A stretch of DNA of 64,000 nucleotides from Microscillaceae bacterium (GTDB lineage Bacteria > Bacteroidota > Bacteroidia > Cytophagales > Microscillaceae). The DNA is taken from positions 1 through 64,000 of the forward strand of contig JANWZA010000037.1 of NCBI GenBank assembly GCA_025054775.1, given 5' to 3'. A model generated the notes under the pieces. That model did no database searches. It was not told where the DNA came from and saw only the letters and a program-made list of their open reading frames with translations. Numbering within the stretch: the first letter of the stretch is position 1; each line of letters starts with the position of its first letter. Both the position numbers and the translations under genes were made by a program. This document shows positions 1-64,000 of the stretch, piece after piece.

Positions 1-590
1 CTCAAACTTCTTTCTCCTCTTGGAGTTTGGGAAATAATAGCAATGCTCAATTACCTATTACTTTACTTAGTTTTGATGCAAAAAGAATAGGGCAAACCCC
101 CGAAGTTCTCTTGCAATGGCGTACTGCTCAAGAAATCAACAACAAAGGCTTTGAAATAGAATTTAGCCCTGATATGCAAACCTTTACTACCCTTGCCTTT
201 ATTGATGGTGCAGGCAACACCACCACCCTAAGAACTTATGAATGGAAAGTTATCAACCCAACCGCTGGCTACTATCGCTTAAAACAAATTGATTTTAACC
301 AAACTTTAAGCTATTCAGGGGTAGTATTTGTTAAAGGGTTTGATAACTCCTATGCTATTACCTTAATGCCTAATCCAAGTAGCGATTATCTAAGCCTTAG
401 CTTACCTTTGGCAGGCAATGAAACTGCTTGGCTGACTATTTGCGACCTGCACGGCAAAGTAATTTGGCAGGGTAGCACGCAAGAGAGGGATTTGCGATGG
501 AACGTAAGCAGTTGGGCAAATGGGGTATATTTGTTACAAGTGCGTACCTCTCGGGGGGTAGAATACAGGAAATTTGTTGTGAATAAGTAA
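1..590 (+). CDS. C-terminal part of a type IX-secreted protein (5' end outside window)
   Basis: The frame is open to the left edge, so only about the last 195 residues are present; no start codon should be assigned here. Residues after LPITLLSFDAKR form the module that commonly precedes the sorting signal in Bacteroidota exported proteins (LLQWRTAQEINNKGFEIE, then LRTYEW, then YYRLKQID). The last 75 or so residues, from LMPNPSSDYLSL to EYRKFVVNK with a GVYLLQV core, are a type A C-terminal domain of the type IX secretion system. Such domains are cut off by PorU (encoded at 55749-59147) and replaced by a lipopolysaccharide anchor. The exported function is outside the window. A hairpin terminator follows at 628-663. 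Confidence 0.9.
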   Translation, partial: QTSFSSWSLGNNSNAQLPITLLSFDAKRIGQTPEVLLQWRTAQEINNKGFEIEFSPDMQTFTTLAFIDGAGNTTTLRTYEWKVINPTAGYYRLKQIDFNQTLSYSGVVFVKGFDNSYAITLMPNPSSDYLSLSLPLAGNETAWLTICDLHGKVIWQGSTQERDLRWNVSSWANGVYLLQVRTSRGVEYRKFVVNK

Positions 591-627
591 GTTTTTGAGG
601 TTTTTTTCAATTCTTTCATCTTCTTAG

Positions 628-663
628 ACTTTCCCTACGGATTAGAAGGGAAAGTTTTTTTTT
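628..663 (+). terminator. Rho-independent terminator
   Basis: Perfect 8-bp stem ACTTTCCC (628-635) and GGGAAAGT (648-655) with a 12-nt loop, followed directly by a run of T. It lies 38 bases after the stop codon of the type IX-secreted protein and before the DUF423 gene. Confidence 0.85.
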
Positions 664-727
664 GTTCGTTCAACAAAGAAGTATATCTTTACACAATCAG
701 TTCTCAATTAAAGAATAAGCAAATTGC

Positions 728-1099
728 ATGGAAAAGAAATATCTTTTGCTCACAGTAGGTATTTTAGGAAGCCTTGCCGTAACTATTGGTGCTTTTGGAG
801 CACATGGCTTAAAGGAAATATTAGCCCAAAATGGCTATACTGAGGTTTTTCAAACGGCAAACCGCTATCATTTCTATCATACTTTTGCCCTAGCTTTGCT
901 CTACTCCCTACCTCAAACCAAGCTTTCCAAGTGGGCAACTTGGGGCTTTCTTATAGGAATTATTATTTTCTCAGGTTCATTGTATCTATTAGCTATTACT
1001 AAAATCAAGTGGCTGGGTGCAATAGCACCTGTAGGTGGTTTAGCTTTCATAGTAGCTTGGCTCTTATTAGGATTGTCCCTTGCAAATAATAAAAACTGA
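728..1099 (+). CDS. DUF423 family small membrane protein
   Basis: A 123-residue inner-membrane protein with four predicted helices: the N-terminal 25 residues, about 48-63, 72-90 and 98-119. The N-terminal GAFGAHGLK segment, followed by a YHFYHTFALALL stretch, is characteristic of DUF423 (the YgdD/YwdK group). The family's function is unknown; it is a common single gene in bacteria. The gene is flanked by a terminator upstream and 200 bases of non-coding DNA downstream, so it is probably transcribed alone. Confidence 0.85.
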   Translation: MEKKYLLLTVGILGSLAVTIGAFGAHGLKEILAQNGYTEVFQTANRYHFYHTFALALLYSLPQTKLSKWATWGFLIGIIIFSGSLYLLAITKIKWLGAIAPVGGLAFIVAWLLLGLSLANNKN

Positions 1100-1302
1100 A
1101 TAACCTATCTTCAAACCAGGATTATCTCTCAAAAGAATAACCCCAGCACCCCTCCCAACTTTTCAGTAGTGAGCTTTCTCACCGCTGATAGTTTACGAAG
1201 TATAAAGTAATAGCTAATCAAGATTTAGCTAATCATTTTTGTTAATTTTGTAAGTAAGTTACAAGCAAGTTTATTTATCTGTACTCAATTTATTAGAAAC
1301 CC

Positions 1303-2385
1303 ATGGCCTCGGCAATTAGTAACCTTTCAAGCTCAATTCAAAAGAAAGTTCCTTGGGACAAGGAGTTGAGGGTAGATTTGCGAAGTGATACCCTTACTAA
1401 ACCTACCCCAGCCATGCTACAAGCTATGATGCAAGCTGAAGTAGGCGATGATGTGTATGGTGAGGATCCTACCGTGTATCAATTAGAGCAGACTTTGGCA
1501 AAAATGTTTGGCAAGGAAGCCGCTCTTTTCTGCCCCTCAGGAACAATGACTAATCAAATTGCTATTCGTATTCTGACACAACCCCAAGACGAGGTAATTT
1601 GCCATAAAACAGCACATATCTACAAATACGAAGGAGGTGGTACATTTGCTAATTCGTTGGTTTCTATGCGCTTACTTGACGGAGCGTATGGCAAAATTAA
1701 GCCTGAAAGCATTATTGATAATATCAACCCTAATGACATTCACTTTCCTGCCACGCGTGTAGTGGCCTTAGAAAATACGGCTAATCGCGGTGGAGGAAGT
1801 ATTTATACCTTATCCGAGATTGCTGAAATTGCCAAAATTTGCCAAACCTATGATTTGAGTTTACATCTTGACGGTGCGCGCATATTTAATGCCTTAGTGG
1901 AAACTCAAGAGAACCCTCGTGAGTACGGCAAATATTTTGATACCATTTCGGTATGCCTTTCCAAAGGGCTAGGCTGTCCCATAGGTTCAGTGCTTATTGC
2001 CTCTGAGGCACTGATTCAAAAAGCCAGAAGAGTACGAAAAGCCTTCGGTGGAGCTATGCGACAAGCAGGTTATTTAGCCGCAGCAGGCTTGTATGCTCTT
2101 GAAAATCACATTGATAGGTTAAAAGAAGACCACCGCAGAGCAAGAGCGATAGGAGAGGCTTTACAAAATTTTGAATTTTTGCGAGAAGTTTACCCTGTGC
2201 AAACTAACATCGTGATAGCTTGCTTTACCAACGAAGTTATTACCAAGCAAATGTTTGATTACTTACAAGAAAATAACATTCACGTAGGGCTAATTGACAA
2301 AAAACAACTCCGTTTTGTAACTCATCTTGACTTTACAGATGAGCATTTGGACAAACTTCTAGCCGTTCTAGCTCACTTTGAGTAA
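1303..2385 (+). CDS. ltaE: low-specificity L-threonine aldolase (PLP enzyme)
   Basis: A 360-residue PLP enzyme of the beta-eliminating lyase/threonine aldolase family, which cleaves L-threonine or L-allo-threonine to glycine and acetaldehyde in the cytoplasm. Seen: the family start [16 protein letters not shown] at residue 24, [20 protein letters not shown], the Asp of the [11 protein letters not shown] motif (Asp190), and the PLP lysine in [11 protein letters not shown] (Lys221). About 23 residues precede the usual family start (IDLRSDT near residue 2). A TTG at codon 22 would give a more typical length, but the ATG is retained because nothing rules it out. A TAATTTTG -7 element lies at 1243-1250 without a clear -33 box. 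pnuC follows after 17 bases and is probably cotranscribed. Confidence 0.93.
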
Positions 2386-2402
2386 ATTTTGCCTGTTTTT
2401 AC

Positions 2403-2975
2403 ATGAACCAATATGAACTGATTGGATTTGCAAGCTCACTCGTCTGTGTCTATCTAAATACAAAAGCTAATATTTGGGGCTGGTTATGGGCAATTATTAG
2501 CAGTACTGTCTATCTTATTCTCTTTGTGAAGGTGGGCTTATATGCTAACGCATTCTTGCAATCTGCTTTCATTATTTTAAGCATGTATGGCTATTTCTCT
2601 TGGAAATTGAGTCAAAAAAATAAAACTCATAAGCCACTTTTGCCTATGCGAAGGCTCAACTTTACTTTTTTTTTGTACACATTAGTCGTTATCTACTTAT
2701 TTACCGTCCTTATTAGCCAAACTTTGATACATTTTTCACAAGCCACACTTCCGTATTTGGATGCCCTTACCACAAGTATAAGTCTTGTAGCTCAATGGTT
2801 ACTTGCCCAACGCTATGTAGAAAATTGGCTTTTTTGGATAGTAGCTAACATCCTGTACGTAGTTCTCTATTATTATACCAACTTCTATCTTACGGCTTTG
2901 CTTTATGCTATTTTTTTAGGATTAGCTATTTGGGGTTATCTGCAATGGAAAAAGCAATGGAAAACAGAAATTTAA
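2403..2975 (+). CDS. pnuC: nicotinamide riboside transporter PnuC
   Basis: A 190-residue integral membrane protein with about seven helices. The N-terminal sequence ELIGFASSLVCVYLNTKANI leads into NIWGWLWAIISSTVYLILF, and the C-terminal half contains VAQWLLAQRYVENWLFWI, all typical of PnuC. The family takes up nicotinamide riboside (or thiamine in some members) by facilitated diffusion, with trapping by a cytoplasmic kinase. No NrtR or NadR gene is adjacent, and no thiamine riboswitch is visible upstream, so nicotinamide riboside is the more likely substrate. It probably shares a transcript with ltaE. Confidence 0.92.
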   Translation: MNQYELIGFASSLVCVYLNTKANIWGWLWAIISSTVYLILFVKVGLYANAFLQSAFIILSMYGYFSWKLSQKNKTHKPLLPMRRLNFTFFLYTLVVIYLFTVLISQTLIHFSQATLPYLDALTTSISLVAQWLLAQRYVENWLFWIVANILYVVLYYYTNFYLTALLYAIFLGLAIWGYLQWKKQWKTEI

Positions 2976-3211
2976 AATACCTCTTGAAAGGGTACTCTGC
3001 AAAGAGCAAGGTACTTTTTTTAAGTATTTATTTTGCTAATGCTTCAAAGACAAAAGGGAAAGTCTTCTAAGGCCTCGCTTAGTAGTTTTATTCTGACAAA
3101 TTAAGGTTTCTATTTAATATTCAAGCTTAATTTGAAATAAATTTTGCCTTTATTAGCGATACTCTTACAAGATTATGAGCATTTTACCACTGTTTTTGTT
3201 TTCATTTTTTT

Positions 3212-4687
3212 CTAACTTAACCAATCTAATACTTTTTCAGGGTAAAAGAACAACCAAAATGTAGCAAGGGTAAACATCCAAAGCAGGATTAGCCCTATAT
3301 TTTGCAACCATGAGAATTTGAAAATATCTTCTTTATCGAGAGGCTTAAAAAATAAATGATACGGCAATTTGAGGTAATAAAACAAGGCAATAGCCGTATT
3401 CAAAACGGCAACAAGCAAGTAAACTATCCACCAAATATCTTGGGTTTGTGTATATGCTTTCCAGATTGCCGAAAAAACTACTAATTTACCCCAAAACATA
3501 CCCAAAGGAGGCAAGCCTGTAAGGTGTAACATGAAAAGGAGGGCTAAAATACTCATTACAGGCAAGGTTCGCCCTAGGCCTTGATAAGAGGTAATATAAT
3601 ATTTTTCTGCTTTTTGTTGCAAAGTGGGCATGAGTTCTATCCAAAGAAAAATAGCTATCTGGCCCAAGGCATACACAACCCAATAAAATAAAATACTCTG
3701 TTGTGCAAAAGACAGCTTTTCAGTTTTTGGGCAATACATCACAAACAACATCAACCCTGCATGGGCAATAGCAGAGTAGGCTAAAAGTCGTTTCAAATGA
3801 TTTTCAAACAAGGCAGACAAGTTGCCCCAAAGCATTGAAATTGAGGAAAGTACTATCATTATTCGGTAGTCTAATAATTGCCCTAACCGAAACAATACTA
3901 GCAAAGCCGCTAACTTAGGGGCTAACGAAAAAAATGCTACCAAAGGCGACGGAGCCGCTTCGTACACGTCAGGCGCCCAAATATGCAACGGAAAAGCGGA
4001 AACTTTGAATAAAAAACCAACCAACACAAAACTCAAAGCCAAATATGCCAAAGGCAAGGGCTGAAATTTGGCAATAATTACCGAAAGTTCCAAACTTTGC
4101 GTAAGCCCATACAACCACGACATGCCATACAAAGTAATGCCCGAAGCCACGCTTCCATAGAGCAAATATTTCAAACTGGCTTGCATGGCTTTTTTGTCAA
4201 AATGCCAAGCCGTAAGAATATATGCACTTATGGAACTAACCTCCAAGAAAAGATACATTTGCAAAAGGTTCAAATTTGCCCTCGTGAGCCCTAGCAAGCC
4301 TATGCACAAGGCTAGAAAAATAGTATAAAATTCGGTCTTAAAGTTTGTATTAAAATTATTATTACCTAAACTTTTAACCAATTTAGAAAAAGGCAATACG
4401 ATAAATGTTAGCAAAGCCGTTGCAATGATAGCTTGTTGGGCTATGAAAGTTAGTTTGTCTTCTGCAGGTGTGAGATAGATTTGTTGCCAAGCAGCAAGCA
4501 AAAAAATAGCACTTACAATTTGTAGAATTCCAAATTTAGCCCAGGTGTTTTTTCGCAAAATTAGGTCTAATAGCAAAGAGACAATAAGCCCCAAAACAAG
4601 CCATAGCTCGGGCAAAAATTGGAGGGCTTGTTGAAGTGTATCTTGGATAATTTGAGGTAATTTTTCTAAAAATTCGGTAGAAAACAC
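3212..4687 (-). CDS. nuoN: NADH-quinone oxidoreductase subunit N
   Basis: A 491-residue antiporter-like membrane subunit of respiratory complex I, with about 14 helices. Seen: the proton-channel lysine in FLFKVSAFPLHIWAPDVYE with the following APSPLVAFFSLAPK, the KRLLAYSAIAHAGL segment, and LTGLPPLGMFWGKL. Length is normal for NuoN. No other complex I gene is adjacent; nuoC lies alone at 41240-41734. Genes of complex I are usually clustered, so the separation is noteworthy. A TACCTTTG -7 element on the minus strand (4749-4742) would start a transcript about 50 bases before the ATG, so the gene probably has its own promoter. Confidence 0.95.
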   Translation of the reverse strand: MFSTEFLEKLPQIIQDTLQQALQFLPELWLVLGLIVSLLLDLILRKNTWAKFGILQIVSAIFLLAAWQQIYLTPAEDKLTFIAQQAIIATALLTFIVLPFSKLVKSLGNNNFNTNFKTEFYTIFLALCIGLLGLTRANLNLLQMYLFLEVSSISAYILTAWHFDKKAMQASLKYLLYGSVASGITLYGMSWLYGLTQSLELSVIIAKFQPLPLAYLALSFVLVGFLFKVSAFPLHIWAPDVYEAAPSPLVAFFSLAPKLAALLVLFRLGQLLDYRIMIVLSSISMLWGNLSALFENHLKRLLAYSAIAHAGLMLFVMYCPKTEKLSFAQQSILFYWVVYALGQIAIFLWIELMPTLQQKAEKYYITSYQGLGRTLPVMSILALLFMLHLTGLPPLGMFWGKLVVFSAIWKAYTQTQDIWWIVYLLVAVLNTAIALFYYLKLPYHLFFKPLDKEDIFKFSWLQNIGLILLWMFTLATFWLFFYPEKVLDWLS

Positions 4688-4783
4688 GTATTTAAGTTTA
4701 GTAATTTTGTTGAAAAATAAACTTTGCTTTATTCAAGGGTACAAAGGTAACAAAAAGCATAGTAGATATGCTTTTTGCTTGGG

Positions 4784-5704
4784 CTAATTTAAGGGTGGCA
4801 AAAAAATTTCGGCTAACATGCACCGTACACTGCCTCCTCCGTTGGTTTCTATGGTGCTTATGTCGCTGTGAACAATTTGGGCATATTTTTCCAAAATTTG
4901 TATCTGCTCTTGCCTAAGCGAATGGTAGGCCCTAGAAGACATTGCCAAAATAGGTTTGGGTATAGCACTCAAAGCCAACATATTGCCCGCAAACTGTTCC
5001 AACTGTTCCATACTTATTGCGACAATTTCTTTGCCTGTTTGGGTAAGTTTGGTAATTACTTGCTCTCGCTCTTGCTCATTTTTAATGCACTCTAAACAAA
5101 TCACGGCAAAATTATTAGCAAGGCACATCACTACGTTGGTGTGGTAAATGGGTTTATTGTTCTTGTCTAAGGCATGAAAAGTAATCAATTCATAGCCTAC
5201 TTTTTGGGCAAATTCTTGGGCTAACTGCAAGTCGGTACGTGTAGAAAGTGCGGCATACACAATGCCATAGGTACGGTCTAAAACCATGCTTCCTGTACCT
5301 TCCAAAAAGCGGTTTTGAGTTTCATAATCCGAAAAATCAATAATTTGCGAAACATGAAATTTTTGGGCTAAGAGGTCTAAAATATCTTGTCTGCGTTCAA
5401 GCCTGCGGTTGGGGGCTTCCATTGGGTAAAGAAATATTGTGCCATCGGCATGGGTACTTATCCAATTGTTAGGAAAAATAGAATCAGGCGTATGCGGTTC
5501 AGGCGTATCTTCTACCACCATCACCTCTACGCCTACCTTTCGCAAAGTAGCTACCAAATTATCAAATTCTTGTAAAGCCTTGGCTTGGGTTTCTATAGCC
5601 GATTGTATATTTGGGGCTTGCTGAAAGGCATTACTTTCAGCAGTTTGTGTATTGAATGTAAACCTCACAGGGCGAATCATCAGAAGGTGTGAAGTGGTTT
5701 GCAT
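4784..5704 (-). CDS. ctlX: citrulline utilization hydrolase, CtlX type (guanidino-group hydrolase fold)
   Basis: A 306-residue cytoplasmic protein of the amidinotransferase/arginine deiminase superfamily. Seen: TPDSIFPNNWISTH (the substrate-binding Asp-containing loop), FLEGTGSMVLDR, the HTNVVMC histidine motif and the C-terminal catalytic cysteine in NGGGSVRCMLAEIF (Cys295). The overall pattern matches CtlX, described in Francisella as hydrolysing citrulline to ornithine, CO2 and ammonia. Other possibilities are dimethylargininase or arginine deiminase. Agmatine deiminase, a fold relative, lies at 37974-39017 but not in the same operon. Substrate is inferred, not proven. Confidence 0.8.
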   Translation of the reverse strand: MQTTSHLLMIRPVRFTFNTQTAESNAFQQAPNIQSAIETQAKALQEFDNLVATLRKVGVEVMVVEDTPEPHTPDSIFPNNWISTHADGTIFLYPMEAPNRRLERRQDILDLLAQKFHVSQIIDFSDYETQNRFLEGTGSMVLDRTYGIVYAALSTRTDLQLAQEFAQKVGYELITFHALDKNNKPIYHTNVVMCLANNFAVICLECIKNEQEREQVITKLTQTGKEIVAISMEQLEQFAGNMLALSAIPKPILAMSSRAYHSLRQEQIQILEKYAQIVHSDISTIETNGGGSVRCMLAEIFLPPLN

Positions 5705-5837
5705 AGTGTTTTTTATTTTTTTGCAAGTAATATATAACTTTTGAACTATAGAAAAAATAGGTAATAGTGCAAAATATGATTTGGTTTATTCCAATTTTAG
5801 CTATAAAAATGAAGTATTTTTGTAAATAAAAAAATTT

Positions 5838-6920
5838 TTACTTAATTTTCTGAGAAATTTGACTAATTAAGTAAAAATCCACCAATACAAGTGCCGCCAT
5901 CGCCTCTACAATAGGAACAGCCCGCGGCACTACGCAAGGGTCGTGTCTGCCTTTACCTTGTATAGTAGTAGGCTCACCTTTTTCGTTTATTGTTTTTACG
6001 GATTGCATTAAGGTTGCTACAGGCTTAAAAGCTACTCTAAAAAAAATATCTTCGCCATTGCTAATTCCCCCTTGTATTCCCCCTGAAAAATTGGTTTTAG
6101 TACGAATTTTCCCTGATTCGTCAGTATAAAAGATATCGTTATGCTGCGAACCACGCATTTTTGCTCCCTCAAAACCACTTCCATACTCAAAGCCTTTTAC
6201 TGCATTGATACTTAACATGGCTTTGCCCAACTCTGCGTGCAATTTATCAAAAACAGGTTCACCCAAACCCACAGGTACATTTTGAATTACACAACTTACC
6301 ACGCCTCCCACTGTATCACCTTCTTTGCGAATTTCTTTAATGTACTCTACCATTGCCTGAGCAAGAGCAGGTTCAGGGCAACGAACTTCATTTTGTTCTA
6401 TCAAACTAAAATCTAACTCTTGGTAGTTTTTTTCCAAAGATAATTTGCCTATCTGCGAAGTATAAGCCCAAATCTTTACACCGATTTTTTGTAAAACTTG
6501 TTTAGCGATAGCTCCCGCTGCCACACGAGCCGCTGTTTCGCGTGCCGAACTACGCCCGCCGCCACGGTAGTCACGTATGCCATATTTAGCTTGGTAGGTA
6601 TAGTCAGCATGAGAAGGGCGAAAAACGTCGGCAAGATGGCTATAATCTTTGCTTTTGGCATCTTCGTTCCAAATTAGCATCGCTATGGGTGTACCTAACG
6701 TTTTTCCTTCAAACACACCTGACAAAATTTCTACCTCGTCAGTTTCTTTGCGTTGGGTAGTTATAGCAGACTGCCCTGGTTTTCTACGAGCTAATTCGTG
6801 TTGAATAAAGGCCAAGTCCAATTCCAAACCTGCAGGACAACCATCAACCACTACACCAATTGCCTTACCATGGGACTCCCCAAAAGTAGAAATACGAAAT
6901 ACTCTTCCGTAGCTATTCAT
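5838..6920 (-). CDS. aroC: chorismate synthase
   Basis: A 360-residue enzyme that converts 5-enolpyruvylshikimate-3-phosphate to chorismate, the last shikimate step, using reduced FMN. The first family signature [18 protein letters not shown] is at residues 5-22; [20 protein letters not shown] and [11 protein letters not shown] follow, and the C-terminal half contains [17 protein letters not shown] and the [17 protein letters not shown] signature. Complete and of normal length. No other aromatic pathway gene is adjacent. A duplicated 16-base palindromic sequence lies 53 bases upstream of the start (6974-7005). Confidence 0.98.
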
Positions 6921-6973
6921 TGAACCATTAACTTGATGTTTTTAAGTTTGTCTCTTATTTGTTGAATTTCTTG

Positions 6974-7005
6974 AAAGGAGCCTTTGTACAAAGGAGCCTT
7001 TGTAC
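6974..7005. repeat. 16-bp direct repeat with central palindrome upstream of aroC
   Basis: AAAGGAGCCTTTGTAC occurs twice back to back (6974-6989 and 6990-7005). The junction creates a perfect 14-bp palindrome, CCTTTGTACAAAGG (6981-6994). It lies 53 bases upstream of the aroC start codon and could be an operator or merely a slippage duplication. No matching site was noticed elsewhere in the window. Confidence 0.8.
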
Positions 7006-7103
7006 GAAAATATTAGCTTTGAAAAGCCATTACTGACGAACTCTATTTATTAGCTTGTAAATAACATAGCAAATCGGCAAGGTATAGACCCTGTTAAATA
7101 GTT

Positions 7104-8420
7104 TTAGAAATTCAATTTTTTTTTATTCGTTTCTTTTATATATTCCAAAATCGCTTCGTAGTAAGCCTCTGCCACTTGGGCTACTCGCTTAGAGGTAAAG
7201 ATGTTTGGCAAAATTTCAAGCTCTCTTTTACTCAAAGCGAGGGCTTCTTCTTGATTATCTTGGTACAAACTTTCCCCATAGCAGAGCGTACCAAGCACCT
7301 CACGGCAGAGCGTAAGATTACGTGCATAGACGCCTTGTCGTTCTGTAAGCAAACAATTTTTTTTCAAGTAATCAAGTTGTGTTTCTGCGGGAATAGTAGG
7401 AACTTGTAAGTGTTTTTCAAAACTTTGCAATACTTTTTCGGCAAAGGCTATTGAATTTTCTATTTCTTGACTTACCAAAAGTCGTAGGAGGTGAAAGCGG
7501 TCTTTTTTGGTGTTTAGTTCCTTCCCTAAGAAGCTACCTGCCACAAATGCCATGTTGTAATTTTTCGGTGTAGGGGTTTCCCGACAGGTATTATCGGCAT
7601 CTACGTTATAGTGAATAATTAACGTAAGATTAGGCTTAAAATTGTTTATTTTTTGGTATCTTGTTATAAGATCTTGCTTTTTGTAGTTTATAAGCCATGT
7701 ATGAAAAGCTTGTAAAGTATCTATTAAGTTATTTTTTTTCAGTTGGGCTTTTGCTTCTCTCCAACTTTGCCACATTTGCTTAGCATTGGCTTCTAAAGTA
7801 GGGCGAGTAAGTAAAACGATAGCTCCTTGTTTTTCTAATTTCTCTTTTAAGATTTGTGCCGTACACCAGGTCAGGTGTGCTTCAAAAAAAGTTACTACCT
7901 GTTTCTCTTTTGGTAGCCTCATTTGGATAAAGCGTTCTTCTATTTTAGCTTCGTTGAGGTTAGAAGCAAAATGCCCTGCATCAAGGGCTATGCGGATGCC
8001 TGCCAAAGGCAACTGCCTTTTACGAGGCAGAGCTAACTGAGAGGTGAGAACAGCAAGAGTATCTTGAAAAGAGGAGAGTAGTTGCCAATTGTTTGTATCG
8101 TAAATTTGCCAAGCTTGGTCAGGGCAGTGGCGTATAAGCCTCTGAAAGTCATCTAATTTCTCCCACGAGAGTTGAAATTCTGCTTGTCTTTTTTGTTTGG
8201 CTTGCTCACTGTCAAATAAGCTAATGCCTTGTGCATCAATTTGAATAAAACTTGCCACTAAGCTATCTTTTTGCAAATAATACTGCAGTTTTTTACGATA
8301 TTTTTCTATCTTTTGAACATGACTACCTGCCATACAGCCCAAAAGAAAACAACCCAACACTATTCTTACAACCGCGTTTATGCTTTGAAGTAAAAAATGA
8401 TTAAATAATCGGCTTAACAT
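7104..8420 (-). CDS. lipoprotein with N-acetylmuramoyl-L-alanine amidase-like (Amidase_3) domain
   Basis: A 438-residue protein with a hydrophobic N-terminus ending in a lipobox-like LLGC (Cys29). From residue 141 it resembles Amidase_3 zinc hydrolases: IALDAGH (His150), a glutamate in TFFEAHLTWCTAQILKEKL (Glu180) followed by GAIVLLTR, LIIHYN (His270), and a late glutamate in CYGESLY (Glu383). This gives the His-Glu-His plus catalytic Glu order expected for a peptidoglycan amidase. About 60 residues separate the TR and IIHYN motifs and about 110 separate IIHYN from the last Glu, longer than in AmiA/AmiC. Residues 30-140 match nothing I recognise. Periplasmic or outer-membrane cell-wall hydrolase is inferred. 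Confidence 0.65.
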   Translation of the reverse strand: MLSRLFNHFLLQSINAVVRIVLGCFLLGCMAGSHVQKIEKYRKKLQYYLQKDSLVASFIQIDAQGISLFDSEQAKQKRQAEFQLSWEKLDDFQRLIRHCPDQAWQIYDTNNWQLLSSFQDTLAVLTSQLALPRKRQLPLAGIRIALDAGHFASNLNEAKIEERFIQMRLPKEKQVVTFFEAHLTWCTAQILKEKLEKQGAIVLLTRPTLEANAKQMWQSWREAKAQLKKNNLIDTLQAFHTWLINYKKQDLITRYQKINNFKPNLTLIIHYNVDADNTCRETPTPKNYNMAFVAGSFLGKELNTKKDRFHLLRLLVSQEIENSIAFAEKVLQSFEKHLQVPTIPAETQLDYLKKNCLLTERQGVYARNLTLCREVLGTLCYGESLYQDNQEEALALSKRELEILPNIFTSKRVAQVAEAYYEAILEYIKETNKKKLNF

Positions 8421-8558
8421 ATGTTAGGATAAAAAATTGCTCACAAAAATAAGGTTTTTATGCCATCTTTGTAGTTTATTTTTTGATTAACATTGTAAAA
8501 AAGAAAATATAGCCAAGAAAAGAATTAAATTACAAAAAAAAGAAAACAAGAGTTTACA

Positions 8559-9320
8559 ATGGAGCTCTACCGATATTTTTTAGAATTAGCTTACAAAGGT
8601 ACAGCATACAAGGGTTGGCAAATTCAGCATAATGCTGTCTCAGTACAGCAAAAAATACAAGAGGCTTTGCAAATACTCCTAAAACATAACGTTAAAATTA
8701 CAGGAAGTGGTAGAACCGACGCAGGAGTTCACGCTTTACAACAATTCGCTCATTTTGATACCATACACGAACTTCGTCCTCAAAGATTTTTACACCAACT
8801 GAACGCAATCTTACCTTCTGATATTGTAGCTAAAAAATTGTATTCGGCACAGCCCCAAGCCCATGCACGCTTTGACGCTCTGTGGCGTAAGTATGAATAT
8901 AGAATTTATCAACAAAAAAACCCTTTTTTAGAAGGTGTAGCCTATTTTTTCAAACCTGCTCTTGACGTACAACAAATGAACTTAGCTTGTCAAATACTTT
9001 TACAACATACAGATTTTCAAGCATTTAGTCTTGTAAATACAGATATAAAAAATTTTAATTGCCAACTCCTAGAAGCCCAATGGACAACACGAAACGACAT
9101 GCTAATATTTCATATCAAAGCCGACCGCTTTCTAAGAGGTATGGTACGGGCTATTGTAGGCACACTCCTTTGGGTGGGTACAGGAAAAATAGGCTTGGAA
9201 ACTTTTGAGCAAATTATTTTGAGTAAGAATAGAAGTAAAGCAGGCGAAGCCGTTGTACCTCATGGATTGTTCTTAGTAGAAATTGCTTACCCTGCTAATC
9301 TTATACAAGCTATAAGTTGA
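8559..9320 (+). CDS. truA: tRNA pseudouridine synthase A
   Basis: A 253-residue enzyme that isomerises uridines 38-40 of the tRNA anticodon stem to pseudouridine. The catalytic aspartate is in GSGRTDAGVHA (Asp54). YKGTAYKGWQIQHNAVSVQQ at the N-terminus and the later ADRFLRGMVRAIVGTLL segment are family features. Complete. A long hairpin 15 bases after the stop (9335-9367) could end its transcript, although the T-run belongs to the opposite strand. Confidence 0.97.
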   Translation: MELYRYFLELAYKGTAYKGWQIQHNAVSVQQKIQEALQILLKHNVKITGSGRTDAGVHALQQFAHFDTIHELRPQRFLHQLNAILPSDIVAKKLYSAQPQAHARFDALWRKYEYRIYQQKNPFLEGVAYFFKPALDVQQMNLACQILLQHTDFQAFSLVNTDIKNFNCQLLEAQWTTRNDMLIFHIKADRFLRGMVRAIVGTLLWVGTGKIGLETFEQIILSKNRSKAGEAVVPHGLFLVEIAYPANLIQAIS

Positions 9321-9334
9321 GACGTATAGAAAAA

Positions 9335-9367
9335 AAACACTTTATTGAGAAACTCAATAAAGTGTTT
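9335..9367 (-). terminator. 15-bp perfect hairpin; strongest as a minus-strand terminator
   Basis: AAACACTTTATTGAG (9335-9349) and its exact reverse complement (9353-9367) enclose a 3-nt loop. Seven A on the plus strand (9331-9337) give a T-run after the stem on the minus strand. On the plus strand it follows truA closely but lacks a long T-run, so it may act on both strands. Confidence 0.75.
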
Positions 9368-9467
9368 AAGATATATTTCAACCATTTATTAACTAACCCT
9401 AATTATTAACTTTCAAAAGTACTGCACACTTTTGTGCAAAACTACTTACAATCACGTAGCATGTTTC
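9338..9467 (-). ncRNA. candidate small RNA ending at the strong hairpin (speculative)
   Basis: On the minus strand a -7-like TACCTTTG lies at 9479-9472, followed by about 100 bases without an open frame, a small GCACA/TGTGC hairpin near 9424-9437, and then the perfect terminator at 9367-9335 with a T-run. No protein-coding gene on this strand would need that terminator. The -33 element is poor. Existence is inferred only from this arrangement. Confidence 0.25.
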
Positions 9468-9852
9468 ATTGCAAAGGTAATGCGTTTAAGTGATTTCATA
9501 AAGTTAAAATAAGGGCTTACATTACAAATGTATGTTTTTGGTACAAAAAGCAGAAAAATTGAGCAAATCTTTTTTCTTTGAGGAAGAACACGGTGGCATA
9601 AAATTAATTGATTTTAGTACTCAATTCCATTGCCTGTAATGAAACATGAGCAAGTAGTTATTTTGTTTGTGGTATATAGGGTAAAAATTTAGCTGAATAG
9701 GTAAGGAGTCTCTAATTTTGCGTTATAGTTCAGAATAATAAAGTAAAATGCCCTCAATGTCTTGAACGAAGATAGTAAAAAAAGAAAATATACAACGAAT
9801 TACTACTATCATGTTTTTCTAAAACACTACTTTTTTATTTAGCTAAAAAAAT

Positions 9853-10224
9853 ATGTCAATCGCTGAAAAGAAAACCCTTATTATAGGAGCTACTCCCAAC
9901 CCTGAACGATATGCTTACAAAGCAGCGTCGATGCTATACAAGCAAGCCATTCCGTTTGTAAACATGGGCATCAAAGCAGGAGAAGTACTGGGGCAACCTA
10001 TTCTGCAAGAAAAGACTCCTTTATCAGACATACATACCGTTACGCTCTATATCTCCCCTAACAAGCAAATGGAATGGAGAGAATACATAGCTTCCTTGAA
10101 GCCTAAACGTGTTATCTTCAATCCAGGAACTGAAAACCCCGAGATTAGACAATATTTTGAAAGTCAAGGTATTCAAACCATAGAAGCCTGTACCTTGGTA
10201 ATGCTCTCCACAGGGCAGTTTTAA
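9853..10224 (+). CDS. CoA-binding domain protein (YccU-like)
   Basis: A 123-residue single-domain Rossmann-like protein. KKTLIIGATPNPERYAYKAA at the N-terminus and VNMGIKAGEVLGQPIL are typical of the CoA_binding_2 family; PGTENPEIRQYFESQGI and ACTLVML near the end complete the fold. Family members bind coenzyme A, but a cellular role is not known. The next gene starts 67 bases downstream on the same strand and may be cotranscribed. Confidence 0.85.
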   Translation: MSIAEKKTLIIGATPNPERYAYKAASMLYKQAIPFVNMGIKAGEVLGQPILQEKTPLSDIHTVTLYISPNKQMEWREYIASLKPKRVIFNPGTENPEIRQYFESQGIQTIEACTLVMLSTGQF

Positions 10225-10291
10225 CATACTTAAACTTTTTTTGCCAAACTTTGATTTTATCTTACAAATCATTTCCTTAGGCTTAAAATCT

Positions 10292-11842
10292 ATGAAAAAG
10301 CATTTGATAGGTAGCTTTTGGCTTATCTTTATTGCTCACTACAGCTTGGCACAAATGCTCTACCTACAAAAAAAAACTTTTCCCCTCTCTAAAAGCATAG
10401 ACGAGGAGTATAAGGTAATTCCGTTAGCAGAAAAAGGGTTGCTTTTGCTCAAATTTCAGGATAAAGAAGAGCGTGAAAAAAGAACCAAAATCAAAGGTAA
10501 ACCCTTGCTTATTAGCAGATTAGATACTAATTTACAAAATTACTGGTCAGACAAATATATTATCCCCTTTGATTTTTTTCATAAGCAGACTTTGCAATAT
10601 TATTACGATGAGCTGAATTTCAAGCTTTATCTTTTTTTTGTAGCAGTTAATCAGCGAGATTTTGTAGTTTTCAAGCTGAATTTAGATACAGGTGTGATGG
10701 AAAACTACGAGGGCAAATCCCCTGTAAATTTAGAGATTAGCGAATTTAAGGTATTAGGGGAAACATTATTCGCCTATGGCACACTTAACATGCGTTCTGT
10801 GGCTTTTTATTTCAATTTTATAGAAAAGGTAATGCGATTTGTGCCCTCATTTTACAGTAAGCATCAAGATATCTTAGCTATGCAATTAGTTCCTGAGCAA
10901 AATACAATTTATTTTGTCGTATTTGACAGACGTAAATACCTGCTGAGCATCCGCCCTTTTTCTACGCTCTTGGGTTTAGGAAAAGAAATTGTTTTGCGTG
11001 ATAGAGATGATTACACTCTCAAAACAGCTTGGATTTATCCCAAAGAGGCACAAAATAGTACTATCATTGGTACCTATGGGATAGGTGCGGCAGAGTTTTT
11101 ACAAGGCATTTTTACCTTACAAGTGAGAGATAATAAGCAAGAGAACTTAGTGTATCATTCATTTGCTAACTTGAAACGCTTTTTTGACCATTACAAACCT
11201 GCCAAAGTAGAGCGTATCAAAAAACGGATTAGTAGGTACAAAGCTAAAGGGAAAAATTTATACCTGACTTACAACCTCTATGCTCACCCTAAACCAATTG
11301 CCAACCAAGAAGAACAGATTTTTGTCTTTGAAAATTACTACCTCAATTACCGTTCCTCTAACTTTACAAGCATGCGCGGCTACATAGGGTTAGGGCAAGT
11401 ATTTGACGGCTACGTCAAGCGATATGCTGCCATTGTAGCTATGGACAAGCAAGGAACCATCTTGTGGGATAATATTTTCAAGATAGACGAGGCAAAACAA
11501 ATGAATTTAGCCCCGACTACACAAATTGGTAAATACGCTGATAGCTTGGTACTTTGCTATGTGAAAGAGGATAAGATTTTTAGCAAGGTTATCTATAAAC
11601 AACATACCATCAGAGAAGAAAAAGAGCAAAAACTAACAGAAATTTTTGTACTTGACCGCAAAGATGATTTTGAAAATAACGAATTGTTAGCTTGGTACAA
11701 TAATAATTTTTTGCTTTTTGGCAGAGAGCAAAAAAGATGGCTTTGGAATAGCACTAACCACGAAACTATTGAAAAAGATTTTTTTTATTTGAGCAAGATC
11801 CGCTACCAACACTTATCTAATAGTAATCCTAAAAAGCCCTAA
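10292..11842 (+). CDS. secreted protein of unknown function
   Basis: A 516-residue protein starting at the ATG of MKKHLIGSFWLIFIAHYSLAQ, a clear signal peptide with predicted cleavage after LAQ. The frame extends 17 codons upstream to a TTG, but the signal peptide fixes the start here. The mature protein is rich in aromatic and charged residues, with many short beta-strand-like segments (for example LYLFFVAVNQRDFVVFKL, YAAIVAMDKQGTILWDN), suggesting a beta-propeller-like or other all-beta periplasmic protein. No sorting domain, lipobox or catalytic motif was recognised. Confidence 0.75.
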   Translation: MKKHLIGSFWLIFIAHYSLAQMLYLQKKTFPLSKSIDEEYKVIPLAEKGLLLLKFQDKEEREKRTKIKGKPLLISRLDTNLQNYWSDKYIIPFDFFHKQTLQYYYDELNFKLYLFFVAVNQRDFVVFKLNLDTGVMENYEGKSPVNLEISEFKVLGETLFAYGTLNMRSVAFYFNFIEKVMRFVPSFYSKHQDILAMQLVPEQNTIYFVVFDRRKYLLSIRPFSTLLGLGKEIVLRDRDDYTLKTAWIYPKEAQNSTIIGTYGIGAAEFLQGIFTLQVRDNKQENLVYHSFANLKRFFDHYKPAKVERIKKRISRYKAKGKNLYLTYNLYAHPKPIANQEEQIFVFENYYLNYRSSNFTSMRGYIGLGQVFDGYVKRYAAIVAMDKQGTILWDNIFKIDEAKQMNLAPTTQIGKYADSLVLCYVKEDKIFSKVIYKQHTIREEKEQKLTEIFVLDRKDDFENNELLAWYNNNFLLFGREQKRWLWNSTNHETIEKDFFYLSKIRYQHLSNSNPKKP

Positions 11843-12065
11843 TAATTTCTTCTCTTGGCACTCAATTTTCAAAAGTTTTAGAACTTTTGGAAGTTAATAA
11901 AATTAAACCATGTTTCATACCTGTTTTTAGCATTTTAGAGAAGCAAATCTCTGGAAATCAGAATTATCAATTATGTTGCTCTGCAAAAATGCCTAATCAT
12001 AGAACTACTCTGTTTAGACGCTAAATTGCCGCTTCTCTGCCACTGGCACTTTTCTTCACAAGATC

Positions 12066-13439
12066 TCAAATCGTTTTGCTGAATAGTGGTAAATTGCTAT
12101 TTTCTTTGGCAAATAGATAAGCATCAAAAACCGAGGCAATATTTCTTAAAAAAGGTTTACCTGCCTCAGTAACTTGTAGGGAAGTATCACGCAATTCAAT
12201 TAAGCCATGCGTGGCAAATTGCCTTAAACGTATATGAACTTTTTGCAAGAGAGGCACTTCTGCTAAATCGGCTTTCCAGTCGGTATAGGCTTGACACATG
12301 ATATTCAAGATATGTTTTTGTAAAATTTTATCCTCCTTACTTAAAAAATGACCTTTGCAAGTTGCCTCACCTTTTTGGGCAATTTGCTCTTGATAAGTTT
12401 CTACGGTTTTTTCATTTTGAGCAAAGGCGTCAGGAGTTTGGCTAATGCTTGAGGCACCCAAGCCGATTAAAAGGGGAGTACGTTGTGTGGTATAGCCCAT
12501 GAAATTGCGGTGCATTTTGCCTGCTTGTGCTGCTTGAAAAAGCCTATCATGGGCAAGTGCGAAATGATCTAATCCTAATTCGTGATAGCCTTGTTGAAGG
12601 AGTAAATCTCGTCCTAATTCATACAAAGCCCGTTTTTCAGCGGCTTTGGGAAGGTCATTTTCGTTATATCGTCGTTGTGAGGCACTTTTCCAAGGTACGT
12701 GTGCGTAGCTATAAAAAGCAATTCGCTCTGGTCGTAAGAGTTGTATTTTTTCTATGGTAAACCTAATGCTTTCACTGGTTTGCAGAGGTAGTCCAAATAC
12801 AAGGTCTGCATTAATAGAAACGTAGCCCAAAGCCCTTGCCCATTCAAAAATTTGTTTTGTTTTTTCAAAACTTTGTATGCGGTTAATGATATATTGCACT
12901 GCGGGGTCAAAATCTTGTATGCCTACGCTCAATCTATGGAAGCCAAGTTTTCGTAAAATAGCTAAATGTTCGTAAGTGGTTACGTTTGGGTGAACTTCTA
13001 CGCTTAATTCAGCATCAGAAGCAAGCTGAATCGTTGGCAGAAGATTAGCTAACAAGAAATGCAAATTTTCAGGAGAGAAGAAGGTAGGAGTACCACCGCC
13101 TAAATGAATTTCCTTTACCCAAGGTTTTGAGGGTAAAATAGCTAAATAAGTATGCCATTCGTGCAGTACGCTTTTTAGATAAGGAAGCTCTACTTGGTGA
13201 TTTTTGGTAATGCGTTTGTTGCAACCACAATACGTGCAAAGTTGCTCACAAAAGGGCAAGTGAATGTAAAGGCTGATTCCCTCGTGGGCTAATTCGTGGG
13301 CATGTTTCTGTACATTTGCTTTCCATGCTTGAGGGTCGAAGGTAGCTTCATTCCAAAATGGAACGGTGGGATAGCTGGTATAGCGCGGTGTTGGTACGTC
13401 GTATTTTTCTAAAAGAGCAGTGAGATTTTTATTTTTCAT
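12066..13439 (-). CDS. hemN: oxygen-independent coproporphyrinogen III oxidase
   Basis: A 457-residue radical SAM enzyme that oxidatively decarboxylates coproporphyrinogen III to protoporphyrinogen IX without oxygen. The cluster-binding cysteines are Cys64, Cys68 and Cys71 in FCEQLCTYCGCNKR, with the extra Cys73 of true HemN rather than HemW. EIHLGGGTPTFFSPENL, LSVGIQDFDPAVQ and NADLVFGLPLQT are further family motifs, and the HemN C-terminal domain is present. A canonical promoter lies upstream at 13481-13511. Its presence suggests heme synthesis at low oxygen. Confidence 0.97.
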   Translation of the reverse strand: MKNKNLTALLEKYDVPTPRYTSYPTVPFWNEATFDPQAWKANVQKHAHELAHEGISLYIHLPFCEQLCTYCGCNKRITKNHQVELPYLKSVLHEWHTYLAILPSKPWVKEIHLGGGTPTFFSPENLHFLLANLLPTIQLASDAELSVEVHPNVTTYEHLAILRKLGFHRLSVGIQDFDPAVQYIINRIQSFEKTKQIFEWARALGYVSINADLVFGLPLQTSESIRFTIEKIQLLRPERIAFYSYAHVPWKSASQRRYNENDLPKAAEKRALYELGRDLLLQQGYHELGLDHFALAHDRLFQAAQAGKMHRNFMGYTTQRTPLLIGLGASSISQTPDAFAQNEKTVETYQEQIAQKGEATCKGHFLSKEDKILQKHILNIMCQAYTDWKADLAEVPLLQKVHIRLRQFATHGLIELRDTSLQVTEAGKPFLRNIASVFDAYLFAKENSNLPLFSKTI

Positions 13440-13480
13440 GGCTTTGGCAAGTTTTCAATCTATCAATTTAAAGCGTAGCC

Positions 13481-13511
13481 CAAATATACATCAATTACTA
13501 TATTTATCAAA
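13481..13511 (-). promoter_or_regulatory. Bacteroidota-type promoter of hemN
   Basis: Read on the minus strand, TTTG (13511-13508) is followed after 19 bases by TATATTTG (13488-13481), an exact match to the TTTG-N19-TAnnTTTG pattern. It lies 42-72 bases upstream of the hemN ATG. Confidence 0.75.
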
Positions 13512-13716
13512 TGACTTTGGTCAGGTAGATAGTTTATATTGCTCACTTTGGGATTGTATTGTGGTCAATACAAGTACCTATTTTTACTTTTAATAGAGAA
13601 AAAGCAATTAGGTTGTTTACATTCGAACAAATAGGGTTTTTTAATTTTTTTATGAGTTGCAAAGTACTATTAAGCAGTTAGTTAATTCTGAGAAAACTAA
13701 TAAGACTAGTTTTTTG

Positions 13717-13799
13717 GCATTGTTAAAATAGTATAGATAAATCATTATTCCATTTAAACAATTAAAAGTTTAACTGAATAGACTAGCATATAAACAACT
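13717..13799 (-). repeat. dispersed 83-bp intergenic repeat, copy 1
   Basis: The reverse complement matches 42648-42729 with five differences (four substitutions and one deletion) over 83 positions by eye. Both copies lie in intergenic DNA and are in opposite orientation to each other. Shared cores include GTTTATATGCTAGT, TATTCAGTTAAACTTTTA and GTTTAAATGGAATAATG. No coding potential was seen; it may be a miniature mobile element or the remnant of one. Confidence 0.85.
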
Positions 13800-14002
13800 T
13801 TAGAGTAACATCTAGTTTTCCTTCTTAATCGTGCTAAAAAATGACGAAAAAGACTATTATATCCTTCAACAGGAAACGTATCCGCTTTGTGTTGTCGTCT
13901 GGCATAAATGCTTCGTATGCTTTCTAATTTTTATGGCAATTATGCCTTTAGCAGTGAGCAGATTTATTGTAGTTGCATTAAGGTAGAAAGGTAAGAAATG
14001 CC

Positions 14003-14066
14003 TTAGGGATTGAAAGGGCAAGACCGAAGGGCTTGGTATGAAGCGCTGAAGCGTGAGCGAAGCCCT
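14003..14066 (+). repeat. REP-like structured repeat, copy 1
   Basis: Starts TTAGGGATTGAAAGG and ends near GAAGCCCT, and includes CTGAAGCGTGAG. It matches the reverse complement of 22728-22790 with about nine differences in 64 positions by eye. It is G/C-richer than its surroundings and has short self-complementary segments (for example CGCT and AGCG around GAAGCGTG). Confidence 0.8.
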
Positions 14067-14164
14067 GTAAAGCCTCTCCTTTTGCTCTTTGAGCCACAAG
14101 TGAAAAGAGCAAAAGGAACATTAAAATTCTAAAAAGTTTTTTACTTGCCCTAATTATTTTGTTG

Positions 14165-14204
14165 ACTTTCTAAAAATTTTAAACTTTTGGGAAGTTTAAT
14201 AAAA
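14165..14204. repeat. A/T-rich hairpin motif (copy in hemN/esterase gap)
   Basis: CTTTCTAAAAATTTT followed by AAACTTTTGGGAAG can fold with G-T pairs. Similar motifs, in the same polarity, occur at about 11868-11903 (CAAAAGTTTTAGAACTTTTG) and about 22808-22850 (CTTTCTAAAAATTGC). All three are intergenic. A shared ancestry or a shared terminator-like role is possible. Confidence 0.4.
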
Positions 14205-14293
14205 ATTAAGTTTGGTAGCTAACTAAAATCGTTAGTAGCTAAAAAAGCAAAAGTTTTGTAATAAAAGGATAAAATACAAAACTCCTATTAAAA

Positions 14294-15211
14294 CTAAATC
14301 TCCTCGAAAAATTGCAATATGTTATCCACCTCGCTGTCCCAGTATTTGTAGTCGTGTCCTGCGGAAGGCATATTAAGTTTGACTTTGAGGTGAGGTAAAT
14401 GTTTACGAATAGCCTCGTAAAAAAGTTTAGTTTGTTGAGGTGGTGAGATCAAATCTTGGGTGCCATGTCCTAAATAGAGCGGGGTTTTGAGTTTTTGTAC
14501 TTGAAAATAGGGATTGTCTTCTCCTTTCCAGCGTTCGGGGAATTGAGCTAAATTACCATAAAACCCTCGCATAAGGTTATCGTTAGGCATAAGGGTTTGT
14601 TCGTAATCCCCTGAAAGGGCTGCGCCTGCGGTAAACAAATCGGGCAAAGCAAGAGCTAACATAGCTACCCCACGCGCTCCTGTGGAAAGCCCGACTAAAT
14701 AATTTTTTTGCTCAGGTAGTAAAATTTGATATTTTTCTTGTAGGGTAGGTATCATATGCTTGATTACCCATGTTTTGGTGGGGAAGCCGCGCCAATCTTT
14801 GCGAGTTTCAGGATATTCTTGCGTAGCGTAAATACTTTTACCCATTTCAGGCAGAATAAGCCGATAGCCCTTGGCAAGGGCTTTGTAGCACAAAGACGAA
14901 TTTTTGCACCAATCTTGCCGAGAGAAATTCCAGCCAGGTAACACAATGATATTGCCTTTGAATGCTATTTTGGGAGAAGGTGAAACTATATCCACAGCAT
15001 GGCTCTCAATGATAAGGGTTTGAAATGAGTCTAACTTCAATTGAATAGGCTTGGAGAATTCCACCGTAGTAAGCAAAGCATTAGGTTTCTGAGCTATTTG
15101 CTTTTCTTCTTGATATGTTTGCTTTTCTTGTTGGGAATGATTAGCACAAAAACAAAATAAAAAGCTAAATAATACATAAAACATAAATCCGAAGGCATAT
15201 ATTTTTTGCAT
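14294..15211 (-). CDS. alpha/beta-hydrolase lipoprotein (esterase-like)
   Basis: A 305-residue protein with a lipoprotein-like N-terminus (LFSFLFCFCANHS, acylation at one of the cysteines near residue 20). The alpha/beta-hydrolase triad is visible: nucleophile elbow GLSTGARG, acid HGTQDLISPP, and histidine in SAGHDYKYW near the C-terminus. VLPGWNFSRQDW contributes the oxyanion region. It resembles the esterase D/feruloyl-esterase-like group, but the substrate is unknown. It lies 18 bases downstream of the parvulin gene on the same strand and is probably cotranscribed, so an envelope role is plausible. Confidence 0.75.
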   Translation of the reverse strand: MQKIYAFGFMFYVLFSFLFCFCANHSQQEKQTYQEEKQIAQKPNALLTTVEFSKPIQLKLDSFQTLIIESHAVDIVSPSPKIAFKGNIIVLPGWNFSRQDWCKNSSLCYKALAKGYRLILPEMGKSIYATQEYPETRKDWRGFPTKTWVIKHMIPTLQEKYQILLPEQKNYLVGLSTGARGVAMLALALPDLFTAGAALSGDYEQTLMPNDNLMRGFYGNLAQFPERWKGEDNPYFQVQKLKTPLYLGHGTQDLISPPQQTKLFYEAIRKHLPHLKVKLNMPSAGHDYKYWDSEVDNILQFFEEI

Positions 15212-15229
15212 AGGTTGGTTAAGTTATTT

Positions 15230-17563
15230 TTATTTTTTGATTAAGTTCTTAAAAACCTCTTGGTTAATTTCAATGGGATATTTTTGCTTTAATTTATCAA
15301 GCCAAAGATTTTCTAAATGGTTTTGATAATCTGAAATGAGTTGCCCTTTTGCCTCTTCATAGTATTTCAAGCGAGCAGGTTCAAGGTTCTTAATTTCTAC
15401 CACTACCACTTTACCGTCTTTGTCTTCATAGCTAAAAATACCTTTTTTGAAGTTTTTATCTACGAAGGCATTTTCTCCTCTTTGGAATTTTCCTTCTGCT
15501 ACGCGTAGGTTTTGGGGGGCATTTTGGTTAAGTATTTGTTCTAGATCTTTTTTGCGAGTAGAGAAAAGTGTAAACTCTACACGTCGGTTGAGGCTTCTAT
15601 CTGTAGTAGAAACGGGTTTATAGATGCCGTAATCTTTGGTAATGATCCTCTCTAAAGGAACTTTTTTGAATAGTAGATAATCCACCACAGGGTCAATGCG
15701 TTTTTTGGCTAAATCGGCTTTTTCGGCGGGGTCTGCAAAACCTGCTATCTCAATTCTTTTGGTAGTATCTTGCATGATGGTTACAATTTTATCCAAGTAT
15801 TTGATAGCTGCTACGGAGAGTGTGTTTTTATCTTTTTCAAAAAATATTTTTTCTAACTTGAACTCGGGTAAAGGGTAGTATTTTTGTTTAAGTAATTCAC
15901 GAAGTTCAGTAGCAACTTTTTCGTTAGCACAATAGAAAATAGCAGCATCGGCACGTTCCTCAAAGCGGTATTTTTCACGATTTTTTTGGTAAAATTCATT
16001 AATGCCGCTTTCGTCGGTAAGTGCTTTGTTCCATACGTTTTCGTTCATCATTTGGAAGAGCATCATACCTTCTTTGTATTCTTGAATAAGTAGCTGAAAA
16101 TCTTTATATTTTAAGGGCAGAAGGCTACGCTCAAACTCTATGGTAGCATTGTCTAGAAATTGCCTGTAGAGCAAATTCAAGGCGTGTGCGGGAGTAGTTA
16201 ATTGTGGCCTGGGTACTTGTTTTTCTTTGGCGAAAGCAAAAAAATCGGCTATGGTGTAGTTTTTCTTTTGTTTGAGGGCTTTATTTTCAAAACTAAAAAG
16301 TGTTTCTTTCAACAATTTATCTTGTTTGTCATAGTCCCAATTTGCTTGCAGGATTCGGTTGTCAGCTTTTTGCAAAGCGAGGGCGAGGGTAGCTTTATTT
16401 TGTATAAGATTATTTTCTTTTTGTAAGCGTCTGAGTTGTTGTTGTTGTGTAAATTCTAGTCTTGAGTCGCGAGTTACTTTTTGTCTAAGTAGGGGTTCAA
16501 TTTCCTTAAAGTCTTCTAGTCCTTGTTTTTTTATCAATTTGATAATATGATAACCTGAAGGAGAGAGAAAAGGTAAGGAAATATCTCCTTCTTTTTGCAA
16601 GGCAAAGGCGGCTTTCTCAAATTCAGGGATAACTGTACCTACGCCAAAAGTGGGTAACAGCCCTCCTTTGTCTTTGGAGGCGCCGTCGTCAGAAAATTGT
16701 TGGCAAAGCATTTCCCAGCTTTCCCCTTTTTGTAAGCGGTTATACACTTCGATGGCTTTTTGGTAGATGCTTGCAGAGTCGGCCTTGGTTGCTTTTTTAG
16801 GAATTTTGAACATGATGTGAGCAATCGTAACTTTGCCTTGTGTGGCTCTGCGGTCTACTACTTTAAGGAAATGATAGCCGAATTTGGTGCGAATCAGTTC
16901 TGAAATATTGCCTTTGGCGGTATTGTAAGAGGCATTTTCAAATGGATAAACCATTTGCAAGGCAGTGAAATAGCCTAAATTACCTCCTTTTTTTCTTGAA
17001 AGAGTATCCTGCGAATATTGTTGAGCAATTTCCTCAAAAGTACTTTTTCCTTCCAGAACTTTTTTTCTTAAATCTAAAATTTTTTCATAAGCTACAAGTG
17101 TATCTTGTGGTTCAGCTTCTTTGGTAACAGCAATTAAAACGTGAGAAACATTAACTTCCTCTTGCAAACGTTGGTAAGCTTGTTTTACCAAAGAGTCAAT
17201 CAATTTCTTGTCAGTAAGGTAAGTTTTAGCAAGTTGCTCTTCGTAGCTACGCAACTCTGCCTTGAAAGCCGTTGTAGTATCTACCCCTAGGGATTGGGCT
17301 TCTATGATTTTTAGCTTGTAATTGATATAAAGGTTGAGGTAATTTTCTAGATGTTTTTGTTGGTAGGCACTATCGGGGTTGGTCAAACTTTTCTCGTACA
17401 TTTGCTTAAAATCTTGAACTTTTACTGTTTCCTTACCGATCTTTAAGATTATGTTTTTGGTGTCATTTTGTGGCTGGGTAGTTTTTTGAGTAGGTTTGCA
17501 AGCATTAAAAAAGAATAAGAGCGAGGTAGAAAGAGAAAGCATTACATAAAAGTTAGGTTTCAT
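15230..17563 (-). CDS. parvulin-type (PpiC) peptidyl-prolyl isomerase lipoprotein with inserted OmpA-like domain
   Basis: A 777-residue lipoprotein (lipobox FFNAC, Cys22). A SurA-like N-terminal region is followed by two parvulin domains, about 137-237 (VSHVLIAV ... GGNLGYF ... GYHFLKV) and 245-345 (IAHIMFKIP ... GGLLPTFG ... GYHIIKLI). Residues about 570-667 form an OmpA-like peptidoglycan-binding domain: IFFEKDKNTLSVAAIKYLDK, AGFADPAEKADLAKKR with Asp611 and Arg622 in the two diaminopimelate-binding positions, and SLNRRVEFTL. The usual C-terminal part of Bacteroidota PpiC proteins resumes afterwards (VAEGKFQRGENAFVDKNFKK). It probably assists folding of outer-membrane proteins while tethered to the cell wall. 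The esterase-like gene follows by 18 bases. Confidence 0.9.
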   Translation of the reverse strand: MKPNFYVMLSLSTSLLFFFNACKPTQKTTQPQNDTKNIILKIGKETVKVQDFKQMYEKSLTNPDSAYQQKHLENYLNLYINYKLKIIEAQSLGVDTTTAFKAELRSYEEQLAKTYLTDKKLIDSLVKQAYQRLQEEVNVSHVLIAVTKEAEPQDTLVAYEKILDLRKKVLEGKSTFEEIAQQYSQDTLSRKKGGNLGYFTALQMVYPFENASYNTAKGNISELIRTKFGYHFLKVVDRRATQGKVTIAHIMFKIPKKATKADSASIYQKAIEVYNRLQKGESWEMLCQQFSDDGASKDKGGLLPTFGVGTVIPEFEKAAFALQKEGDISLPFLSPSGYHIIKLIKKQGLEDFKEIEPLLRQKVTRDSRLEFTQQQQLRRLQKENNLIQNKATLALALQKADNRILQANWDYDKQDKLLKETLFSFENKALKQKKNYTIADFFAFAKEKQVPRPQLTTPAHALNLLYRQFLDNATIEFERSLLPLKYKDFQLLIQEYKEGMMLFQMMNENVWNKALTDESGINEFYQKNREKYRFEERADAAIFYCANEKVATELRELLKQKYYPLPEFKLEKIFFEKDKNTLSVAAIKYLDKIVTIMQDTTKRIEIAGFADPAEKADLAKKRIDPVVDYLLFKKVPLERIITKDYGIYKPVSTTDRSLNRRVEFTLFSTRKKDLEQILNQNAPQNLRVAEGKFQRGENAFVDKNFKKGIFSYEDKDGKVVVVEIKNLEPARLKYYEEAKGQLISDYQNHLENLWLDKLKQKYPIEINQEVFKNLIKK

Positions 17564-17913
17564 AGCAAAATTAGTTCGTGAAATAGGTGTGCAATTTTAC
17601 TAAAAAAATCACATTTAGGCAAATTGTTATTATATTGGTACAATCTTAAAATCTTTTTTACTAGTATCCAGAAATTTCTGTAACAGAAATTTTAGCTAAT
17701 AGAGTTGCACATTCGAAAAATAGTTAGCCCTTGAATTTCTAATAAAATTTTGTAATTTTTCGTAATTTTTTATGGCCACACATTTCAGTACCATCAAAAA
17801 AATTAGAACTTTAATTGTGTTTTATTAAAAGAGTAAAGCTACCTATGCTTTTTGTAGCATAAGGTAGCTTGCAGGCTGGTTAAAAGATAGCTGTTTGAAA
17901 GATGTTAATAGGA
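17564..17913. other. 350-bp intergenic region with a minus-strand hairpin
   Basis: Holds the hairpin at 17836-17870 and a perfect 12-bp palindrome CAGAAATTTCTG (17669-17680) followed by a second CAGAAATTTT half. The palindrome lies about 105 bases upstream of the parvulin gene and might be a regulator site. Nothing else was seen. Confidence 0.5.
17836..17870 (-). terminator. hairpin terminator of the RND efflux operon
   Basis: AAGCTACCTATGCT (17836-17849) pairs with AGCATAAGGTAGCTT (17856-17870) with one bulged base. It lies 44 bases beyond the minus-strand stop of the efflux pump gene. On the minus strand the stem is followed by a T-rich stretch (ACTCTTTTAAT). Confidence 0.55.
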
Positions 17914-20900
17914 TTAAACCGTAACCTCTTCGGCGAGTTCAAGTTGAGATTCGGGTTTTATGAATTTGAAAGTTTGTTTCACCTTCATTTTAGTCCTTTC
18001 TGAGAGCAAATACATGATTGGCACAAGCACCAACGTTAAGAAAGTGGCAAAAACTAATCCAAAAATCATAGTCCATGAGAGCGGTCCCCAAAAAGCAACA
18101 CTATCGCCTCCAAAGAAAATGTGCGGATTAAGTTCGGTAAATAAAGTTACAAAATCAATATTTAGCCCTACTGCTAAGGGAATGAGCCCCAGCGTAGTAG
18201 CGCTTGCTGTAAGCAAGACAGGGGTCATGCGTGTACGTCCTGCCTCTACTACTGCCTCAAACAAGCCTACCCCCTGCTCGCGCAAAAGGTCGGCAAATTC
18301 TACTAAAAGAATACCATTTCGTACTACAATTCCTGCCAAAGCTACAATGCCTACGCCTGTCATAACAATAGAGATTTTCATACCAAAGATAGATAGCCCC
18401 AATAGCACACCAATAATACTAAATAGAACTTCGGAGAGAATAATAATAGGTTTAGAAACAGAATTGAATTGAGTAACCAAAATCAATAAAATCATTCCTA
18501 AGGAAATAAGCAAGGCATTTGCCAGAAAAGCGCTAGTTTCCTTTTGTTGTTCTTGCTCACCACCCATGCTAATGCTTATAGTATCGGGCTTAGGGAAGTT
18601 TTTGAGAGCTTGTTCAATGTTTGCTACTACTTCGTTAGGATTGAAGCCTGCTAACACGTTGGAACTCAATGTAACAATTCGTTTCTGATTTTTGCGTTTA
18701 ATACCACCGAAAGTTTTATCATATTTCACATTTGCCACTGCTGAAAGTGGGATAGTACGCAAAATCCCTCCCATGTTCATATCTCTAAATGTAATTTGAT
18801 GGTTCATGAGCGTAGCAATATTGTTTCGTTGATCAATTTGATAACGAATTTGAATTGGATACTCTTCGTTAGCTTCTCTAAATTTGGCAGGTTTATCAAT
18901 TCCGAAAATAGCATTTCTAATTTCAGCACCAATTTGTCCTGTGGAGATACCTTCTTTATTAGCACGTTCTCTATCAATTTCAATGGTAAGTTGAGGCTTA
19001 TTTATTTGCACATCAGATTTTAGCTCCTCTATGCCTGCAATCTGCAAAGAGTCAAGGTATCGCTTAATTTTTTGTGAAATTACTACTAACTCATCCAAGT
19101 CTTCGCCTGTAATTTCAATACTAATTGGTTTTCCTACTGGAGGACCGTTTCGCTCTTGGTCAACGGCAATTTCGGCACCAGGAATATCTTTAACGGCTTG
19201 GCGTACTTTATCTAAATAAACAGCTGTAGATTGCCCGTTCCTGCGAGAAAATTCCACGAAAGCAATAGAAACTTTACTTTTGTTGGGCGCGTTACTTCTA
19301 TCTCCTTCCGCAGGGTCGCTTACTCCTACAGTAACATTAGCAATTACAGACTCTACCAAGGGATTATTTTTCCCTATTACCTCAAAAACACGTTTTTCAA
19401 TGATGCGTGTAATGGAGTCGGTATAGGTTTGGTCAGTTCCAATAGGAAGTGTGGTATAAATCTCTATAAAATTAGGGTCGCTTTTAGGAAAGAACTCTAT
19501 TTTGGGTTGGCGAACAATAGTAAGCACAATACTGAAAAAGAATAGAAAGATAGTACCTATTAGAAACAAATAAGGTCTTGTACCTTTCAAAGCCCAAGCC
19601 AAGAAATTAGCATACGCATTTTGGAAAGATACCCAAATGTGGTTTTGGAAATAATAAATTGCTGAGGTAAGTATGAACTTATTGAGCAAAAATAGAAGCC
19701 ATAGTAAGATAGTAAAGTTTCCTAATCCAAAGCCAGCCTCACCTCCTAAAAGATAGAAAATAAGAGCAATGGCTATCATAATTATTGAGGTAATAACCGT
19801 ACCTTTATAGCTCTTAATTTGGTTATGGTGATGCGGCTTCATAAAATCTACAGCAAAGACGGGGTTTATGATATATGCCACAGCCAAAGAGGCTAAGAGC
19901 GTGATAATCAAAGTAATAGGTAAGAAAAACATAAACTTACCGATAATACCTTGCCAAAAAGCCAGAGGTACAAACGGGGCAAGGGTAGTCATTGTTCCTG
20001 ACAAGACAGGAATAAAGACTTCACCTGCTGCAGTTTTAGCGGCTTGTTTAATAGGCACTTTGCCGTTGTCAAAAATGCGGTGTGTATTTTCTATTACCAC
20101 AATCGCATCATCTACCACAATGCCAAGAGCTAATAGAAAAGAGAATAACACTATCATATTGAGCGAAAAACCAATCATGGGCATAATCAAAAATGCCAAA
20201 AACATAGACAACGGCACAGACAAGGCTACAAAAATGGCATTAGTAACGCCCATGAAAAACATTAAAATAACCGTAACTAAAATAAAGCCGATAATGATAG
20301 TGTTTATCAAATCATGTAGGGTAATGCGTGTACCTTTGGACTGGTCATTAGTAATGGTAACTCTCAAATCTTTGGGAAATTTGTTTGTAGCTTGAAATTC
20401 GGCAATAATTTCACGGCATTTATCTGCAGCATTGATAAGGTTTTCTCCTCCTTTTTTCAACACATTAAGCGTAATTACGTTCTTTCCATCAAGCCGTGCA
20501 TAACTTTCTTGTTCTTTGAATCCGTCTTTTACCTCAGCAATGTCTTTCAAATAAACCTTTGCCCCTCCAGAGGCTCCTACTATCAAATTTTTAATGGTTT
20601 CAATATCTTTGAATTCACCTGTAATACTGACAGAGCGTCGCACCCCGTCTAAGCTAATAGTTCCTCCTGAAATAGTTAGGTTCTCAAAAGCAACCGCATT
20701 TTGTACATCACGCAAGGTTACATTAGCGGCTTGCATCTTGAACATATCTAAATTGATTTGTATTTCCCTGTCTAACGCTCCTACAATATCTACTCTACGG
20801 ATTTCAGGCATCGCTTCTATGCGTTCTTCTAATTCTTTGGCAAATTTTTTCAATTTATTCAAATCAAAATCCCCTGAGAGGTTGATATATAAGACAGGAA

Positions 20901-21333
20901 TTTCTGAAAAATCAATTTCTTGGACGTTAGGCTGCTGAGGTAAATCGGCAGGTAAGTCGGTACGTGCTTTATCCACGGCATCTTTTACCCGTTGTTTTGC
21001 CTCTTCAGGTCTTACTGTAGTGCTAAATTCTACAATCACATTAGAAAAGTCTTGTAACGAGTTGCTTGTAAATTTCTTTACCCCATTGATAGATTTGATT
21101 TGGTTTTCTATCGGTTTGGTAACCAAGTTTTCCATGTCTTTGGGAGAAGTGCCTGGGTAAATGGTACTCACGTAGATAGTAGGCACTACAATATCAGGAA
21201 ACTGCTCTTTGGGCAAATTGAGGTAAGAAATGATCCCTGCAATTGAAATAATAATTGTAATGATGTAAATGCTTGTTTTATTGTCTATTGCCCACGAAGA
21301 GGCAAAAAATTCCTTTTCAAAATTATCTTTCAT
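17914..21333 (-). CDS. efflux RND transporter permease subunit (AcrB/HAE1-like)
   Basis: A 1139-residue inner-membrane proton-driven pump with the usual two repeats of six helices and two large periplasmic loops. The proton-relay aspartate pair is in ALGIVVDDAIVVIENTH of helix 4; GIVVRNGILLVEFADLLREQG is the helix 11 region (shown in part). The second-half insert and the extra ~60 residues between helices 6 and 7, with predicted additional membrane segments, make it slightly longer than AcrB (1049). It is preceded by its adaptor gene 39 bases upstream. No TolC-like outer-membrane factor is adjacent. Substrate range cannot be read from the sequence. Confidence 0.93.
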   Translation of the reverse strand: MKDNFEKEFFASSWAIDNKTSIYIITIIISIAGIISYLNLPKEQFPDIVVPTIYVSTIYPGTSPKDMENLVTKPIENQIKSINGVKKFTSNSLQDFSNVIVEFSTTVRPEEAKQRVKDAVDKARTDLPADLPQQPNVQEIDFSEIPVLYINLSGDFDLNKLKKFAKELEERIEAMPEIRRVDIVGALDREIQINLDMFKMQAANVTLRDVQNAVAFENLTISGGTISLDGVRRSVSITGEFKDIETIKNLIVGASGGAKVYLKDIAEVKDGFKEQESYARLDGKNVITLNVLKKGGENLINAADKCREIIAEFQATNKFPKDLRVTITNDQSKGTRITLHDLINTIIIGFILVTVILMFFMGVTNAIFVALSVPLSMFLAFLIMPMIGFSLNMIVLFSFLLALGIVVDDAIVVIENTHRIFDNGKVPIKQAAKTAAGEVFIPVLSGTMTTLAPFVPLAFWQGIIGKFMFFLPITLIITLLASLAVAYIINPVFAVDFMKPHHHNQIKSYKGTVITSIIMIAIALIFYLLGGEAGFGLGNFTILLWLLFLLNKFILTSAIYYFQNHIWVSFQNAYANFLAWALKGTRPYLFLIGTIFLFFFSIVLTIVRQPKIEFFPKSDPNFIEIYTTLPIGTDQTYTDSITRIIEKRVFEVIGKNNPLVESVIANVTVGVSDPAEGDRSNAPNKSKVSIAFVEFSRRNGQSTAVYLDKVRQAVKDIPGAEIAVDQERNGPPVGKPISIEITGEDLDELVVISQKIKRYLDSLQIAGIEELKSDVQINKPQLTIEIDRERANKEGISTGQIGAEIRNAIFGIDKPAKFREANEEYPIQIRYQIDQRNNIATLMNHQITFRDMNMGGILRTIPLSAVANVKYDKTFGGIKRKNQKRIVTLSSNVLAGFNPNEVVANIEQALKNFPKPDTISISMGGEQEQQKETSAFLANALLISLGMILLILVTQFNSVSKPIIILSEVLFSIIGVLLGLSIFGMKISIVMTGVGIVALAGIVVRNGILLVEFADLLREQGVGLFEAVVEAGRTRMTPVLLTASATTLGLIPLAVGLNIDFVTLFTELNPHIFFGGDSVAFWGPLSWTMIFGLVFATFLTLVLVPIMYLLSERTKMKVKQTFKFIKPESQLELAEEVTV

Positions 21334-21372
21334 ATTTTTTATACGATTAAAGTTTGAGATTTAGTTTTTGGA

Positions 21373-22488
21373 CTAAAACTTAATAATATCTCCGTCGTTT
21401 AGGTCAAGATAGCCTATGGTAATTAGTTTATCACCTACAGAAAGTCCTTCTTTGATTTCTGCTAACTTATTGTAGGTCTGCCCTACGGTTACTTTTCTTT
21501 TGCGAGCAACTTGACGATTATTTTCAGTAGTAGCTATCATTACAAAACTACCTTCTTCGCTATTCTGAATTACATTGATGGGGATAGTAATTGCGTCTTT
21601 TACTTCGTAATCTACAATTTTAAGTTTGGCATACATATTTGGTCTAAGGTCGGCATCGGCAGGCAGGCGAACTTCTACCTTGAAGGTGCGGTTAGTCGGG
21701 TTGATAGCCTTGCTATAAAAACTTACCGTAGCATTAAATTCCTTTTTTGTATCTGGAATTTCTACAATAGCCTTTGTACCAATCTTTATTTTGGATACGT
21801 GAGCCTCGGCTACGTCAGCTACTAATCGCAAATCCGATAGATTTACCACACGCACACAAGGAGCGCCAGGAGCAGTGCTTTCTCCAATTTTGGCATATAC
21901 CTCATCCACTGTACCTGCTATTGAGGAGCGAATAATGGTTTTATCTAATTGATCTTTGAGCGAAGCGAGGCGTTTTTCTAGGCTTTCTTTTTGGTTCTTA
22001 GCCGTCAGAAATTGCACCTCTGTACCAATTTTATTATCCCATAAATCTTTTTGTTTGAGGTATAGCGTTTGAGCAAATGAAAGTTGCGTTTCTACCTCCT
22101 GAATAGCTTGTAAAATTTGTGTATTATCTATTTCGGCTAAAGCTTGCCCTGCTGCTACTGCCATGCCTTCGGTTACATACACACGCGTGATAGTACCTGG
22201 CATTTTGGCACTCATGTTTATGTTTTGCTTGGCTTCTATGCGCCCTTGCAAATCAATAAAATGCTGAAACGGCTGATAGCTAATTTCTTTTACCGAAACG
22301 ATTTTAGTACGAATGTTATCCTGTTCTTTGGCACCTGTTTTTCTGCCGATTTCTTTTTCTAATCGGCTAATCTCTTGGGCAATTTGTTTATGTTGGGCTT
22401 TTAGGCGTGCTAGTTTCGCTTCTTTGGTCTCACTGCCACAAGCCAATAAAAACGAAAGCGAAAATAAAAAAATAGCTATTCTTTGCAT
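21373..22488 (-). CDS. efflux RND transporter periplasmic adaptor subunit (lipoprotein)
   Basis: A 371-residue membrane-fusion protein with lipobox FLLACGSE (Cys17). A short coiled coil (KLARLKAQHKQIAQEISRLE) follows the lipid anchor, then the biotinyl-lipoyl hairpin halves (INMSAKMPGTITRVYVTEGM and IRSSIAGTVDEVYAKIGES), an alpha-helical hairpin about 130-185, and beta-barrel and membrane-proximal domains. It links the RND permease encoded 39 bases downstream to an outer-membrane channel that must be encoded elsewhere. Confidence 0.92.
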   Translation of the reverse strand: MQRIAIFLFSLSFLLACGSETKEAKLARLKAQHKQIAQEISRLEKEIGRKTGAKEQDNIRTKIVSVKEISYQPFQHFIDLQGRIEAKQNINMSAKMPGTITRVYVTEGMAVAAGQALAEIDNTQILQAIQEVETQLSFAQTLYLKQKDLWDNKIGTEVQFLTAKNQKESLEKRLASLKDQLDKTIIRSSIAGTVDEVYAKIGESTAPGAPCVRVVNLSDLRLVADVAEAHVSKIKIGTKAIVEIPDTKKEFNATVSFYSKAINPTNRTFKVEVRLPADADLRPNMYAKLKIVDYEVKDAITIPINVIQNSEEGSFVMIATTENNRQVARKRKVTVGQTYNKLAEIKEGLSVGDKLITIGYLDLNDGDIIKF

Positions 22489-22727
22489 ATGGAAAAAATT
22501 AAGTCTTGGAAAGAAATGTTTTGATATTATAAAGCTACGTAAAAAACTTTGAAAACCCTAAAAATGTTTTAAGTTTCCTTTGAATATTCAATAAGTAGTG
22601 CTATTTTTGTTTTTCTTACAGAAACACAATAGTTGAATTAAAAAATTCGTATTTATTTGGTTTGCAAACCCATAAATTAGCAATAACATTTTTTGGCTTT
22701 CCCCTTCGCTCTTTTCGCTTTGCTTAA

Positions 22728-22790
22728 AGAGCTTCTCTCACGCTTCAGTGCTACGCACCAATCCCTTCGGCTTGTCCTTTCAATCCCTAA
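22728..22790 (-). repeat. REP-like structured repeat, copy 2
   Basis: The reverse complement begins TTAGGGATTGAAAGG and shares CTGAAGCGTGAG with the copy at 14003-14066; about nine differences in 64 positions. The copies are in opposite orientation and both intergenic. On the plus strand, each copy is followed within about 100 bases by the same A/T-rich hairpin motif. Confidence 0.8.
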
Positions 22791-22892
22791 CGTATTTTTT
22801 TGCTAACTTTCTAAAAATTGCTAAACTTTAGAGAACTTAATACAAAAATTCTAAACAAATAATCATTTCATTGTGGGAAATAAGCCTTGAAA

Positions 22893-22924
22893 TTTGAGTA
22901 TTTGCCCAAAAAACACTACCTTTG
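22893..22924 (+). promoter_or_regulatory. gyrA promoter
   Basis: TTTG (22893-22896), 20 bases, then TACCTTTG (22917-22924), matching the Bacteroidota TTTG-N19/20-TAnnTTTG pattern. Transcription would start near 22931, leaving a leader of about 110 bases that includes the tandem repeats before the ATG at 23040. Confidence 0.7.
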
Positions 22925-22972
22925 AAGACTAAAAGAAAACAATTCTGTTTCCAAGGCCTCACTTCATACCTT

Positions 22973-23031
22973 TTTATTAAGCTCATTTATTAAGCTCAAA
23001 ACATAACTCAAAACATAACTCAAAACATAAC
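22973..23031 (+). repeat. two tandem repeats in the gyrA leader
   Basis: TTTATTAAGCTCA occurs twice in a row (22973-22985, 22986-22998). It runs into AAAACATAACTC at 22998-23009 and 23010-23021, with a partial third unit, AAAACATAAC, at 23022-23031. The array ends 8 bases before the gyrA start codon, so unit number would change the leader and the ribosome-binding region. Confidence 0.9.
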
Positions 23032-23039
23032 AAATTGCA

Positions 23040-26000
23040 ATGACAGACGCACAAAACCCATCTATCCTCCCTGTTGATATTGAAGAGGAAATGAAAACCG
23101 CCTACATAGACTATGCTATGTCGGTCATTATTTCGCGTGCCTTGCCCGATGTCCGCGACGGGCTAAAACCCGTACACCGCCGCGTACTTTATACAATGGA
23201 CGAACTCGGTTTACAACACAATAAACCCTACAAAAAATCAGCACGCATCGTAGGCGATACTCTGGGCAAATTCCACCCACATGGTGATGCCTCTGTTTAT
23301 GATACGTTAGTACGCATGGCTCAGGATTGGTCTTTGCGTTATACCTTAGTAGATGGACAAGGAAACTTCGGCTCTATGGATGGAGACTCACCAGCAAGTA
23401 TGCGCTACTGTGTGGTAGGAAATACTCTTATCAAAACGGATAAAGGATTGGTACGTATGGACTCACTTGTGCCGCATACCGCATTAAATTCTGACAATGA
23501 ATTAGATATCGAAGTTTTATCTATCCACAAACAAAAACATAAAGCTACAAAATTTTTCAATTCGGGTTATCACCTTACCTACAAACTACGCACCCAAGAA
23601 GGATTTGAAATAGAAGGAACAGCCAATCACCCTATTTTGGTATGTGAAAAAGACCACCAAGGAAAACCGCAATATGTCTGGAAATTGCTTGCCCACCTAC
23701 AACCAGGCGACAAGGTTGTCATAGACCGCACTCAAGAAACGCTCAACAAACAACCTTTTACCGAAGAGCAAAAGTATTGGGCAATTATAGCAGGTTGCCT
23801 CATTTCAGAAGGCCATGTTCAAGAAAAAAGAGTTGGTTTTAATAATGCTGACGAGCAATATTTCAAAGATTTTGTAAATGCTTACCAAAGCGTATTAGGC
23901 ACACAATTTTACATATATGAGCGTTACCTAAAATCAGGTAAAAAAATATATGAATTTGACGTTCAGAACCATACCGAATTACAAAAGTTCGCTCATAGTC
24001 CTTTATATGCCGATTTGGTAGGGCTAAAAGCAGAACAAAAACGTATTCCTACCTACATTTGGCAAACCTCTAAAACTGCCCAAAAAATATTTCTACAATA
24101 CTTGTTTGAAGGTGGCGGCAATATTTCTGCTCCCAAAGGATGCACCCCTTGCTTACAATACTGCACACAAAGTTTACAATTAGCCAAAGAAATTCAACTT
24201 TTACTTTTAGAATTTGGCGTAATTGGCAAAATTAGTGAACAAACAGAAAGAAAAGAATTTAAGGTGAGCATTAGCGGATTTTACAATATTGAAAAATTTT
24301 ATCAAAATATCAATTTTGCCACACAAAAAGCTATCAGATTACAAACCTTGATAGAGGAGGAGAGGCAATACCGCATACAACACTCGCCCAAATTTCATTT
24401 TAGCTATGATACTATTCCCTATATCTCCGAATATTTGCGAAAATACGATAAGCCTAAAAGTGCTTATTTAGCCAAAAACAATTTTGATAGGTTTGAACGC
24501 ATTGAAACCAATTACCAGCAAATTTTGCAAGCCATTAACCAAGAGCATCTGAAAGTCCTTTTTCAACATTTTGTAGCTGATAGGTATTATTTCGCTACTA
24601 CCGAATCTTGTGAATTACAACCTGAACCGAAAGTGGTTTACTCGGTAAAGGTAGAAAGCACTTGCCATTCGTTTGTGGCTAACGGCTTTATTAATCACAA
24701 TACCGAAGCTCGCTTACAACGTATTTCAGAGGAATTATTAGAAGATATAAACAAAGAAACCGTTGATTTTCAACCTAATTTTGATGACTCACTACAAGAG
24801 CCTACTGTCTTGCCTTGCAAGATTCCTAACTTACTTATTAATGGAGCATCAGGAATTGCCGTAGGTATGGCTACCAATATGCCCCCACACAATTTAAGCG
24901 AGGTAGTAGACGGAATTATTGCTTTTTTGGACAATCCTGAAATTAGCATCACTGAGTTAATGAAATACATCCCCGCCCCTGACTTCCCCACAGGAGGTAT
25001 TATCTGGGGCTACCAAGGGGTGAGAAATGCCTACGAAACAGGACGGGGGAGAATCATAATCCGTGCAGTTGCCAAAATTGAAACTACCAAGACAGGCAAA
25101 CAGCAAATCATCGTTACTGAAGTGCCTTATCAAACCAACCGCGATTTGTTAATTGAAAAAACAGCTCAACTAGTCCAAGAAAAGAAAATTGAAGGCATTT
25201 CGGATATCCGTAACGAGTCTAACAAAGAAGGTACGCGTATTGTTTACGATATCAAACGTGACTATGACGCTCAAATTGTTCTAAACCAACTCTACAAATA
25301 TACGGGTTTACAAACTTCGTTTAGCGTCAATAATGTAGCCTTAGTGAAAGGCAGACCCATGACCTTGAACCTTAAAGAATTGATACATCATTTTGTAGAA
25401 CATAGGCACGAGGTTATTTACCGCCGTACCGCCTTTGAACTCAAAGAGGCCAAAGCCCGTCAGCATATCTTGCAAGGTTATCTCATTGCCTTAGATAATC
25501 TAGATGTCGTTATTGCCCTTATTCGTGCCTCCAAAGATACTGAAACAGCTAAAACCGGCTTAATCGAGAACTTTCAACTCTCTGAAATTCAGGCAAAAGC
25601 CATTCTAGATTTGCGTTTGCAACGCCTTACCGCCTTAGAACGAGACAAAATTGTAGAGGAATACCACCGCATTACCGAACTTATTGCCAAATTAGAAGCT
25701 ATTCTAGCCGACAAAACATTGAGAACCCAAATCATTAAAGACGAATTAACTGAAATGAAACAGCGTTACGGGGATAAGCGACGTACACAAATTGATTATA
25801 ACGGTAGCGAAGAGGACTTTAGCATTGAGGAAATAATAGAAGAGGAGAGCGTAGTAGTTACTATTTCGCATGAAGGGTTTATCAAACGTACCTCTCTTAC
25901 AGAATATCGTAAGCAAGGACGCGGGGGAGTAGGTTCGCGCAGTGTGAAAGCCAGCGATAATGACTTTACAGAGCATCTATTTGTAACCTCCTCGCACGCT

Positions 26001-26894
26001 TACTTGCTCTTCTTTACTAACTACGGCAAAGTTTATTGGAAAAAAGCCTACGAAATTCAAGAAGCCTCTAAAACTGCCAAAGGTACGCACATCCGCAACC
26101 TGATTCAACTAGAAAAAGACGAAAAAGTACAAGCCGTGATAGATGTCCGTAACCTCAATGATACCGATTTCGTGCAAAACCATTACCTTGTAATGTGTAC
26201 TGAAAAAGGCATTATCAAAAAGACTGAATTAGAGGCTTTCTCACGACCACGCGCCAACGGAATTGTTGCCATCTCTATTGACGAAAACGATAAACTACTC
26301 GACGTACAACTCACTAATGGTAATAATCATATCATTTTAGCTTCACGATTAGGACGTGCCGTCCATTTCCACGAAGAACAGGTACGACCTATGGGGCGTA
26401 CAGCCGCAGGCGTGAAAGGCATCACCCTAGCCGAAGATGAGGATGCTAACGACCGAGTAGTAGGCATGGTGTGCGTAAGCCATGAGAACTCCACACTTTT
26501 GGTAGTTTCTGAAAAAGGCTATGGCAAGCGTACTGATTTAGGAGATTATCGCGTTACTAACCGAGGAGCAAAAGGTGTTACTACTTTGAAAATGACCGAG
26601 AAAACAGGTTACGTAGTCGCTATTAAAGAAGTCCAAGACTCTGATGACTTGATGATTATCAACAAAACAGGCATGCTAATTCGTATCCCTGTTAATCAAT
26701 TACGTGTAATGGGTAGAGCTACGCAAGGTGTTAAACTTATTCGTTTGCAAGACGAAGACGATGTAATTGTTTCAGTAGCCAAAGTAAAACACGAAGCTAA
26801 TGACGAAGAAGAGCAAATTAGTAATCAATCAGTTATAGAGCAAGAGAATAACCAAAATCATTCGCTCCCTTTAAGTAAGGGAAAGGCAGAATAA
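23040..26894 (+). CDS. gyrA: DNA gyrase subunit A precursor containing an in-frame intein
   Basis: A 1284-residue precursor; removing residues 124-554 leaves a normal 853-residue GyrA. The N-extein (1-123) carries [20 protein letters not shown], the quinolone-region [20 protein letters not shown], and the DNA-cleaving tyrosine at its last residue, SMRY (Tyr123). The C-extein starts TEARLQRIS and carries the tower/coiled-coil region and six-bladed C-terminal beta-pinwheel, including the GyrA box in [10 protein letters not shown]. The enzyme introduces negative supercoils with GyrB and is essential, so the intein must splice. The acidic C-terminal tail is normal for Bacteroidota. The gene is transcribed alone, from a promoter at 22893-22924, with tandem repeats in its leader. 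Confidence 0.98.
23409..24701 (+). mobile_element. GyrA intein with LAGLIDADG-type homing endonuclease region
   Basis: 431 residues (precursor 124-554) inserted directly after catalytic Tyr123, the same SMRY/TEAR site used by mycobacterial GyrA inteins. Splicing motifs are complete: Cys124 first residue ([20 protein letters not shown], block A), GTANHPIL with Thr194 and His197 (block B), and [17 protein letters not shown] ending in His553-Asn554 (blocks F and G) before Thr555. Between them lies a two-motif homing endonuclease: [12 protein letters not shown] (acidic Glu257) and [11 protein letters not shown], where Gly359 occupies the position of the second catalytic acid. Splicing should work; DNA cleavage is doubtful. 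Base composition looks like the host gene's surroundings. Confidence 0.95.
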
Positions 26895-27117
26895 AGATAA
26901 GAAACCTTCCAAAAAAGGAAAAATTTAAGCGCACAAGGCAAAAATAAAAACTTCCTTTATTCTTTTAAGAGGAAATCCATAAAAAAGATTATGCTAAAAT
27001 GAAATTGAAATAAAGTACTGCATTCTTACACATTGCTTACTAAGAAAAAACTTTTTCTCATATCAGCCAAAATGTTTGTTATGGTGCGATAATTTAACAA
27101 AAAAATTCTTCTAACTT

Positions 27118-27579
27118 TTATGCTTTTTTAATTCGTATAAGGTCTAACAATTGGTTTAAGGTTTGGGCTTGCTCTTGAGTCAGGATAGATTGATGCAAAG
27201 GGTTTTGTTCAAACTCTTGGTCAATTTTTTGTAGGAGTTCGAGGGCTTGGGTTGAAATGCTCACATTCCATTCGCGCTTGTCAGTTTCAGAACGTTGTTT
27301 AAGGACAAGATTTTTAGCAACTAATTTGTCAATAATACGCGTAACGTTAGAATTTTTATCAATCATTCTTTTACGAATTTCTAATACACAAAGGCCATGA
27401 GGCAAGGCCCCACGTAAAATACGCAATACATTGTACTGCTCCAAAGAAATACCAAATACTTTTATTCTCTGCAAAAAAATAGCTTTAAGCCAACTTGCTG
27501 TAAACAAGATATTTAAGTGAGCTTTCTGGATTTCAGAATTGAATTTTTGAGTATGTAGCTCCTCCTCTATGGTAAGCAT
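27118..27579 (-). CDS. MarR family transcriptional regulator
   Basis: A 153-residue winged-helix protein. LEQYNVLRILRGALPHGLCVLEIRKRM is the helix-turn-helix entry, and DKNSNVTRIIDKLVAKNLVLKQRSETDKREW is the recognition helix plus wing (both quoted only in part as motifs: NVTRIIDKLVAKNL and SETDKREW). MarR proteins are homodimeric repressors answering small ligands. No pump or enzyme gene is divergently placed next to it; the gene is 57 bases downstream of the leucine-rich-repeat gene on the same strand and may be cotranscribed with it. Target unknown. Confidence 0.88.
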   Translation of the reverse strand: MLTIEEELHTQKFNSEIQKAHLNILFTASWLKAIFLQRIKVFGISLEQYNVLRILRGALPHGLCVLEIRKRMIDKNSNVTRIIDKLVAKNLVLKQRSETDKREWNVSISTQALELLQKIDQEFEQNPLHQSILTQEQAQTLNQLLDLIRIKKA

Positions 27580-27636
27580 AATTTTGGGCTTTGGCTTCTA
27601 CTAATAACCTAAATTTTAGGCAAGTTGTTTATTCTT

Positions 27637-29151
27637 TTACCGTATTATCTTAACATTAGGCATGTTCTTCCGTAATTGTTCTACCTCTTCTTCTGGAATA
27701 GGATTGAAACGAATAGATAACTCTTTCAAATTTGGTAAGCTGCTAATGCTACTTGGAATGCTGCTGATACGGTTAAGGTCAAGATTGAGCTTCTCCAAGC
27801 GTGTCATTTCCAAAATAACTTCAGGAAACTCCTTGAAGCGATTTTTTTCTAAATTCAACTCTCGCAAGTTTTTGAGCATACTCCAACTCTTAGGCAAGTA
27901 ACGAAGTTTATTGCTCCCCAAATTAAGTTTCTGAAGACTAGTAAGTTTGCTAATTTCAGCTGAAATGGTATCTAATTTAGCATTGTTGAGGTCTAATTCT
28001 TGAAGCATTGCAAAGTCGTTATTCTTGTTAAAGTAATCTAAATAGTTCACTTCGCCATTATTAGCAAGTTTAAGTATTCGTAACTTGCGAAGGTTAGTTA
28101 AGGAAGAGGGGAGTTCTTTGAGTACGTTAGAAGTCAGATCTAAAACTTCCAGATTTTTCAGTTTATCAATCGTTTTAGGGATTTCTTTGAGCTCATTTTT
28201 AGCTAATTTCAACTCTTTTAGGTTCTCAAAAACTAGAAAACCTTCTTTAATTTCAGATATATTATTAGAATTTAGGTTTAATTTTTTAAGCTGTTTCAGC
28301 CCTGAAATACGTGTGGGGAGTTTAGTTAATTTATTCTCAGACATATCCAAAACTTGCAAATTTTCCAAAGAGGTAATTACGGGGGGGATCACCTCAAAAG
28401 CATTTTTCTCTAAGTTTAGTTCACGAAGTTCTACCAAGCGGCTAATCTTAGCAGGTAAATCAGAGAGTTGATTTCCTGCAAGCACTAGTTTTTTTAGGTT
28501 AATCAATGAGCTAACTACCTCAGGTAATTCTCTTAATTTATTACGTGAAAGGTTAAGTTCTTGCAGAGCTTTAATTTTGGCTACTTTTTGCAACACATAG
28601 TCCTCTTTGCGTTTGTCTTCTTTAACTTCGCCATCTTCCGTTTCTTGGATTTTAGAACCATTGTAAGAAAGTGTGAGCGATTGTAAGTTCTGTAATTCTA
28701 CGAACTGGTCAGGCAAAGCATTTAGTTTGCTATGTCCAAAATTCAACTCTTTTAAGCTTTTGAGCTGTACCAAATAGCTTACTAATTGTTTGATGTCTAG
28801 TTCGGGGTTGTCAGAAATACTAAACTTTCGTAATTTGGTCAATTTATTGATGGCTGCAGGTAACTTCCGTAATTTATTCCACGATAAGTTGAGTTCTTCT
28901 AAATTAGAAAATTGAGCTATATCGTTAGGAAGTGTAGTCATATAATTCCAGGTTAAATCTAAGCGATAGACTTGCTGAGGGTTTTGCAGCGCCTCTTCCA
29001 TAGAGGTAAAGAGGGGTTTTTTGGCAGTAGATTTCTCCTCGCTCTCCTCAGTTTCCTCTTCTATAATTTCATTTTGAGCAAAAATACTTGTAGCTATAAA
29101 AAGACAAAACAATATAGCCCAAACTAAAGTTCTGAAAAGTAGGTATTTCAT
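27637..29151 (-). CDS. secreted leucine-rich-repeat protein
   Basis: A 504-residue protein with a signal peptide (FRTLVWAILFCLFIATSIFA) followed by a short acidic, low-complexity stretch (EEETEESEEKS). From about residue 60 to the end it consists of roughly 17 repeats of about 23 residues with the pattern LxxLxLSxNxLxxLPxxI, as in bacterial (Leptospira/Yersinia-like) leucine-rich-repeat proteins. One repeat is interrupted by a charged insertion near residues 175-195 (TEDGEVKEDKRKEDY). No sorting domain, lipobox or membrane anchor is seen at the C-terminus. It likely binds a protein or surface ligand in the periplasm or outside the cell; the partner is unknown. Confidence 0.85.
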   Translation of the reverse strand: MKYLLFRTLVWAILFCLFIATSIFAQNEIIEEETEESEEKSTAKKPLFTSMEEALQNPQQVYRLDLTWNYMTTLPNDIAQFSNLEELNLSWNKLRKLPAAINKLTKLRKFSISDNPELDIKQLVSYLVQLKSLKELNFGHSKLNALPDQFVELQNLQSLTLSYNGSKIQETEDGEVKEDKRKEDYVLQKVAKIKALQELNLSRNKLRELPEVVSSLINLKKLVLAGNQLSDLPAKISRLVELRELNLEKNAFEVIPPVITSLENLQVLDMSENKLTKLPTRISGLKQLKKLNLNSNNISEIKEGFLVFENLKELKLAKNELKEIPKTIDKLKNLEVLDLTSNVLKELPSSLTNLRKLRILKLANNGEVNYLDYFNKNNDFAMLQELDLNNAKLDTISAEISKLTSLQKLNLGSNKLRYLPKSWSMLKNLRELNLEKNRFKEFPEVILEMTRLEKLNLDLNRISSIPSSISSLPNLKELSIRFNPIPEEEVEQLRKNMPNVKIIR

Positions 29152-29252
29152 AACATTTGGGATGAAAAGGTTATTACTTTGATAAACCTTTACGAGTTTT
29201 TTTACAAAAATATTTATATTTTATTACATTGAACCTACAAACCAAAAAAACC

Positions 29253-30098
29253 ATGAAAAAGTTACTTCTCTTTCTAGCGTTTGTATTCTTCTTACTAGCC
29301 CAGTGCCAAGCACCTTACGAGTATAAATGTTGTAACATAGAAATGAGTGCTACCACTTCTTTTGCTCTCTTGGGCTTGAACAAAGGTTTTGTAAAAAGTC
29401 ATAACGAACCACAACCTTCCCATTTTCAGCCTACCTTAGGCGAAAAAGTTAGCTTTGCTACTCCTGACGGCAGACAAGGACAGGGCTTTTTAATTCAAGC
29501 TACTCAAAAAACGAATAAGTACCTCTTTGTGTTTCACGAATGGTGGGGCTTGAACGATTACATAAAGCAAGAAAGCGAAAAATTAGCCAAAGACTTGAAT
29601 GTCAATGTATTAGCTTTGGACTTGTACGATGGCGAAGTAGCTACTAAGCGAGAAGAAGCCGCTAAACTTATGCAAAGTGTAAAACCAAAGCGTGCTGTAA
29701 GTATTATACAAGGAGCTATTCAGTATGTAGGCAAGAGAGCGCGTATAGCTACTATCGGTTGGTGCTTTGGAGGTGGGTGGTCTCTGCAAGCTGCACTTCT
29801 AACTAAAAAGCAAGCCGTAGCTTGTATTATTTACTATGGTATGCCAGAAAGAGATAAAAAAAAGCTAAAAACCTTGCAAGCCCCTGTTTTGGGTATTTTT
29901 GCAGGTAGAGAGAAGTGGATAAATGCCGAAATCGTAAAAGAATTTGAAGAAAATTTGAAAACCTTGAAAAAACAAGCTATCATAAAAACTTTTGATGCCG
30001 AACACGCCTTTGCTAACCCGAGCAATCCTAACTATCATAAAGAATATACCGAGCAAGCATACCAAATAAGTCTTGAATTTTTGAGAAAAAATTTGTAA
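29253..30098 (+). CDS. dienelactone hydrolase family lipoprotein
   Basis: A 281-residue alpha/beta-hydrolase starting at MKKLLLFLAFVFFLLAQCQAP, a lipoprotein signal with Cys18 as the likely acylated residue; the frame also extends to an upstream TTG that is not the start. Seen: the lid region FHEWWGLNDYIK, ALDLYDGEVA, nucleophile motif IGWCFGGGWS with a cysteine nucleophile, and EHAFANP with the histidine. The acid position, usually Asp in a GxxDxxI context, reads Glu in FAGREKWIN. Family members hydrolyse lactones or esters; the substrate here is unknown. Export as a lipoprotein is common for Bacteroidota members. Confidence 0.87.
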   Translation: MKKLLLFLAFVFFLLAQCQAPYEYKCCNIEMSATTSFALLGLNKGFVKSHNEPQPSHFQPTLGEKVSFATPDGRQGQGFLIQATQKTNKYLFVFHEWWGLNDYIKQESEKLAKDLNVNVLALDLYDGEVATKREEAAKLMQSVKPKRAVSIIQGAIQYVGKRARIATIGWCFGGGWSLQAALLTKKQAVACIIYYGMPERDKKKLKTLQAPVLGIFAGREKWINAEIVKEFEENLKTLKKQAIIKTFDAEHAFANPSNPNYHKEYTEQAYQISLEFLRKNL

Positions 30099-30266
30099 CT
30101 TTCGTATCCCTTAACAAAGAGAGTAGGTGAATAAAAGTACTTTCACAAAACGTGTTCTTGAAAAGTTAAATTGGCACTTCTTTTCTACTTTTTCGTTCAC
30201 AACTCACGCCTATTTTTTTATTTCTTTTTTTGACAATCATGAATAAACTAACAAAATTTTTTAGCA

Positions 30267-30527
30267 ATGACTGAGCAAGAATACGAAGTACTTGACGAGC
30301 TTTATTTCGTGCAAACTTTTGCTTATTTAGCAAAACAACTACCTCATTATCAAGAAATTGAATTGAGAAATATTCTAATTCAATTGCTAGCTAAAGGTTG
30401 GATAAAGTGCCTTGATGCTCATACTAAACAACCTCTAGATACCCAAGAAATAGATTTAGAAACAAATTACCAAACATATGCCTATTTAGCTACCAAAAGT
30501 GGTTTGCTAGTGCATAATAGCAAGTGA
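30267..30527 (+). CDS. small conserved-looking protein of unknown function
   Basis: An 86-residue soluble protein: EQEYEVLDELYFVQTFAYLA, then ELRNILIQLLAKGWIKCLD and TYAYLATKSGLLVHN. The alternation of helix, helix and a short beta region resembles a winged-helix or similar small DNA- or protein-binding fold, but I do not recognise a family. The ATG is the only reasonable start. It precedes the permease gene by 133 bases on the same strand; a -7-like TATATTTG at 30541-30548 suggests the permease has its own promoter. Confidence 0.65.
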   Translation: MTEQEYEVLDELYFVQTFAYLAKQLPHYQEIELRNILIQLLAKGWIKCLDAHTKQPLDTQEIDLETNYQTYAYLATKSGLLVHNSK

Positions 30528-30660
30528 TACAAAAAAAGTTTATATTTGTGCCATATTTTCTAAAATAAAAAAATTAGCATAAGACTTGCAACATAATTAG
30601 AGCAAAATACCTGATTGATGGGTTATTTTGCATCTAAAACTATGTGTAAACGCTCTATTT

Positions 30661-31902
30661 ATGACATCAACCAAACAAGACATACCCCCAACCCAAGATA
30701 TTGTTCGCACACCGAGCTATTATGTTCGTAAACGGCTTTTCTCTAACGTTTTAGCAGTAGCAGGGCTAGTTTACATCATTTTGGCATGTATTGTAGCTTT
30801 ACTAGGCTATTTTATTATGCCTGATAGCACCCCAAACGTAAATGAAAGAGCCGATGAGATTAGTTTACAAAAACCTGGTTTCCAAGTGCTCATCCTTAAA
30901 ATACGCCAAAATAGAGAAATACCCAAAGTAAATCTATTCCAAAAATGGCTCTTCGGGCAAGAAAGTGAATACCGTATTAAACCCATAGAAAGTTATCGGA
31001 TTCAAGGATTAGATGTTTTTGTAAAAGTTTTTGCCCAAGGGGGTACAGAAGTTTCTTATTCTTTGGTAGATTTAACTAAACCATTGTACGTTGGTGAAAC
31101 TAATCTCTTGGGCGGAAAAAAGTTTGAGGTGCAGGGCAATGTTATTCGCTATGTAGATGTTCATGGAAAAATACAAACCACTACCCGTGAAGAATTGATA
31201 AGTGAATTTGAAAAAAAATGTTTAGAAAAACGCACTTATTGGCTCGGAACAGACAAAGCAGGGAGAGATGTATTGAGTAGACTCATCTTTGGAGTACGTA
31301 TTTCGTTAGGAATAGGAATCGTCTCTGTAATTATTTCCTTACTAGTAGGAGTAACTTTGGGCTCTATTGCAGGCTTTTTTGGAGGAATAGTAGATAGCCT
31401 AGTTATGTGGCTTATGACTGTCATTTGGTCAATTCCTGGTATTATGTTGGTTATTGCTATTAGTTTGGCTTTAGGTAAAGGAGTTTTAGTAGCTTTTATT
31501 GCTATTGGGCTTACCACTTGGGTAGAAATCGCCCGTGTAGTGCGTGGACAAATTATGAGCATAAAGCAAAAACAATTTGTAGAAGCGGCACGTGCCTTAG
31601 GTATGAATAATGCTCAAATTATCTTTCGGCACGTGCTGCCAAATACTACTGGTCCTGTAATTGTAATTATGACTTCTAACTTTGCCTCTGCTATTCTCAC
31701 AGAAGCAGGATTAAGTTTTTTAGGACTGAGCGCGCGGCCTCCTGTGCCTTCATGGGGAAACATGGTAAATGAAGGACTTGCCTATATTACTACTGATTTT
31801 CATTTAGTACTCTTCCCAAGCCTCTGCATTGCTCTAATGGTATTAGCTTTTAATCTTTTTGGTAATGGTTTAAGAGACGCCTATGACCCCAAAGGAAAAT
31901 AA
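30661..31902 (+). CDS. ABC transporter permease, DppC/OppC type
   Basis: A 413-residue permease starting at MTSTKQDIPPTQD; the frame extends upstream to a TTG that is not needed. One N-terminal helix (about 37-58) is followed by a long periplasmic insertion (about 60-180), then five helices of the BPD_transp_1 fold. The ATPase-contact loop is EAARALGMNNAQIIFRHVLP. GTDKAGRDVLSRLIFGVRIS marks the OppC/DppC group. No partner permease, ATPase or binding protein gene is adjacent, so it must work with subunits encoded elsewhere. Its end overlaps the next gene by 20 bases. Confidence 0.9.
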   Translation: MTSTKQDIPPTQDIVRTPSYYVRKRLFSNVLAVAGLVYIILACIVALLGYFIMPDSTPNVNERADEISLQKPGFQVLILKIRQNREIPKVNLFQKWLFGQESEYRIKPIESYRIQGLDVFVKVFAQGGTEVSYSLVDLTKPLYVGETNLLGGKKFEVQGNVIRYVDVHGKIQTTTREELISEFEKKCLEKRTYWLGTDKAGRDVLSRLIFGVRISLGIGIVSVIISLLVGVTLGSIAGFFGGIVDSLVMWLMTVIWSIPGIMLVIAISLALGKGVLVAFIAIGLTTWVEIARVVRGQIMSIKQKQFVEAARALGMNNAQIIFRHVLPNTTGPVIVIMTSNFASAILTEAGLSFLGLSARPPVPSWGNMVNEGLAYITTDFHLVLFPSLCIALMVLAFNLFGNGLRDAYDPKGK

Positions 31903-33139
31903 TATAAGCGAACAACTACGCTCTAACGAACTTGTAGAGATGGAATTGCGAAGTATTTTGGATATTTCGCAAGCTATTAACAATAATACACCTGAAGAAA
32001 ATCTCTACAAAATTTATCGTTTTAGTCTCATCGGCTCACTTAAAGTTAAATTGTTTGCTTTATACGTGTTAGTTAATGAAACACAATGGGAATGTAAGGT
32101 ATATTATGGCACTAAATACAAGTTAGACCAAATTGCATTAGAAATAGATAAAATTATTCACTTAAAAACCACGACCTCTACCAAACAAATTCATTTTGAA
32201 CACCCCGCTTTCCAAGAGTTTGACTGGGTAATCCCTATTCAGCATAAAGACCGAACCATCTGCTTTCTCTTTACTGAGACCTATCAAGGGGCTACCAACC
32301 CCGAAGACCACCTTGCGGGACTTCGCTTTGTGCAAACCCTTACTAACATCCTCACCGTAGCTATTGAGAATAGAAAACTTGTGCAAAAACAACTCCAACA
32401 AGAGGCTTTTAAGAAGGAAATGGAAATTGCCAAACATGTACAGAATAAGCTCTTCCCACGCTCTTTGCCCTATAACGAACACGTGCAAATTAAGGCAACT
32501 TATATCCCACATACCATTATCGGAGGTGATTATTATGACTATATTCCCCTTGACAATCACCGATTTATGATTTGTATTGCCGATATTTCAGGCAAAGCCA
32601 TCGGCGCAGCACTTGTTATGTCAAATGTACAAGCTACCCTACGCGTTCTCATGAGGCAAGCCTATAGCCTCAAACATACCATAGAAAAACTAAATTATTT
32701 TATTACTGAAATCACGCTTAAAGAGGAGTTCGTGACTTTTTTTATTGCTATTTATGATACCAAAAATCATACACTAGAATACATCAATGCAGGGCATAAT
32801 CCTGCTATATTATATGATATTAAGCACGGGCAAATTCACCAATTGAGTAATGGTTGTACAGTCCTCGGGGCATTTGAGCCACTGCCTTTTATTAACGAAA
32901 CTACTATTAATAACCTTACTAACTTTCTGCTTTTTTGTTATACCGACGGCTTGACCGAAGCTAAAAACCCAGAAGGCGAGTTATTTAACGTAGAGCGAGT
33001 AATCCAATTTATGCAATCTCACAAATATACTAATTTAGAAGATTTGAATAATAATCTTATTAAAGAAGTACGTAAATTTATGCGTGAAAATGAATTTCAC
33101 GACGATATTACCATACTTTCACTGCGTGTAATGCCATGA
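31883..33139 (+). CDS. SpoIIE/RsbU-type PP2C serine phosphatase with N-terminal GAF-like domain
   Basis: A 418-residue cytoplasmic protein. Residues about 25-160 look like a GAF-type sensor, followed by a coiled linker (KLVQKQLQQEAFKKEMEIA) and a SpoIIE phosphatase domain (about 185-415). Metal-binding motifs are visible: IIGGDYYDYIPL, CIADISGKAIGAALVMS, YTDGLTEAKNP and HDDITILSL near the C-terminus. Such proteins dephosphorylate anti-sigma-factor antagonists, but no anti-sigma or antagonist gene is adjacent. Its ATG lies inside the permease gene, overlapping by 20 bases, which suggests translational coupling. fmt follows 29 bases later. Confidence 0.9.
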   Translation: MTPKENNISEQLRSNELVEMELRSILDISQAINNNTPEENLYKIYRFSLIGSLKVKLFALYVLVNETQWECKVYYGTKYKLDQIALEIDKIIHLKTTTSTKQIHFEHPAFQEFDWVIPIQHKDRTICFLFTETYQGATNPEDHLAGLRFVQTLTNILTVAIENRKLVQKQLQQEAFKKEMEIAKHVQNKLFPRSLPYNEHVQIKATYIPHTIIGGDYYDYIPLDNHRFMICIADISGKAIGAALVMSNVQATLRVLMRQAYSLKHTIEKLNYFITEITLKEEFVTFFIAIYDTKNHTLEYINAGHNPAILYDIKHGQIHQLSNGCTVLGAFEPLPFINETTINNLTNFLLFCYTDGLTEAKNPEGELFNVERVIQFMQSHKYTNLEDLNNNLIKEVRKFMRENEFHDDITILSLRVMP

Positions 33140-33168
33140 TTTGCTAACTAAACCTACTCTGCCTTTTC

Positions 33169-34095
33169 ATGCGAATTGTTTTCATGGGTACACCCGAATT
33201 TGCTGTACCAAGTCTAGAAATATTGCTAAAAAACCATTACAATGTGGTAGCTGTAGTTACTGCTGAAGACAAACCCGCTGGCAGAGGACAAAAGCTACAA
33301 ATCTCTGAGGTAAAAGCATGTGCCTTACGGCATAACTTACCTATTTTACAACCCACCAAACTCAAAGCTCCTGAATTTGTAGAAACTTTGCGAAGCTATC
33401 AAGCGGATTTGCAAGTTGTGGTGGCTTTTCGTATGTTACCCGAGGTGGTCTGGGCTATGCCACCCCTTGGTACATTCAATTTACATGCTTCCCTTTTGCC
33501 CAAATATCGTGGCGCTGCACCTATTAACTGGGCAATCATCAATGGGGAGACCGAAACAGGAGTTACTACCTTTTTTATACAGCATGAAATAGATACAGGA
33601 AATATCATTTTTCAAGAAAAAGAACCTATTTTTCCCCAAGATAATGCAGGGACACTTCACGAAAGGTTAAAAATCAAAGGAGCAGAATTAGTACTAAAAA
33701 CCGTGCAAGCTATTGAGAGTCACGCTGTCCAAGCTATCCCACAAGCCCAATTAGCCCAACCTAGCTATGCCCCTAAGATATTTAGAGAAACCTGCCAAAT
33801 TAACTTTAACCAAACAGCCCAACAAATTCATAACTTTGTGCGCGGGTTAGCCCCTTACCCTGCTGCTTGGACTATCCTCAAAGGTAAAACTTGTAAAATC
33901 TATCAAACCGAAGTATGGCAAGAACTACCTCCTAACTTTGCTACTACCGATTGGCAAATCGGACAACCCATCTCTGATAACAAACACTGGCTCTGTTTCA
34001 AAACCGCAGAATACTATATCAGCATTAAAGAATTACAATTAGAATCAAAAAAACGCATGAGCATTGAGGAGTTTCTACGAGGTAATAAGTTGTAA
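33169..34095 (+). CDS. fmt: methionyl-tRNA formyltransferase
   Basis: A 308-residue enzyme that formylates initiator Met-tRNA using 10-formyltetrahydrofolate. FMGTPEFAVPSLEILL opens the Rossmann-like domain; HASLLPKYRGAAPINWAI carries the catalytic region with the SLLPKYRG signature, followed by ETGVTTFFIQHEIDTG. The C-terminal OB-like domain is present. Complete. Probably on the same transcript as the permease and phosphatase genes. FolD at 50283-51164 supplies related folate intermediates from another locus. Confidence 0.97.
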   Translation: MRIVFMGTPEFAVPSLEILLKNHYNVVAVVTAEDKPAGRGQKLQISEVKACALRHNLPILQPTKLKAPEFVETLRSYQADLQVVVAFRMLPEVVWAMPPLGTFNLHASLLPKYRGAAPINWAIINGETETGVTTFFIQHEIDTGNIIFQEKEPIFPQDNAGTLHERLKIKGAELVLKTVQAIESHAVQAIPQAQLAQPSYAPKIFRETCQINFNQTAQQIHNFVRGLAPYPAAWTILKGKTCKIYQTEVWQELPPNFATTDWQIGQPISDNKHWLCFKTAEYYISIKELQLESKKRMSIEEFLRGNKL

Positions 34096-34271
34096 TTTAC
34101 AACCGAAAAATTACTTTCTATTGATAAGAGTTTTCAAATCAAAAATGGTAGTAATACTCTCAAAAATAAGACTAAATGCCGAAAAAAATAATGCTGATAT
34201 CGAAAAAGTACAAGTTTTTAGTTCAATATTTGCACTAACCAAATAAAAAGTGCAAAAAAAATACATAGAAT

Positions 34272-34301
34272 TTTGTTTGTAAAATAAAATAGATACTTTT
34301 G
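34272..34301 (+). promoter_or_regulatory. promoter of the YfiR-like gene
   Basis: TTTG (34272-34275), 18 bases, then TACTTTTG (34294-34301), close to the Bacteroidota consensus. Transcription would start near 34308, about 75 bases before the ATG at 34383. Confidence 0.6.
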
Positions 34302-34382
34302 CAAAACATTTGAGCAACCCCAGAAAGCTACCTTATTGAATTGAAAATTAACTAATTTACAAAACTTAATTTTAGGTTTGCA

Positions 34383-34904
34383 ATGAAAATCTTTCAACTC
34401 ACACTTGGTCTAAGTGTATGGCTTACGCTAAGTACCATATCTTATATGTATGGACAAACAGGAGATTACAAATTTCATAAAATCTTCATTGCTAATTTTA
34501 TCAAGTATATCAAGTGGCCTGAGAGCTACCAAACAGGTGATTTTGTAATTGGTGTATTAGGGGAATCACCAATTATCGCGGAATTACAAGATTTAGCTAA
34601 AACTAAAACAGCAGGTAATCAAAAAATCATTGTCAAAAAGTTTCCTGCAACAAATAAGATTACAACATGCCACATGATCTTTATCCCTAATGCGGAGAGT
34701 GATAAACTTAATGAGGTGAAGCGTATTTTAGACGGCAAATCTACTCTGATTATGACCGAAAAGGCTAACATGTGCCAACAAGGAAGCATTGCTAACTTTA
34801 TTCTCCAAAACGGAAGATGGCGTTTTGAACTCAACAAAGCCGCTGCCGATAAAGCCAAATTAAATATTTCGGTAAACTTGACCAAAGTAGCTATCATGTG
34901 TTAG
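34383..34904 (+). CDS. YfiR family (DUF4154) periplasmic protein
   Basis: A 173-residue protein with a signal peptide (LTLGLSVWLTLSTISYMYGQ). The mature part begins YKFHKIFIANFIKYIKWPE and contains FVIGVLGESPII, CHMIFIPNAESDK, STLIMTEKANMCQQG and NISVNLTKVAIM, the pattern of YfiR/DUF4154. In Pseudomonas YfiR is the periplasmic inhibitor of the YfiN diguanylate cyclase. In Bacteroidota, YfiR-like proteins are common next to sensor kinases, but here no cyclase or kinase is adjacent, so the role is open. Confidence 0.85.
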   Translation: MKIFQLTLGLSVWLTLSTISYMYGQTGDYKFHKIFIANFIKYIKWPESYQTGDFVIGVLGESPIIAELQDLAKTKTAGNQKIIVKKFPATNKITTCHMIFIPNAESDKLNEVKRILDGKSTLIMTEKANMCQQGSIANFILQNGRWRFELNKAAADKAKLNISVNLTKVAIMC

Positions 34905-34913
34905 CAAAAAGTA

Positions 34914-34940
34914 CTTTCCAAGTTCATAAAACTTGGAAAG
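34914..34940 (-). terminator. hairpin between convergent yfiR-like and typA genes
   Basis: CTTTCCAAGTT (34914-34924) and its exact reverse complement (34930-34940) enclose a 5-nt loop. On the minus strand the stem is followed by TACTTTTTGC, a short T-run, so it would end typA transcripts; on the plus strand it is 9 bases beyond the yfiR-like stop. Confidence 0.65.
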
Positions 34941-35050
34941 CACCATGCAAGCTTGAGATTCAGAATATTAAGTAAACCATTTAAGGCTAACTTTTTATAT
35001 CCTGTACCTATTCACAAACCAAGTTTTTTATTCATGTAAAGCAAAAGTAC

Positions 35051-36847
35051 TTATTTTTCCATGCGTTTTCTTTCGTTCTCGTCTAAATAGATTTTACGCA
35101 TGCGAATTGCTTTAGGAGTTACTTCAACGTACTCATCTTTTTGAATATATTCCAAAGCCTCTTCTAAAGAGAATTGAATTTTGGGAGCAATTTTGATGTT
35201 TTCGTCAGAACCTGAAGCACGTATATTAGTTAATTTTTTCTCTTTCTGCACATTAACTACTAAATCATTTTGGCGATTATGTTCACCAATTACCTGCCCC
35301 ATGTATACTACTTCTCCTGGTTCAATAAAGAATACTCCTCGGTCTTGCAATTTGTCAATAGCATAGGCTGTGCTTTGCCCTGTTTCCATGGAGACAAGCG
35401 AGCCGTTAATACGGCCTTGGATTTCCCCTTTGTATGGTTGGTATTCTTTGAAGCGGTGATTGATGGTGGCTTCTCCTGCAGTGGCTGTTAAAATTTGGTT
35501 ACGTAATCCAATGAGTCCGCGTGAGGGAATATCAAATTCTAGATATTGCCAATCGCCTTTAGGTTGTACTGCAAGCAGTTCTCCTTTGCGTTGGGTTACT
35601 AGTTCAATCACCTTTCCTGCGGTAGTTTCAGGAGTTTCTATTACAAGAGTTTCAATAGGTTCGTGTTTTTGTCCGTTTATTTCTTTGAAGATTACTTGCG
35701 GTTGCCCCACTTGCAGTTCGTAGCCTTCGCGTCGCATAGTTTCAATCAATACAGATAAATGCAAGATACCTCGCCCATATACTAAAAATCGGTCTTCGCT
35801 ATCGGTAGGTTCTACTCTAAGAGCGAGATTTTTCTCGGTTTCTTTATATAATCTCTCTCTCAAATGGCGTGAGGTTATGAATTTGCCTTCTCTGCCAAAA
35901 AAAGGAGAGTTGTTAATAGTAAAGAGCATACTTATAGTTGGCTCGTCTACAGTAATGCGTGGCAGGGCTTCAGGAGCTTCTATGTCTGTAAGTGTATCAC
36001 CGATTTCAAAATCTTCTAGACCTACTACAGCACAAATTTCACCTGCTGAAACTTCGCTCACTTTAACTTTTCCCAAGCCTTCAAAAATATGTAATTCTTT
36101 AATTTTTACTTTTTTTATACTTCCGTCAGCTTTGGTAAGTGCCATAGTTGCTCCTTCTTGAATCGTACCTCTATACACGCGCCCAATGGCGATACGTCCC
36201 ACGAAACTGGAATAATCTAGCGAAGTAATTTGCATTTGAGGGGTTCCCTTGTTTTGGGGAGCGGGAGGAATATGTTTTACAATAGCTTCTAGCAGTGGTT
36301 CAATTGTATTAGTAGGTTTTCTCCAATCGTCGCTCATCCAGCCTTGTTTAGCAGAGCCATAAAGGGTTACAAAATCTAACTGCTCTTCTGTGGCATTAAG
36401 ACTAAACATTAAATCAAAAACAGCTTCTTGAGCTTCATCGGGTTTGCAATTAGGTTTATCTACTTTATTTATCACTACAATTGGTTTTAAGCCTAATTGC
36501 AGCGCTTTGCTCAACACGAAACGTGTTTGAGGCATAGGTCCTTCAAAAGCATCTACCAAAAGTAATACTCCATCTGCCATTTTAAGAACACGCTCTACTT
36601 CACCGCCAAAGTCAGCGTGCCCAGGAGTATCTATAATATTGATTTTCACATCTTTATATCGAACGGAAACGTTTTTAGCTACAATAGTAATACCTCGCTC
36701 ACGTTCTAATTCGTTGTTATCCAAGATAAGTTCATCAAATTGTTGGTTTTCTCTAAAAATTTTAGAAGCATGAATAATTTTATCTACCAAAGTAGTTTTG
36801 CCGTGATCAACGTGGGCAATAATAGCAATATTTCGGATATTTTGCAT
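35051..36847 (-). CDS. typA: translational GTPase TypA/BipA
   Basis: A 598-residue ribosome-associated GTPase of the EF-G-like family, needed for ribosome assembly and stress or low-temperature growth. G1 [14 protein letters not shown]2 region RERGITI, G3 [10 protein letters not shown] and G4 NKVDKPNC are present, followed by domains II, III and V and the BipA-specific C-terminal domain ([15 protein letters not shown]). Length is typical. A promoter with a 20-base spacer lies upstream (36921-36951), and a hairpin terminator at 34914-34940 downstream. Confidence 0.97.
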
Positions 36848-36920
36848 AAAAGGTGAAAATAAAACAGATATGAAATCCTGAAAATCAATAAGTTATCCAT
36901 TTTTTTGTCTTTTTAAGGTG

Positions 36921-36951
36921 CAAAGATAGCCTTTTTGAGGTAAAAATGCAA
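36921..36951 (-). promoter_or_regulatory. typA promoter
   Basis: On the minus strand TTG (36951-36949), 20 bases, then TATCTTTG (36928-36921). It is 74-104 bases upstream of the typA start. Confidence 0.65.
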
Positions 36952-37012
36952 GGTTTGGAGAGCATTATTTTCTATCCTTCGGGAGGGGGTAGCAAGATTT
37001 AGCATATCTTTA

Positions 37013-37043
37013 TTGCAATTATTTCAAAAATCAGCTATCTTTG
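37013..37043 (+). promoter_or_regulatory. promoter of the integrase-arm-like gene
   Basis: TTG (37013-37015), 20 bases, then TATCTTTG (37036-37043). Transcription would begin near 37050, only six bases before the upstream ATG at 37056, which favours the ATG at 37080 as the true start. Confidence 0.6.
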
Positions 37044-37079
37044 TCAAGTAAATAAATGCATACTTTTGGTAAATCTAAC

Positions 37080-37787
37080 ATGAAAAAACCAAAAAAAATT
37101 ACAGTCAAATTTTTTATCAATACACACCTTGCCCCAATTAGCCAAAATCAAAAATTGGTATATCCTGTATACATGCAAGTAACCTACAACCGCAAAAATA
37201 CCCAAATTAAAACCTTATATGCAGACTTTCACGCTAATATTCAAGAATTTAAGCAACAACAACAAGCAGTTTATCTCTTTGAGGAACGCATTATGCAAAA
37301 AGCAGTAGCTTATGAACTTTCCCAAAATGAAACCGATTTTAAGCTACGCGGGCTAGGTGAAAAGTATGAAATTTATGCCTCATCTATTCATTTTCTCATG
37401 AGTGCATACCTCAAAGCCAAATTCAAGAACTATGTTCCTCAACTTCGCCCCGCTGTTTTTGTAGAATTACTACATTTTGACAAGCAAAAAATAGATTTCT
37501 TGACCTTGTACGAGGCTTGCCTTCGCCTCTTTGAAAATACAGAAAAGCTATTAGACCCACTTATTCGCGAAGAGATTGAATTATACAAGGCTTATTACAA
37601 CGCATACAAGGCACATTTATTCGAAGGCAAATATACCTTCCCCGTAGTCATTGATTGGCTTGATGGTACACACTTACAAGAATTAGAAAGCAAAGTAATT
37701 TCTTATTTAGGTAATGACCTCGCTCAACTAAAAAAATTGATTTTATTTATCAATAAGATCGTAAGCACTAAATTAGAAATGCGATAG
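37080..37787 (+). CDS. orphan protein with an integrase Arm-DNA-binding-like N-terminus
   Basis: A 235-residue protein from the ATG at 37080 (MKKPKKITVKFFINTH); a start at 37056 would add eight residues. Residues 5-55 (ITVKFFINTHLAP ... YPVYMQVTYNRKNTQIKT) resemble the N-terminal arm domain of Bacteroidota tyrosine recombinases. The rest is helical (LYEACLRLFENTEKL, EEIELYKAYYNAYKAHL) and lacks the catalytic R-H-R-Y residues, so it cannot be a recombinase by itself. No att site, transposase or mobile gene is adjacent. Either a decayed integrase fragment that was repurposed, or a conserved DNA-binding protein; function unknown. Confidence 0.65.
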   Translation: MKKPKKITVKFFINTHLAPISQNQKLVYPVYMQVTYNRKNTQIKTLYADFHANIQEFKQQQQAVYLFEERIMQKAVAYELSQNETDFKLRGLGEKYEIYASSIHFLMSAYLKAKFKNYVPQLRPAVFVELLHFDKQKIDFLTLYEACLRLFENTEKLLDPLIREEIELYKAYYNAYKAHLFEGKYTFPVVIDWLDGTHLQELESKVISYLGNDLAQLKKLILFINKIVSTKLEMR

Positions 37788-37973
37788 TAGACAGGAACCC
37801 AAGAATAAGTATTTTTTGCAAGCCTGGAAGGTATAGATATTTTCACTAAAAGTTGCTTTTTTCTTGTAAAAGATTTTTCACACAAAGCCAAAGCAAAAAA
37901 CTATTTGAAAGCATTTGAACGAAAAAGCTCTAACTTTACAAGCAAAAATTTGAACCTTAAACGACTGCTTTAC

Positions 37974-39017
37974 ATGAATGCTACCCCCAAAGCACTAGGC
38001 TATCGGTTTCCTGCTGAATGGGAAAAACATGAAGCCACATGGCTAAGCTTTCCACACAAAGAGGCTTCTTGGCCTGGAAAAATTGAGAGCATTTATCCGA
38101 GCTATTTAGAGTTTATTGCTCAAATAAGCAAAGGCGAAAAAGTACACATCAATGTACTAAACAAGGCTATGCTACAAAGAGTGCAAATGCAATTAGCTGA
38201 AAAACAGGTAGATATGAACCAAATTTTTTTCCATCTCTACCCCACTAATGATGCTTGGTGTAGGGACTACGGTCCCGCTTTTTTAGTTAATCCTGAAGCA
38301 CAACAGCCTAAAATCATAGTAGACTGGGGCTACAATGCTTGGGGCGGCAAGTATCCTCCATTTGATTTAGACGACCAAATTCCTACATTAATTGCTAACT
38401 ATTTGCAAGTTCCTGTTTATTACCCAAATATTATAATGGAAGGTGGTTCGGTAGAATTTAATGGCAAAGGTACACTCCTAACTACGCGGGCATGCTTGCT
38501 TAATCCTAATCGCAATCCACACCTTACCCAAGCCCAAATAGAACAATACTTGTACGATTACTACGGTGTAGAGCAAATTCTTTGGCTTAACAAGGGCATT
38601 ATTGGTGATGATACCGATGGTCATATTGACGATCTGACACGCTTTGTGAATGCAGATACCGTAGTTACGGTAATTGAAAAAAATAAGCAAAGTGAAAATT
38701 ATGCGATTTTGCAAGAGAACCTGCAACTTCTCAAAACCATGCGACTCTTGAATGGTAAGCCCTTAAATATCGTTGAGTTGCCTATGCCCGAACCTGTTAT
38801 CTATAACGACCAACTGTTGCCCGCTTCGTATGCTAATTTTTATATTGCTAACTATGCTGTCATTGTACCCACTTACCAATGCCAAGCTGACGAAGAGGCA
38901 ATACAAATCTTAGAAAAGTGCTTTCCTGATAGAAAAGTTATCGGTATAGACTCTACCGATATGATTTGGGGGCTAGGAAGTTGGCACTGCCTAAGTCAAC
39001 AGGAGCCCGCAGTATAA
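37974..39017 (+). CDS. aguA: agmatine deiminase
   Basis: A 347-residue peptidyl-arginine-deiminase-fold enzyme that hydrolyses agmatine to N-carbamoylputrescine and ammonia in polyamine synthesis. The start at 37974 (MNATPKALGYRFPAEWEKH) matches the family; the longer frame to an upstream TTG adds an unlikely 23 residues. Catalytic features: NDAWCRDYGPAF, EGGSVEFNGKGTLLTT, GDDTDGHIDDLTRF (Asp and His), and the nucleophile cysteine in GSWHCLSQQEP near the C-terminus. N-carbamoylputrescine amidase (aguB) is not adjacent. Confidence 0.95.
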   Translation: MNATPKALGYRFPAEWEKHEATWLSFPHKEASWPGKIESIYPSYLEFIAQISKGEKVHINVLNKAMLQRVQMQLAEKQVDMNQIFFHLYPTNDAWCRDYGPAFLVNPEAQQPKIIVDWGYNAWGGKYPPFDLDDQIPTLIANYLQVPVYYPNIIMEGGSVEFNGKGTLLTTRACLLNPNRNPHLTQAQIEQYLYDYYGVEQILWLNKGIIGDDTDGHIDDLTRFVNADTVVTVIEKNKQSENYAILQENLQLLKTMRLLNGKPLNIVELPMPEPVIYNDQLLPASYANFYIANYAVIVPTYQCQADEEAIQILEKCFPDRKVIGIDSTDMIWGLGSWHCLSQQEPAV

Positions 39018-39187
39018 AACATATAACTACACCACCTACACCACTACCAATAACTTTGGCACAAAGAAGATGTTTTCTATAAATTTTTTCTTATTTTAAC
39101 CATAAAAAGAAAAAATATAATTTTTTTTTATCCAACACAAATGCCTAACGCTGGCATTAAGAATGCTTTTCTTGCTTGAAATTTTGT

Positions 39188-39195
39188 TATCTTTG
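39188..39195 (+). promoter_or_regulatory. -7 element before the 72-residue protein gene
   Basis: TATCTTTG matches TAnnTTTG; a convincing -33 box was not found at the expected distance. Transcription from here starts after the longer upstream ATG at 39163, so the gene must start downstream, at 39274. Confidence 0.5.
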
Positions 39196-39273
39196 CATAA
39201 CCAAACCATAAAACTCAAATGCGCATCCTTACAAAAAATCTATTCACTAACCCATAAAATTACCTCGACCCTT

Positions 39274-39492
39274 ATGCCACGCAAAAAAAAAGACAACAAA
39301 AAACCACGTGTAAATCCTGAATTACAAGGATTTGACATATACGTTAATTCATTTGGCGAAATTGTGTCTAATTATGATATTGACCAAATCAACGCTTTTT
39401 TGAATAGGAATGTTAAAGACAAGAAATTAAAAAACTTGCCAATTTCCTCAAAAACCGAGTCTCAAGAGGCACCTCCTTCTACAACAGAATAA
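39274..39492 (+). CDS. small conserved Bacteroidota protein of unknown function
   Basis: A 72-residue protein beginning MPRKKKDNKKPRVNPELQ. The start is set by the -7 element at 39188-39195, which lies inside the longer frame from 39163. The basic N-terminus is followed by the core LQGFDIYVNSFGEIVSNYD and INAFLNRNVKDKKLKN, a pattern I recall from small conserved Bacteroidota hypotheticals with a fixed F-G-E-I-x-S-x-Y-D core, then a polar tail. No enzymatic motif. The large conserved unknown follows 94 bases downstream on the same strand. Confidence 0.8.
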   Translation: MPRKKKDNKKPRVNPELQGFDIYVNSFGEIVSNYDIDQINAFLNRNVKDKKLKNLPISSKTESQEAPPSTTE

Positions 39493-39586
39493 TTTTTATA
39501 GCTACAATTAGTTACTTTTTGGCAAAAATATTGTTATTTTAAAAGTTAGCTATATCATTCTGTTTACCTTAACAACCCTTAAATAT

Positions 39587-41152
39587 ATGATAAGCCTCAG
39601 AAGTAGTGTTGATTTACAACCTAATAGAACTGAAGAGATAACACACAAAGCCCTTAGTCCCTTAGAAAAGGCACGTCAGATCAATTTAGACCCTAATACA
39701 TATGGTTCATTTGCCGAAATTGGGGCAGGGCAAGAAGTAGCCGCCTTTTTCTTTAAGGCAGGAGGCGCTTCTAACACAGTAGCCAAAACGATGTCTGCTT
39801 ATGATATGACTTTTAGCAATGCTATCTATGGTGCAGAAGAGAGTGGACGATATGTGGTAGAATCTCGCTTGCTCAAAATGCTTAACAAAGAATATGCACT
39901 TTTAGAGCAACGCCTTGGAATTAAGATGGGCTTCGAAAGGTGCTTTTTCGCCTTTGCAGATACCGTAACCACTATCAACTATGCTAAAACTTCGCAGGGA
40001 CACGGCTGGTTAGGAGTTCGCTTTCAACTTAAACCGCAAACCGCTCCTAATGAGTTGATTGCCCACGTGAGAATGTATGATAACGATACAATCTCACAAC
40101 AACAAGCCATAGGGATAATTGGTGTAAACATGATTTATGCTTGCTATCATTACTACAATGATATTGATATGCTTGTAAAATCCCTCATGGATCACCTCTC
40201 ACCCGAACGTATTGAAATTGACATGGTGCGTGTCTCTGGTCCTGACTTTGAACACGTAGATAATCGCTTACTCAGCCTCAAACTCGTACAATACGGCCTC
40301 ACTAATGCCGCTATCTTCAACCCTGACGGCAAAGTTATGAACCCTGCCGATGTATTCTACAAAAAGAACGTGCTTGTGCTACGTGGTCGCTTCCGCCCCA
40401 TGACTAATGTGAATTTAGATATGCTTAAACGCGGCTATGAACAGTTTAGCAAAGAAAAAGATGTAAAAAAAGAAAATATTGAAGTAATTGCCGAACTTAC
40501 CATAAAAGATCTTTCAGCCGCACATGGTGGGCAAATTAACTATCAGGATTTTCTTGATCGCGTGGATATTCTCTGCTCAGTGGGCTGCACGGTAATGATT
40601 TCTAATTATTACGAATACTATCGTTTAGTATCTTACTTATCACAGCATACACGTAGCAAAATTGGTATCGTGCTGGGCGTGTATAATCTGCTCTCTGTGT
40701 TTGATGAGAAATATTACGAGAACCTCAAAGGAGGTATTTTAGAGTCTTTCAGCACCTTGTTTAGCCGTAACGTTAAAATGTATCTCTATCCTGCTCTCAA
40801 AAGTGATGGAAAGACACTCTGCACCTGCGAAAATTTTGAACTCCCCTCCAAAAGTCAAGAGTACTTATTCAAATATCTATTAGCAAACGACAAAATAGAG
40901 GATATAAAAGAATTTGACCGAAGCATTTTAGGTATTTTCTCTGATAATGTGCTGCAAATGATAAAAGAGGGGCGGAGTGGTTGGGAGGAAATGGTGCCTG
41001 ATAATGTTGCTCGCGTTATCAAAGAAAAGTGTTTGTTTGGCTATGTACCTAATGAAAAGGAAACACCTACTCCAAAAAACACCTTAAGCGGCTTGCGAAT
41101 AAATGAAATAACTCAAGAGCTAATGGGCGAAGCAAAACCCCTTAATGCCTGA
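39587..41152 (+). CDS. large conserved protein of unknown function
   Basis: A 521-residue cytoplasmic protein with no signal peptide or membrane segment. Its sequence is of a very conserved type: DPNTYGSFAEIGAGQEVAAF, FFKAGGASNTVAKTMSAYDM, GHGWLGVRFQLKP, VLRGRFRPMTNVN, GCTVMISNYYEYYRL. I recall relatives in Bacteroidota and other phyla carrying unsupported labels such as nicotinate-nucleotide adenylyltransferase or TonB-dependent receptor. Neither fits: there is no nucleotidyltransferase HxGH motif, no plug or barrel and no export signal. Function unknown. A terminator follows at 41197-41230. Confidence 0.85.
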   Translation: MISLRSSVDLQPNRTEEITHKALSPLEKARQINLDPNTYGSFAEIGAGQEVAAFFFKAGGASNTVAKTMSAYDMTFSNAIYGAEESGRYVVESRLLKMLNKEYALLEQRLGIKMGFERCFFAFADTVTTINYAKTSQGHGWLGVRFQLKPQTAPNELIAHVRMYDNDTISQQQAIGIIGVNMIYACYHYYNDIDMLVKSLMDHLSPERIEIDMVRVSGPDFEHVDNRLLSLKLVQYGLTNAAIFNPDGKVMNPADVFYKKNVLVLRGRFRPMTNVNLDMLKRGYEQFSKEKDVKKENIEVIAELTIKDLSAAHGGQINYQDFLDRVDILCSVGCTVMISNYYEYYRLVSYLSQHTRSKIGIVLGVYNLLSVFDEKYYENLKGGILESFSTLFSRNVKMYLYPALKSDGKTLCTCENFELPSKSQEYLFKYLLANDKIEDIKEFDRSILGIFSDNVLQMIKEGRSGWEEMVPDNVARVIKEKCLFGYVPNEKETPTPKNTLSGLRINEITQELMGEAKPLNA

Positions 41153-41196
41153 ACAACGTTAAGCTATAGAAAAAAAAGAGGACTAATTTGAACTTA

Positions 41197-41230
41197 AAAG
41201 ACTGTCTTTCTTTAAGCCAGTCTTTGTTTT
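41197..41230 (+). terminator. Rho-independent terminator
   Basis: AAAGACTG (41197-41204) pairs exactly with CAGTCTTT (41218-41225), followed by GTTTT. It ends the large conserved unknown gene and lies just before the convergent nuoC stop. Confidence 0.75.
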
Positions 41231-41239
41231 CGCACAAAC

Positions 41240-41734
41240 CTAATAAGCTATGCTAATGCCGTGATACTTCTCGGCATGCATATAATCTTTTCTTAGAGGG
41301 TAACCTTGCCAATCTGCTGGTAATAAGATACGTCTCAAATCAGGATGACCCTCAAACTCAATACCTAGCAAGTCATATACTTCACGTTCGTGCCAATTAG
41401 CTGCACGCCAAATATGCGATACGGTAGGTATTTTAGGTAAAGGCTCGTTTTCTTTATTACGAGGTACACTCACTTTGAGCATCAGTGAATGATTATAGGG
41501 AATAGAATAAAGCTGGTACACTACATCCAAAGTACCCGCTTGTATGCCATTATCTATTCCCGTGATACAAGCCAAAAAATCAAAAAAAGTTTCAGGTGAT
41601 TGGTATAAAAAACTGCATACTTGTACAAGACTCTCGGTTTTTAGAGAAAGTATAGGAGTGGGCAAATCGTGGGCATAATCTAAAATCATATCTTTGCCCA
41701 AGTTTTTTTCAATAACTGATGCAAAATTTAGCAT
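41240..41734 (-). CDS. nuoC: NADH-quinone oxidoreductase subunit C (stand-alone)
   Basis: A 164-residue peripheral-arm subunit of complex I. The 30-kDa subunit signature is clear: [20 protein letters not shown] followed by [16 protein letters not shown] and GYPLRKDY. Not fused to NuoD, unlike in enterics and many others. Both neighbours are unrelated and nuoN is 36 kb away. A TATCTTTG -7 element on the minus strand (41928-41921) lies about 190 bases upstream; its -33 element is weak. Confidence 0.95.
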
Positions 41735-41988
41735 AGCTTATTTTAATTAAACTAATAAAAAACTATCACTTTGCTTTGCAACAATTTACAAAGAACCTAC
41801 TTTTTTTGGATTATGGGTAAATGAATTGATAAATGGCACGATTTTTAAGACTTAATCAATATAAAGTGTAAGAAAAATAAGTCTAAAAAATTAAATTCAA
41901 TCAAACCCAGATAAGATTTGCAAAGATATAACAAAAATGTTTTTTTAATGTTCAAATTTGTAAAACTGATACAATACGAAAACACAAC

Positions 41989-42522
41989 ATGCTCACAAAC
42001 ATTAGTGAAATACAGAGAAAAGTAGCTATATTACCACATAAGTACTCTTGGGAAGTGGATGAGAGAGTTCCCACTAAATTAGTTCTTACTATAGGCAAAC
42101 ATTACAACCGTTGGGCTATGTTGGCTATCTTTTTATTAGGCTTTTTGGCAATTTGGCTGGAGTACAAATACAACACACATGGCATAGGTTATTTTTTAGG
42201 TTCTATTATTATAGCAGCAGGAATTTTTTTAGGGTTTCGTTTCAATGTTTCTAATTTAGAACTGAATAAAGAAACTGGTTTTTTGGTGAGTAGCCAAGAG
42301 TCCATCTTTTATGCCTTGCGTACACGTGTAGCTCTCAAAGAAATAAAAAACGTAGAAATATATGAATATTATGATGGCGACTGGAAATGCTGCCTACTCC
42401 AATTACACCTTCACTCAGGCGAAGAGTTGCCTTTTGAATATTACGGCAGAAGCGACTCAAATCAATTTGCAGGAAAATTGATTACTGAATTTCTGCAAAT
42501 TCCTAGTATTCAATATCGCTAA
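41989..42522 (+). CDS. membrane protein of unknown function with PH-like C-terminal domain
   Basis: A 177-residue protein: a soluble N-terminus of about 45 residues, two adjacent membrane helices (MLAIFLLGFLAIWLEY and GYFLGSIIIAAGIFLGF), and a C-terminal soluble domain of beta strands and one helix (LELNKETGFLVSS, VALKEIKNVEIYEYYDG, LLQLHLHSGEELPFEYYG). This order resembles small bacterial PH-domain-like membrane proteins, but no family was firmly recognised. Single-gene unit. Confidence 0.7.
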   Translation: MLTNISEIQRKVAILPHKYSWEVDERVPTKLVLTIGKHYNRWAMLAIFLLGFLAIWLEYKYNTHGIGYFLGSIIIAAGIFLGFRFNVSNLELNKETGFLVSSQESIFYALRTRVALKEIKNVEIYEYYDGDWKCCLLQLHLHSGEELPFEYYGRSDSNQFAGKLITEFLQIPSIQYR

Positions 42523-42647
42523 CGGAAAAGGCTTAGCGAACACAAGGCTTTGAAAACCTAGTACAAATGTCAATAGAAGTAAAATGTTCAATTATTTCCC
42601 TCAGCTTTGTTTTTGTTAAACCGATGTTAGTAGCAGTTTCTTATTCT

Positions 42648-42729
42648 AGTTGTTTATATGCTAGTTTATTCAGTTAAACTTTTAGTGTTTAAATGGAATA
42701 ATGCTTTATCTATACTGTTTTAACAATGC
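42648..42729 (+). repeat. dispersed 83-bp intergenic repeat, copy 2
   Basis: Matches the reverse complement of 13717-13799 with five differences, one being a single-base deletion. Similarity fades on both sides: only a short TTA-TCT-like match to the left, and none beyond CAATGC on the right. No open frame spans it. Confidence 0.85.
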
Positions 42730-42912
42730 TCTCTCTATTTTTACCGATGGATAGACCTGCAAATCACTCATAATTAAATCTATGAAAATATTTAGATAGG
42801 CTACTTTCACTTGTATCCAAAAAATTCCCAAAAATTTACTATTTCAGAAAGTTTAATTTGTAATTGATGAGCACTGCTCCAAAATATTTTTTTTGAAACG
42901 ATGCCTAAAAAA

Positions 42913-42943
42913 TTTGTAAAATGACAAAAAATTGTTACTTTTG
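42913..42943 (+). promoter_or_regulatory. tRNA-Met promoter
   Basis: TTTG (42913-42916), 19 bases, TACTTTTG (42936-42943), then CAGCC. The same spacing and CAGCC extension occur at the tRNA-Arg gene (51284-51314). Confidence 0.85.
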
Positions 42944-42978
42944 CAGCCTAATTTGATAATAATTCAATTACTGTAATT

Positions 42979-43052
42979 GGACCCATAGCTCAGTTGGTTA
43001 GAGCATCTGACTCATAATCAGGGGGTCACAGGTTCAAATCCTGTTGGGTCCA
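42979..43052 (+). tRNA. tRNA-Met (anticodon CAT)
   Basis: 74 bases forming a complete cloverleaf: acceptor GGACCCA (42979-42985) with TGGGTCC (43045-43051), D arm GCTCAGTTGGTTAGAGC, anticodon stem CTGA/TCAG enclosing loop CTCATAA with anticodon CAT, and T arm ACAGGTTCAAATCCTGT. CCA is not encoded. The acceptor G-C start and D arm fit an elongator tRNA rather than the initiator; a CAT anticodon modified to lysidine (tRNA-Ile2) cannot be excluded by eye. A lipoprotein gene starts 35 bases downstream. Confidence 0.95.
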
Positions 43053-43087
43053 CTTCTTGCTGCAGCCTTTACCTTTAGCCTGCTTGT

Positions 43088-43774
43088 ATGAAACGGCTCA
43101 AGCCTCTCTGCGGGTGCTTATTACTTTCGTTTGCATTTGCCTGCAATGATCAAAGTAAGAATACCGAACAAAAAGCACAAGAATATTTGAGCCAGCATAT
43201 TCAATTTTCAACACCTAAACAAGTGGCCCAAACCCCTAATTATTACTTGACCATATTCAGAGAAAAGAAAATAGAAAAAATAGGATTAAGGTTATATAGG
43301 GGGAACTACCGACAAGCTATCAATAACGTAGTTTTTCTGTCCAAAAATTGGAAAATACACCGTGTTCTGTTTGACCATCAGGCTTTTGTTCACCAAATTG
43401 ACGTCCCCACAGATAGCACGCAACGTAATTATATTACTTATATTGCTGCCATCAAAGATACAAATCAAGATCAACTAGTGGATGAAAAAGATACGCCTCA
43501 CCTTCTTATCTCTGACCTTAATGGTGAAAATCTTACCAAAGCTACTCCCGATGATATAGAAATTTTGGATTTTGAATATTATCAGCAAGGCACCGAAATT
43601 TTGATAAGATACAAAGCTTGTAAGCCCTCTTTACCAAAAAATAAGATGGGAGTACACGAACACGAAAGGTTAGGGGTTTTTTACGTAGAAAGCAAGTATT
43701 TTGCTCCCATCAAAGGTTTGGATTCTATACTTAACAAGGTGCAAACCATAAGCAAAGCTCTTGTCAATGACTAA
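43088..43774 (+). CDS. lipoprotein of unknown function with an EF-hand-like loop
   Basis: A 228-residue protein with a lipoprotein signal (LCGCLLLSFAFACNDQ; Cys19 is the likely anchor). The middle contains AAIKDTNQDQLVDEKDTPHL, whose Asp-x-Asn-x-Asp spacing with a later acidic residue resembles a calcium-binding EF-hand or dockerin loop. LLISDLNGENLTKATPDD follows and resembles the WD-like strand seen in Bacteroidota TolB-type periplasmic proteins. No family recognised with certainty. It lies just after tRNA-Met and may be read through from the tRNA promoter. Confidence 0.75.
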   Translation: MKRLKPLCGCLLLSFAFACNDQSKNTEQKAQEYLSQHIQFSTPKQVAQTPNYYLTIFREKKIEKIGLRLYRGNYRQAINNVVFLSKNWKIHRVLFDHQAFVHQIDVPTDSTQRNYITYIAAIKDTNQDQLVDEKDTPHLLISDLNGENLTKATPDDIEILDFEYYQQGTEILIRYKACKPSLPKNKMGVHEHERLGVFYVESKYFAPIKGLDSILNKVQTISKALVND

Positions 43775-43935
43775 TACAAAAATTTTTATTAGGTTGTAGT
43801 CCTACAAGAGAAATTAAAGGCTTCTTGTTTTTAATTCTTTCTTTGATCTTAAATGATAGGGCAGTTCTATGAAATTTGTACATAAATAAATTATTTATGA
43901 AGATTGGAAAATTTTAAGGCAAAGTAGTAGAGTTT

Positions 43936-44787
43936 TTAGGTAACTATTTCAAAGCTAACATACTTACCGTGTAAACTTTGGGCTACTTCTGAAAGTTCTT
44001 GCTCTTTTTCAAATTCTACGAATAAGTGTCCGTGAGTAAGGATTCTAATATTCAAGTTAAGTTGAGTAATTTCTCTAAATACCTGCTTTTGGTAAGTTTT
44101 ACATATGTTTGGGTGCTTTTGAAGGCTACGCCAGAGAGCTAACTGGTTGGCAATCCAAATGAAGGGATAAGCAAAAGGTAAAATTAAGAGCGAGGTGAAA
44201 TTAGTTCTCACAGGGTGGATTTTAGCTATCTTGAAACCTGCTAACTTCGCCATTACGCGTAATTTTTGTATACCTACCAAAAAGATATGCCCATAGTAAA
44301 TTTCACTTTGTGGGTGCTTTTTAGCAAGCCAGACTGAGTCAATTTCATTAGGAGGTAGATGATGGTACACATATTCACTTTCAGCTAAAAAATAGCTTAA
44401 TTTGGAACGAAGATTAGAATAATTGGGCGTAGTTATGAGAAGTTTGCCTTGGGGTTTAAGGATTCGGTTAAACTCTTGTAAGGCCTTTACTTGATTAGCA
44501 AAATGTTCTATTCCTTCTTGACAAAGCACTAAGTCAGCATAATTATCAGCAATAGGTAATTTTTCTAATACATTAGCATATTGGCAAGTAAGTGGTTTAG
44601 CCTTAAAGAACTCGGGAAAGAGGTCATAAGCTTCTACTTTCGCTCCAATGCTGTATAGTGTCTGCGAGGCTGCTCCGCTGCCCGCGGGTATGTCTATTAC
44701 GATTTTATTTTTAAGCCAAGCTTGGTTTTGGAGAATGTATTTATTTACGTGAAATTTTATGTCTTTGGGAGCAGAAAAATTAAACAT
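43936..44787 (-). CDS. class I SAM-dependent methyltransferase
   Basis: A 283-residue cytoplasmic protein with the Rossmann-type methyltransferase fold: motif I VIDIPAGSGAASQTLYSIGA, then VEAYDLFPEF, the acidic motif ADLVLCQEGIEHF, and the post-motif ALQEFNRILKPQGKLLIT-TPN. The C-terminal third carries a hydrophobic stretch (FTSLLILPFAYPFIWIANQLA) that may contact a membrane or a lipid. Substrate unknown; the group includes quinone, lipid and polysaccharide methyltransferases. Transcribed alone. Confidence 0.87.
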   Translation of the reverse strand: MFNFSAPKDIKFHVNKYILQNQAWLKNKIVIDIPAGSGAASQTLYSIGAKVEAYDLFPEFFKAKPLTCQYANVLEKLPIADNYADLVLCQEGIEHFANQVKALQEFNRILKPQGKLLITTPNYSNLRSKLSYFLAESEYVYHHLPPNEIDSVWLAKKHPQSEIYYGHIFLVGIQKLRVMAKLAGFKIAKIHPVRTNFTSLLILPFAYPFIWIANQLALWRSLQKHPNICKTYQKQVFREITQLNLNIRILTHGHLFVEFEKEQELSEVAQSLHGKYVSFEIVT

Positions 44788-44926
44788 AAAGTAAAAAATT
44801 AGCTTAATCTGTACTCAAAATTAATTTTTTTTACGAAAACAGCAGGTTTTTCTGCTCAAAAGATTAGGTATGGATTAAATGTACGATTGTATTACTTTTT
44901 TCAAACTATTTCAAGCTATATTTAAG

Positions 44927-46159
44927 CTAACGCAGAGCGGCGGCCAAGAGAGCAAGATCTTTGTGAGGTAATCCAAAACTTTGGGCAATATCTTCATTGG
45001 TAAGACTTCCTTTGAAACAATAAACCCCTTTCATAAAACCGGGATTGCTCAGAATCATATTGTCAATAGAGCCACTTTCTCCGATTTCTATCAAATATGG
45101 GGCAAAAATATTACTCAATGCGGTGCTGGAAGTGCGTGCTACGCGTGAGGCGATATTAGGAACGCAATAATGCACTACACCATATTTGCGAAAAACAGGG
45201 TTTTGCAAAGTACGGACTTCGGAGGTTTCAAAACAACCACCTTGGTCGATGCTTACATCAATAATCACGGAGTTGGGCTTCATTCGGCTTACCATCTCTT
45301 CGGTAACTACGCAAGGGGTTTGCCCTTTTTCAGCACGGATAGCGCCGATTACTACGTCAGCACGTGAAATAGCTTCACTCATGGCTACATAATCTAAGGT
45401 AGAGGTGTAAACCTGTTGTCCCAAGGCATATTTAATGCGTCGCAATTTGTAGAGGTGTTTGTCGAAGATTTTTACTTCTGCTCCTAGCCCCATGGCGGTA
45501 CGTGCTGCATATTCGGCGACGGTGCCAGCGCCTAGGATTACTACTTTGGTAGGGGGTACTCCTGTAATTCCTCCTAAGATAATACCTTGTCCGTCATTTA
45601 AGCTACTCAATAGTTCTGCTGCAATAAGCATTACGGTACTACCTGCAATCTCACTCATGGCTCTTACTAAGGGCATAGTTCCGCTGGAGTCTTCTATGTA
45701 TTCGTAGGCAATACAAATCAATTTTTTGTGTAATATAGCTTTGATGTAATCTTGCGTAAGGCGGGCTTTGGGTAGAGCGGAGATAACGGTTCTACCAAAA
45801 CGCATATAATCAATCTCTTGCAAAGTTGGGGGAGTAATTTTAAGAATGATATCTGCTTCAAATACTTCTTGCGGGCTGTAGCAGATAATTGCTCCTGCAT
45901 TAGCATATTCTAAGTCTTCAAATTTAGCTTGTAAGCCTGCTCCACTCTCTATACGGATTTCGTGTCCGTGTCGCACCAAAATTTCTACGGCCTCAGGTTT
46001 GAGCGCGATGCGTTTTTCATCTTCTCCGTTCTCTTTGGGTATGCCGATATATAGCTTTTGTGATTTCTTTTTTAACGAAGCGAGCTGTTCCTCTGGATAG
46101 AGGAGCACTTGCCCTTCGGCTATACTTTTGATTTCGCTTTGGTACGATTGCTTTGCCAT
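44927..46159 (-). CDS. ald: alanine dehydrogenase
   Basis: A 410-residue enzyme of the alanine dehydrogenase/transhydrogenase alpha family: reversible NAD-dependent oxidative deamination of L-alanine to pyruvate. GIPKENGEDEKRIALKPEAV at about residue 40, with KPEAVEILVRHGHEI, and the NAD-binding VVILGAGTVAEYAARTAMGL are diagnostic; VHYCVPNIASRVARTSSTAL is the conserved C-terminal segment. It carries about 35 extra N-terminal residues compared with Bacillus Ald, a feature I recall from Bacteroidota homologues. Transcribed alone. Confidence 0.93.
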   Translation of the reverse strand: MAKQSYQSEIKSIAEGQVLLYPEEQLASLKKKSQKLYIGIPKENGEDEKRIALKPEAVEILVRHGHEIRIESGAGLQAKFEDLEYANAGAIICYSPQEVFEADIILKITPPTLQEIDYMRFGRTVISALPKARLTQDYIKAILHKKLICIAYEYIEDSSGTMPLVRAMSEIAGSTVMLIAAELLSSLNDGQGIILGGITGVPPTKVVILGAGTVAEYAARTAMGLGAEVKIFDKHLYKLRRIKYALGQQVYTSTLDYVAMSEAISRADVVIGAIRAEKGQTPCVVTEEMVSRMKPNSVIIDVSIDQGGCFETSEVRTLQNPVFRKYGVVHYCVPNIASRVARTSSTALSNIFAPYLIEIGESGSIDNMILSNPGFMKGVYCFKGSLTNEDIAQSFGLPHKDLALLAAALR

Positions 46160-46246
46160 ACTTGTATTAAATGAGGTGGTTTATTTTGTAGGCTTTTGAA
46201 GCAAAAAGAGCAAACCTTCTTGGGTGTGTGGCTTGCTCTTTTTCTA

Positions 46247-47050
46247 CTATTCTTTGGTAATGCTGAATATGTTGTCTTTAATTCCTATACGTCGGGTAGA
46301 TTTTTCGGCTGTTGTAGAATTTTCTTTTTCCTCTACACTTGCTAAGATTCTACCACAGTGTTCACAAACAATGATTTTTCGGTTCTCTCGGATTTCTGCT
46401 TGGCGTTGGGGCGGCACGATATTGAAGCAGCCACTACAAGCATCTCGTTTTACTGTTACTACTGCCAAGCCATTGCTTGAATTTTTACGTAAGCGTTCAT
46501 AGGAGTACAGTAGTCGTTCTTCTATATTTTTAACTTGTTTTTCACGTTCTTTAAGCAGGCGGTTCTCCTCTTCTTCGCTCTCAGCCATAATGGTCTCTAG
46601 TTCGGCTCTCTTATTTTCAAGGTCTTTTTTTCGTTCATTAAGTTTTTTGGTAGTTTCTTCAATATCAATCCTTTTTTTAGCTATTTTTTCGTTAGCTTCT
46701 CTAATTCGCTTTTCACAAAGTTGAATTTCCAGCTCTTCGGCTTCAATTTCTTTGCTCAATGCTTCAAATTCGCGGTTATTTCTCACATTGTTTTGCTGTT
46801 CTTTATATTTAGCGATTAGTTTTTCAGAGTCCTTACGGATTTGTCTTTTTTCTTCTATATCACTTTCTAATTTTTTGATATCGTTCAAAAAGTTGTTAAT
46901 ACGTGTTTGAATACCTGCAATTTCGTCCTCTAGATCTTGGACTTCGTTAGGTAAGTCGCCTCTAATTTTTTTAATTTCGTCTATTTTGGAGTCAATAGCT
47001 TGTAATTTGAGCAAGGCTTGTAACTTTTGCGCAATAGTACGTTCCACCAT
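46247..47050 (-). CDS. coiled-coil protein with C4 zinc ribbon
   Basis: A 267-residue protein: about 200 residues of antiparallel coiled coil (RTIAQKLQALLKLQ; DEIKKIRGDLPNEVQDLEDE; many Glu/Lys heptads), then a C-terminal zinc ribbon with CSGCFNIVPPQ and VCEHCGRIL giving two CxxC pairs. This is the widespread zf-RING_7/CT398 type found next to nif3 in many bacteria; in Chlamydia the homologue binds sigma-54 and secretion components. It lies six bases downstream of the nif3-like gene and is cotranscribed. Confidence 0.88.
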   Translation of the reverse strand: MVERTIAQKLQALLKLQAIDSKIDEIKKIRGDLPNEVQDLEDEIAGIQTRINNFLNDIKKLESDIEEKRQIRKDSEKLIAKYKEQQNNVRNNREFEALSKEIEAEELEIQLCEKRIREANEKIAKKRIDIEETTKKLNERKKDLENKRAELETIMAESEEEENRLLKEREKQVKNIEERLLYSYERLRKNSSNGLAVVTVKRDACSGCFNIVPPQRQAEIRENRKIIVCEHCGRILASVEEKENSTTAEKSTRRIGIKDNIFSITKE

Positions 47051-47056
47051 ACGACG

Positions 47057-48157
47057 TTAGATGAAATAGTTAACAGGATTAGTGCTAGTATTGGCTAAAT
47101 AAATAGCAAAGCTAGTAAATTTTTTGGATAAAACCTCAAAAAGGAGATTTTTCGTAAAAATTTCACTTTCATAATGCCCAATATCGGCTAAAATAATGCG
47201 TTGGTCTGCTTCAAAAAATTCATGATACTTTATATCAGCTGTGATAAAAATATCGGCTTGATGGGCAATAGCTTGAGGTAGAAGAGAGATCCCTGCACCA
47301 CCGCACAGGGCTATGGTTTGAATTTTTTTATCCAACAAGGCAGTGTGCTTAATACAGGTAAGGTGCATTTTTTGTTTCAAATAAGCCAAAAAGTCATGGG
47401 CAGGCATAGCTTCGGTGAGAGTACCTATAGCTCCCGAACCAACTTCTTGGTTATGGTTTTCTAATAAATGCAAATAATAGGCGATCTCCTCGTAGGGATG
47501 GGCTTGGCGAAGAGCTTGGAGGATTTTATTTTGCAGATAGCTAGGGAAAATAACCTCTATGCGGTCTTCTTGTACTTCCTCTAATTGATTTGCCGTACCT
47601 ATGTGCGGGTTTGCGTATTCATTAGGTTGAAATGTGCCGATGCCTGTGGTACGGAAGCTACAATTTTGGTAATTGCCGATTTGCCCTGCTCCTGCTTTGC
47701 TGAGAGCCTGTAAGACGGGCTTGGTATGGTCTTGAGGCACAAAAGTGGTAAGTTTGCTCAAAGTGTGAGGCTTGGGCGATAGCACGCGTATATTTTGTAG
47801 CCCTAAAATTTGGGCAATTTGATAGTTGACTCCTTGCCAAATATTATCTAAATTAGTATGGATGGCATAAATAGCAACATCGTTTCGAATAGCTTTGAGA
47901 ATAGTTCGCTCTACATGATTTTTTCCTGTAATTTTTTTCAACCCTTTGAAAATGATAGGGTGATGAGCAATAATAAGGTTACAATGCCTTTCAATTGCCT
48001 CTTGCACCACGGCTTCGGTGGAGTCTAGGCAAAGCAAGATGCCGTTCACCTCTGCTTGCAAATCGCCTACAAGCAAACCTGAATTATCGTAGCTTTCTTG
48101 ATAGGATGGAGGTGCAAAATTGTCTAGATATTGTATAACTTCTTGAATTTTAGGCAT
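47057..48157 (-). CDS. Nif3-like dinuclear metal center protein
   Basis: A 366-residue Nif3/DUF34 protein with the inserted PII-like middle domain seen in longer members (about residues 125-235, TLSKLTTFVPQDHTKPVLQ ... EVIFPSYLQNKILQAL). Metal-binding motifs: LIIAHHPIIFKGLKKI in the N-terminal half and DIKYHEFFEADQRIIL plus ADIGHYESE in the C-terminal half. It forms a hexameric toroid with a dinuclear site. Biochemical role is unsettled (GTP cyclohydrolase-related or metal-chaperone roles proposed). It is followed by the zinc-ribbon gene, an arrangement common across bacteria. Confidence 0.92.
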   Translation of the reverse strand: MPKIQEVIQYLDNFAPPSYQESYDNSGLLVGDLQAEVNGILLCLDSTEAVVQEAIERHCNLIIAHHPIIFKGLKKITGKNHVERTILKAIRNDVAIYAIHTNLDNIWQGVNYQIAQILGLQNIRVLSPKPHTLSKLTTFVPQDHTKPVLQALSKAGAGQIGNYQNCSFRTTGIGTFQPNEYANPHIGTANQLEEVQEDRIEVIFPSYLQNKILQALRQAHPYEEIAYYLHLLENHNQEVGSGAIGTLTEAMPAHDFLAYLKQKMHLTCIKHTALLDKKIQTIALCGGAGISLLPQAIAHQADIFITADIKYHEFFEADQRIILADIGHYESEIFTKNLLFEVLSKKFTSFAIYLANTSTNPVNYFI

Positions 48158-48229
48158 AGTTTTGTATGTAAAATATAAGTAGACTCACAAGCAATAAAAC
48201 TTCAACCATTCACTTATGATAATATAATG

Positions 48230-48261
48230 CAAAATTACGAAGTTTTACAAATTAGCACAAA
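48230..48261 (-). promoter_or_regulatory. promoter of the nif3/zinc-ribbon operon
   Basis: On the minus strand TTTG (48261-48258), 20 bases, then TAATTTTG (48237-48230). The -33 element ends 6 bases before the divergent glycosidase-like ORF (48268), so that gene's leader overlaps this promoter. Confidence 0.6.
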
Positions 48262-48267
48262 CCTCTC

Positions 48268-50145
48268 ATGCTTCAAATTAAGAATCGATATTTTGTAGAT
48301 ACGTGCAATCGTTTGGTACATTTTCGTGGAATCAATTTGAGCAACAATTCCAAATTTCCTTTTTTACCACCTTTGCCTACTAATGAAAGTAGGAATTTGT
48401 ATAGCACCAAAACGATTTCGTTTCAAGGTCGCCCTTTTCCTTTACAAGAGGCTGACAATCACTTGCGTAGGTTGAAATATTTAGGTTTTAATTTGATACG
48501 CCTACTAGTGGTTTGGGAAGCTATTTGCCCTAACAGCCCTGAGAACTATGATGAACGGTATTTGGATTATTTGGTAGAACTTGTAAAAAAGATGCGTGAA
48601 TATGAATTTTACGTTTTGATAGATGCCCACCAAGAGACTTGGAGCAGGTTTTCAGGGGGGAGCGGTGCTCCAATGTGGACATTTGAACAAATCGGTTTTG
48701 AGGTAAGGCAATTCCATGAAGCAGGTGCGGCATTTATGCACCAACATACCTTACACTATAATACACGCTTTTGGGAAGCCAACTATGCTAAATTAGCTTC
48801 TGCTACCATGTTTACGCTCTTTTTTGCAGGTAGCGATTTTGCTCCCCTTACTTGCATACAAGGTGAAAATATACAACACTACTTGCAAAAACATTACCTT
48901 AAAGCCTTTCAACAAGTAGCTTTACGATTAGCTAGCTTCGACCACGTGTTAGGCTTTGAGGTTATGAACGAGCCTTCCGCAGGCTGGATTGGACAACAAG
49001 ACATACGACAACTGGAAACACAATACCGCTTCGGGGCCATGCCTACTCCTTTGGAGGCAATGGCCTCTGGTTCGGGCAATGTATGTAAGGTCAGTAATTA
49101 TACTTTTGACAGATGGGGCAGACCTAAACTCAAAGGCAAAGTTTTGCTTAATCACCGAGGTATCAAAGTATGGCAAAACGGCGTAAAATGTATTTGGAAA
49201 CAACACGAAGTTTGGGATATTGATAAAAATAACCTCCCTGTGGCTCTCAAACCTAATTACTTTGCCCAAAAGCACGGACAGAAAGTAGATTTCATTCAGC
49301 AATATTATCTACCTTTTGTAAAGCGATTTGTAGAAATGATACATCGTATCAATCCTAATAAATGGATAGGCATACACCAAGTTCGCGAGCAGCCTCCTCT
49401 CAACTGGCAGCAGATAGATATAAAACAGGCTTTCTTTGCTTTTGCTTGGACTGATCAAGTTACGTGCCGTACACAAAAATACCATGCTTGGCTTAACTAT
49501 GACCACAAGCAACAAAAAATACTTTGTACTCAAAAAGCAATCATGACAAGTTTTGCTACACAAGTTAAAGAACAACAAGAAAAAGCCACGCAACTTAATA
49601 AAAATGCTCCTGCAATTTGTATAAAAACGGGCATCCCTTTCAACCTCAACAAGCAAAAAGCCTATAAAACTAATAATTTTGACCACATAAACCAAGCCCT
49701 TGACTTTTTGCTCAAAGCTTTAGAAAGCCAACAACAGCCTTACGTCTTATGGAATTATACACATAATAACCGTAACGACTACGGCGACGGCTGGAATTTG
49801 GAAGATTACTCCATCTTTAGCCTCTCGCAAAGAGGTAAAGAACGCGACCTTTATACAGGCATACGTGCTATTGAGGCATTAGCGCGCCCTTATCCTTTGT
49901 TTTTAGCAGGAAAACTCACCTGCCTTGAGTTCGACTACAAGAAACATATCCTGAAAATCGTATTTGAACATTTTGAAGGTGTACATGCCCCTACTGAAAT
50001 TTTTTTGCCCGAAGTACATTTTCCTGAAGATAGCCTAATTACAGTAAGTGATGGAAAGTTTGAATTTATGCCTTACAAGCAAAAATTGATTTATCATCAT
50101 AGTATTGAAAAGTTCATTCATACTATTACCATAAAACGCAACTAA
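48268..50145 (+). CDS. GH5_12-like protein, probably catalytically inactive
   Basis: A 625-residue protein resembling glycoside hydrolase family 5, closest by motif to the fungal intracellular glucosylceramidase/sterylglucosidase group (GH5_12). Seen: RLLVVWEAICP, LIDAHQETWSRFSGGSGAP, ASATMFTLFFAGSDFAP, the acid/base motif GFEVMNEPSAGWIG (Glu235), LWNYTHNNRNDYGDGWN, and the PYPLFLAGKL-type C-terminal beta domain. The expected nucleophile motif (GExGIP) reads IKTGIP, with Lys453 at the glutamate position, and the usual His-x-Tyr loop reads AWTD. No signal peptide, so cytoplasmic. Substrate binding without hydrolysis is one inference; loss of a once-useful activity is another. Confidence 0.82.
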   Translation: MLQIKNRYFVDTCNRLVHFRGINLSNNSKFPFLPPLPTNESRNLYSTKTISFQGRPFPLQEADNHLRRLKYLGFNLIRLLVVWEAICPNSPENYDERYLDYLVELVKKMREYEFYVLIDAHQETWSRFSGGSGAPMWTFEQIGFEVRQFHEAGAAFMHQHTLHYNTRFWEANYAKLASATMFTLFFAGSDFAPLTCIQGENIQHYLQKHYLKAFQQVALRLASFDHVLGFEVMNEPSAGWIGQQDIRQLETQYRFGAMPTPLEAMASGSGNVCKVSNYTFDRWGRPKLKGKVLLNHRGIKVWQNGVKCIWKQHEVWDIDKNNLPVALKPNYFAQKHGQKVDFIQQYYLPFVKRFVEMIHRINPNKWIGIHQVREQPPLNWQQIDIKQAFFAFAWTDQVTCRTQKYHAWLNYDHKQQKILCTQKAIMTSFATQVKEQQEKATQLNKNAPAICIKTGIPFNLNKQKAYKTNNFDHINQALDFLLKALESQQQPYVLWNYTHNNRNDYGDGWNLEDYSIFSLSQRGKERDLYTGIRAIEALARPYPLFLAGKLTCLEFDYKKHILKIVFEHFEGVHAPTEIFLPEVHFPEDSLITVSDGKFEFMPYKQKLIYHHSIEKFIHTITIKRN

Positions 50146-50282
50146 CCTATCTCTTTTAGGCATTCATAAAAACTATTTCGTAATTTTATGCCTGGAAAGG
50201 AATGTTAACTGCTTTTCAAATCCATTCCTGTACTTATACTTATTCATTCTTATTCATTCTTACTTTACTTTGCATTAGTTGT

Positions 50283-51164
50283 ATGCAACTTATAGATGGC
50301 AAGCACGTAGCATCGCTCATACAAGCAGAAATTGCTCAAGAAGTACAGAATTTGAAAGAAAAAGGGCAAAAAATCCCACACTTGGCGGCTGTTTTGGTAG
50401 GAAATGATGCTCCTAGTGAAACTTATGTAAATGGCAAAGTGAAAGCCTGTCATAATGTAGGGTTTGGCTCTACCTTGCTACGCTTTCCTGACACAATTAG
50501 TGAAACTGCTCTTTTGGCAGAGATAGAAAAACTAAATCAAAATCCCGAAATAGATGGCTTTATTGTGCAGTTGCCTTTGCCTAAGCATATCGACGTAGTA
50601 AAAATTACTGAAGCGATTGACTACCGTAAAGATGTAGACGGTTTCCACCCTATCAACGTAGGGCGAATGGCAAAAAATCTACCTGCTTATATCTCTGCTA
50701 CACCACTCGGTATTTTGAAGCTATTAGAATATTACCAAATTCCTACCGTAGGTAGGCATTGTGTTGTATTAGGCAGAAGTCATATCGTCGGTTCTCCTAT
50801 GAGTATTCTTATGGCACGTAATACACCGATTGGTAATTCCACTGTAACGCTATGCCATAGCAAAACACAAAATTTAGCTGAGTATACACGCCAAGCCGAT
50901 ATTTTAATCGCTGCCATAGGTATACCACAATTTGTGAAAGCTGATATGGTAAAAGAGGGAGCTATCGTGATTGATGTAGGTATTAACCGCATAGAAGATA
51001 CTAAACGCAAGAGCGGTTTCCGTTTAGTAGGAGATGTGGATTTTGAAAAGGTAGCTCCTCGTTGCTATGCAATTACACCTGTTCCTGGGGGCGTAGGACC
51101 GATGACCATTACTGCACTCATGCTCAACACTCTGCTTGCAGCTCAGAAAAAAGTGTACGGTTAG
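50283..51164 (+). CDS. folD: bifunctional methylenetetrahydrofolate dehydrogenase/cyclohydrolase
   Basis: A 293-residue enzyme that interconverts 5,10-methylene- and 10-formyltetrahydrofolate. The start at 50283 (MQLIDGKHVASLIQAEI) is the family start; a longer frame begins at 50202 but would add a non-homologous hydrophobic tail. Catalytic region: DAPSETYVNGKVKAC (Tyr and Lys), PEIDGFIVQLPLPKH, DYRKDVDGFHPINVG. NADP-binding region: CVVLGRSHIVGSPMSILM. C-terminal TPVPGGVGPMTITALM is the second signature. Provides the formyl donor used by Fmt. Confidence 0.97.
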   Translation: MQLIDGKHVASLIQAEIAQEVQNLKEKGQKIPHLAAVLVGNDAPSETYVNGKVKACHNVGFGSTLLRFPDTISETALLAEIEKLNQNPEIDGFIVQLPLPKHIDVVKITEAIDYRKDVDGFHPINVGRMAKNLPAYISATPLGILKLLEYYQIPTVGRHCVVLGRSHIVGSPMSILMARNTPIGNSTVTLCHSKTQNLAEYTRQADILIAAIGIPQFVKADMVKEGAIVIDVGINRIEDTKRKSGFRLVGDVDFEKVAPRCYAITPVPGGVGPMTITALMLNTLLAAQKKVYG

Positions 51165-51283
51165 AGATTTGAAATAAACCCAAGAAACAGCACAAGGTTC
51201 ACTTCGGGTATTTTCCTAATTGCTTGCTAATGAGCTACATACAAGAAAAATATCTATATAAAAAAATCATTTTTTTAATAATA

Positions 51284-51314
51284 TTTGGTTTTTTAAGAAA
51301 ATTTTGTATATTTG
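51284..51314 (+). promoter_or_regulatory. tRNA-Arg promoter
   Basis: TTTG (51284-51287), 19 bases, TATATTTG (51307-51314), then CAGCC, the same architecture as at tRNA-Met (42913-42943). The tRNA starts 15 bases later. Confidence 0.85.
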
Positions 51315-51329
51315 CAGCCCAAACAAGTT

Positions 51330-51403
51330 GCATCTGTAGTTCAACTGGATAGAATATCAGATTTCGGCTCTGAGGGTTGAGGGTTCGAATCCTTCCAGAT
51401 GCA
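51330..51403 (+). tRNA. tRNA-Arg (anticodon TCG)
   Basis: 74 bases: acceptor GCATCTG (51330-51336) with CAGATGC (51396-51402), D arm GTTCAACTGGATAGAAT, anticodon stem TCAGA/TCTGA enclosing TTTCGGC with anticodon TCG, T arm GAGGGTTCGAATCCTTC. CCA not encoded. It would read CGA and, with wobble, other CGN codons. Confidence 0.95.
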
Positions 51404-51428
51404 CTTGGTTTTTTTCTTTTTATTTTTC

Positions 51429-51875
51429 ATGAAACTACGCTTCGCCTTTCGAGCATGGCTATTACTTGGCATACTAGCTTGTGAAGCTTCCTCTGCCCAT
51501 CGCCATGAGCTTTTGGCTCGTAAATGGAAAATTGTGAATATAGAATCTGATCTTATTCGCAAAAATTTAGCCGAAGCCTCTGCCGAAGAAAAAAAAGCTT
51601 ACCAACAGAATTTGATTGATTTAAGCAAAAATTTGGTCATAGAATTTGAGATAAACGGAAATTATACACGTGTCCAAAAGAATTTAGAAGACCCGTCTAG
51701 CCCCTTGCTTACCAAAGGCAAATGGAAACTTAGCCCTGACCAAAAAAATATTGAAATAGAATACGAAACTCAACTTAAAGAGGTTATTCCAATCTTGAAA
51801 CTTACAAGTGAGGAGTTAGTTATTGAAATAACTGAAGATAAACAAAAAAGTACTTTTACGCTTAAACCACTTTAA
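51429..51875 (+). CDS. lipocalin-like exported protein A
   Basis: A 148-residue protein starting at MKLRFAFRAWLLLGILACEAS, a lipoprotein signal with Cys18 in LLGILAC. An upstream in-frame ATG at 51399 lies inside the tRNA-Arg gene and is rejected. The mature part resembles small Bacteroidota lipocalin-like proteins: LLARKWKIVNIESD, LVIEFEINGNYTRVQ, KGKWKLSPDQKNIEIEYE and LKLTSEELVIEI, an eight-stranded barrel pattern. Followed by a paralogue after 25 bases; probably one operon. Confidence 0.8.
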   Translation: MKLRFAFRAWLLLGILACEASSAHRHELLARKWKIVNIESDLIRKNLAEASAEEKKAYQQNLIDLSKNLVIEFEINGNYTRVQKNLEDPSSPLLTKGKWKLSPDQKNIEIEYETQLKEVIPILKLTSEELVIEITEDKQKSTFTLKPL

Positions 51876-51900
51876 TTTTAATTTTAGTTGAAAAACTAGT

Positions 51901-52332
51901 ATGCAGTTGTATCAAAAAAGAGCTAGTCTGTTGCTTGGTTTTAGTTTCTGCTTTGCGGTGTTAGCTTTTACTTATCAAACTGATAGAACTAAACTCTTGA
52001 TAAGAAAATGGAAACTTATTGATGCCGAATTTCCTGAAATTGAAGCAGAACTTTTGCATTTCTCACCTAGCCAACGCAAAGCCCACAAACAAGAACTTAG
52101 CCGTACTTGGGTAGGTTCATTTATTGAATTTAGAAAAGATAATACTTATACAGCTGTTATTCTAGCAGATACCGCACAAGGTATATGGCACTTATCAACA
52201 GACCAAAGCCAACTCCTTATCAAAAATCAAAAAGATAGTATTGAGAGAGCTATGCCTATTTTAGAATTATCTAAAAACCGACTTATCTTGATCGGTACGC
52301 AACAACAAAAAATGATTTGGCAACCCTTTTGA
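51901..52332 (+). CDS. lipocalin-like exported protein B (paralogue of A)
   Basis: A 143-residue protein with a signal-like N-terminus (SLLLGFSFCFAVLAFTY; a lipobox is less clear than in A). LLIRKWKLIDAEFPEIEAEL, FIEFRKDNTYTAVI, QGIWHLSTDQSQLLIKNQ and PILELSKNRLILI follow the same strand order as protein A, including the RKWK start and PIL-L motif, so the pair arose by tandem duplication and diverged. Ligands unknown. Confidence 0.8.
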   Translation: MQLYQKRASLLLGFSFCFAVLAFTYQTDRTKLLIRKWKLIDAEFPEIEAELLHFSPSQRKAHKQELSRTWVGSFIEFRKDNTYTAVILADTAQGIWHLSTDQSQLLIKNQKDSIERAMPILELSKNRLILIGTQQQKMIWQPF

Positions 52333-52524
52333 ACTTTTTATTTAAGCTCTAATATTAAGCGTTAATTATTAAAAACTTATTTATTCGGTAATACTAAATT
52401 ATTTACTTCCCTACTACTTGGCACTTATCTCCAAAGCAGGCTAATCTACCCTATTGATTAATTTCAGAAAACTTTACAAATGGTAAAGCTTTTTTGCCTA
52501 TGCTCGTCTCACAACAATAAGGAC

Positions 52525-55212
52525 TTACAAGTGGGTTAAACTCTCTTCTAATGCTTTGATTTTAGCTTCGGCATCGGCTAACTTCTGTCGTTCATTAGCT
52601 ACTACCTCAGGCTTTGCATTAGCTATAAATTTTTCGTTATTAAGTTTTTTTAGTACACTTTCTCTAAAGCCTTTCAAATAATCAATTTCTTTACTAATTT
52701 TGGCTTTCTCTTCTTCTTTATTTATCTCTTTAGGAAGAGGTACAAAAAATTCAGCGTTTTTTACTACAAAACTTACCACATTTGTAGGTTTTTGGGTAGA
52801 GAATTGAATTTTACCCACTTTGGCTAATTTGCGAATAGCGAAGGCAAATTTAGTTTCATACAAGGCAGGGTTGGGGCTATTAAAGTAAAGTTCTAATTCC
52901 AAATTTTTTTTCAACTGCTTTTCATTACGTATGTTATTGATGTTTTGTATTACTTCAAAAACTTGTTCGGCCTCTTTAATGATTTGATTATCAAAGGGTT
53001 GTGATTTAGGATAAGGAGCGATACAAATGCTTTCTCCTTCTTTTCGCGGTTGTAGATTTTGCCATACCTCTTCGGTAATAAAAGGCATAAAAGGGTGTAA
53101 TAGACGCATGAGGGTATCAAAAAATGAGAGCGTAGCTTGAAAGGTTAGAGCATCAATAGGAAAGGGTTTTTGGGCTTGTAGATTGTAAGAAGGTTTAATC
53201 ATTTCTAAATAATTAGCACAGAACTCGTCCCAAATTAATTTGTAAATAGTGGTGATTGCTTCTGAGAGGCGAAATTGATCAAATTGATTTTCTACCTCGG
53301 CTAATACTTGGTTTAATTTTGCAGTAAACCACTCGATAGCAATTTGGTTGTTATTGGGTAGGTTTTCGTCTACGTCCCATGATTTAACTAATCGTAGGGC
53401 GTTCCAAATTTTGTTGGCGAAGTTGCGCCCTGTTTCACAGATTTTTGACTCGGGTTCTAGTTTCTCAAATTCGGCAATATCTTCAGGTTTTTGGGATTTG
53501 GGAACTTCGGTATCAAAAATAATATCATTACCTGCTACTGAACTTGCCATGATGCCATAACGCACTCCATCGGTGCTGTATTTTTCCATGAGCTTGAAAA
53601 CATCGGGGGAATTACCCAAAGATTTAGACATTTTTCTACGCAATTTGTCGCGTACCATTCCTGTAAAATAAACATGGTGAAAGGGCTTTTCATTTCGCAA
53701 TTCATAGCCTGCAATAATCATACGCATCACCCAGAAGAAAATAATATCAAAGCCTGTAACTAGCACTGTGGTGGGGTAGTAATAGTCTATTTCATCCTCG
53801 TCAAATACTGAGATAGCCCAAAGCCAAGAGCTTGCCCAGGTATCTAGCACGTCTTCATCTTGTTTTAGGTCTTCTTTTTTTAGGTTTGGATTGATTTTCA
53901 GAGCTTTGGCATAAGCCTCTTCTAAAGAGGGTGCTACTACAATCTCCCCATTAGGCAGATAATAAGCGGGAATACGATGCCCCCACCAAAGTTGGCGTGA
54001 GATGTTCCAGTCTTGAATATTATCAATCCAAGCCTTATACATATTTTTGAAGGTAGGCGGGTGAAACTGAATGTTATCGTTCAAAACGTTTTCTAGAGCA
54101 GGTTGTGCTAATTCTTTCATTTTTATGAACCATTGCTCTGAAAGTTTAGGTTCAACCACTGCTCCTGTACGTTCTGAAGTGCCTACTTGGTTCTTATAGT
54201 CCTCTACTTTGAGCAACAAACCTGCCTGTTCCAAATCTTTAACGATTTCTTGACGAACTACAAACCTATCCTTACCTACATATTTGGCTACTCCACAGGC
54301 TTGGGACATGGTGCCGTCTTCGGCAATAGTATCAATTATAGCTAAATTGTATTTCTTACCGATTTCATAGTCATTCATATCGTGGGCAGGTGTAATTTTT
54401 AATGCCCCTGTACCGAAATCAATCGCTACGTATTCGTCAGTAATAATAGGAACGATTCGGTTAATGATTGGTACAACTACCTGTTTACCTACTAAATGCT
54501 TGTATCGCTCATCATTAGGATTAACGCACACGGCAGTGTCACCTAAAATGGTTTCAGGGCGAGCTGTAGCTACGGGAATAAACTCCTCGCTTCCTACCAG
54601 CTTATATTTTACGTAGTACAATTTGGAATTTACTTCTTTGTAAATCACCTCCTCGTTTGAAAGGACGGTTTTAGCTTCGGGATCCCAGTTTACCATGCGT
54701 AATCCTCTGTAAATCAAGCCTTTATCATACAGGCGTACAAACATGTCGATTACGGCTTTGGAGCGTTTCTCGTCCATGGTAAAGGCAGTTCTATCCCAGT
54801 CGCAAGAGGCACCTAGTTTTTGGAGTTGGTTCAAGATAATGCCACCGTACTTTTCCTTCCATGCCCAAGCATATTCTAAAAACTTTTCTCTCCCGATTTC
54901 TGACTTTTGGATGCCTTTTTCTTTGAGCATTTTTACTATTTTAGCTTCTGTGGCAATAGAGGCGTGGTCAGTTCCTGGTACCCAGCAGGCATTTTTGCCC
55001 TCCATGCGGGCTTTGCGTATCAAAATATCTTGGATAGTGTTATTCAGGACATGCCCCATGTGTAGCACACCTGTAATGTTAGGAGGGGGAATCACGATAG
55101 TAAAAGGTTCTTTATTAGGGTCTTTTTTAGAGGCAAAAAATTTGTGTTTAAGCCAATAGGCGTACCACTTACTTTCTACGATGTGAGGATTATATTTGGT
55201 GGATAGTTCCAT
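52525..55212 (-). CDS. valS: valine-tRNA ligase
   Basis: An 895-residue class Ia synthetase. HMGH at residues 51-54 within PPPNITGVLHMGHVL and KMSKS at 527-531 are the ATP-binding signatures. GTDHASIATEAKIVKML is the ValS-specific follow-up; the CP1 editing domain (ATARPETILGDTAVCVNP), anticodon-binding domain, and the C-terminal coiled-coil arm (EEKAKISKEIDYLKGF) are present. Complete. A TATTTTTG -7 element lies upstream on the minus strand (55260-55253). Confidence 0.98.
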   Translation of the reverse strand: MELSTKYNPHIVESKWYAYWLKHKFFASKKDPNKEPFTIVIPPPNITGVLHMGHVLNNTIQDILIRKARMEGKNACWVPGTDHASIATEAKIVKMLKEKGIQKSEIGREKFLEYAWAWKEKYGGIILNQLQKLGASCDWDRTAFTMDEKRSKAVIDMFVRLYDKGLIYRGLRMVNWDPEAKTVLSNEEVIYKEVNSKLYYVKYKLVGSEEFIPVATARPETILGDTAVCVNPNDERYKHLVGKQVVVPIINRIVPIITDEYVAIDFGTGALKITPAHDMNDYEIGKKYNLAIIDTIAEDGTMSQACGVAKYVGKDRFVVRQEIVKDLEQAGLLLKVEDYKNQVGTSERTGAVVEPKLSEQWFIKMKELAQPALENVLNDNIQFHPPTFKNMYKAWIDNIQDWNISRQLWWGHRIPAYYLPNGEIVVAPSLEEAYAKALKINPNLKKEDLKQDEDVLDTWASSWLWAISVFDEDEIDYYYPTTVLVTGFDIIFFWVMRMIIAGYELRNEKPFHHVYFTGMVRDKLRRKMSKSLGNSPDVFKLMEKYSTDGVRYGIMASSVAGNDIIFDTEVPKSQKPEDIAEFEKLEPESKICETGRNFANKIWNALRLVKSWDVDENLPNNNQIAIEWFTAKLNQVLAEVENQFDQFRLSEAITTIYKLIWDEFCANYLEMIKPSYNLQAQKPFPIDALTFQATLSFFDTLMRLLHPFMPFITEEVWQNLQPRKEGESICIAPYPKSQPFDNQIIKEAEQVFEVIQNINNIRNEKQLKKNLELELYFNSPNPALYETKFAFAIRKLAKVGKIQFSTQKPTNVVSFVVKNAEFFVPLPKEINKEEEKAKISKEIDYLKGFRESVLKKLNNEKFIANAKPEVVANERQKLADAEAKIKALEESLTHL

Positions 55213-55349
55213 AGGTATTCCGAAGACAAATTGTTGGATAAAAGTTAGAAAGCAAAAATACGAAAAATCTTAATTAGAAAGTTTGAAAATTCATTATGTA
55301 GTTTTAGGTTAAACTACGTATCAATTCAATCCTACTTTTGTACTAAAAA

Positions 55350-55739
55350 TCATTTTAATCTGTAAAATTTATTAGGTAATTTACCTATTGCAGATTTATA
55401 ACTCAAACTATCTACCACTGCGGCGTATACCTCGTCTAGTAATTTCATATCTTTTAAGTAAAAGGCATAACTTTGGTGATAGGTAAGTGAATCTACCTGA
55501 TGCCATTTCAAGATTTGGCTTTGCATCATTTGAAAGGTTGCGTAAGCTGAGTCAGGAGAGGCATAGTTTTTTTCCATTACCATTGCCTCTGCAATATGCA
55601 AATCAACTAAGATATCAACCATTTTGGTTTTGGGTAAAATATTTTTAGGGATTTCTATTTGAGGTTGGCACGAAAGAGCAATAATTAAACAAAGAGTAAT
55701 TGAGTGGATTGTATTCCCGTCAAAGTTATTTTTTTGCAT
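55350..55739 (-). CDS. DUF4296 domain lipoprotein
   Basis: A 129-residue protein with a lipoprotein-like signal (LCLIIALSCQPQ; Cys23). The mature region MVDILVDLHIAEAMVMEKNY, with SPDSAYATFQMMQSQILKWH and SLTYHQSYAFYLKD, is the DUF4296 pattern, a Bacteroidota-only family. It lies nine bases downstream of porU on the same strand, an arrangement that I believe recurs in this phylum and suggests a link with type IX secretion; no mechanism is known. Confidence 0.85.
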   Translation of the reverse strand: MQKNNFDGNTIHSITLCLIIALSCQPQIEIPKNILPKTKMVDILVDLHIAEAMVMEKNYASPDSAYATFQMMQSQILKWHQVDSLTYHQSYAFYLKDMKLLDEVYAAVVDSLSYKSAIGKLPNKFYRLK

Positions 55740-55748
55740 ACTTTGCTG

Positions 55749-58700
55749 TTATTCTATTACCACTAGTTTACTACTTACTACGCTACTTTTTTTATCTTGT
55801 AAAGACTTGACTATCAGCCTATACATGTACACACCTTTACCCACGCGGTTGCCTCTATTGTCTAATCCGTTCCATTCGGCACGTAAGGGGGAGTGGCTGT
55901 CAGCAGGTGAGAATTCGGTTTTGAGTGTTTGTATCAAAGCCCCTTGGCTATTATAAATTTCTACAAACATTTCTAGCTCATCGCCCTCGCGGTTGTGTTC
56001 TACGCTAAAAGTGGTGCTTTGCGTCATGGGATTGGGGTAGTTCAATACATTTTTGAGGGCAACTACGGCATCAGTTTCTACAAAGAAGTTAATCGTTTCA
56101 ATGGCTTCATTGTTGAAGGTGTCCCAAGCACGCACTACAAAGAAATTTTTACCTTTGGGTAAATCAAAAAGTGGAAAATAAATTGAACCACCTTGGTAGG
56201 TATCTTTATTAGCTTTGTAATAGTTGTTTAGGAGATAGGTATTTTCAGCTTTTGCGTTGAGTGTGGCAGTGATATTTTGCCCAATATTCGTGTTTGTAAG
56301 GCTAATGCCACTTTCATCTTGAAGTTTTACAATTAAAGTAGTGTTTTTAGGCACGGTGCCACCCTCTTTGAATTGCTCGTTTTCCATAAAAAGTTGTATT
56401 TGTGGGGGGGTACGGTCTTGGGCAAGATTAGCTTGGGGATTTGTGCCTCCTATTACAAAGTCCAAGTTATAGCCTGCTGCATCAGTGGTTCGGGCATCAT
56501 TTACGGCATAAAAGCTAAATTTTGCTTTGCCAAATTGATAGTCAATATTTTTAGGGATAGGAAAGGTGAATTCAAATACACCATTTCGCACTGAAACTTC
56601 TCCTCTGAAAATCAAGCTATTACGAACTTCATAGCTCATAACAGGGGCTTTTTGTCCAAGGGTTTTTACTTCTTGTGGCTTGTCAAAAATGGTTACACTC
56701 AATTTGCCATTCCAAGTAAGAAGTTGATTTTGTTGGTTACGAACTTCCCCGCGTACTGTTACTTTGCTTAATGCTTTGAGCGTATCTGTGGGTAAATGGA
56801 TAGGTTTGTCGTTCAAGTGTGTAATTACTATTTGCTCTTTGGGATATGCTAACCGCATGGAAGGGTCGCCAAGTAAGGAAAAGTTGCGGTTTACAGGTCC
56901 GTTCAGACTACCGTTTTTCGTTTTTCGCATTATTTGCCCCAAACGTGGCATCTCTCCGTTAATTGGTTCAAATACATAACGGTAGAAGGCTTGATTAAGC
57001 AAAAAATTAGTACTTGAAAACACAGGACGGGTAGTGGTAATGAGGGCAATCCCTCCACCTCTTGGATTGAGCAAGACTTTTTCACCTCCTGAAACCACGC
57101 GCGGGTTGTCATATTTTCCAAACTCACAAGTAGCCGTAACAAACAAAGGCATATTGTCTAAATTTTTCCAACTTTCAATCATGCTATGGTCAAGGATTTT
57201 CTCTTCCGTCCAGCCTACTTCACCGCCGTGTCCTGTAAAGTTAATAATTAAGGCTCCGCGTTGTACTTCGCGATTGAGGGCATCACGCACTTCAGGCGAT
57301 AGGGCCCCTGTGGGTGTGGAAATTCGTGGAAAAGCATCAATATAAAATTTTTCTATATTCCAATTCAAATGATTTTGTGCTACATATTGTGCAAGTTGGT
57401 CGGCATCATATTGATGTATGTTTGCGTCGCCATCATCGGCAAAGAAGCTAATTCGGTTTTTCCAATCGTGCAAAGATTTGCTGTTGGTCGCATAGCTTAT
57501 CAACTTATTTACTACTGCTGTTGCCTCGCGCAGAGTACGAACAGGCAGCCTACCAATACCGATTTCTAGGGTGTGGTCGCCGCTAAAAGTTTCTGCCCAT
57601 GTGCCTTCATTATCTTCTAGAAAGCCAAAATAATCGTCAGAGGAGTAGCTAAAAATAGGATGTAAGGACTCATAGGACTCGTACACGGGTACAAGATTAT
57701 TGTTATTAGGAATACGTTTTTTATAATCAAAGGAGGCGGCACCAAAGAGCAAAAGGTAGCGTAATTCATTTGGATTGCGTTTGTATAACATTCGCACAAA
57801 GTCGCGAATAGCCGAAATATCTTGTCTTCCTGAGGCAAATTCGTTGTAAATTTGTTCGGTAGTAACTACGTGTACGCTCAAGTTATCATTAGTACGTCTA
57901 AAATTAGCTAGACGGTTGGCTTCTGAAAGGAAGCGAGGGTGCGTAACAATCACTAAATTTGGTGTAGAGAGGGCATGTAAATTTTGGTTAGGAATAGCTT
58001 GTATGCGTACAGGAGAGCGAAAATCTTGTCTACGGAACACAATAAATTCGCGCAAAGTATTAGTTTGGGTGCTAAAAATAGCTTGCGAACCATTAAGTAT
58101 AAATTGCTGATTAGCAGGTTGTTGGGGATTGGTAATATCCCAAATGGAAATATTATTGGGTACATTATCAATTACAAATTGACTAATACTTTGCGAAGTG
58201 CTGGCAATACTTCTAAATTGAGTTTGGTTGCCATATAGTTGTAATCTACGCAAATAGTTAATTCGCAGGAAGTTCAGGTGCCCTATGCCTGAGGCGCCGT
58301 TTCGGTTTAAGGTAAGACTAATTTGTAGGTTAGCGTTTCCGTCGCTATTAAAGTTAAAAGTATTAGTTACAAGTGTACCTTTGGCAGCATAGGTTTCAGG
58401 AAAGATGAGAGCTACGTTGTGTTGCCCTATTTCTTGCCCATTAGCACGTACAGAGAAGGTAACATCTCTAAAAAAACGCCCTAATACTGATGAGGTAAGC
58501 CTTACCATAGAATTAGGCACAATGCCCGTGACATTGAAATTCACAGTTTGCGAAGTATTAGCATCAAATACTTCCCCGAACCATTCGCGTCCAGAGTTGA
58601 GGATATTGTTGTCATTGCGTTCATGAAACTGGAAATCGTTATAGGTATCAATAGTTTGGGTAGCTCCTGAAAGGTTAGGTTGGGTCCCTATGCGAAGCCC

Positions 58701-59147
58701 TGCACGATTATCAACGCTCAGAAAGTAGAATGTAGTATCGCTATATACGTTAATTTCATGCTCAAAGAGCTGTTGAGAAGAATTGTACGAAATTTTATGT
58801 GGACTTTGGGCATAAAACAAAATAAAATCTTGACTATCAAATTTACCATCTTGTTCACCTTCTACCCAAATTGCATTTTCAGGCAGGTCGTCATAACGGA
58901 AGGCACTATTAGCTTGCGGAAGTGAGCCGCCTCCATAACCCCAAAGATGTATATTTTGCGGATTGATACTCTCTAGGGGAATTCCTGCTCGTTTAAGTGT
59001 TTCAAAATCAAGACGATAGATACCACTCTCTAATACAGCAATTTTATAGAAATTCCCCTCTGCAAGCACTGAATTAGCGGCATATTGTGCTTTTGCTATT
59101 TGGCATAGAACTAAATTTAGTGAAATTAAAAGTATTAAATGCTTCAT
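55749..59147 (-). CDS. porU: type IX secretion system sortase PorU
   Basis: An 1132-residue outer-membrane-associated gingipain-like (C25) cysteine protease that removes C-terminal sorting domains and attaches cargo to anionic lipopolysaccharide. A signal peptide (LILLISLNLVLCQIAKAQ) is present. The C25 catalytic pair is His640 in NFTGHGGEVGW and Cys674 in FVTATCEFGKYD. The C-terminal 100 residues have a FlgD-like/sorting fold (NYPNPMTQSTTFSVEHNR ... GKGVYMYRLIV), usual for PorU. A TATCTTTG -7 element lies upstream at 59364-59357. Its substrates in this window include the protein whose tail is at 1-590. Confidence 0.95.
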   Translation of the reverse strand: MKHLILLISLNLVLCQIAKAQYAANSVLAEGNFYKIAVLESGIYRLDFETLKRAGIPLESINPQNIHLWGYGGGSLPQANSAFRYDDLPENAIWVEGEQDGKFDSQDFILFYAQSPHKISYNSSQQLFEHEINVYSDTTFYFLSVDNRAGLRIGTQPNLSGATQTIDTYNDFQFHERNDNNILNSGREWFGEVFDANTSQTVNFNVTGIVPNSMVRLTSSVLGRFFRDVTFSVRANGQEIGQHNVALIFPETYAAKGTLVTNTFNFNSDGNANLQISLTLNRNGASGIGHLNFLRINYLRRLQLYGNQTQFRSIASTSQSISQFVIDNVPNNISIWDITNPQQPANQQFILNGSQAIFSTQTNTLREFIVFRRQDFRSPVRIQAIPNQNLHALSTPNLVIVTHPRFLSEANRLANFRRTNDNLSVHVVTTEQIYNEFASGRQDISAIRDFVRMLYKRNPNELRYLLLFGAASFDYKKRIPNNNNLVPVYESYESLHPIFSYSSDDYFGFLEDNEGTWAETFSGDHTLEIGIGRLPVRTLREATAVVNKLISYATNSKSLHDWKNRISFFADDGDANIHQYDADQLAQYVAQNHLNWNIEKFYIDAFPRISTPTGALSPEVRDALNREVQRGALIINFTGHGGEVGWTEEKILDHSMIESWKNLDNMPLFVTATCEFGKYDNPRVVSGGEKVLLNPRGGGIALITTTRPVFSSTNFLLNQAFYRYVFEPINGEMPRLGQIMRKTKNGSLNGPVNRNFSLLGDPSMRLAYPKEQIVITHLNDKPIHLPTDTLKALSKVTVRGEVRNQQNQLLTWNGKLSVTIFDKPQEVKTLGQKAPVMSYEVRNSLIFRGEVSVRNGVFEFTFPIPKNIDYQFGKAKFSFYAVNDARTTDAAGYNLDFVIGGTNPQANLAQDRTPPQIQLFMENEQFKEGGTVPKNTTLIVKLQDESGISLTNTNIGQNITATLNAKAENTYLLNNYYKANKDTYQGGSIYFPLFDLPKGKNFFVVRAWDTFNNEAIETINFFVETDAVVALKNVLNYPNPMTQSTTFSVEHNREGDELEMFVEIYNSQGALIQTLKTEFSPADSHSPLRAEWNGLDNRGNRVGKGVYMYRLIVKSLQDKKSSVVSSKLVVIE

Positions 59148-59636
59148 AAAAACTGCTAAGATAAAATTTTCAACCTATGGTGCTAATTTTTTTGTTTTGT
59201 GGTTATTCTACTATTTATGCAATAGGTTAGGACTTTGTAAATTAAGGTTTTGGTAATTTTACCTTTCTTTAAGTTCTTTTTTTTACATCTTCTTATACTT
59301 TCTCTTTTGCCTTTTCTTGTTTTTGTGCCTTTGCTAGGTTTTTTTAACGTCTAATGCAAAGATAACGAAAATATTTGAGCAAGTAGCTAAAATATAGCTT
59401 TAAGTTGCAAAAATTAGTTTCTGCATTAAAAATTTTTACCATTGTTTCCTGAAAAATATCAGGATTGTTTGCTGGTTTTTGAGTTACTATTAATACTCTA
59501 CCTTACTCTCTTAAAGACTTAAAAAGTTCTTTCGCAAGTAAGCAATTGCATTTGACTTAAAAAATCTACAGTCTTTGAAAAAAGAAGGCAACATCAAAAA
59601 AAAGCACTAACTTTGCATCTAAATATGCTTTAAGCC
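59148..59636. other. 489-bp divergent intergenic region between porU and mfd
   Basis: Carries a minus-strand -7 element for porU (59364-59357) and a plus-strand TAACTTTG for mfd (59608-59615), each without a strong -33 element. A short hairpin CCTGA-TCAGG lies near 59448-59463. No coding sequence was seen. Confidence 0.6.
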
Positions 59637-62600
59637 GTGAAAATTAAAGAACTTATACAACTCTACCAGCGTGATAGTCTAACGCAAACCGTTGGTAAAT
59701 ATCTACAAAGCCCACAGCCTGAGGTATTGCACCTGAAAGGCTTAGTAGGAAGTTTAGATGCTATCGTAGTTGCTGCTCTTATACATAGCGAACACGCTAC
59801 TCAAAAAGAGCAACGAATCCACTTGTTCGTTATGAGTAATAAAGACGAGGCATATTACTTCTATAACGATTTGCAAAATTTACTTCCTGACAAAAAAATT
59901 TTCATTTTTCCTACCTCTTACAAGCGACCTTACTGTTATGAAGAGATTGAAAATGCTAACGTATTGCAACGTGCTGAAGTACTGGGGGTTATTTCTCAGG
60001 CTACCAAAAACAACGAGCAGATACTTATTGTTTCTTACCCTGAAGCCGTTATTGAAAAGGTTATCAACAGAAAATCATTAGTAGAAAACACCTTCACAGC
60101 AAGAGTAGGCGAAAAGGTAGATATCGAATTTCTAACCGATTTGCTGTTAAGCTATGATTTCAAGAAAGTGGATTTTGTGTATGAAGCAGGTGAGTTTGCA
60201 GTACGCGGTGGAATTATAGATATCTATTCCTTTGCTTACGAATTACCTTATCGTATTGAATTATTCGGTGATGAAATTGAAAGCATACGTATTTTTGACC
60301 CTAAAAATCAACTTTCAATAGAGAAAGCCCCCTATCTTATCATTTTACCTAATGTACATACGCGCCTAACACAGGCAGTAAGAGAGGCTTTTTTGGATTT
60401 TATCCCTAAAAATACGCGAATTTGGTGTAAAAATATTGCTAACTTACTGGAAATTACTGAAAAAACTTATCAAAAAGCCGAACAGAGTTTTCAGGAAATT
60501 ACCCAAGCTACAGATATACAATTAGTCAAAAATCCTGAACTCTTGTTTGAAACACGCAAAACTTTTGAGCAAAAACTTTCTACTTTATTTCGCATTGAGT
60601 TTGGCAAACATTTCTATTACTCAAGCACTTACACCATTCAATTTGAAGCAACTTCCCAACCCTCTTTCCTTAAAAAATTTGATCTCTTGGTAGAAAACTT
60701 ACAGGAGTATCAGCATAAAGGATACCTCAATATCATTACGGCTGAATCCTTTAAGCAAATTGAACGCTTGCGTACTATCTTTGATGAATTAAACGCTGAC
60801 TTGCAGTTCCAATCCGTAGCTATCGGCTTGCGTGAAGGATTTATCGACCATTTGCAAAAAGTTGTCTGTTATACTGACCACCAAATCTTTGAGCGATACT
60901 ACCGATACAGAGTAAAAGAAAAATATTCTCGCTCTAAAGCTTTAACAATCAAAGAATTACAAAGTTTACAAGTAGGTGATTTCGTAACCCATATTGACTA
61001 TGGCATAGGCAGATTTGCAGGATTAGAAAAAATTGAAATAAACGGCAAAATGCAAGAGGTAATACGCTTGGTATATCGTGATGATGATTTGCTCTACGTA
61101 AACCTCCATGCTTTGCACAAGATTTCTAAATATTCCAGCAAAGATGGTAAGCCACCAAATATTCACAAATTAGGATCCCCTGAATGGGAAACTAAGAAAA
61201 GTAGAGTCAAACGACGCATCCAAGAAATTGCTCGCGAATTGATAGAACTATATGCTAAACGAAAAATCTCCAAAGGATATGCCTTTAGCAAAGACAGCTT
61301 CCTGCAAGCTGAATTAGAGTCAAGTTTTTTGTATGAAGATACTCCTGACCAAGCCGCCGCTACTGCTGCAGTAAAGGCAGACATGGAAAAGCCCTATCCT
61401 ATGGATAGATTGATTTGTGGGGATGTAGGTTTTGGTAAAACAGAGATAGCTATACGTGCCGCTTTCAAAGCAGTATGTGATAATAAACAAGTAGCGGTGC
61501 TTGTGCCAACTACAATTTTAGCAATGCAACATTACAAAACCTTTAAGGAGCGATTAGCGAATTTTCCTTGCAAAGTAGAATATATTAACCGCTTCAAAAC
61601 CGCACAACAAATTCGCGAAACCTTGCAAAGAGTACGTACGGGTGAGACAAATATTCTAATCGGAACGCATAGAATGGTTGCCAAAGATGTGGTTTTCAAG
61701 GATTTAGGATTAGTAATTATTGATGAAGAGCAAAAATTTGGCGTCAGAGTAAAAGATAAATTAAAAGAAATTAAGCCAAACGTAGATGTACTTACACTTA
61801 CAGCTACCCCCATTCCACGCACTCTACAATTTTCTCTTATGGGGGCAAGGGATTTATCAATTATTACTACACCACCACCTAATCGTCAGCCCGTAACTAC
61901 GGAACTTCACGTATTTGATGAAGAAATTATTCGTGATGCTATTAGCTACGAACTTAAACGAGGAGGGCAGGTATTTTTTGTACATAATCGCGTTTCGGAT
62001 ATTGAATCCATAGCAAATATCGTTTTCAAACTTGTCCCTGATGCGCGCATCGGCATTGCTCATGGGCAAATGGAAGGGCAAAAACTAGAAAAAGTAATGC
62101 TCAAATTTATTGAGGGAGAGTATGACGTATTAGTAACTACCAATATCATAGAATCAGGGCTGGACATTCCTAACGCTAATACCATTATCATAAACCAGGC
62201 TCATACGTTTGGGCTAGCCGATTTGCACCAAATGCGTGGGCGCGTGGGACGCTCCAATCGTAAAGCCTACTGCTATTTGCTTGCACCTGCTCATGCCTTG
62301 CTTGGTACTGATGCAAGTAAACGTTTGGCAGCATTAGAGGAATTCTCTGAATTAGGGGATGGTTTCAAAATTGCCATGCGTGATCTGGATATTCGCGGAG
62401 CAGGAAACCTCTTGGGAGCAGAACAAAGCGGCTTTATTAACGATTTAGGCTTTGAAACTTACCATAAGATTTTAGATGAAGCTATTAGCGAACTCAAAGA
62501 AAAAGACTTCCGGGAACTCTTTTTTGGAGACGAAACGCAAACGCTTGTGAATATCGCAAATCAAATAAGCCCTGACTGTAATATTGAAACTGACCTAGAA

Positions 62601-63038
62601 ATGCTCATTCCTGAAACATATATTAGTAGCATTTCTGAACGGCTTAGCCTGTATTCCAAATTAGATAACATACAAGACGAGGAAGGCTTACAACAATTTT
62701 GCCAAAATTTGGAAGATAGATTCGGTAAACCTCCTGCCTCAGTACACACTCTAATTGAAACTGTAAGACTAAGATGGGAAGCAAAAAAGCTTGGTTTTGA
62801 GCGGCTTACACTCAAAAATAACACCCTGAGAGGCTATTTTGTTAATAAAGACGAGTACTTCTCTTCAGATACTTTTGGCAAAGTTTTACAATTTGTTCAG
62901 CAAAATCCTAAAAAAGCCGCTCTTAAAGAAGTAAACGGAAAACCCCTGATAATTTTTCAAAATATTACGGAAATTCAGCAAGCAGTTAGCTTACTTAAAG
63001 AAATAACTGAAACCAGTAAGCAAGTTGTATTGCATTGA
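59637..63038 (+). CDS. mfd: transcription-repair coupling factor
   Basis: An 1133-residue SF2 translocase that releases stalled RNA polymerase and recruits UvrA. Begins at a GTG just 22 bases after the -7 element. Order: UvrB-like N-terminus (VIDAIVVAALIH region; GGIIDIYSFAYELPYRIELF), RNA-polymerase-interacting domain (GDFVTHIDYGIGRFAGL), helicase lobe 1 with Walker A CGDVGFGKTEIAIRA and Walker B IIDEEQKFGV, TATPIPRTL, lobe 2 with ESGLDIPNANTIII and RGRVGRSNRKAYCYLL, and the C-terminal TRCF domain. Complete. Confidence 0.97.
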   Translation: MKIKELIQLYQRDSLTQTVGKYLQSPQPEVLHLKGLVGSLDAIVVAALIHSEHATQKEQRIHLFVMSNKDEAYYFYNDLQNLLPDKKIFIFPTSYKRPYCYEEIENANVLQRAEVLGVISQATKNNEQILIVSYPEAVIEKVINRKSLVENTFTARVGEKVDIEFLTDLLLSYDFKKVDFVYEAGEFAVRGGIIDIYSFAYELPYRIELFGDEIESIRIFDPKNQLSIEKAPYLIILPNVHTRLTQAVREAFLDFIPKNTRIWCKNIANLLEITEKTYQKAEQSFQEITQATDIQLVKNPELLFETRKTFEQKLSTLFRIEFGKHFYYSSTYTIQFEATSQPSFLKKFDLLVENLQEYQHKGYLNIITAESFKQIERLRTIFDELNADLQFQSVAIGLREGFIDHLQKVVCYTDHQIFERYYRYRVKEKYSRSKALTIKELQSLQVGDFVTHIDYGIGRFAGLEKIEINGKMQEVIRLVYRDDDLLYVNLHALHKISKYSSKDGKPPNIHKLGSPEWETKKSRVKRRIQEIARELIELYAKRKISKGYAFSKDSFLQAELESSFLYEDTPDQAAATAAVKADMEKPYPMDRLICGDVGFGKTEIAIRAAFKAVCDNKQVAVLVPTTILAMQHYKTFKERLANFPCKVEYINRFKTAQQIRETLQRVRTGETNILIGTHRMVAKDVVFKDLGLVIIDEEQKFGVRVKDKLKEIKPNVDVLTLTATPIPRTLQFSLMGARDLSIITTPPPNRQPVTTELHVFDEEIIRDAISYELKRGGQVFFVHNRVSDIESIANIVFKLVPDARIGIAHGQMEGQKLEKVMLKFIEGEYDVLVTTNIIESGLDIPNANTIIINQAHTFGLADLHQMRGRVGRSNRKAYCYLLAPAHALLGTDASKRLAALEEFSELGDGFKIAMRDLDIRGAGNLLGAEQSGFINDLGFETYHKILDEAISELKEKDFRELFFGDETQTLVNIANQISPDCNIETDLEMLIPETYISSISERLSLYSKLDNIQDEEGLQQFCQNLEDRFGKPPASVHTLIETVRLRWEAKKLGFERLTLKNNTLRGYFVNKDEYFSSDTFGKVLQFVQQNPKKAALKEVNGKPLIIFQNITEIQQAVSLLKEITETSKQVVLH

Positions 63039-63114
63039 ACAATAAGGTAAATCAATGGCAAATTCCTTTGGGTGCAAGGGCAGATGGTTTGCATTGGTAA
63101 GAGTTGAATATTTT

Positions 63115-64000
63115 TTAAGGTGTTTTTGCCATTCTTTTTTCTAAAAGTCGTTTTTTAGCTTGTTCGTAAATTTCTACGGCTTTGTCAAAATCCTCTTTGG
63201 TAGTGAGTTCTTGTAAGCGGTTCATAGCATCATCTCCATAGTAATCTAAACCTATTTCTAAAGCTTGCAAAGCGTATTGCTTAATAATGGGTATAGAAAA
63301 GGGATTAAGCCTCACCCCTTCAACCAAAAAATGATAGGCTTTGTCAGCATCTTTTTTGTAGTTTTGATAAAAACGTGCTACATTCAAAATAGCTAATTCA
63401 TTGTAAGGTGTGGTTTGTACGGCTTGCAGATAATACTTCTCTGCCTCAATCATATCGTTTTTGGCTTCAAAGGCTAAGGCTTTGAGATAGTTTTTTTGCG
63501 AATTATATGGAAAAGTAAAAACTAATTTATCAATCTCTGCCAAAAGTTTGTCGGGTTCGTTCTGGGCTAAAAGTAAGCGGCAGTATATCAAATTTACTTC
63601 TGATTGAATGAACGGCTGTGCAGTAGGACTTGGGACTAATGTTTCATATAATTTTTGAGCTTCTAAGGTTTGATTTTTTGCCAAAAAAATATCGGCTATA
63701 AGCACTTTTGCCCAATTCTTAAAATTTACATCTTGTATTGTTTCAGCAAGGTCAAGTAGTTTTTGGGTGTCTGCTTTTAAGCGTTTATACCGAATAAAAT
63801 TGTATTTTTCCCAATCGGTTTCTGGGGTTTTTTCTTCAGAGAGAATAGGTAAAATTCGTTTCGCAAAATCTTGAATACTTTTATTCTTTGCCTGCAAGAG
63901 TTCTTTCCATGTATCTTGGGCAAGTGGAATATCATTGATTTCAGACAGGGCTATAGCTTTGTAAAACAGGGCATTAGAATTGCCTAGTTCTAAGGCTTTC
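63115..64000 (-). CDS. TPR-repeat protein, C-terminal part (5' end outside window)
   Basis: The frame continues past the right edge with no stop, so the ATG at 63897 is internal. At least 295 residues are present, consisting of helical tetratricopeptide-like repeats: ALFYKAIALSEINDIPLAQDT at the edge (given in part), AKVLIADIFLAKNQTLEAQKL, NYLKALAFEAKNDMIEAEKYY and NVARFYQNYKKDADKAYHFL. Such repeats mediate protein-protein contacts. The N-terminal region that would tell location and role is outside the window. Confidence 0.85.
   Translation of the reverse strand, partial: KALELGNSNALFYKAIALSEINDIPLAQDTWKELLQAKNKSIQDFAKRILPILSEEKTPETDWEKYNFIRYKRLKADTQKLLDLAETIQDVNFKNWAKVLIADIFLAKNQTLEAQKLYETLVPSPTAQPFIQSEVNLIYCRLLLAQNEPDKLLAEIDKLVFTFPYNSQKNYLKALAFEAKNDMIEAEKYYLQAVQTTPYNELAILNVARFYQNYKKDADKAYHFLVEGVRLNPFSIPIIKQYALQALEIGLDYYGDDAMNRLQELTTKEDFDKAVEIYEQAKKRLLEKRMAKTP

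Follow-up and report, generated by a model that had tools for sequence, protein, structure and literature searches.

The stretch of DNA analysed here, referred to as the window, comprises 64,000 nucleotides of a contig (JANWZA010000037.1) from a Microscillaceae bacterium. It contains a gyrA gene on the forward strand (23040..26894) as a single open frame, which encodes a precursor of 1284 residues and matches the gyrA model TIGR01063 with 1153.4 bits (cut-off 877). An intein of 431 residues, precursor residues 124-554, occupies positions 23409..24701 (+) of this frame. It separates the N-extein (23040..23408, +), consisting of GyrA residues 1-123, from the C-extein (24702..26894, +), which begins with Thr+1 in the sequence TEARLQ and comprises the remaining GyrA and the stop codon. 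The last residue of the N-extein is the predicted catalytic tyrosine, Tyr123, presumably equivalent in role to Tyr122 of E. coli GyrA. An earlier note on this DNA had placed an insert that starts with Cys and ends with His-Asn before Thr at precursor residues 124-554, a reading that proved exact to the base; taking these residues out joins SMRY to TEAR and leaves a GyrA of 853 residues, just as that note had proposed. The G+C content is 0.472 in the N-extein, 0.363 in the intein and 0.413 in the C-extein, compared with 0.373 for the window; within gyrA (23040-26891) the short N-extein deviates more than the intein does. Directly before the gyrA start codon, at 22995-23031, CTCAAAACATAAC is present in three identical copies at intervals of 12 bases. 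Elsewhere in the window, a protein of 1132 residues with a Peptidase_C25 domain is encoded on the reverse strand (55749-59147).

We refer to the position between the catalytic tyrosine and TEAR as site a. Residue counts at this site and the intein tree described below are based on the same 85 aligned inteins, the window intein included, after removal of two rows cut by contig ends (L107 and L111), three from another host protein (L166-L168) and one partial row (L165), in which the C-side junction HN/TE is nonetheless present. The splicing (Hint) domain of the window intein is formed by two separate parts. The N-terminal part, intein residues 1-112 (23409..23744, +), contains Cys1 (23409-23411), a cysteine in 85/85 inteins, and block B with the sequence Thr71-Ala-Asn-His74 (TANH; 23619..23630), which follows the TxxH pattern; His74 is found in 85/85, and at position 71, 50 inteins have Ser and 35 have Thr. 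The C-terminal part, residues 385-431 (24561..24701, +), includes block F (CHSFVANG), whose cysteine, Cys419 (24663..24665), is shared by 81/85, and closes with FINHN before the threonine, both residues of block G, His430-Asn431 (24696-24701), being present in 85/85. A further cysteine in this part, Cys401 (24609..24611), occurs in 14/14 rows of a clade from Bacteroidota, Campylobacterota and Contendobacter and in 0/71 other rows. The cysteine nucleophile, the TxxH of block B, His-Asn followed by Thr, and a Hint fold with PF14890 above its cut-off identify a class 1 intein, and its position together with its homology to GyrA inteins inserted there identifies it as the site-a allele.

Family searches and structure prediction agree with this assignment. 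On the intein itself, Pfam reports Intein_splicing with 52.7 bits (cut-off 35.8) and LAGLIDADG_3 (PF14528) with 60.1 bits in two stretches (cut-off 22.5), and NCBIfam reports TIGR01445 intein_Nterm with 36.3 bits (cut-off 24.5). TIGR01443 intein_Cterm stays below its cut-off of 15.6, with 13.4 bits on the intein and 13.2 on the precursor. The model for intein-containing DNA gyrase subunit A, NF038098, aligns to the precursor from model position 2 to 1230 of 1232; it scores 319.8 bits with the intein and 1318.6 with the precursor, short of the cut-off of 1850 for the whole protein. An AlphaFold2 model of the intein, computed from a 44-row alignment, has a mean pLDDT of 95.0 and a pTM of 0.93. 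Over intein residues 1-431 it matches structures of inteins that carry an endonuclease, TliVMA (7qsu; Z 31.0, rmsd 3.9, 326 aligned residues) and 7qss (Z 29.9, rmsd 4.1, 381 aligned), and its splicing part matches the Mycobacterium xenopi (Mxe) GyrA intein (Z 24.7, rmsd 1.9, 179 aligned). PADLOC and PHROGs searches returned homing-endonuclease, terminase or unknown families only. All 234 records from a plasmid search lie below 60% identity, and the 20 listed among them, with 23-24%, belong to RecA or to unnamed LAGLIDADG proteins.

What is the state of the endonuclease? The earlier note recognized blocks A, B, F and G, and the splicing residues are indeed complete, but it missed the LAGLIDADG homing-endonuclease domain that lies between them, at approximately intein residues 116-376 (23754..24536, +), as defined by PF14528 and the predicted fold. 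Both LAGLIDADG motifs and the fold of an active enzyme are present; the acid that should end each motif is found in the first only. Glu134 of the first motif (CLISEG; 23808..23810) is kept, a Glu in 81/85 inteins that stands opposite the Glu of PI-PkoII. In the second motif (LFEGGGN), Gly236 (24114..24116) is found where the catalytic Asp is expected; Asp is present in 77/85 and stands opposite the Asp of the GDG of PI-PkoII, and Gly is found in 4/85 rows, the window intein among them. With eight shorter or phage and viral rows excluded, Asp236Gly is the window's sole change at the 28 endonuclease columns with a conservation of 90% or more in the other 76 full-length rows; 74 of the 77 full-length rows have 0 to 3 changes at such columns. 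Ten further full-length inteins of its clade (Contendobacter excluded) agree completely at 63 columns; there the window has three changes, Thr147Ala, Asp236Gly and Ser238Asn, and these ten have 0 to 6 changes at 60-66 columns each. A test for general decay on these counts found none in the window endonuclease, with 3/63 clade-invariant and 1/28 broadly conserved columns changed.

Because the second catalytic acid is replaced by Gly236, the only change at the 28 conserved columns, the window endonuclease is probably inactive. Judging from the alignment, it most likely lost cutting by this single replacement, either recently or without wider decay; little decay beyond Gly236 would therefore point to a recent loss or to a domain that is still selected for something. 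Excerpts of PMC8966425 describe the PhoVMA intein as having an inactive endonuclease with the block C and E acids missing, and in excerpts of PMC10899782 the single catalytic-acid mutant E22Q of I-OnuI serves as an inactive control. Other states of the domain occur at site a. The full-length intein of Contendobacter (L092) has 12/29 conserved endonuclease columns changed and both acids gone, with an intact splicing part (0/32 conserved columns changed). Inteins of about 306 residues in genomes G011 (L006:3601-4518) and G002 (L007:2774-3694) have the endonuclease largely deleted and the splicing residues kept.

The host genome (G000) is a draft of 3.01 Mb in 65 contigs, 99% complete, with the same family code as genome G004. 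Searching it with the precursor gave three matches, including this gyrA and a 682-residue frame at 30% identity; among the matches seen, the third ranking below those listed, the intein-bearing copy is the only full gyrA. A search of this genome with intein_Nterm found the gyrA intein and no other place at E values up to 0.1. A weak intein match elsewhere in it (E 0.0034) lies in an apparent RND-type transporter and was taken as chance. The earlier note held that the gyrase depends on protein splicing; that claim now has the single full gyrA match behind it, and we infer that gyrase would have to be supplied through splicing, since no other full GyrA was found in the genome. A working gyrase in this organism would then imply that the intein splices.

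With the precursor searched in 57 relatives and the intein in 390 genomes, the site-a intein was found in 8/390 genomes of the order, among them 6/15 genomes with the window's own family code. It is full length in G000, G004, G014, G005, G038 and G118, with G002 and G011 carrying the shortened forms. The remaining eight intein-matching genomes of the order sample have no match in gyrA, and we read these as seven DnaB inteins and one chance match in a transporter (G373). In the phylum sample, 34/395 genomes match the intein, and none of the best loci checked in 29/33 others lies in gyrA; G425, G448, G469 and G669, as well as further matches of some multi-match genomes, came without a locus and fall outside this check. 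Among the other matches of the two samples, 40 loci were checked, and none encodes GyrA. Presence and absence of the site-a intein require six changes on the GyrA tree over 30 rows of the order (8 with, 22 without). A single genus code includes a genome with the site-a intein (G014), one in which the site is empty (G013; GyrA 96.5% identical to that of G014) and one with an intein only at a second site described below (G007; 94.9%). For the first two of these, successive 60-base segments upstream of the insertion site, moving away from it, have 52, 55, 55, 56, 59 and 59 matches, a gradient that might be compatible with co-conversion in this one pair; downstream, the segments have 42 to 59 of 60 matches without a gradient.

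The site-a intein also extends far beyond this order. A scan of an 84,980-species collection with an alignment of eight inteins confirmed 134 loci, the best 80 of which were kept; the window intein alone confirmed nothing in the same collection. The junction RY/C...HN/TE is present in 78 of these best 80 of 134 loci, and the other two end at contig ends. Bacterial hosts among the best 80 of 134 include Campylobacterota groups, Aquificota, Contendobacter, Omnitrophota, Armatimonadetes and Patescibacteria, and archaeal hosts include Woesearchaeota, Nanoarchaeota, Altiarchaeales, Archaeoglobaceae and Thermoplasmatota. No mycobacterium is among the titles listed for the best 80 of 134, and the patterns used for the search would not have picked up the Mxe sequence. 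One woesearchaeotal locus (L136) has a stop codon inside the intein frame, and this copy may be broken or differently coded. Viral contigs have the full junction in 2/6 cases and its C-side only in a third, and the full RY/C...HN/TE junction is found in the gyrase of Staphylococcus phage Machias. Published excerpts likewise mention 23 intein-bearing GyrA sequences that were excluded from a data set of archaeal gyrases (PMC9348778) and a gyrA intein in staphylococcal jumbo phages (PMC10638138). The literature searched, which covered few subscription papers and is therefore weak evidence on absence, contains no mention of a GyrA intein in Bacteroidota or of a second GyrA intein site. Judged by sequence, the site-a allele is spread over many bacterial and archaeal phyla and phages, and mycobacteria are not its reference point. 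The earlier note had described the site as reached in a distant phylum; the Bacteroidota intein is real, and the description understates how widely the allele is distributed.

That note had also proposed a search of intein collections and an intein tree. The closest sequence match in the PDB is the Mxe GyrA intein (1am2, E 1.5e-25), and the 85-row tree joins the eight Bacteroidota inteins, the window's included, with five from Campylobacterota and one from the gammaproteobacterial Contendobacter in a single clade (100/100). Inside this clade, the Campylobacterota rows join the row of Prado074 (G004) with support of 93/78; they are the closest relatives found outside Bacteroidota. Topology tests left three alternative arrangements unrejected, namely one Bacteroidota intein clade (p-AU 0.214), the six own-family inteins as one clade (p-AU 0.123), and a grouping of Bacteroidota with Campylobacterota that leaves Contendobacter outside (p-AU 0.065). 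A GyrA tree of 44 rows, from which L027 and relatives without a locus were dropped, was built by a quick method with few rows from outside the order, and long branches and composition raised warnings; it groups all 30 rows from the order of the window together (100) and places Campylobacterota and Contendobacter among other phyla (93). Between the window and Campylobacterota, inteins are 47.8-51.3% and GyrA proteins 47.3-50.1% identical; within the window's own family the corresponding values are 48.0-60.0% and 68.2-71.5%. Because the inteins of three phyla cluster while their GyrA proteins do not, and because intein identities are alike across phyla and within the family while GyrA identities are not, the intein most likely crossed between phyla, in either direction.

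Some gyrA genes contain an intein at another position, here called site b, where VGD/E precedes an insert of the form C...N that is followed by C[LI]GK[YF]HPHG; the window gyrA has no intein there. In G004 (L005:680-1156), the second gyrA intein is a mini-intein of 159 residues between VGD and CLGKYHPHG, and G007, likewise of the Microscillaceae group, has a related mini-intein of 174 residues (L015:3778-4299) at site b and none at site a. Searching the order with the site-b mini-intein gave matches in 9/380 genomes; among eight loci, GyrA is the host only in these two genomes, G190 and the second match of G116 having come without a locus. Full-size relatives of 436-442 residues are present at site b in a Campylobacterales MAG (L090) and in Aquificota (L097, L100, L102 and L105), in all of which site a is occupied too; the site-b copy of L090 ends in Leu-Asn rather than His-Asn. 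Excerpts of PMC10643990 describe phage introns with inactive endonucleases that are carried by active neighbours and ask whether the same holds for multi-intein genes. Inteins in other hosts were also encountered. Eight apparent DnaB genes (L040-L044, L046, L051 and L052) carry a pair of inteins, the first following the Walker A region and the second preceding SIEQDADM; G004 has an intein in an apparent ribonucleotide reductase (L050), and genome G706 of the phylum sample has one in an apparent FtsH, directly after the Walker A sequence GTGK (L054).

We propose, with a probability of roughly 0.9, that the insert is a class 1 GyrA site-a intein that is spliced out of the only full GyrA found in the genome and that carries a probably dead endonuclease. 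The precursor of 1284 residues should be inactive as a gyrase because 431 residues part the catalytic tyrosine from the rest of the protein. The splicing steps that we envisage for this intein follow standard class 1 chemistry. After translation, Cys1 would attack the Tyr-Cys bond, and the N-extein would then be transferred to Thr+1. Cyclization of Asn431, assisted by His430, would release the intein, and SMRY would be ligated to TEAR to give the 853-residue GyrA. The allele would have spread by homing, through a LAGLIDADG endonuclease that cuts intein-less gyrA. With the endonuclease of the window now probably inactive, the intein would be retained because its removal by mutation must be exact.

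Not every part of this reading is equally free of competitors. That the insertion is an assembly artefact, or stays in the mature GyrA, is practically excluded, and nothing was found in favour of either: an insert of the same family sits at the same codon boundary in seven other genomes of the order and the same junction in 78/80 loci, the splicing residues are complete, and the frame is open throughout. Chance is in practice excluded too, as is the assembly error that the earlier note had named as a way for its reading to fail. Purely vertical descent, in which an ancestor among the Bacteroidota had the intein, many lineages lost it and no phylum passed it to another, draws on the unrejected Bacteroidota intein clade (p-AU 0.214); we consider it very improbable given that Campylobacterota and Contendobacter inteins share one clade with the Bacteroidota inteins (100/100) while their GyrA proteins group with other phyla (93, quick tree), and that intein identity, unlike GyrA identity, is about the same across phyla as within the family. 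It is conceivable that the intein acts as a conditional switch, in which two cysteines close to the splicing centre, Cys401 and Cys419, sense redox state or stress and the gyrase supply follows. Conditional splicing has a precedent in the mycobacterial DnaB intein and zinc, according to excerpts of PMC7360933, and Cys401 marks the whole 14-row clade and none of the 71 other rows, with Cys419 in 81/85; a clade-specific cysteine can, however, be neutral, and other site-a inteins do without Cys401, so we hold such a switch to be improbable.

The endonuclease could also still work, by nicking or through a replacement acid, and homing could continue. The intact Glu134 of the first motif and the sole difference of Asp236Gly at 28 strongly conserved columns speak for this, and the LFEGGG form recurs elsewhere in the tree, in inteins of Altarchaeum (L133) and Paceibacter (L152) whose first-motif acid is intact. 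We nevertheless regard continued activity as unlikely. Blocks C and E hold the acidic catalytic residues, the lost Asp among them (excerpts of PMC8966425). A single base suffices to turn Asp into Gly, so three occurrences require no selection. Moreover, L133 and L152, with 3/28 and 5/30 conserved columns changed, are less well kept than the window intein, which fits decay. A bolder interpretation of the same residues would be that loss of the Asp is a repeated, selected taming, by which the endonuclease has become a nickase or a DNA-binding part that aids persistence or spread while the host is spared double-strand breaks in gyrA. We view this as a long shot; L133 and L152 have another 2 and 4 conserved endonuclease columns changed, which counts against it.

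What is the relevance of a class 1 intein with a probably dead endonuclease at this site? With the Microscillaceae group and Raineya, the analysis extends the host range of a GyrA intein known across bacteria, archaea and phages. Within one order, and at one gyrase site, it brings together the empty site, the full-length intein, an intein with one catalytic residue changed, and inteins from which most of the endonuclease has been deleted. Gain, decay and loss could be measured on a series of this kind.

Compared with known systems, the window intein is an ordinary member of the GyrA site-a intein family. Its nearest counterparts outside Bacteroidota, the Campylobacterota inteins from Sulfurovum, Campylobacteraceae and Campylobacterales (L087-L091), belong to the same clade and have Cys401 in common with it, but retain both endonuclease acids. 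The statement of the earlier note that mycobacterial GyrA inteins use this same site is corroborated by the M. leprae gyrA intein-deletion primers in excerpts of PMC6658535, whose translation by hand gives the flanks PAAMRY and TEARLT and thus the insertion point of the window intein, MRY/TEAR. The Mxe GyrA intein (PDB 1am2, 4oz6) has a homologous splicing domain, with 34% identity over the shared part as opposed to 47.8-51.3% for Campylobacterota. Its 199 residues include nothing that matches residues 114-380 of the window intein, and it is therefore without an endonuclease, whereas the window intein has one that has lost an acid. The GyrA intein of the jumbo phage Machias, hosted by a phage gyrase, shares the junction and is homologous over its length at 25% identity; it has 373 residues, a Gln in place of the first-motif acid, and Asp rather than Cys in block F. 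GyrA inteins of the phages PALS_2, S6, DC4 and PB50 were matched by search as well, the junction having been checked in Machias alone. More distant are PhoVMA, with a degenerate endonuclease, and TliVMA, with an active one, which reside in an archaeal V-ATPase and are 20-21% identical to the window intein. Both have the same two-domain build, and PhoVMA, as described in excerpts of PMC8966425, provides a precedent for an intein that has lost catalytic acids of its endonuclease.

Follow-up and report, generated by a model that had tools for sequence, protein, structure and literature searches.

The fungal proteins closest to the one described here are Sgl1/EGCrP2 of Cryptococcus neoformans (7lpo), which we take to be a member of GH5_12, and SglA of Aspergillus fumigatus (8exd). 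The catalytic pair of Sgl1 is formed by Glu270 and Glu520, and changes at Lys47, His142, Asp144, Glu270, Tyr453, Glu520, Trp570 and Glu587 greatly reduced or abolished its activity, the E520S variant being described as catalytically inactive (PMC8497620). As presented in the GH5 classification paper (PMC3526467), GH5_12 is composed of a fungal clade and a clade dominated by bacteria. Here we analyse a bacterial homologue located in the window, that is, the whole stretch of 64,000 nucleotides of contig JANWZA010000037.1 under study, in which the positions corresponding to Asp144, Tyr453 and Glu520 of Sgl1 are occupied by other residues.

The GH5_12-like gene and its family assignment

The features of the gene are the following (all on the + strand):
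48268..50145, +: complete ORF of a GH5_12-like probable pseudoenzyme, 625 aa, single copy in the genome (translation; PF00150 and PF18564; PDB matches)
48352..48354, +: Lys29, equivalent to the glucose-contacting Lys47 of Sgl1, kept (alignment)
48634..48636, +: Glu123, where Sgl1 has Asp144 and 85/85 intact relatives have Asp (alignment)
48967..48972, +: Asn234-Glu235 of the acid/base motif NEP (Sgl1 Asn269-Glu270), kept (alignment)
49444..49455, +: AWTD at residues 393-396 instead of H[WF]Y[DE], with His393 replaced by Ala and Tyr395 (Sgl1 Tyr453) by Thr (alignment)
49624..49626, +: codon AAA for Lys453, which takes the place of the nucleophile (Sgl1 Glu520) where barrel strand 7 ends (codon; alignment; model)
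49750..49803, +: loop from Trp495 to Glu512, with the glucose contacts Trp495 and Glu512 (Sgl1 Trp570 and Glu587), kept (alignment)
49885..50133, +: PF18564, the beta-sandwich domain at the C-terminus, residues 540-622 (Pfam)

Translation of 48268-50145 (+) gave a stand-alone protein of 625 residues without internal stops and without an obvious signal peptide, encoded by the only GH5_12-like gene of its genome. Pfam recognised PF00150 and PF18564, the latter a C-terminal domain of GH5 proteins; the best sequence matches in the PDB were Aspergillus SglA (3.3e-94) and Cryptococcus Sgl1 (1.5e-70), with the bacterial endoglycoceramidases well behind, and the sole NCBIfam match was endoglycoceramidase I, far below the cut-off. 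The AlphaFold2 model (pLDDT 82.6, pTM 0.88) could be superposed on 612 residues of SglA at 2.4 Å (Z 41.3); Z was 40.8 for Sgl1 and 29 for endoglycoceramidase II. The protein thus belongs to GH5_12 by sequence and fold: its likeness to the two fungal members extends over the full length, both domains are present, and the superpositions reach a Z of about 41 over about 612 residues. The GH5_12-like character proposed in the initial annotation is well founded on these sequence, domain and fold comparisons. The phylum in which that annotation had placed the protein, described there as one that makes sphingolipids, was also the right one, the genomes of the same family being Microscillaceae (Bacteroidota). 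Its place is among bacterial homologues whose catalytic machinery is preserved, in the midst of those from Cytophagales.

Replaced and retained active-site residues

Residues were mapped by phmmer alignment to Sgl1 (chain index equal to the published numbering plus one). All the motifs on which the initial annotation was built (CIKTGIPFNLN, the codon AAA at 49624-49626, MNEP and AWTD) were read correctly, and the catalytic consequences drawn from them agree with the alignment. The segment 451-461 reads C451-I452-K453-T454-G455-I456-P457-F458-N459-L460-N461, in which Lys453 aligns with the nucleophile Glu520 of Sgl1; the Gly at position 452 is changed as well. The His-x-Tyr loop of strand 6 is lost, with Ala393 and Thr395 in AWTD, and the acid/base motif is intact, with Glu235 (codon GAG at 48970-48972; MNEP, residues 233-236) on Glu270 of Sgl1. 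Six of the nine catalytic or glucose-contact residues are kept (Lys29, His121, Asn234, Glu235, Trp495, Glu512) and three are changed (Asp144, Tyr453 and Glu520 of Sgl1 to Glu123, Thr395 and Lys453), besides the strand-6 His, now Ala393; the same four replacements separate the protein from SglA. At each of the four changed positions (123, 393, 395, 453), 94% or more of the 85 intact relatives share one residue.

Another glutamate at the end of strand 7, which the initial annotation had named as evidence against its own proposal, is absent. Strand 7 of the model comprises residues 449-454, and there is no Asp or Glu from residue 449 to residue 472, so no neighbouring carboxylate stands in for the nucleophile. 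With Tyr395, His393 and Asp123 replaced as well, the single change K453E would be unlikely to bring back full activity. In the proposed mechanism, Lys453 would sit opposite Glu235 in the pocket and remove nucleophilic catalysis, and a glucoside or glycolipid may be bound, but not cleaved, in the pocket lined by Lys29 (part of residues 28-51, which the model predicts poorly), His121, Asn234, Glu235, Trp495 and Glu512.

Relatives and a second degenerate copy

A single-protein search of the genome contigs confirmed no close relatives; an alignment query of GTDB genomes then found 283 relatives, of which the best 80 loci, most of them from Anaerolineae, were retained. The window protein was compared with a census of 86 relatives (GTDB loci without duplicates, plus genome and plasmid loci), 85 of which keep the nucleophile Glu, NEP and the strand-6 Tyr, a proportion to be read with the recruitment in mind: two peptide patterns were used, one of which reaches into an active-site motif (HQ[DE][VT]WSRF), so the census may under-sample degenerate copies. 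These 85 bacterial copies (Microscillaceae, Anaerolineae and others; L002-L004, L006-L012 and L021-L097 minus duplicates) are 32-45% identical over nearly the full length and, unlike the window protein, have lost none of the three elements; the strand-6 His is kept in 84 of them and is Asn in L063. Plasmid homologues were at most 34% identical, and both of the two that were aligned are intact. Three intact copies from another family of the same order (L008, L009, L010) carry a hydrophobic N-terminal extension, lacking in the window protein, and may therefore be exported.

The initial annotation had suggested looking for the same change in close relatives. Lys occupies the nucleophile position in none of the 86; the loss of the nucleophile as such does recur, in genome G005 of the same family, where it is replaced by Gln and the acid/base residue is gone too. 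This second degenerate copy (L005, G005:C8:163704-165581) resembles the window gene in its full ORF and in its fold (pLDDT 89.0; Z 43.7 on SglA). It differs in having lost both catalytic glutamates and more of the sugar-contact residues: SQVGIP replaces GE.GIP, HNP replaces NEP (Asn-Glu to His-Asn), VVWRE replaces HWYD, and Leu and Tyr occupy the positions of Lys29 and His121. Of the 114 positions at which 94% or more of the intact relatives agree, L005 keeps 89, and its losses are concentrated at the nine catalytic and sugar-contact positions (7/9 compared to 18/105, P 0.0003). At the same nine positions the losses of the window protein showed no significant enrichment (3/9 compared to 16/105, P 0.17), and the argument was therefore not used for it.

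The gene is present in 6 of the 15 family genomes; among the nine without a match is G009, the closest by ValS. In the ValS tree, the genome of the window grouped with G009 and with G001 and G010 (both with intact copies), and G005 lay in another clade; the species placement rests on this one marker gene, and horizontal transfer is possible. With vertical descent this topology implies two losses, and consequently the losses of the nucleophile in the window and in G005 were probably independent. A common origin of the two degenerate copies was considered and not adopted. The best gene tree, built without the active-site columns, does join them (94/55), yet both branches are long, the grouping of the window with the intact L002 was not rejected (p-AU 0.446), and the ValS tree separates the genomes. 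The two copies share three private residues, no more than other long pairs do. They also share 11 lost conserved positions (hypergeometric P 0.0002); since many of the shared positions lie in active-site motifs, this overlap does not count as a separate argument for common descent. That GH5_12-type lipid glucosidases of one family were converted, at least twice and independently, into retained non-hydrolytic binders of membrane glycolipids strikes us as unlikely.

Gene neighbourhood and possible ligands

The neighbours of the gene in the window are housekeeping genes (DUF34/NIF3, FolD, a tRNA and, by sequence, ValS) and point to no ligand; no conserved neighbours were found among the loci of the relatives, and no lipid or sugar-lipid theme among the neighbours scanned in the Anaerolineae loci. 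The only lipid-related neighbour seen was a patatin-like phospholipase gene adjoining the intact homologue of a Leptospira plasmid record (L011). Several other observations concern the surrounding ORFs. The listed FolD ORF (50202-51164, +) starts 27 codons early, its likely start being the ATG at 50283 (MQLIDGK). Two small adjacent ORFs follow on the + strand: 51399-51875, just under the Lipocalin_4 cut-off, and 51901-52332, which has no Pfam match and resembles the former by eye (RKWK motifs). The product of 55749-59147 (-), of 1132 aa with a peptidase C25 domain (PF01364), resembles PorU, the sortase of type IX secretion, and adjoins a DUF4296 protein at 55350-55739.

A search of the 15 family genomes for squalene/hopene cyclase found none (among the controls, Bacillus subtilis was positive); steryl glucoside made by these bacteria is therefore an unlikely ligand, also for the intact homologues. 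Glycosyltransferase searches (PF13506, PF03033) were not informative, since most control genomes also match. The contact residues retained in the pocket are the basis on which the window protein may bind a glycolipid or glucoside.

Evolutionary rate and rival explanations

We consider it fairly probable that the gene encodes a correctly folded protein of GH5_12 type (TIM barrel plus C-terminal beta-sandwich) whose retaining glycosidase activity was lost in its own lineage. We read the protein as a pseudoenzyme that folds but does not hydrolyse, and that selection has preserved either up to a recent time or to this day. A pseudoenzyme had been proposed in the initial annotation; with the nucleophile and the strand-6 His and Tyr gone and the ORF intact, that proposal is likely to be right. 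The G005 copy shows the same pattern of an intact ORF and a confident fold. The explanation competing most directly with this one is that the gene is dead or dying, catalysis being no longer needed, selection relaxed and the ORF not yet broken or deleted. The window branch of the gene tree (1.44, compared to a median end branch of 0.57) also fits relaxed selection, and in relative-rate comparisons with two outgroups the unique changes of the window protein exceeded those of L002 (124 compared to 49 or 44) and L006 (126 compared to 60, or 107 compared to 58), intact copies from its nearest genomes. The absence of the gene from most family genomes, G009 included, shows that it is dispensable there and counts against a maintained protein, and the degenerate copy in G005 points in the same direction. 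On the other side, there is no stop in 625 codons and there are few gaps relative to the relatives, the fold is confident, and 95 of the 114 family-conserved positions defined above are kept (83%). Under a neutral model (0.066 nonsense changes for each missense change), in which the excess change is taken to have come after the catalytic loss, an excess of 0.1 missense changes per site would have brought about 4 stops (probability of none about 0.02) and an excess of 0.3 changes per site about 12. As the ORF has none, the gene appears to have been constrained for most of its branch, with a recent release possible. We regard a dying gene as possible, though on the unlikely side.

The protein might instead still be an enzyme with altered chemistry, Glu235 serving as acid or base and Lys453 shaping a site for another reaction, or the nucleophile being supplied by the substrate or by another residue. 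The acid/base and most sugar-contact residues are kept, and nearly all Sgl1 point mutants have residual activity (PMC8497620); however, no new carboxylate has appeared near strand 7, the other acidic residues around the mouth of the barrel (E84, E235, D396, E512, D513) are ancestral, being found in intact relatives, and neither the Tyr nor the His beside the nucleophile is left. Such a conversion seems very improbable to us. An error of one base in sequencing or assembly is hardly credible: AAA is indeed one transition from GAA, but His393, Tyr395 and Asp123 are replaced in separate codons and Gly452 is changed too, so that, judged from the sequence, the replacements are a real cluster and neither an alignment slip nor one miscalled base. 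Returning to the folded pseudoenzyme, a role as regulator of an active paralog does not apply, because its genome holds no active copy, and a stand-alone binding role would be the most likely surviving function.

Comparison with known GH5 proteins

The window protein lacks two features of active retaining GH5 enzymes (the strand-7 nucleophile Glu and the strand-6 His and Tyr) and has a third (the strand-4 acid/base NEP), and, from what is known of the mechanism, it is very unlikely to carry out retaining hydrolysis in the usual GH5 manner. Automatic annotation would call the gene a cellulase or an endoglycoceramidase-like enzyme, which is very probably wrong. Two degenerate copies and intact ones within one family offer a natural series in which to follow the loss of catalysis by a lipid glucosidase and to ask if a binding role stays with the fold.

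The general picture of GH5 is not altered, dead members having already been described there: a section of PMC3526467 lists all GH5_30, groups near GH5_1 and GH5_8, one GH5_48 and Rsi24C-GH5, a cellulose-sensing protein of Clostridium thermocellum that interacts with cellulose though its activity is lost. No inactive GH5_12 was found in that section or among the titles and abstracts from a limited search of open-licence literature. With its GH5 fold and incomplete catalytic machinery, the window protein resembles these proteins, and it is very probably a non-catalytic GH5 protein, GH5_12 by sequence and fold, and not an active GH5_12 enzyme. The non-catalytic proteins described in that section belong to other subfamilies and several of them are extracellular modules fused to other domains, whereas the window protein stands alone.
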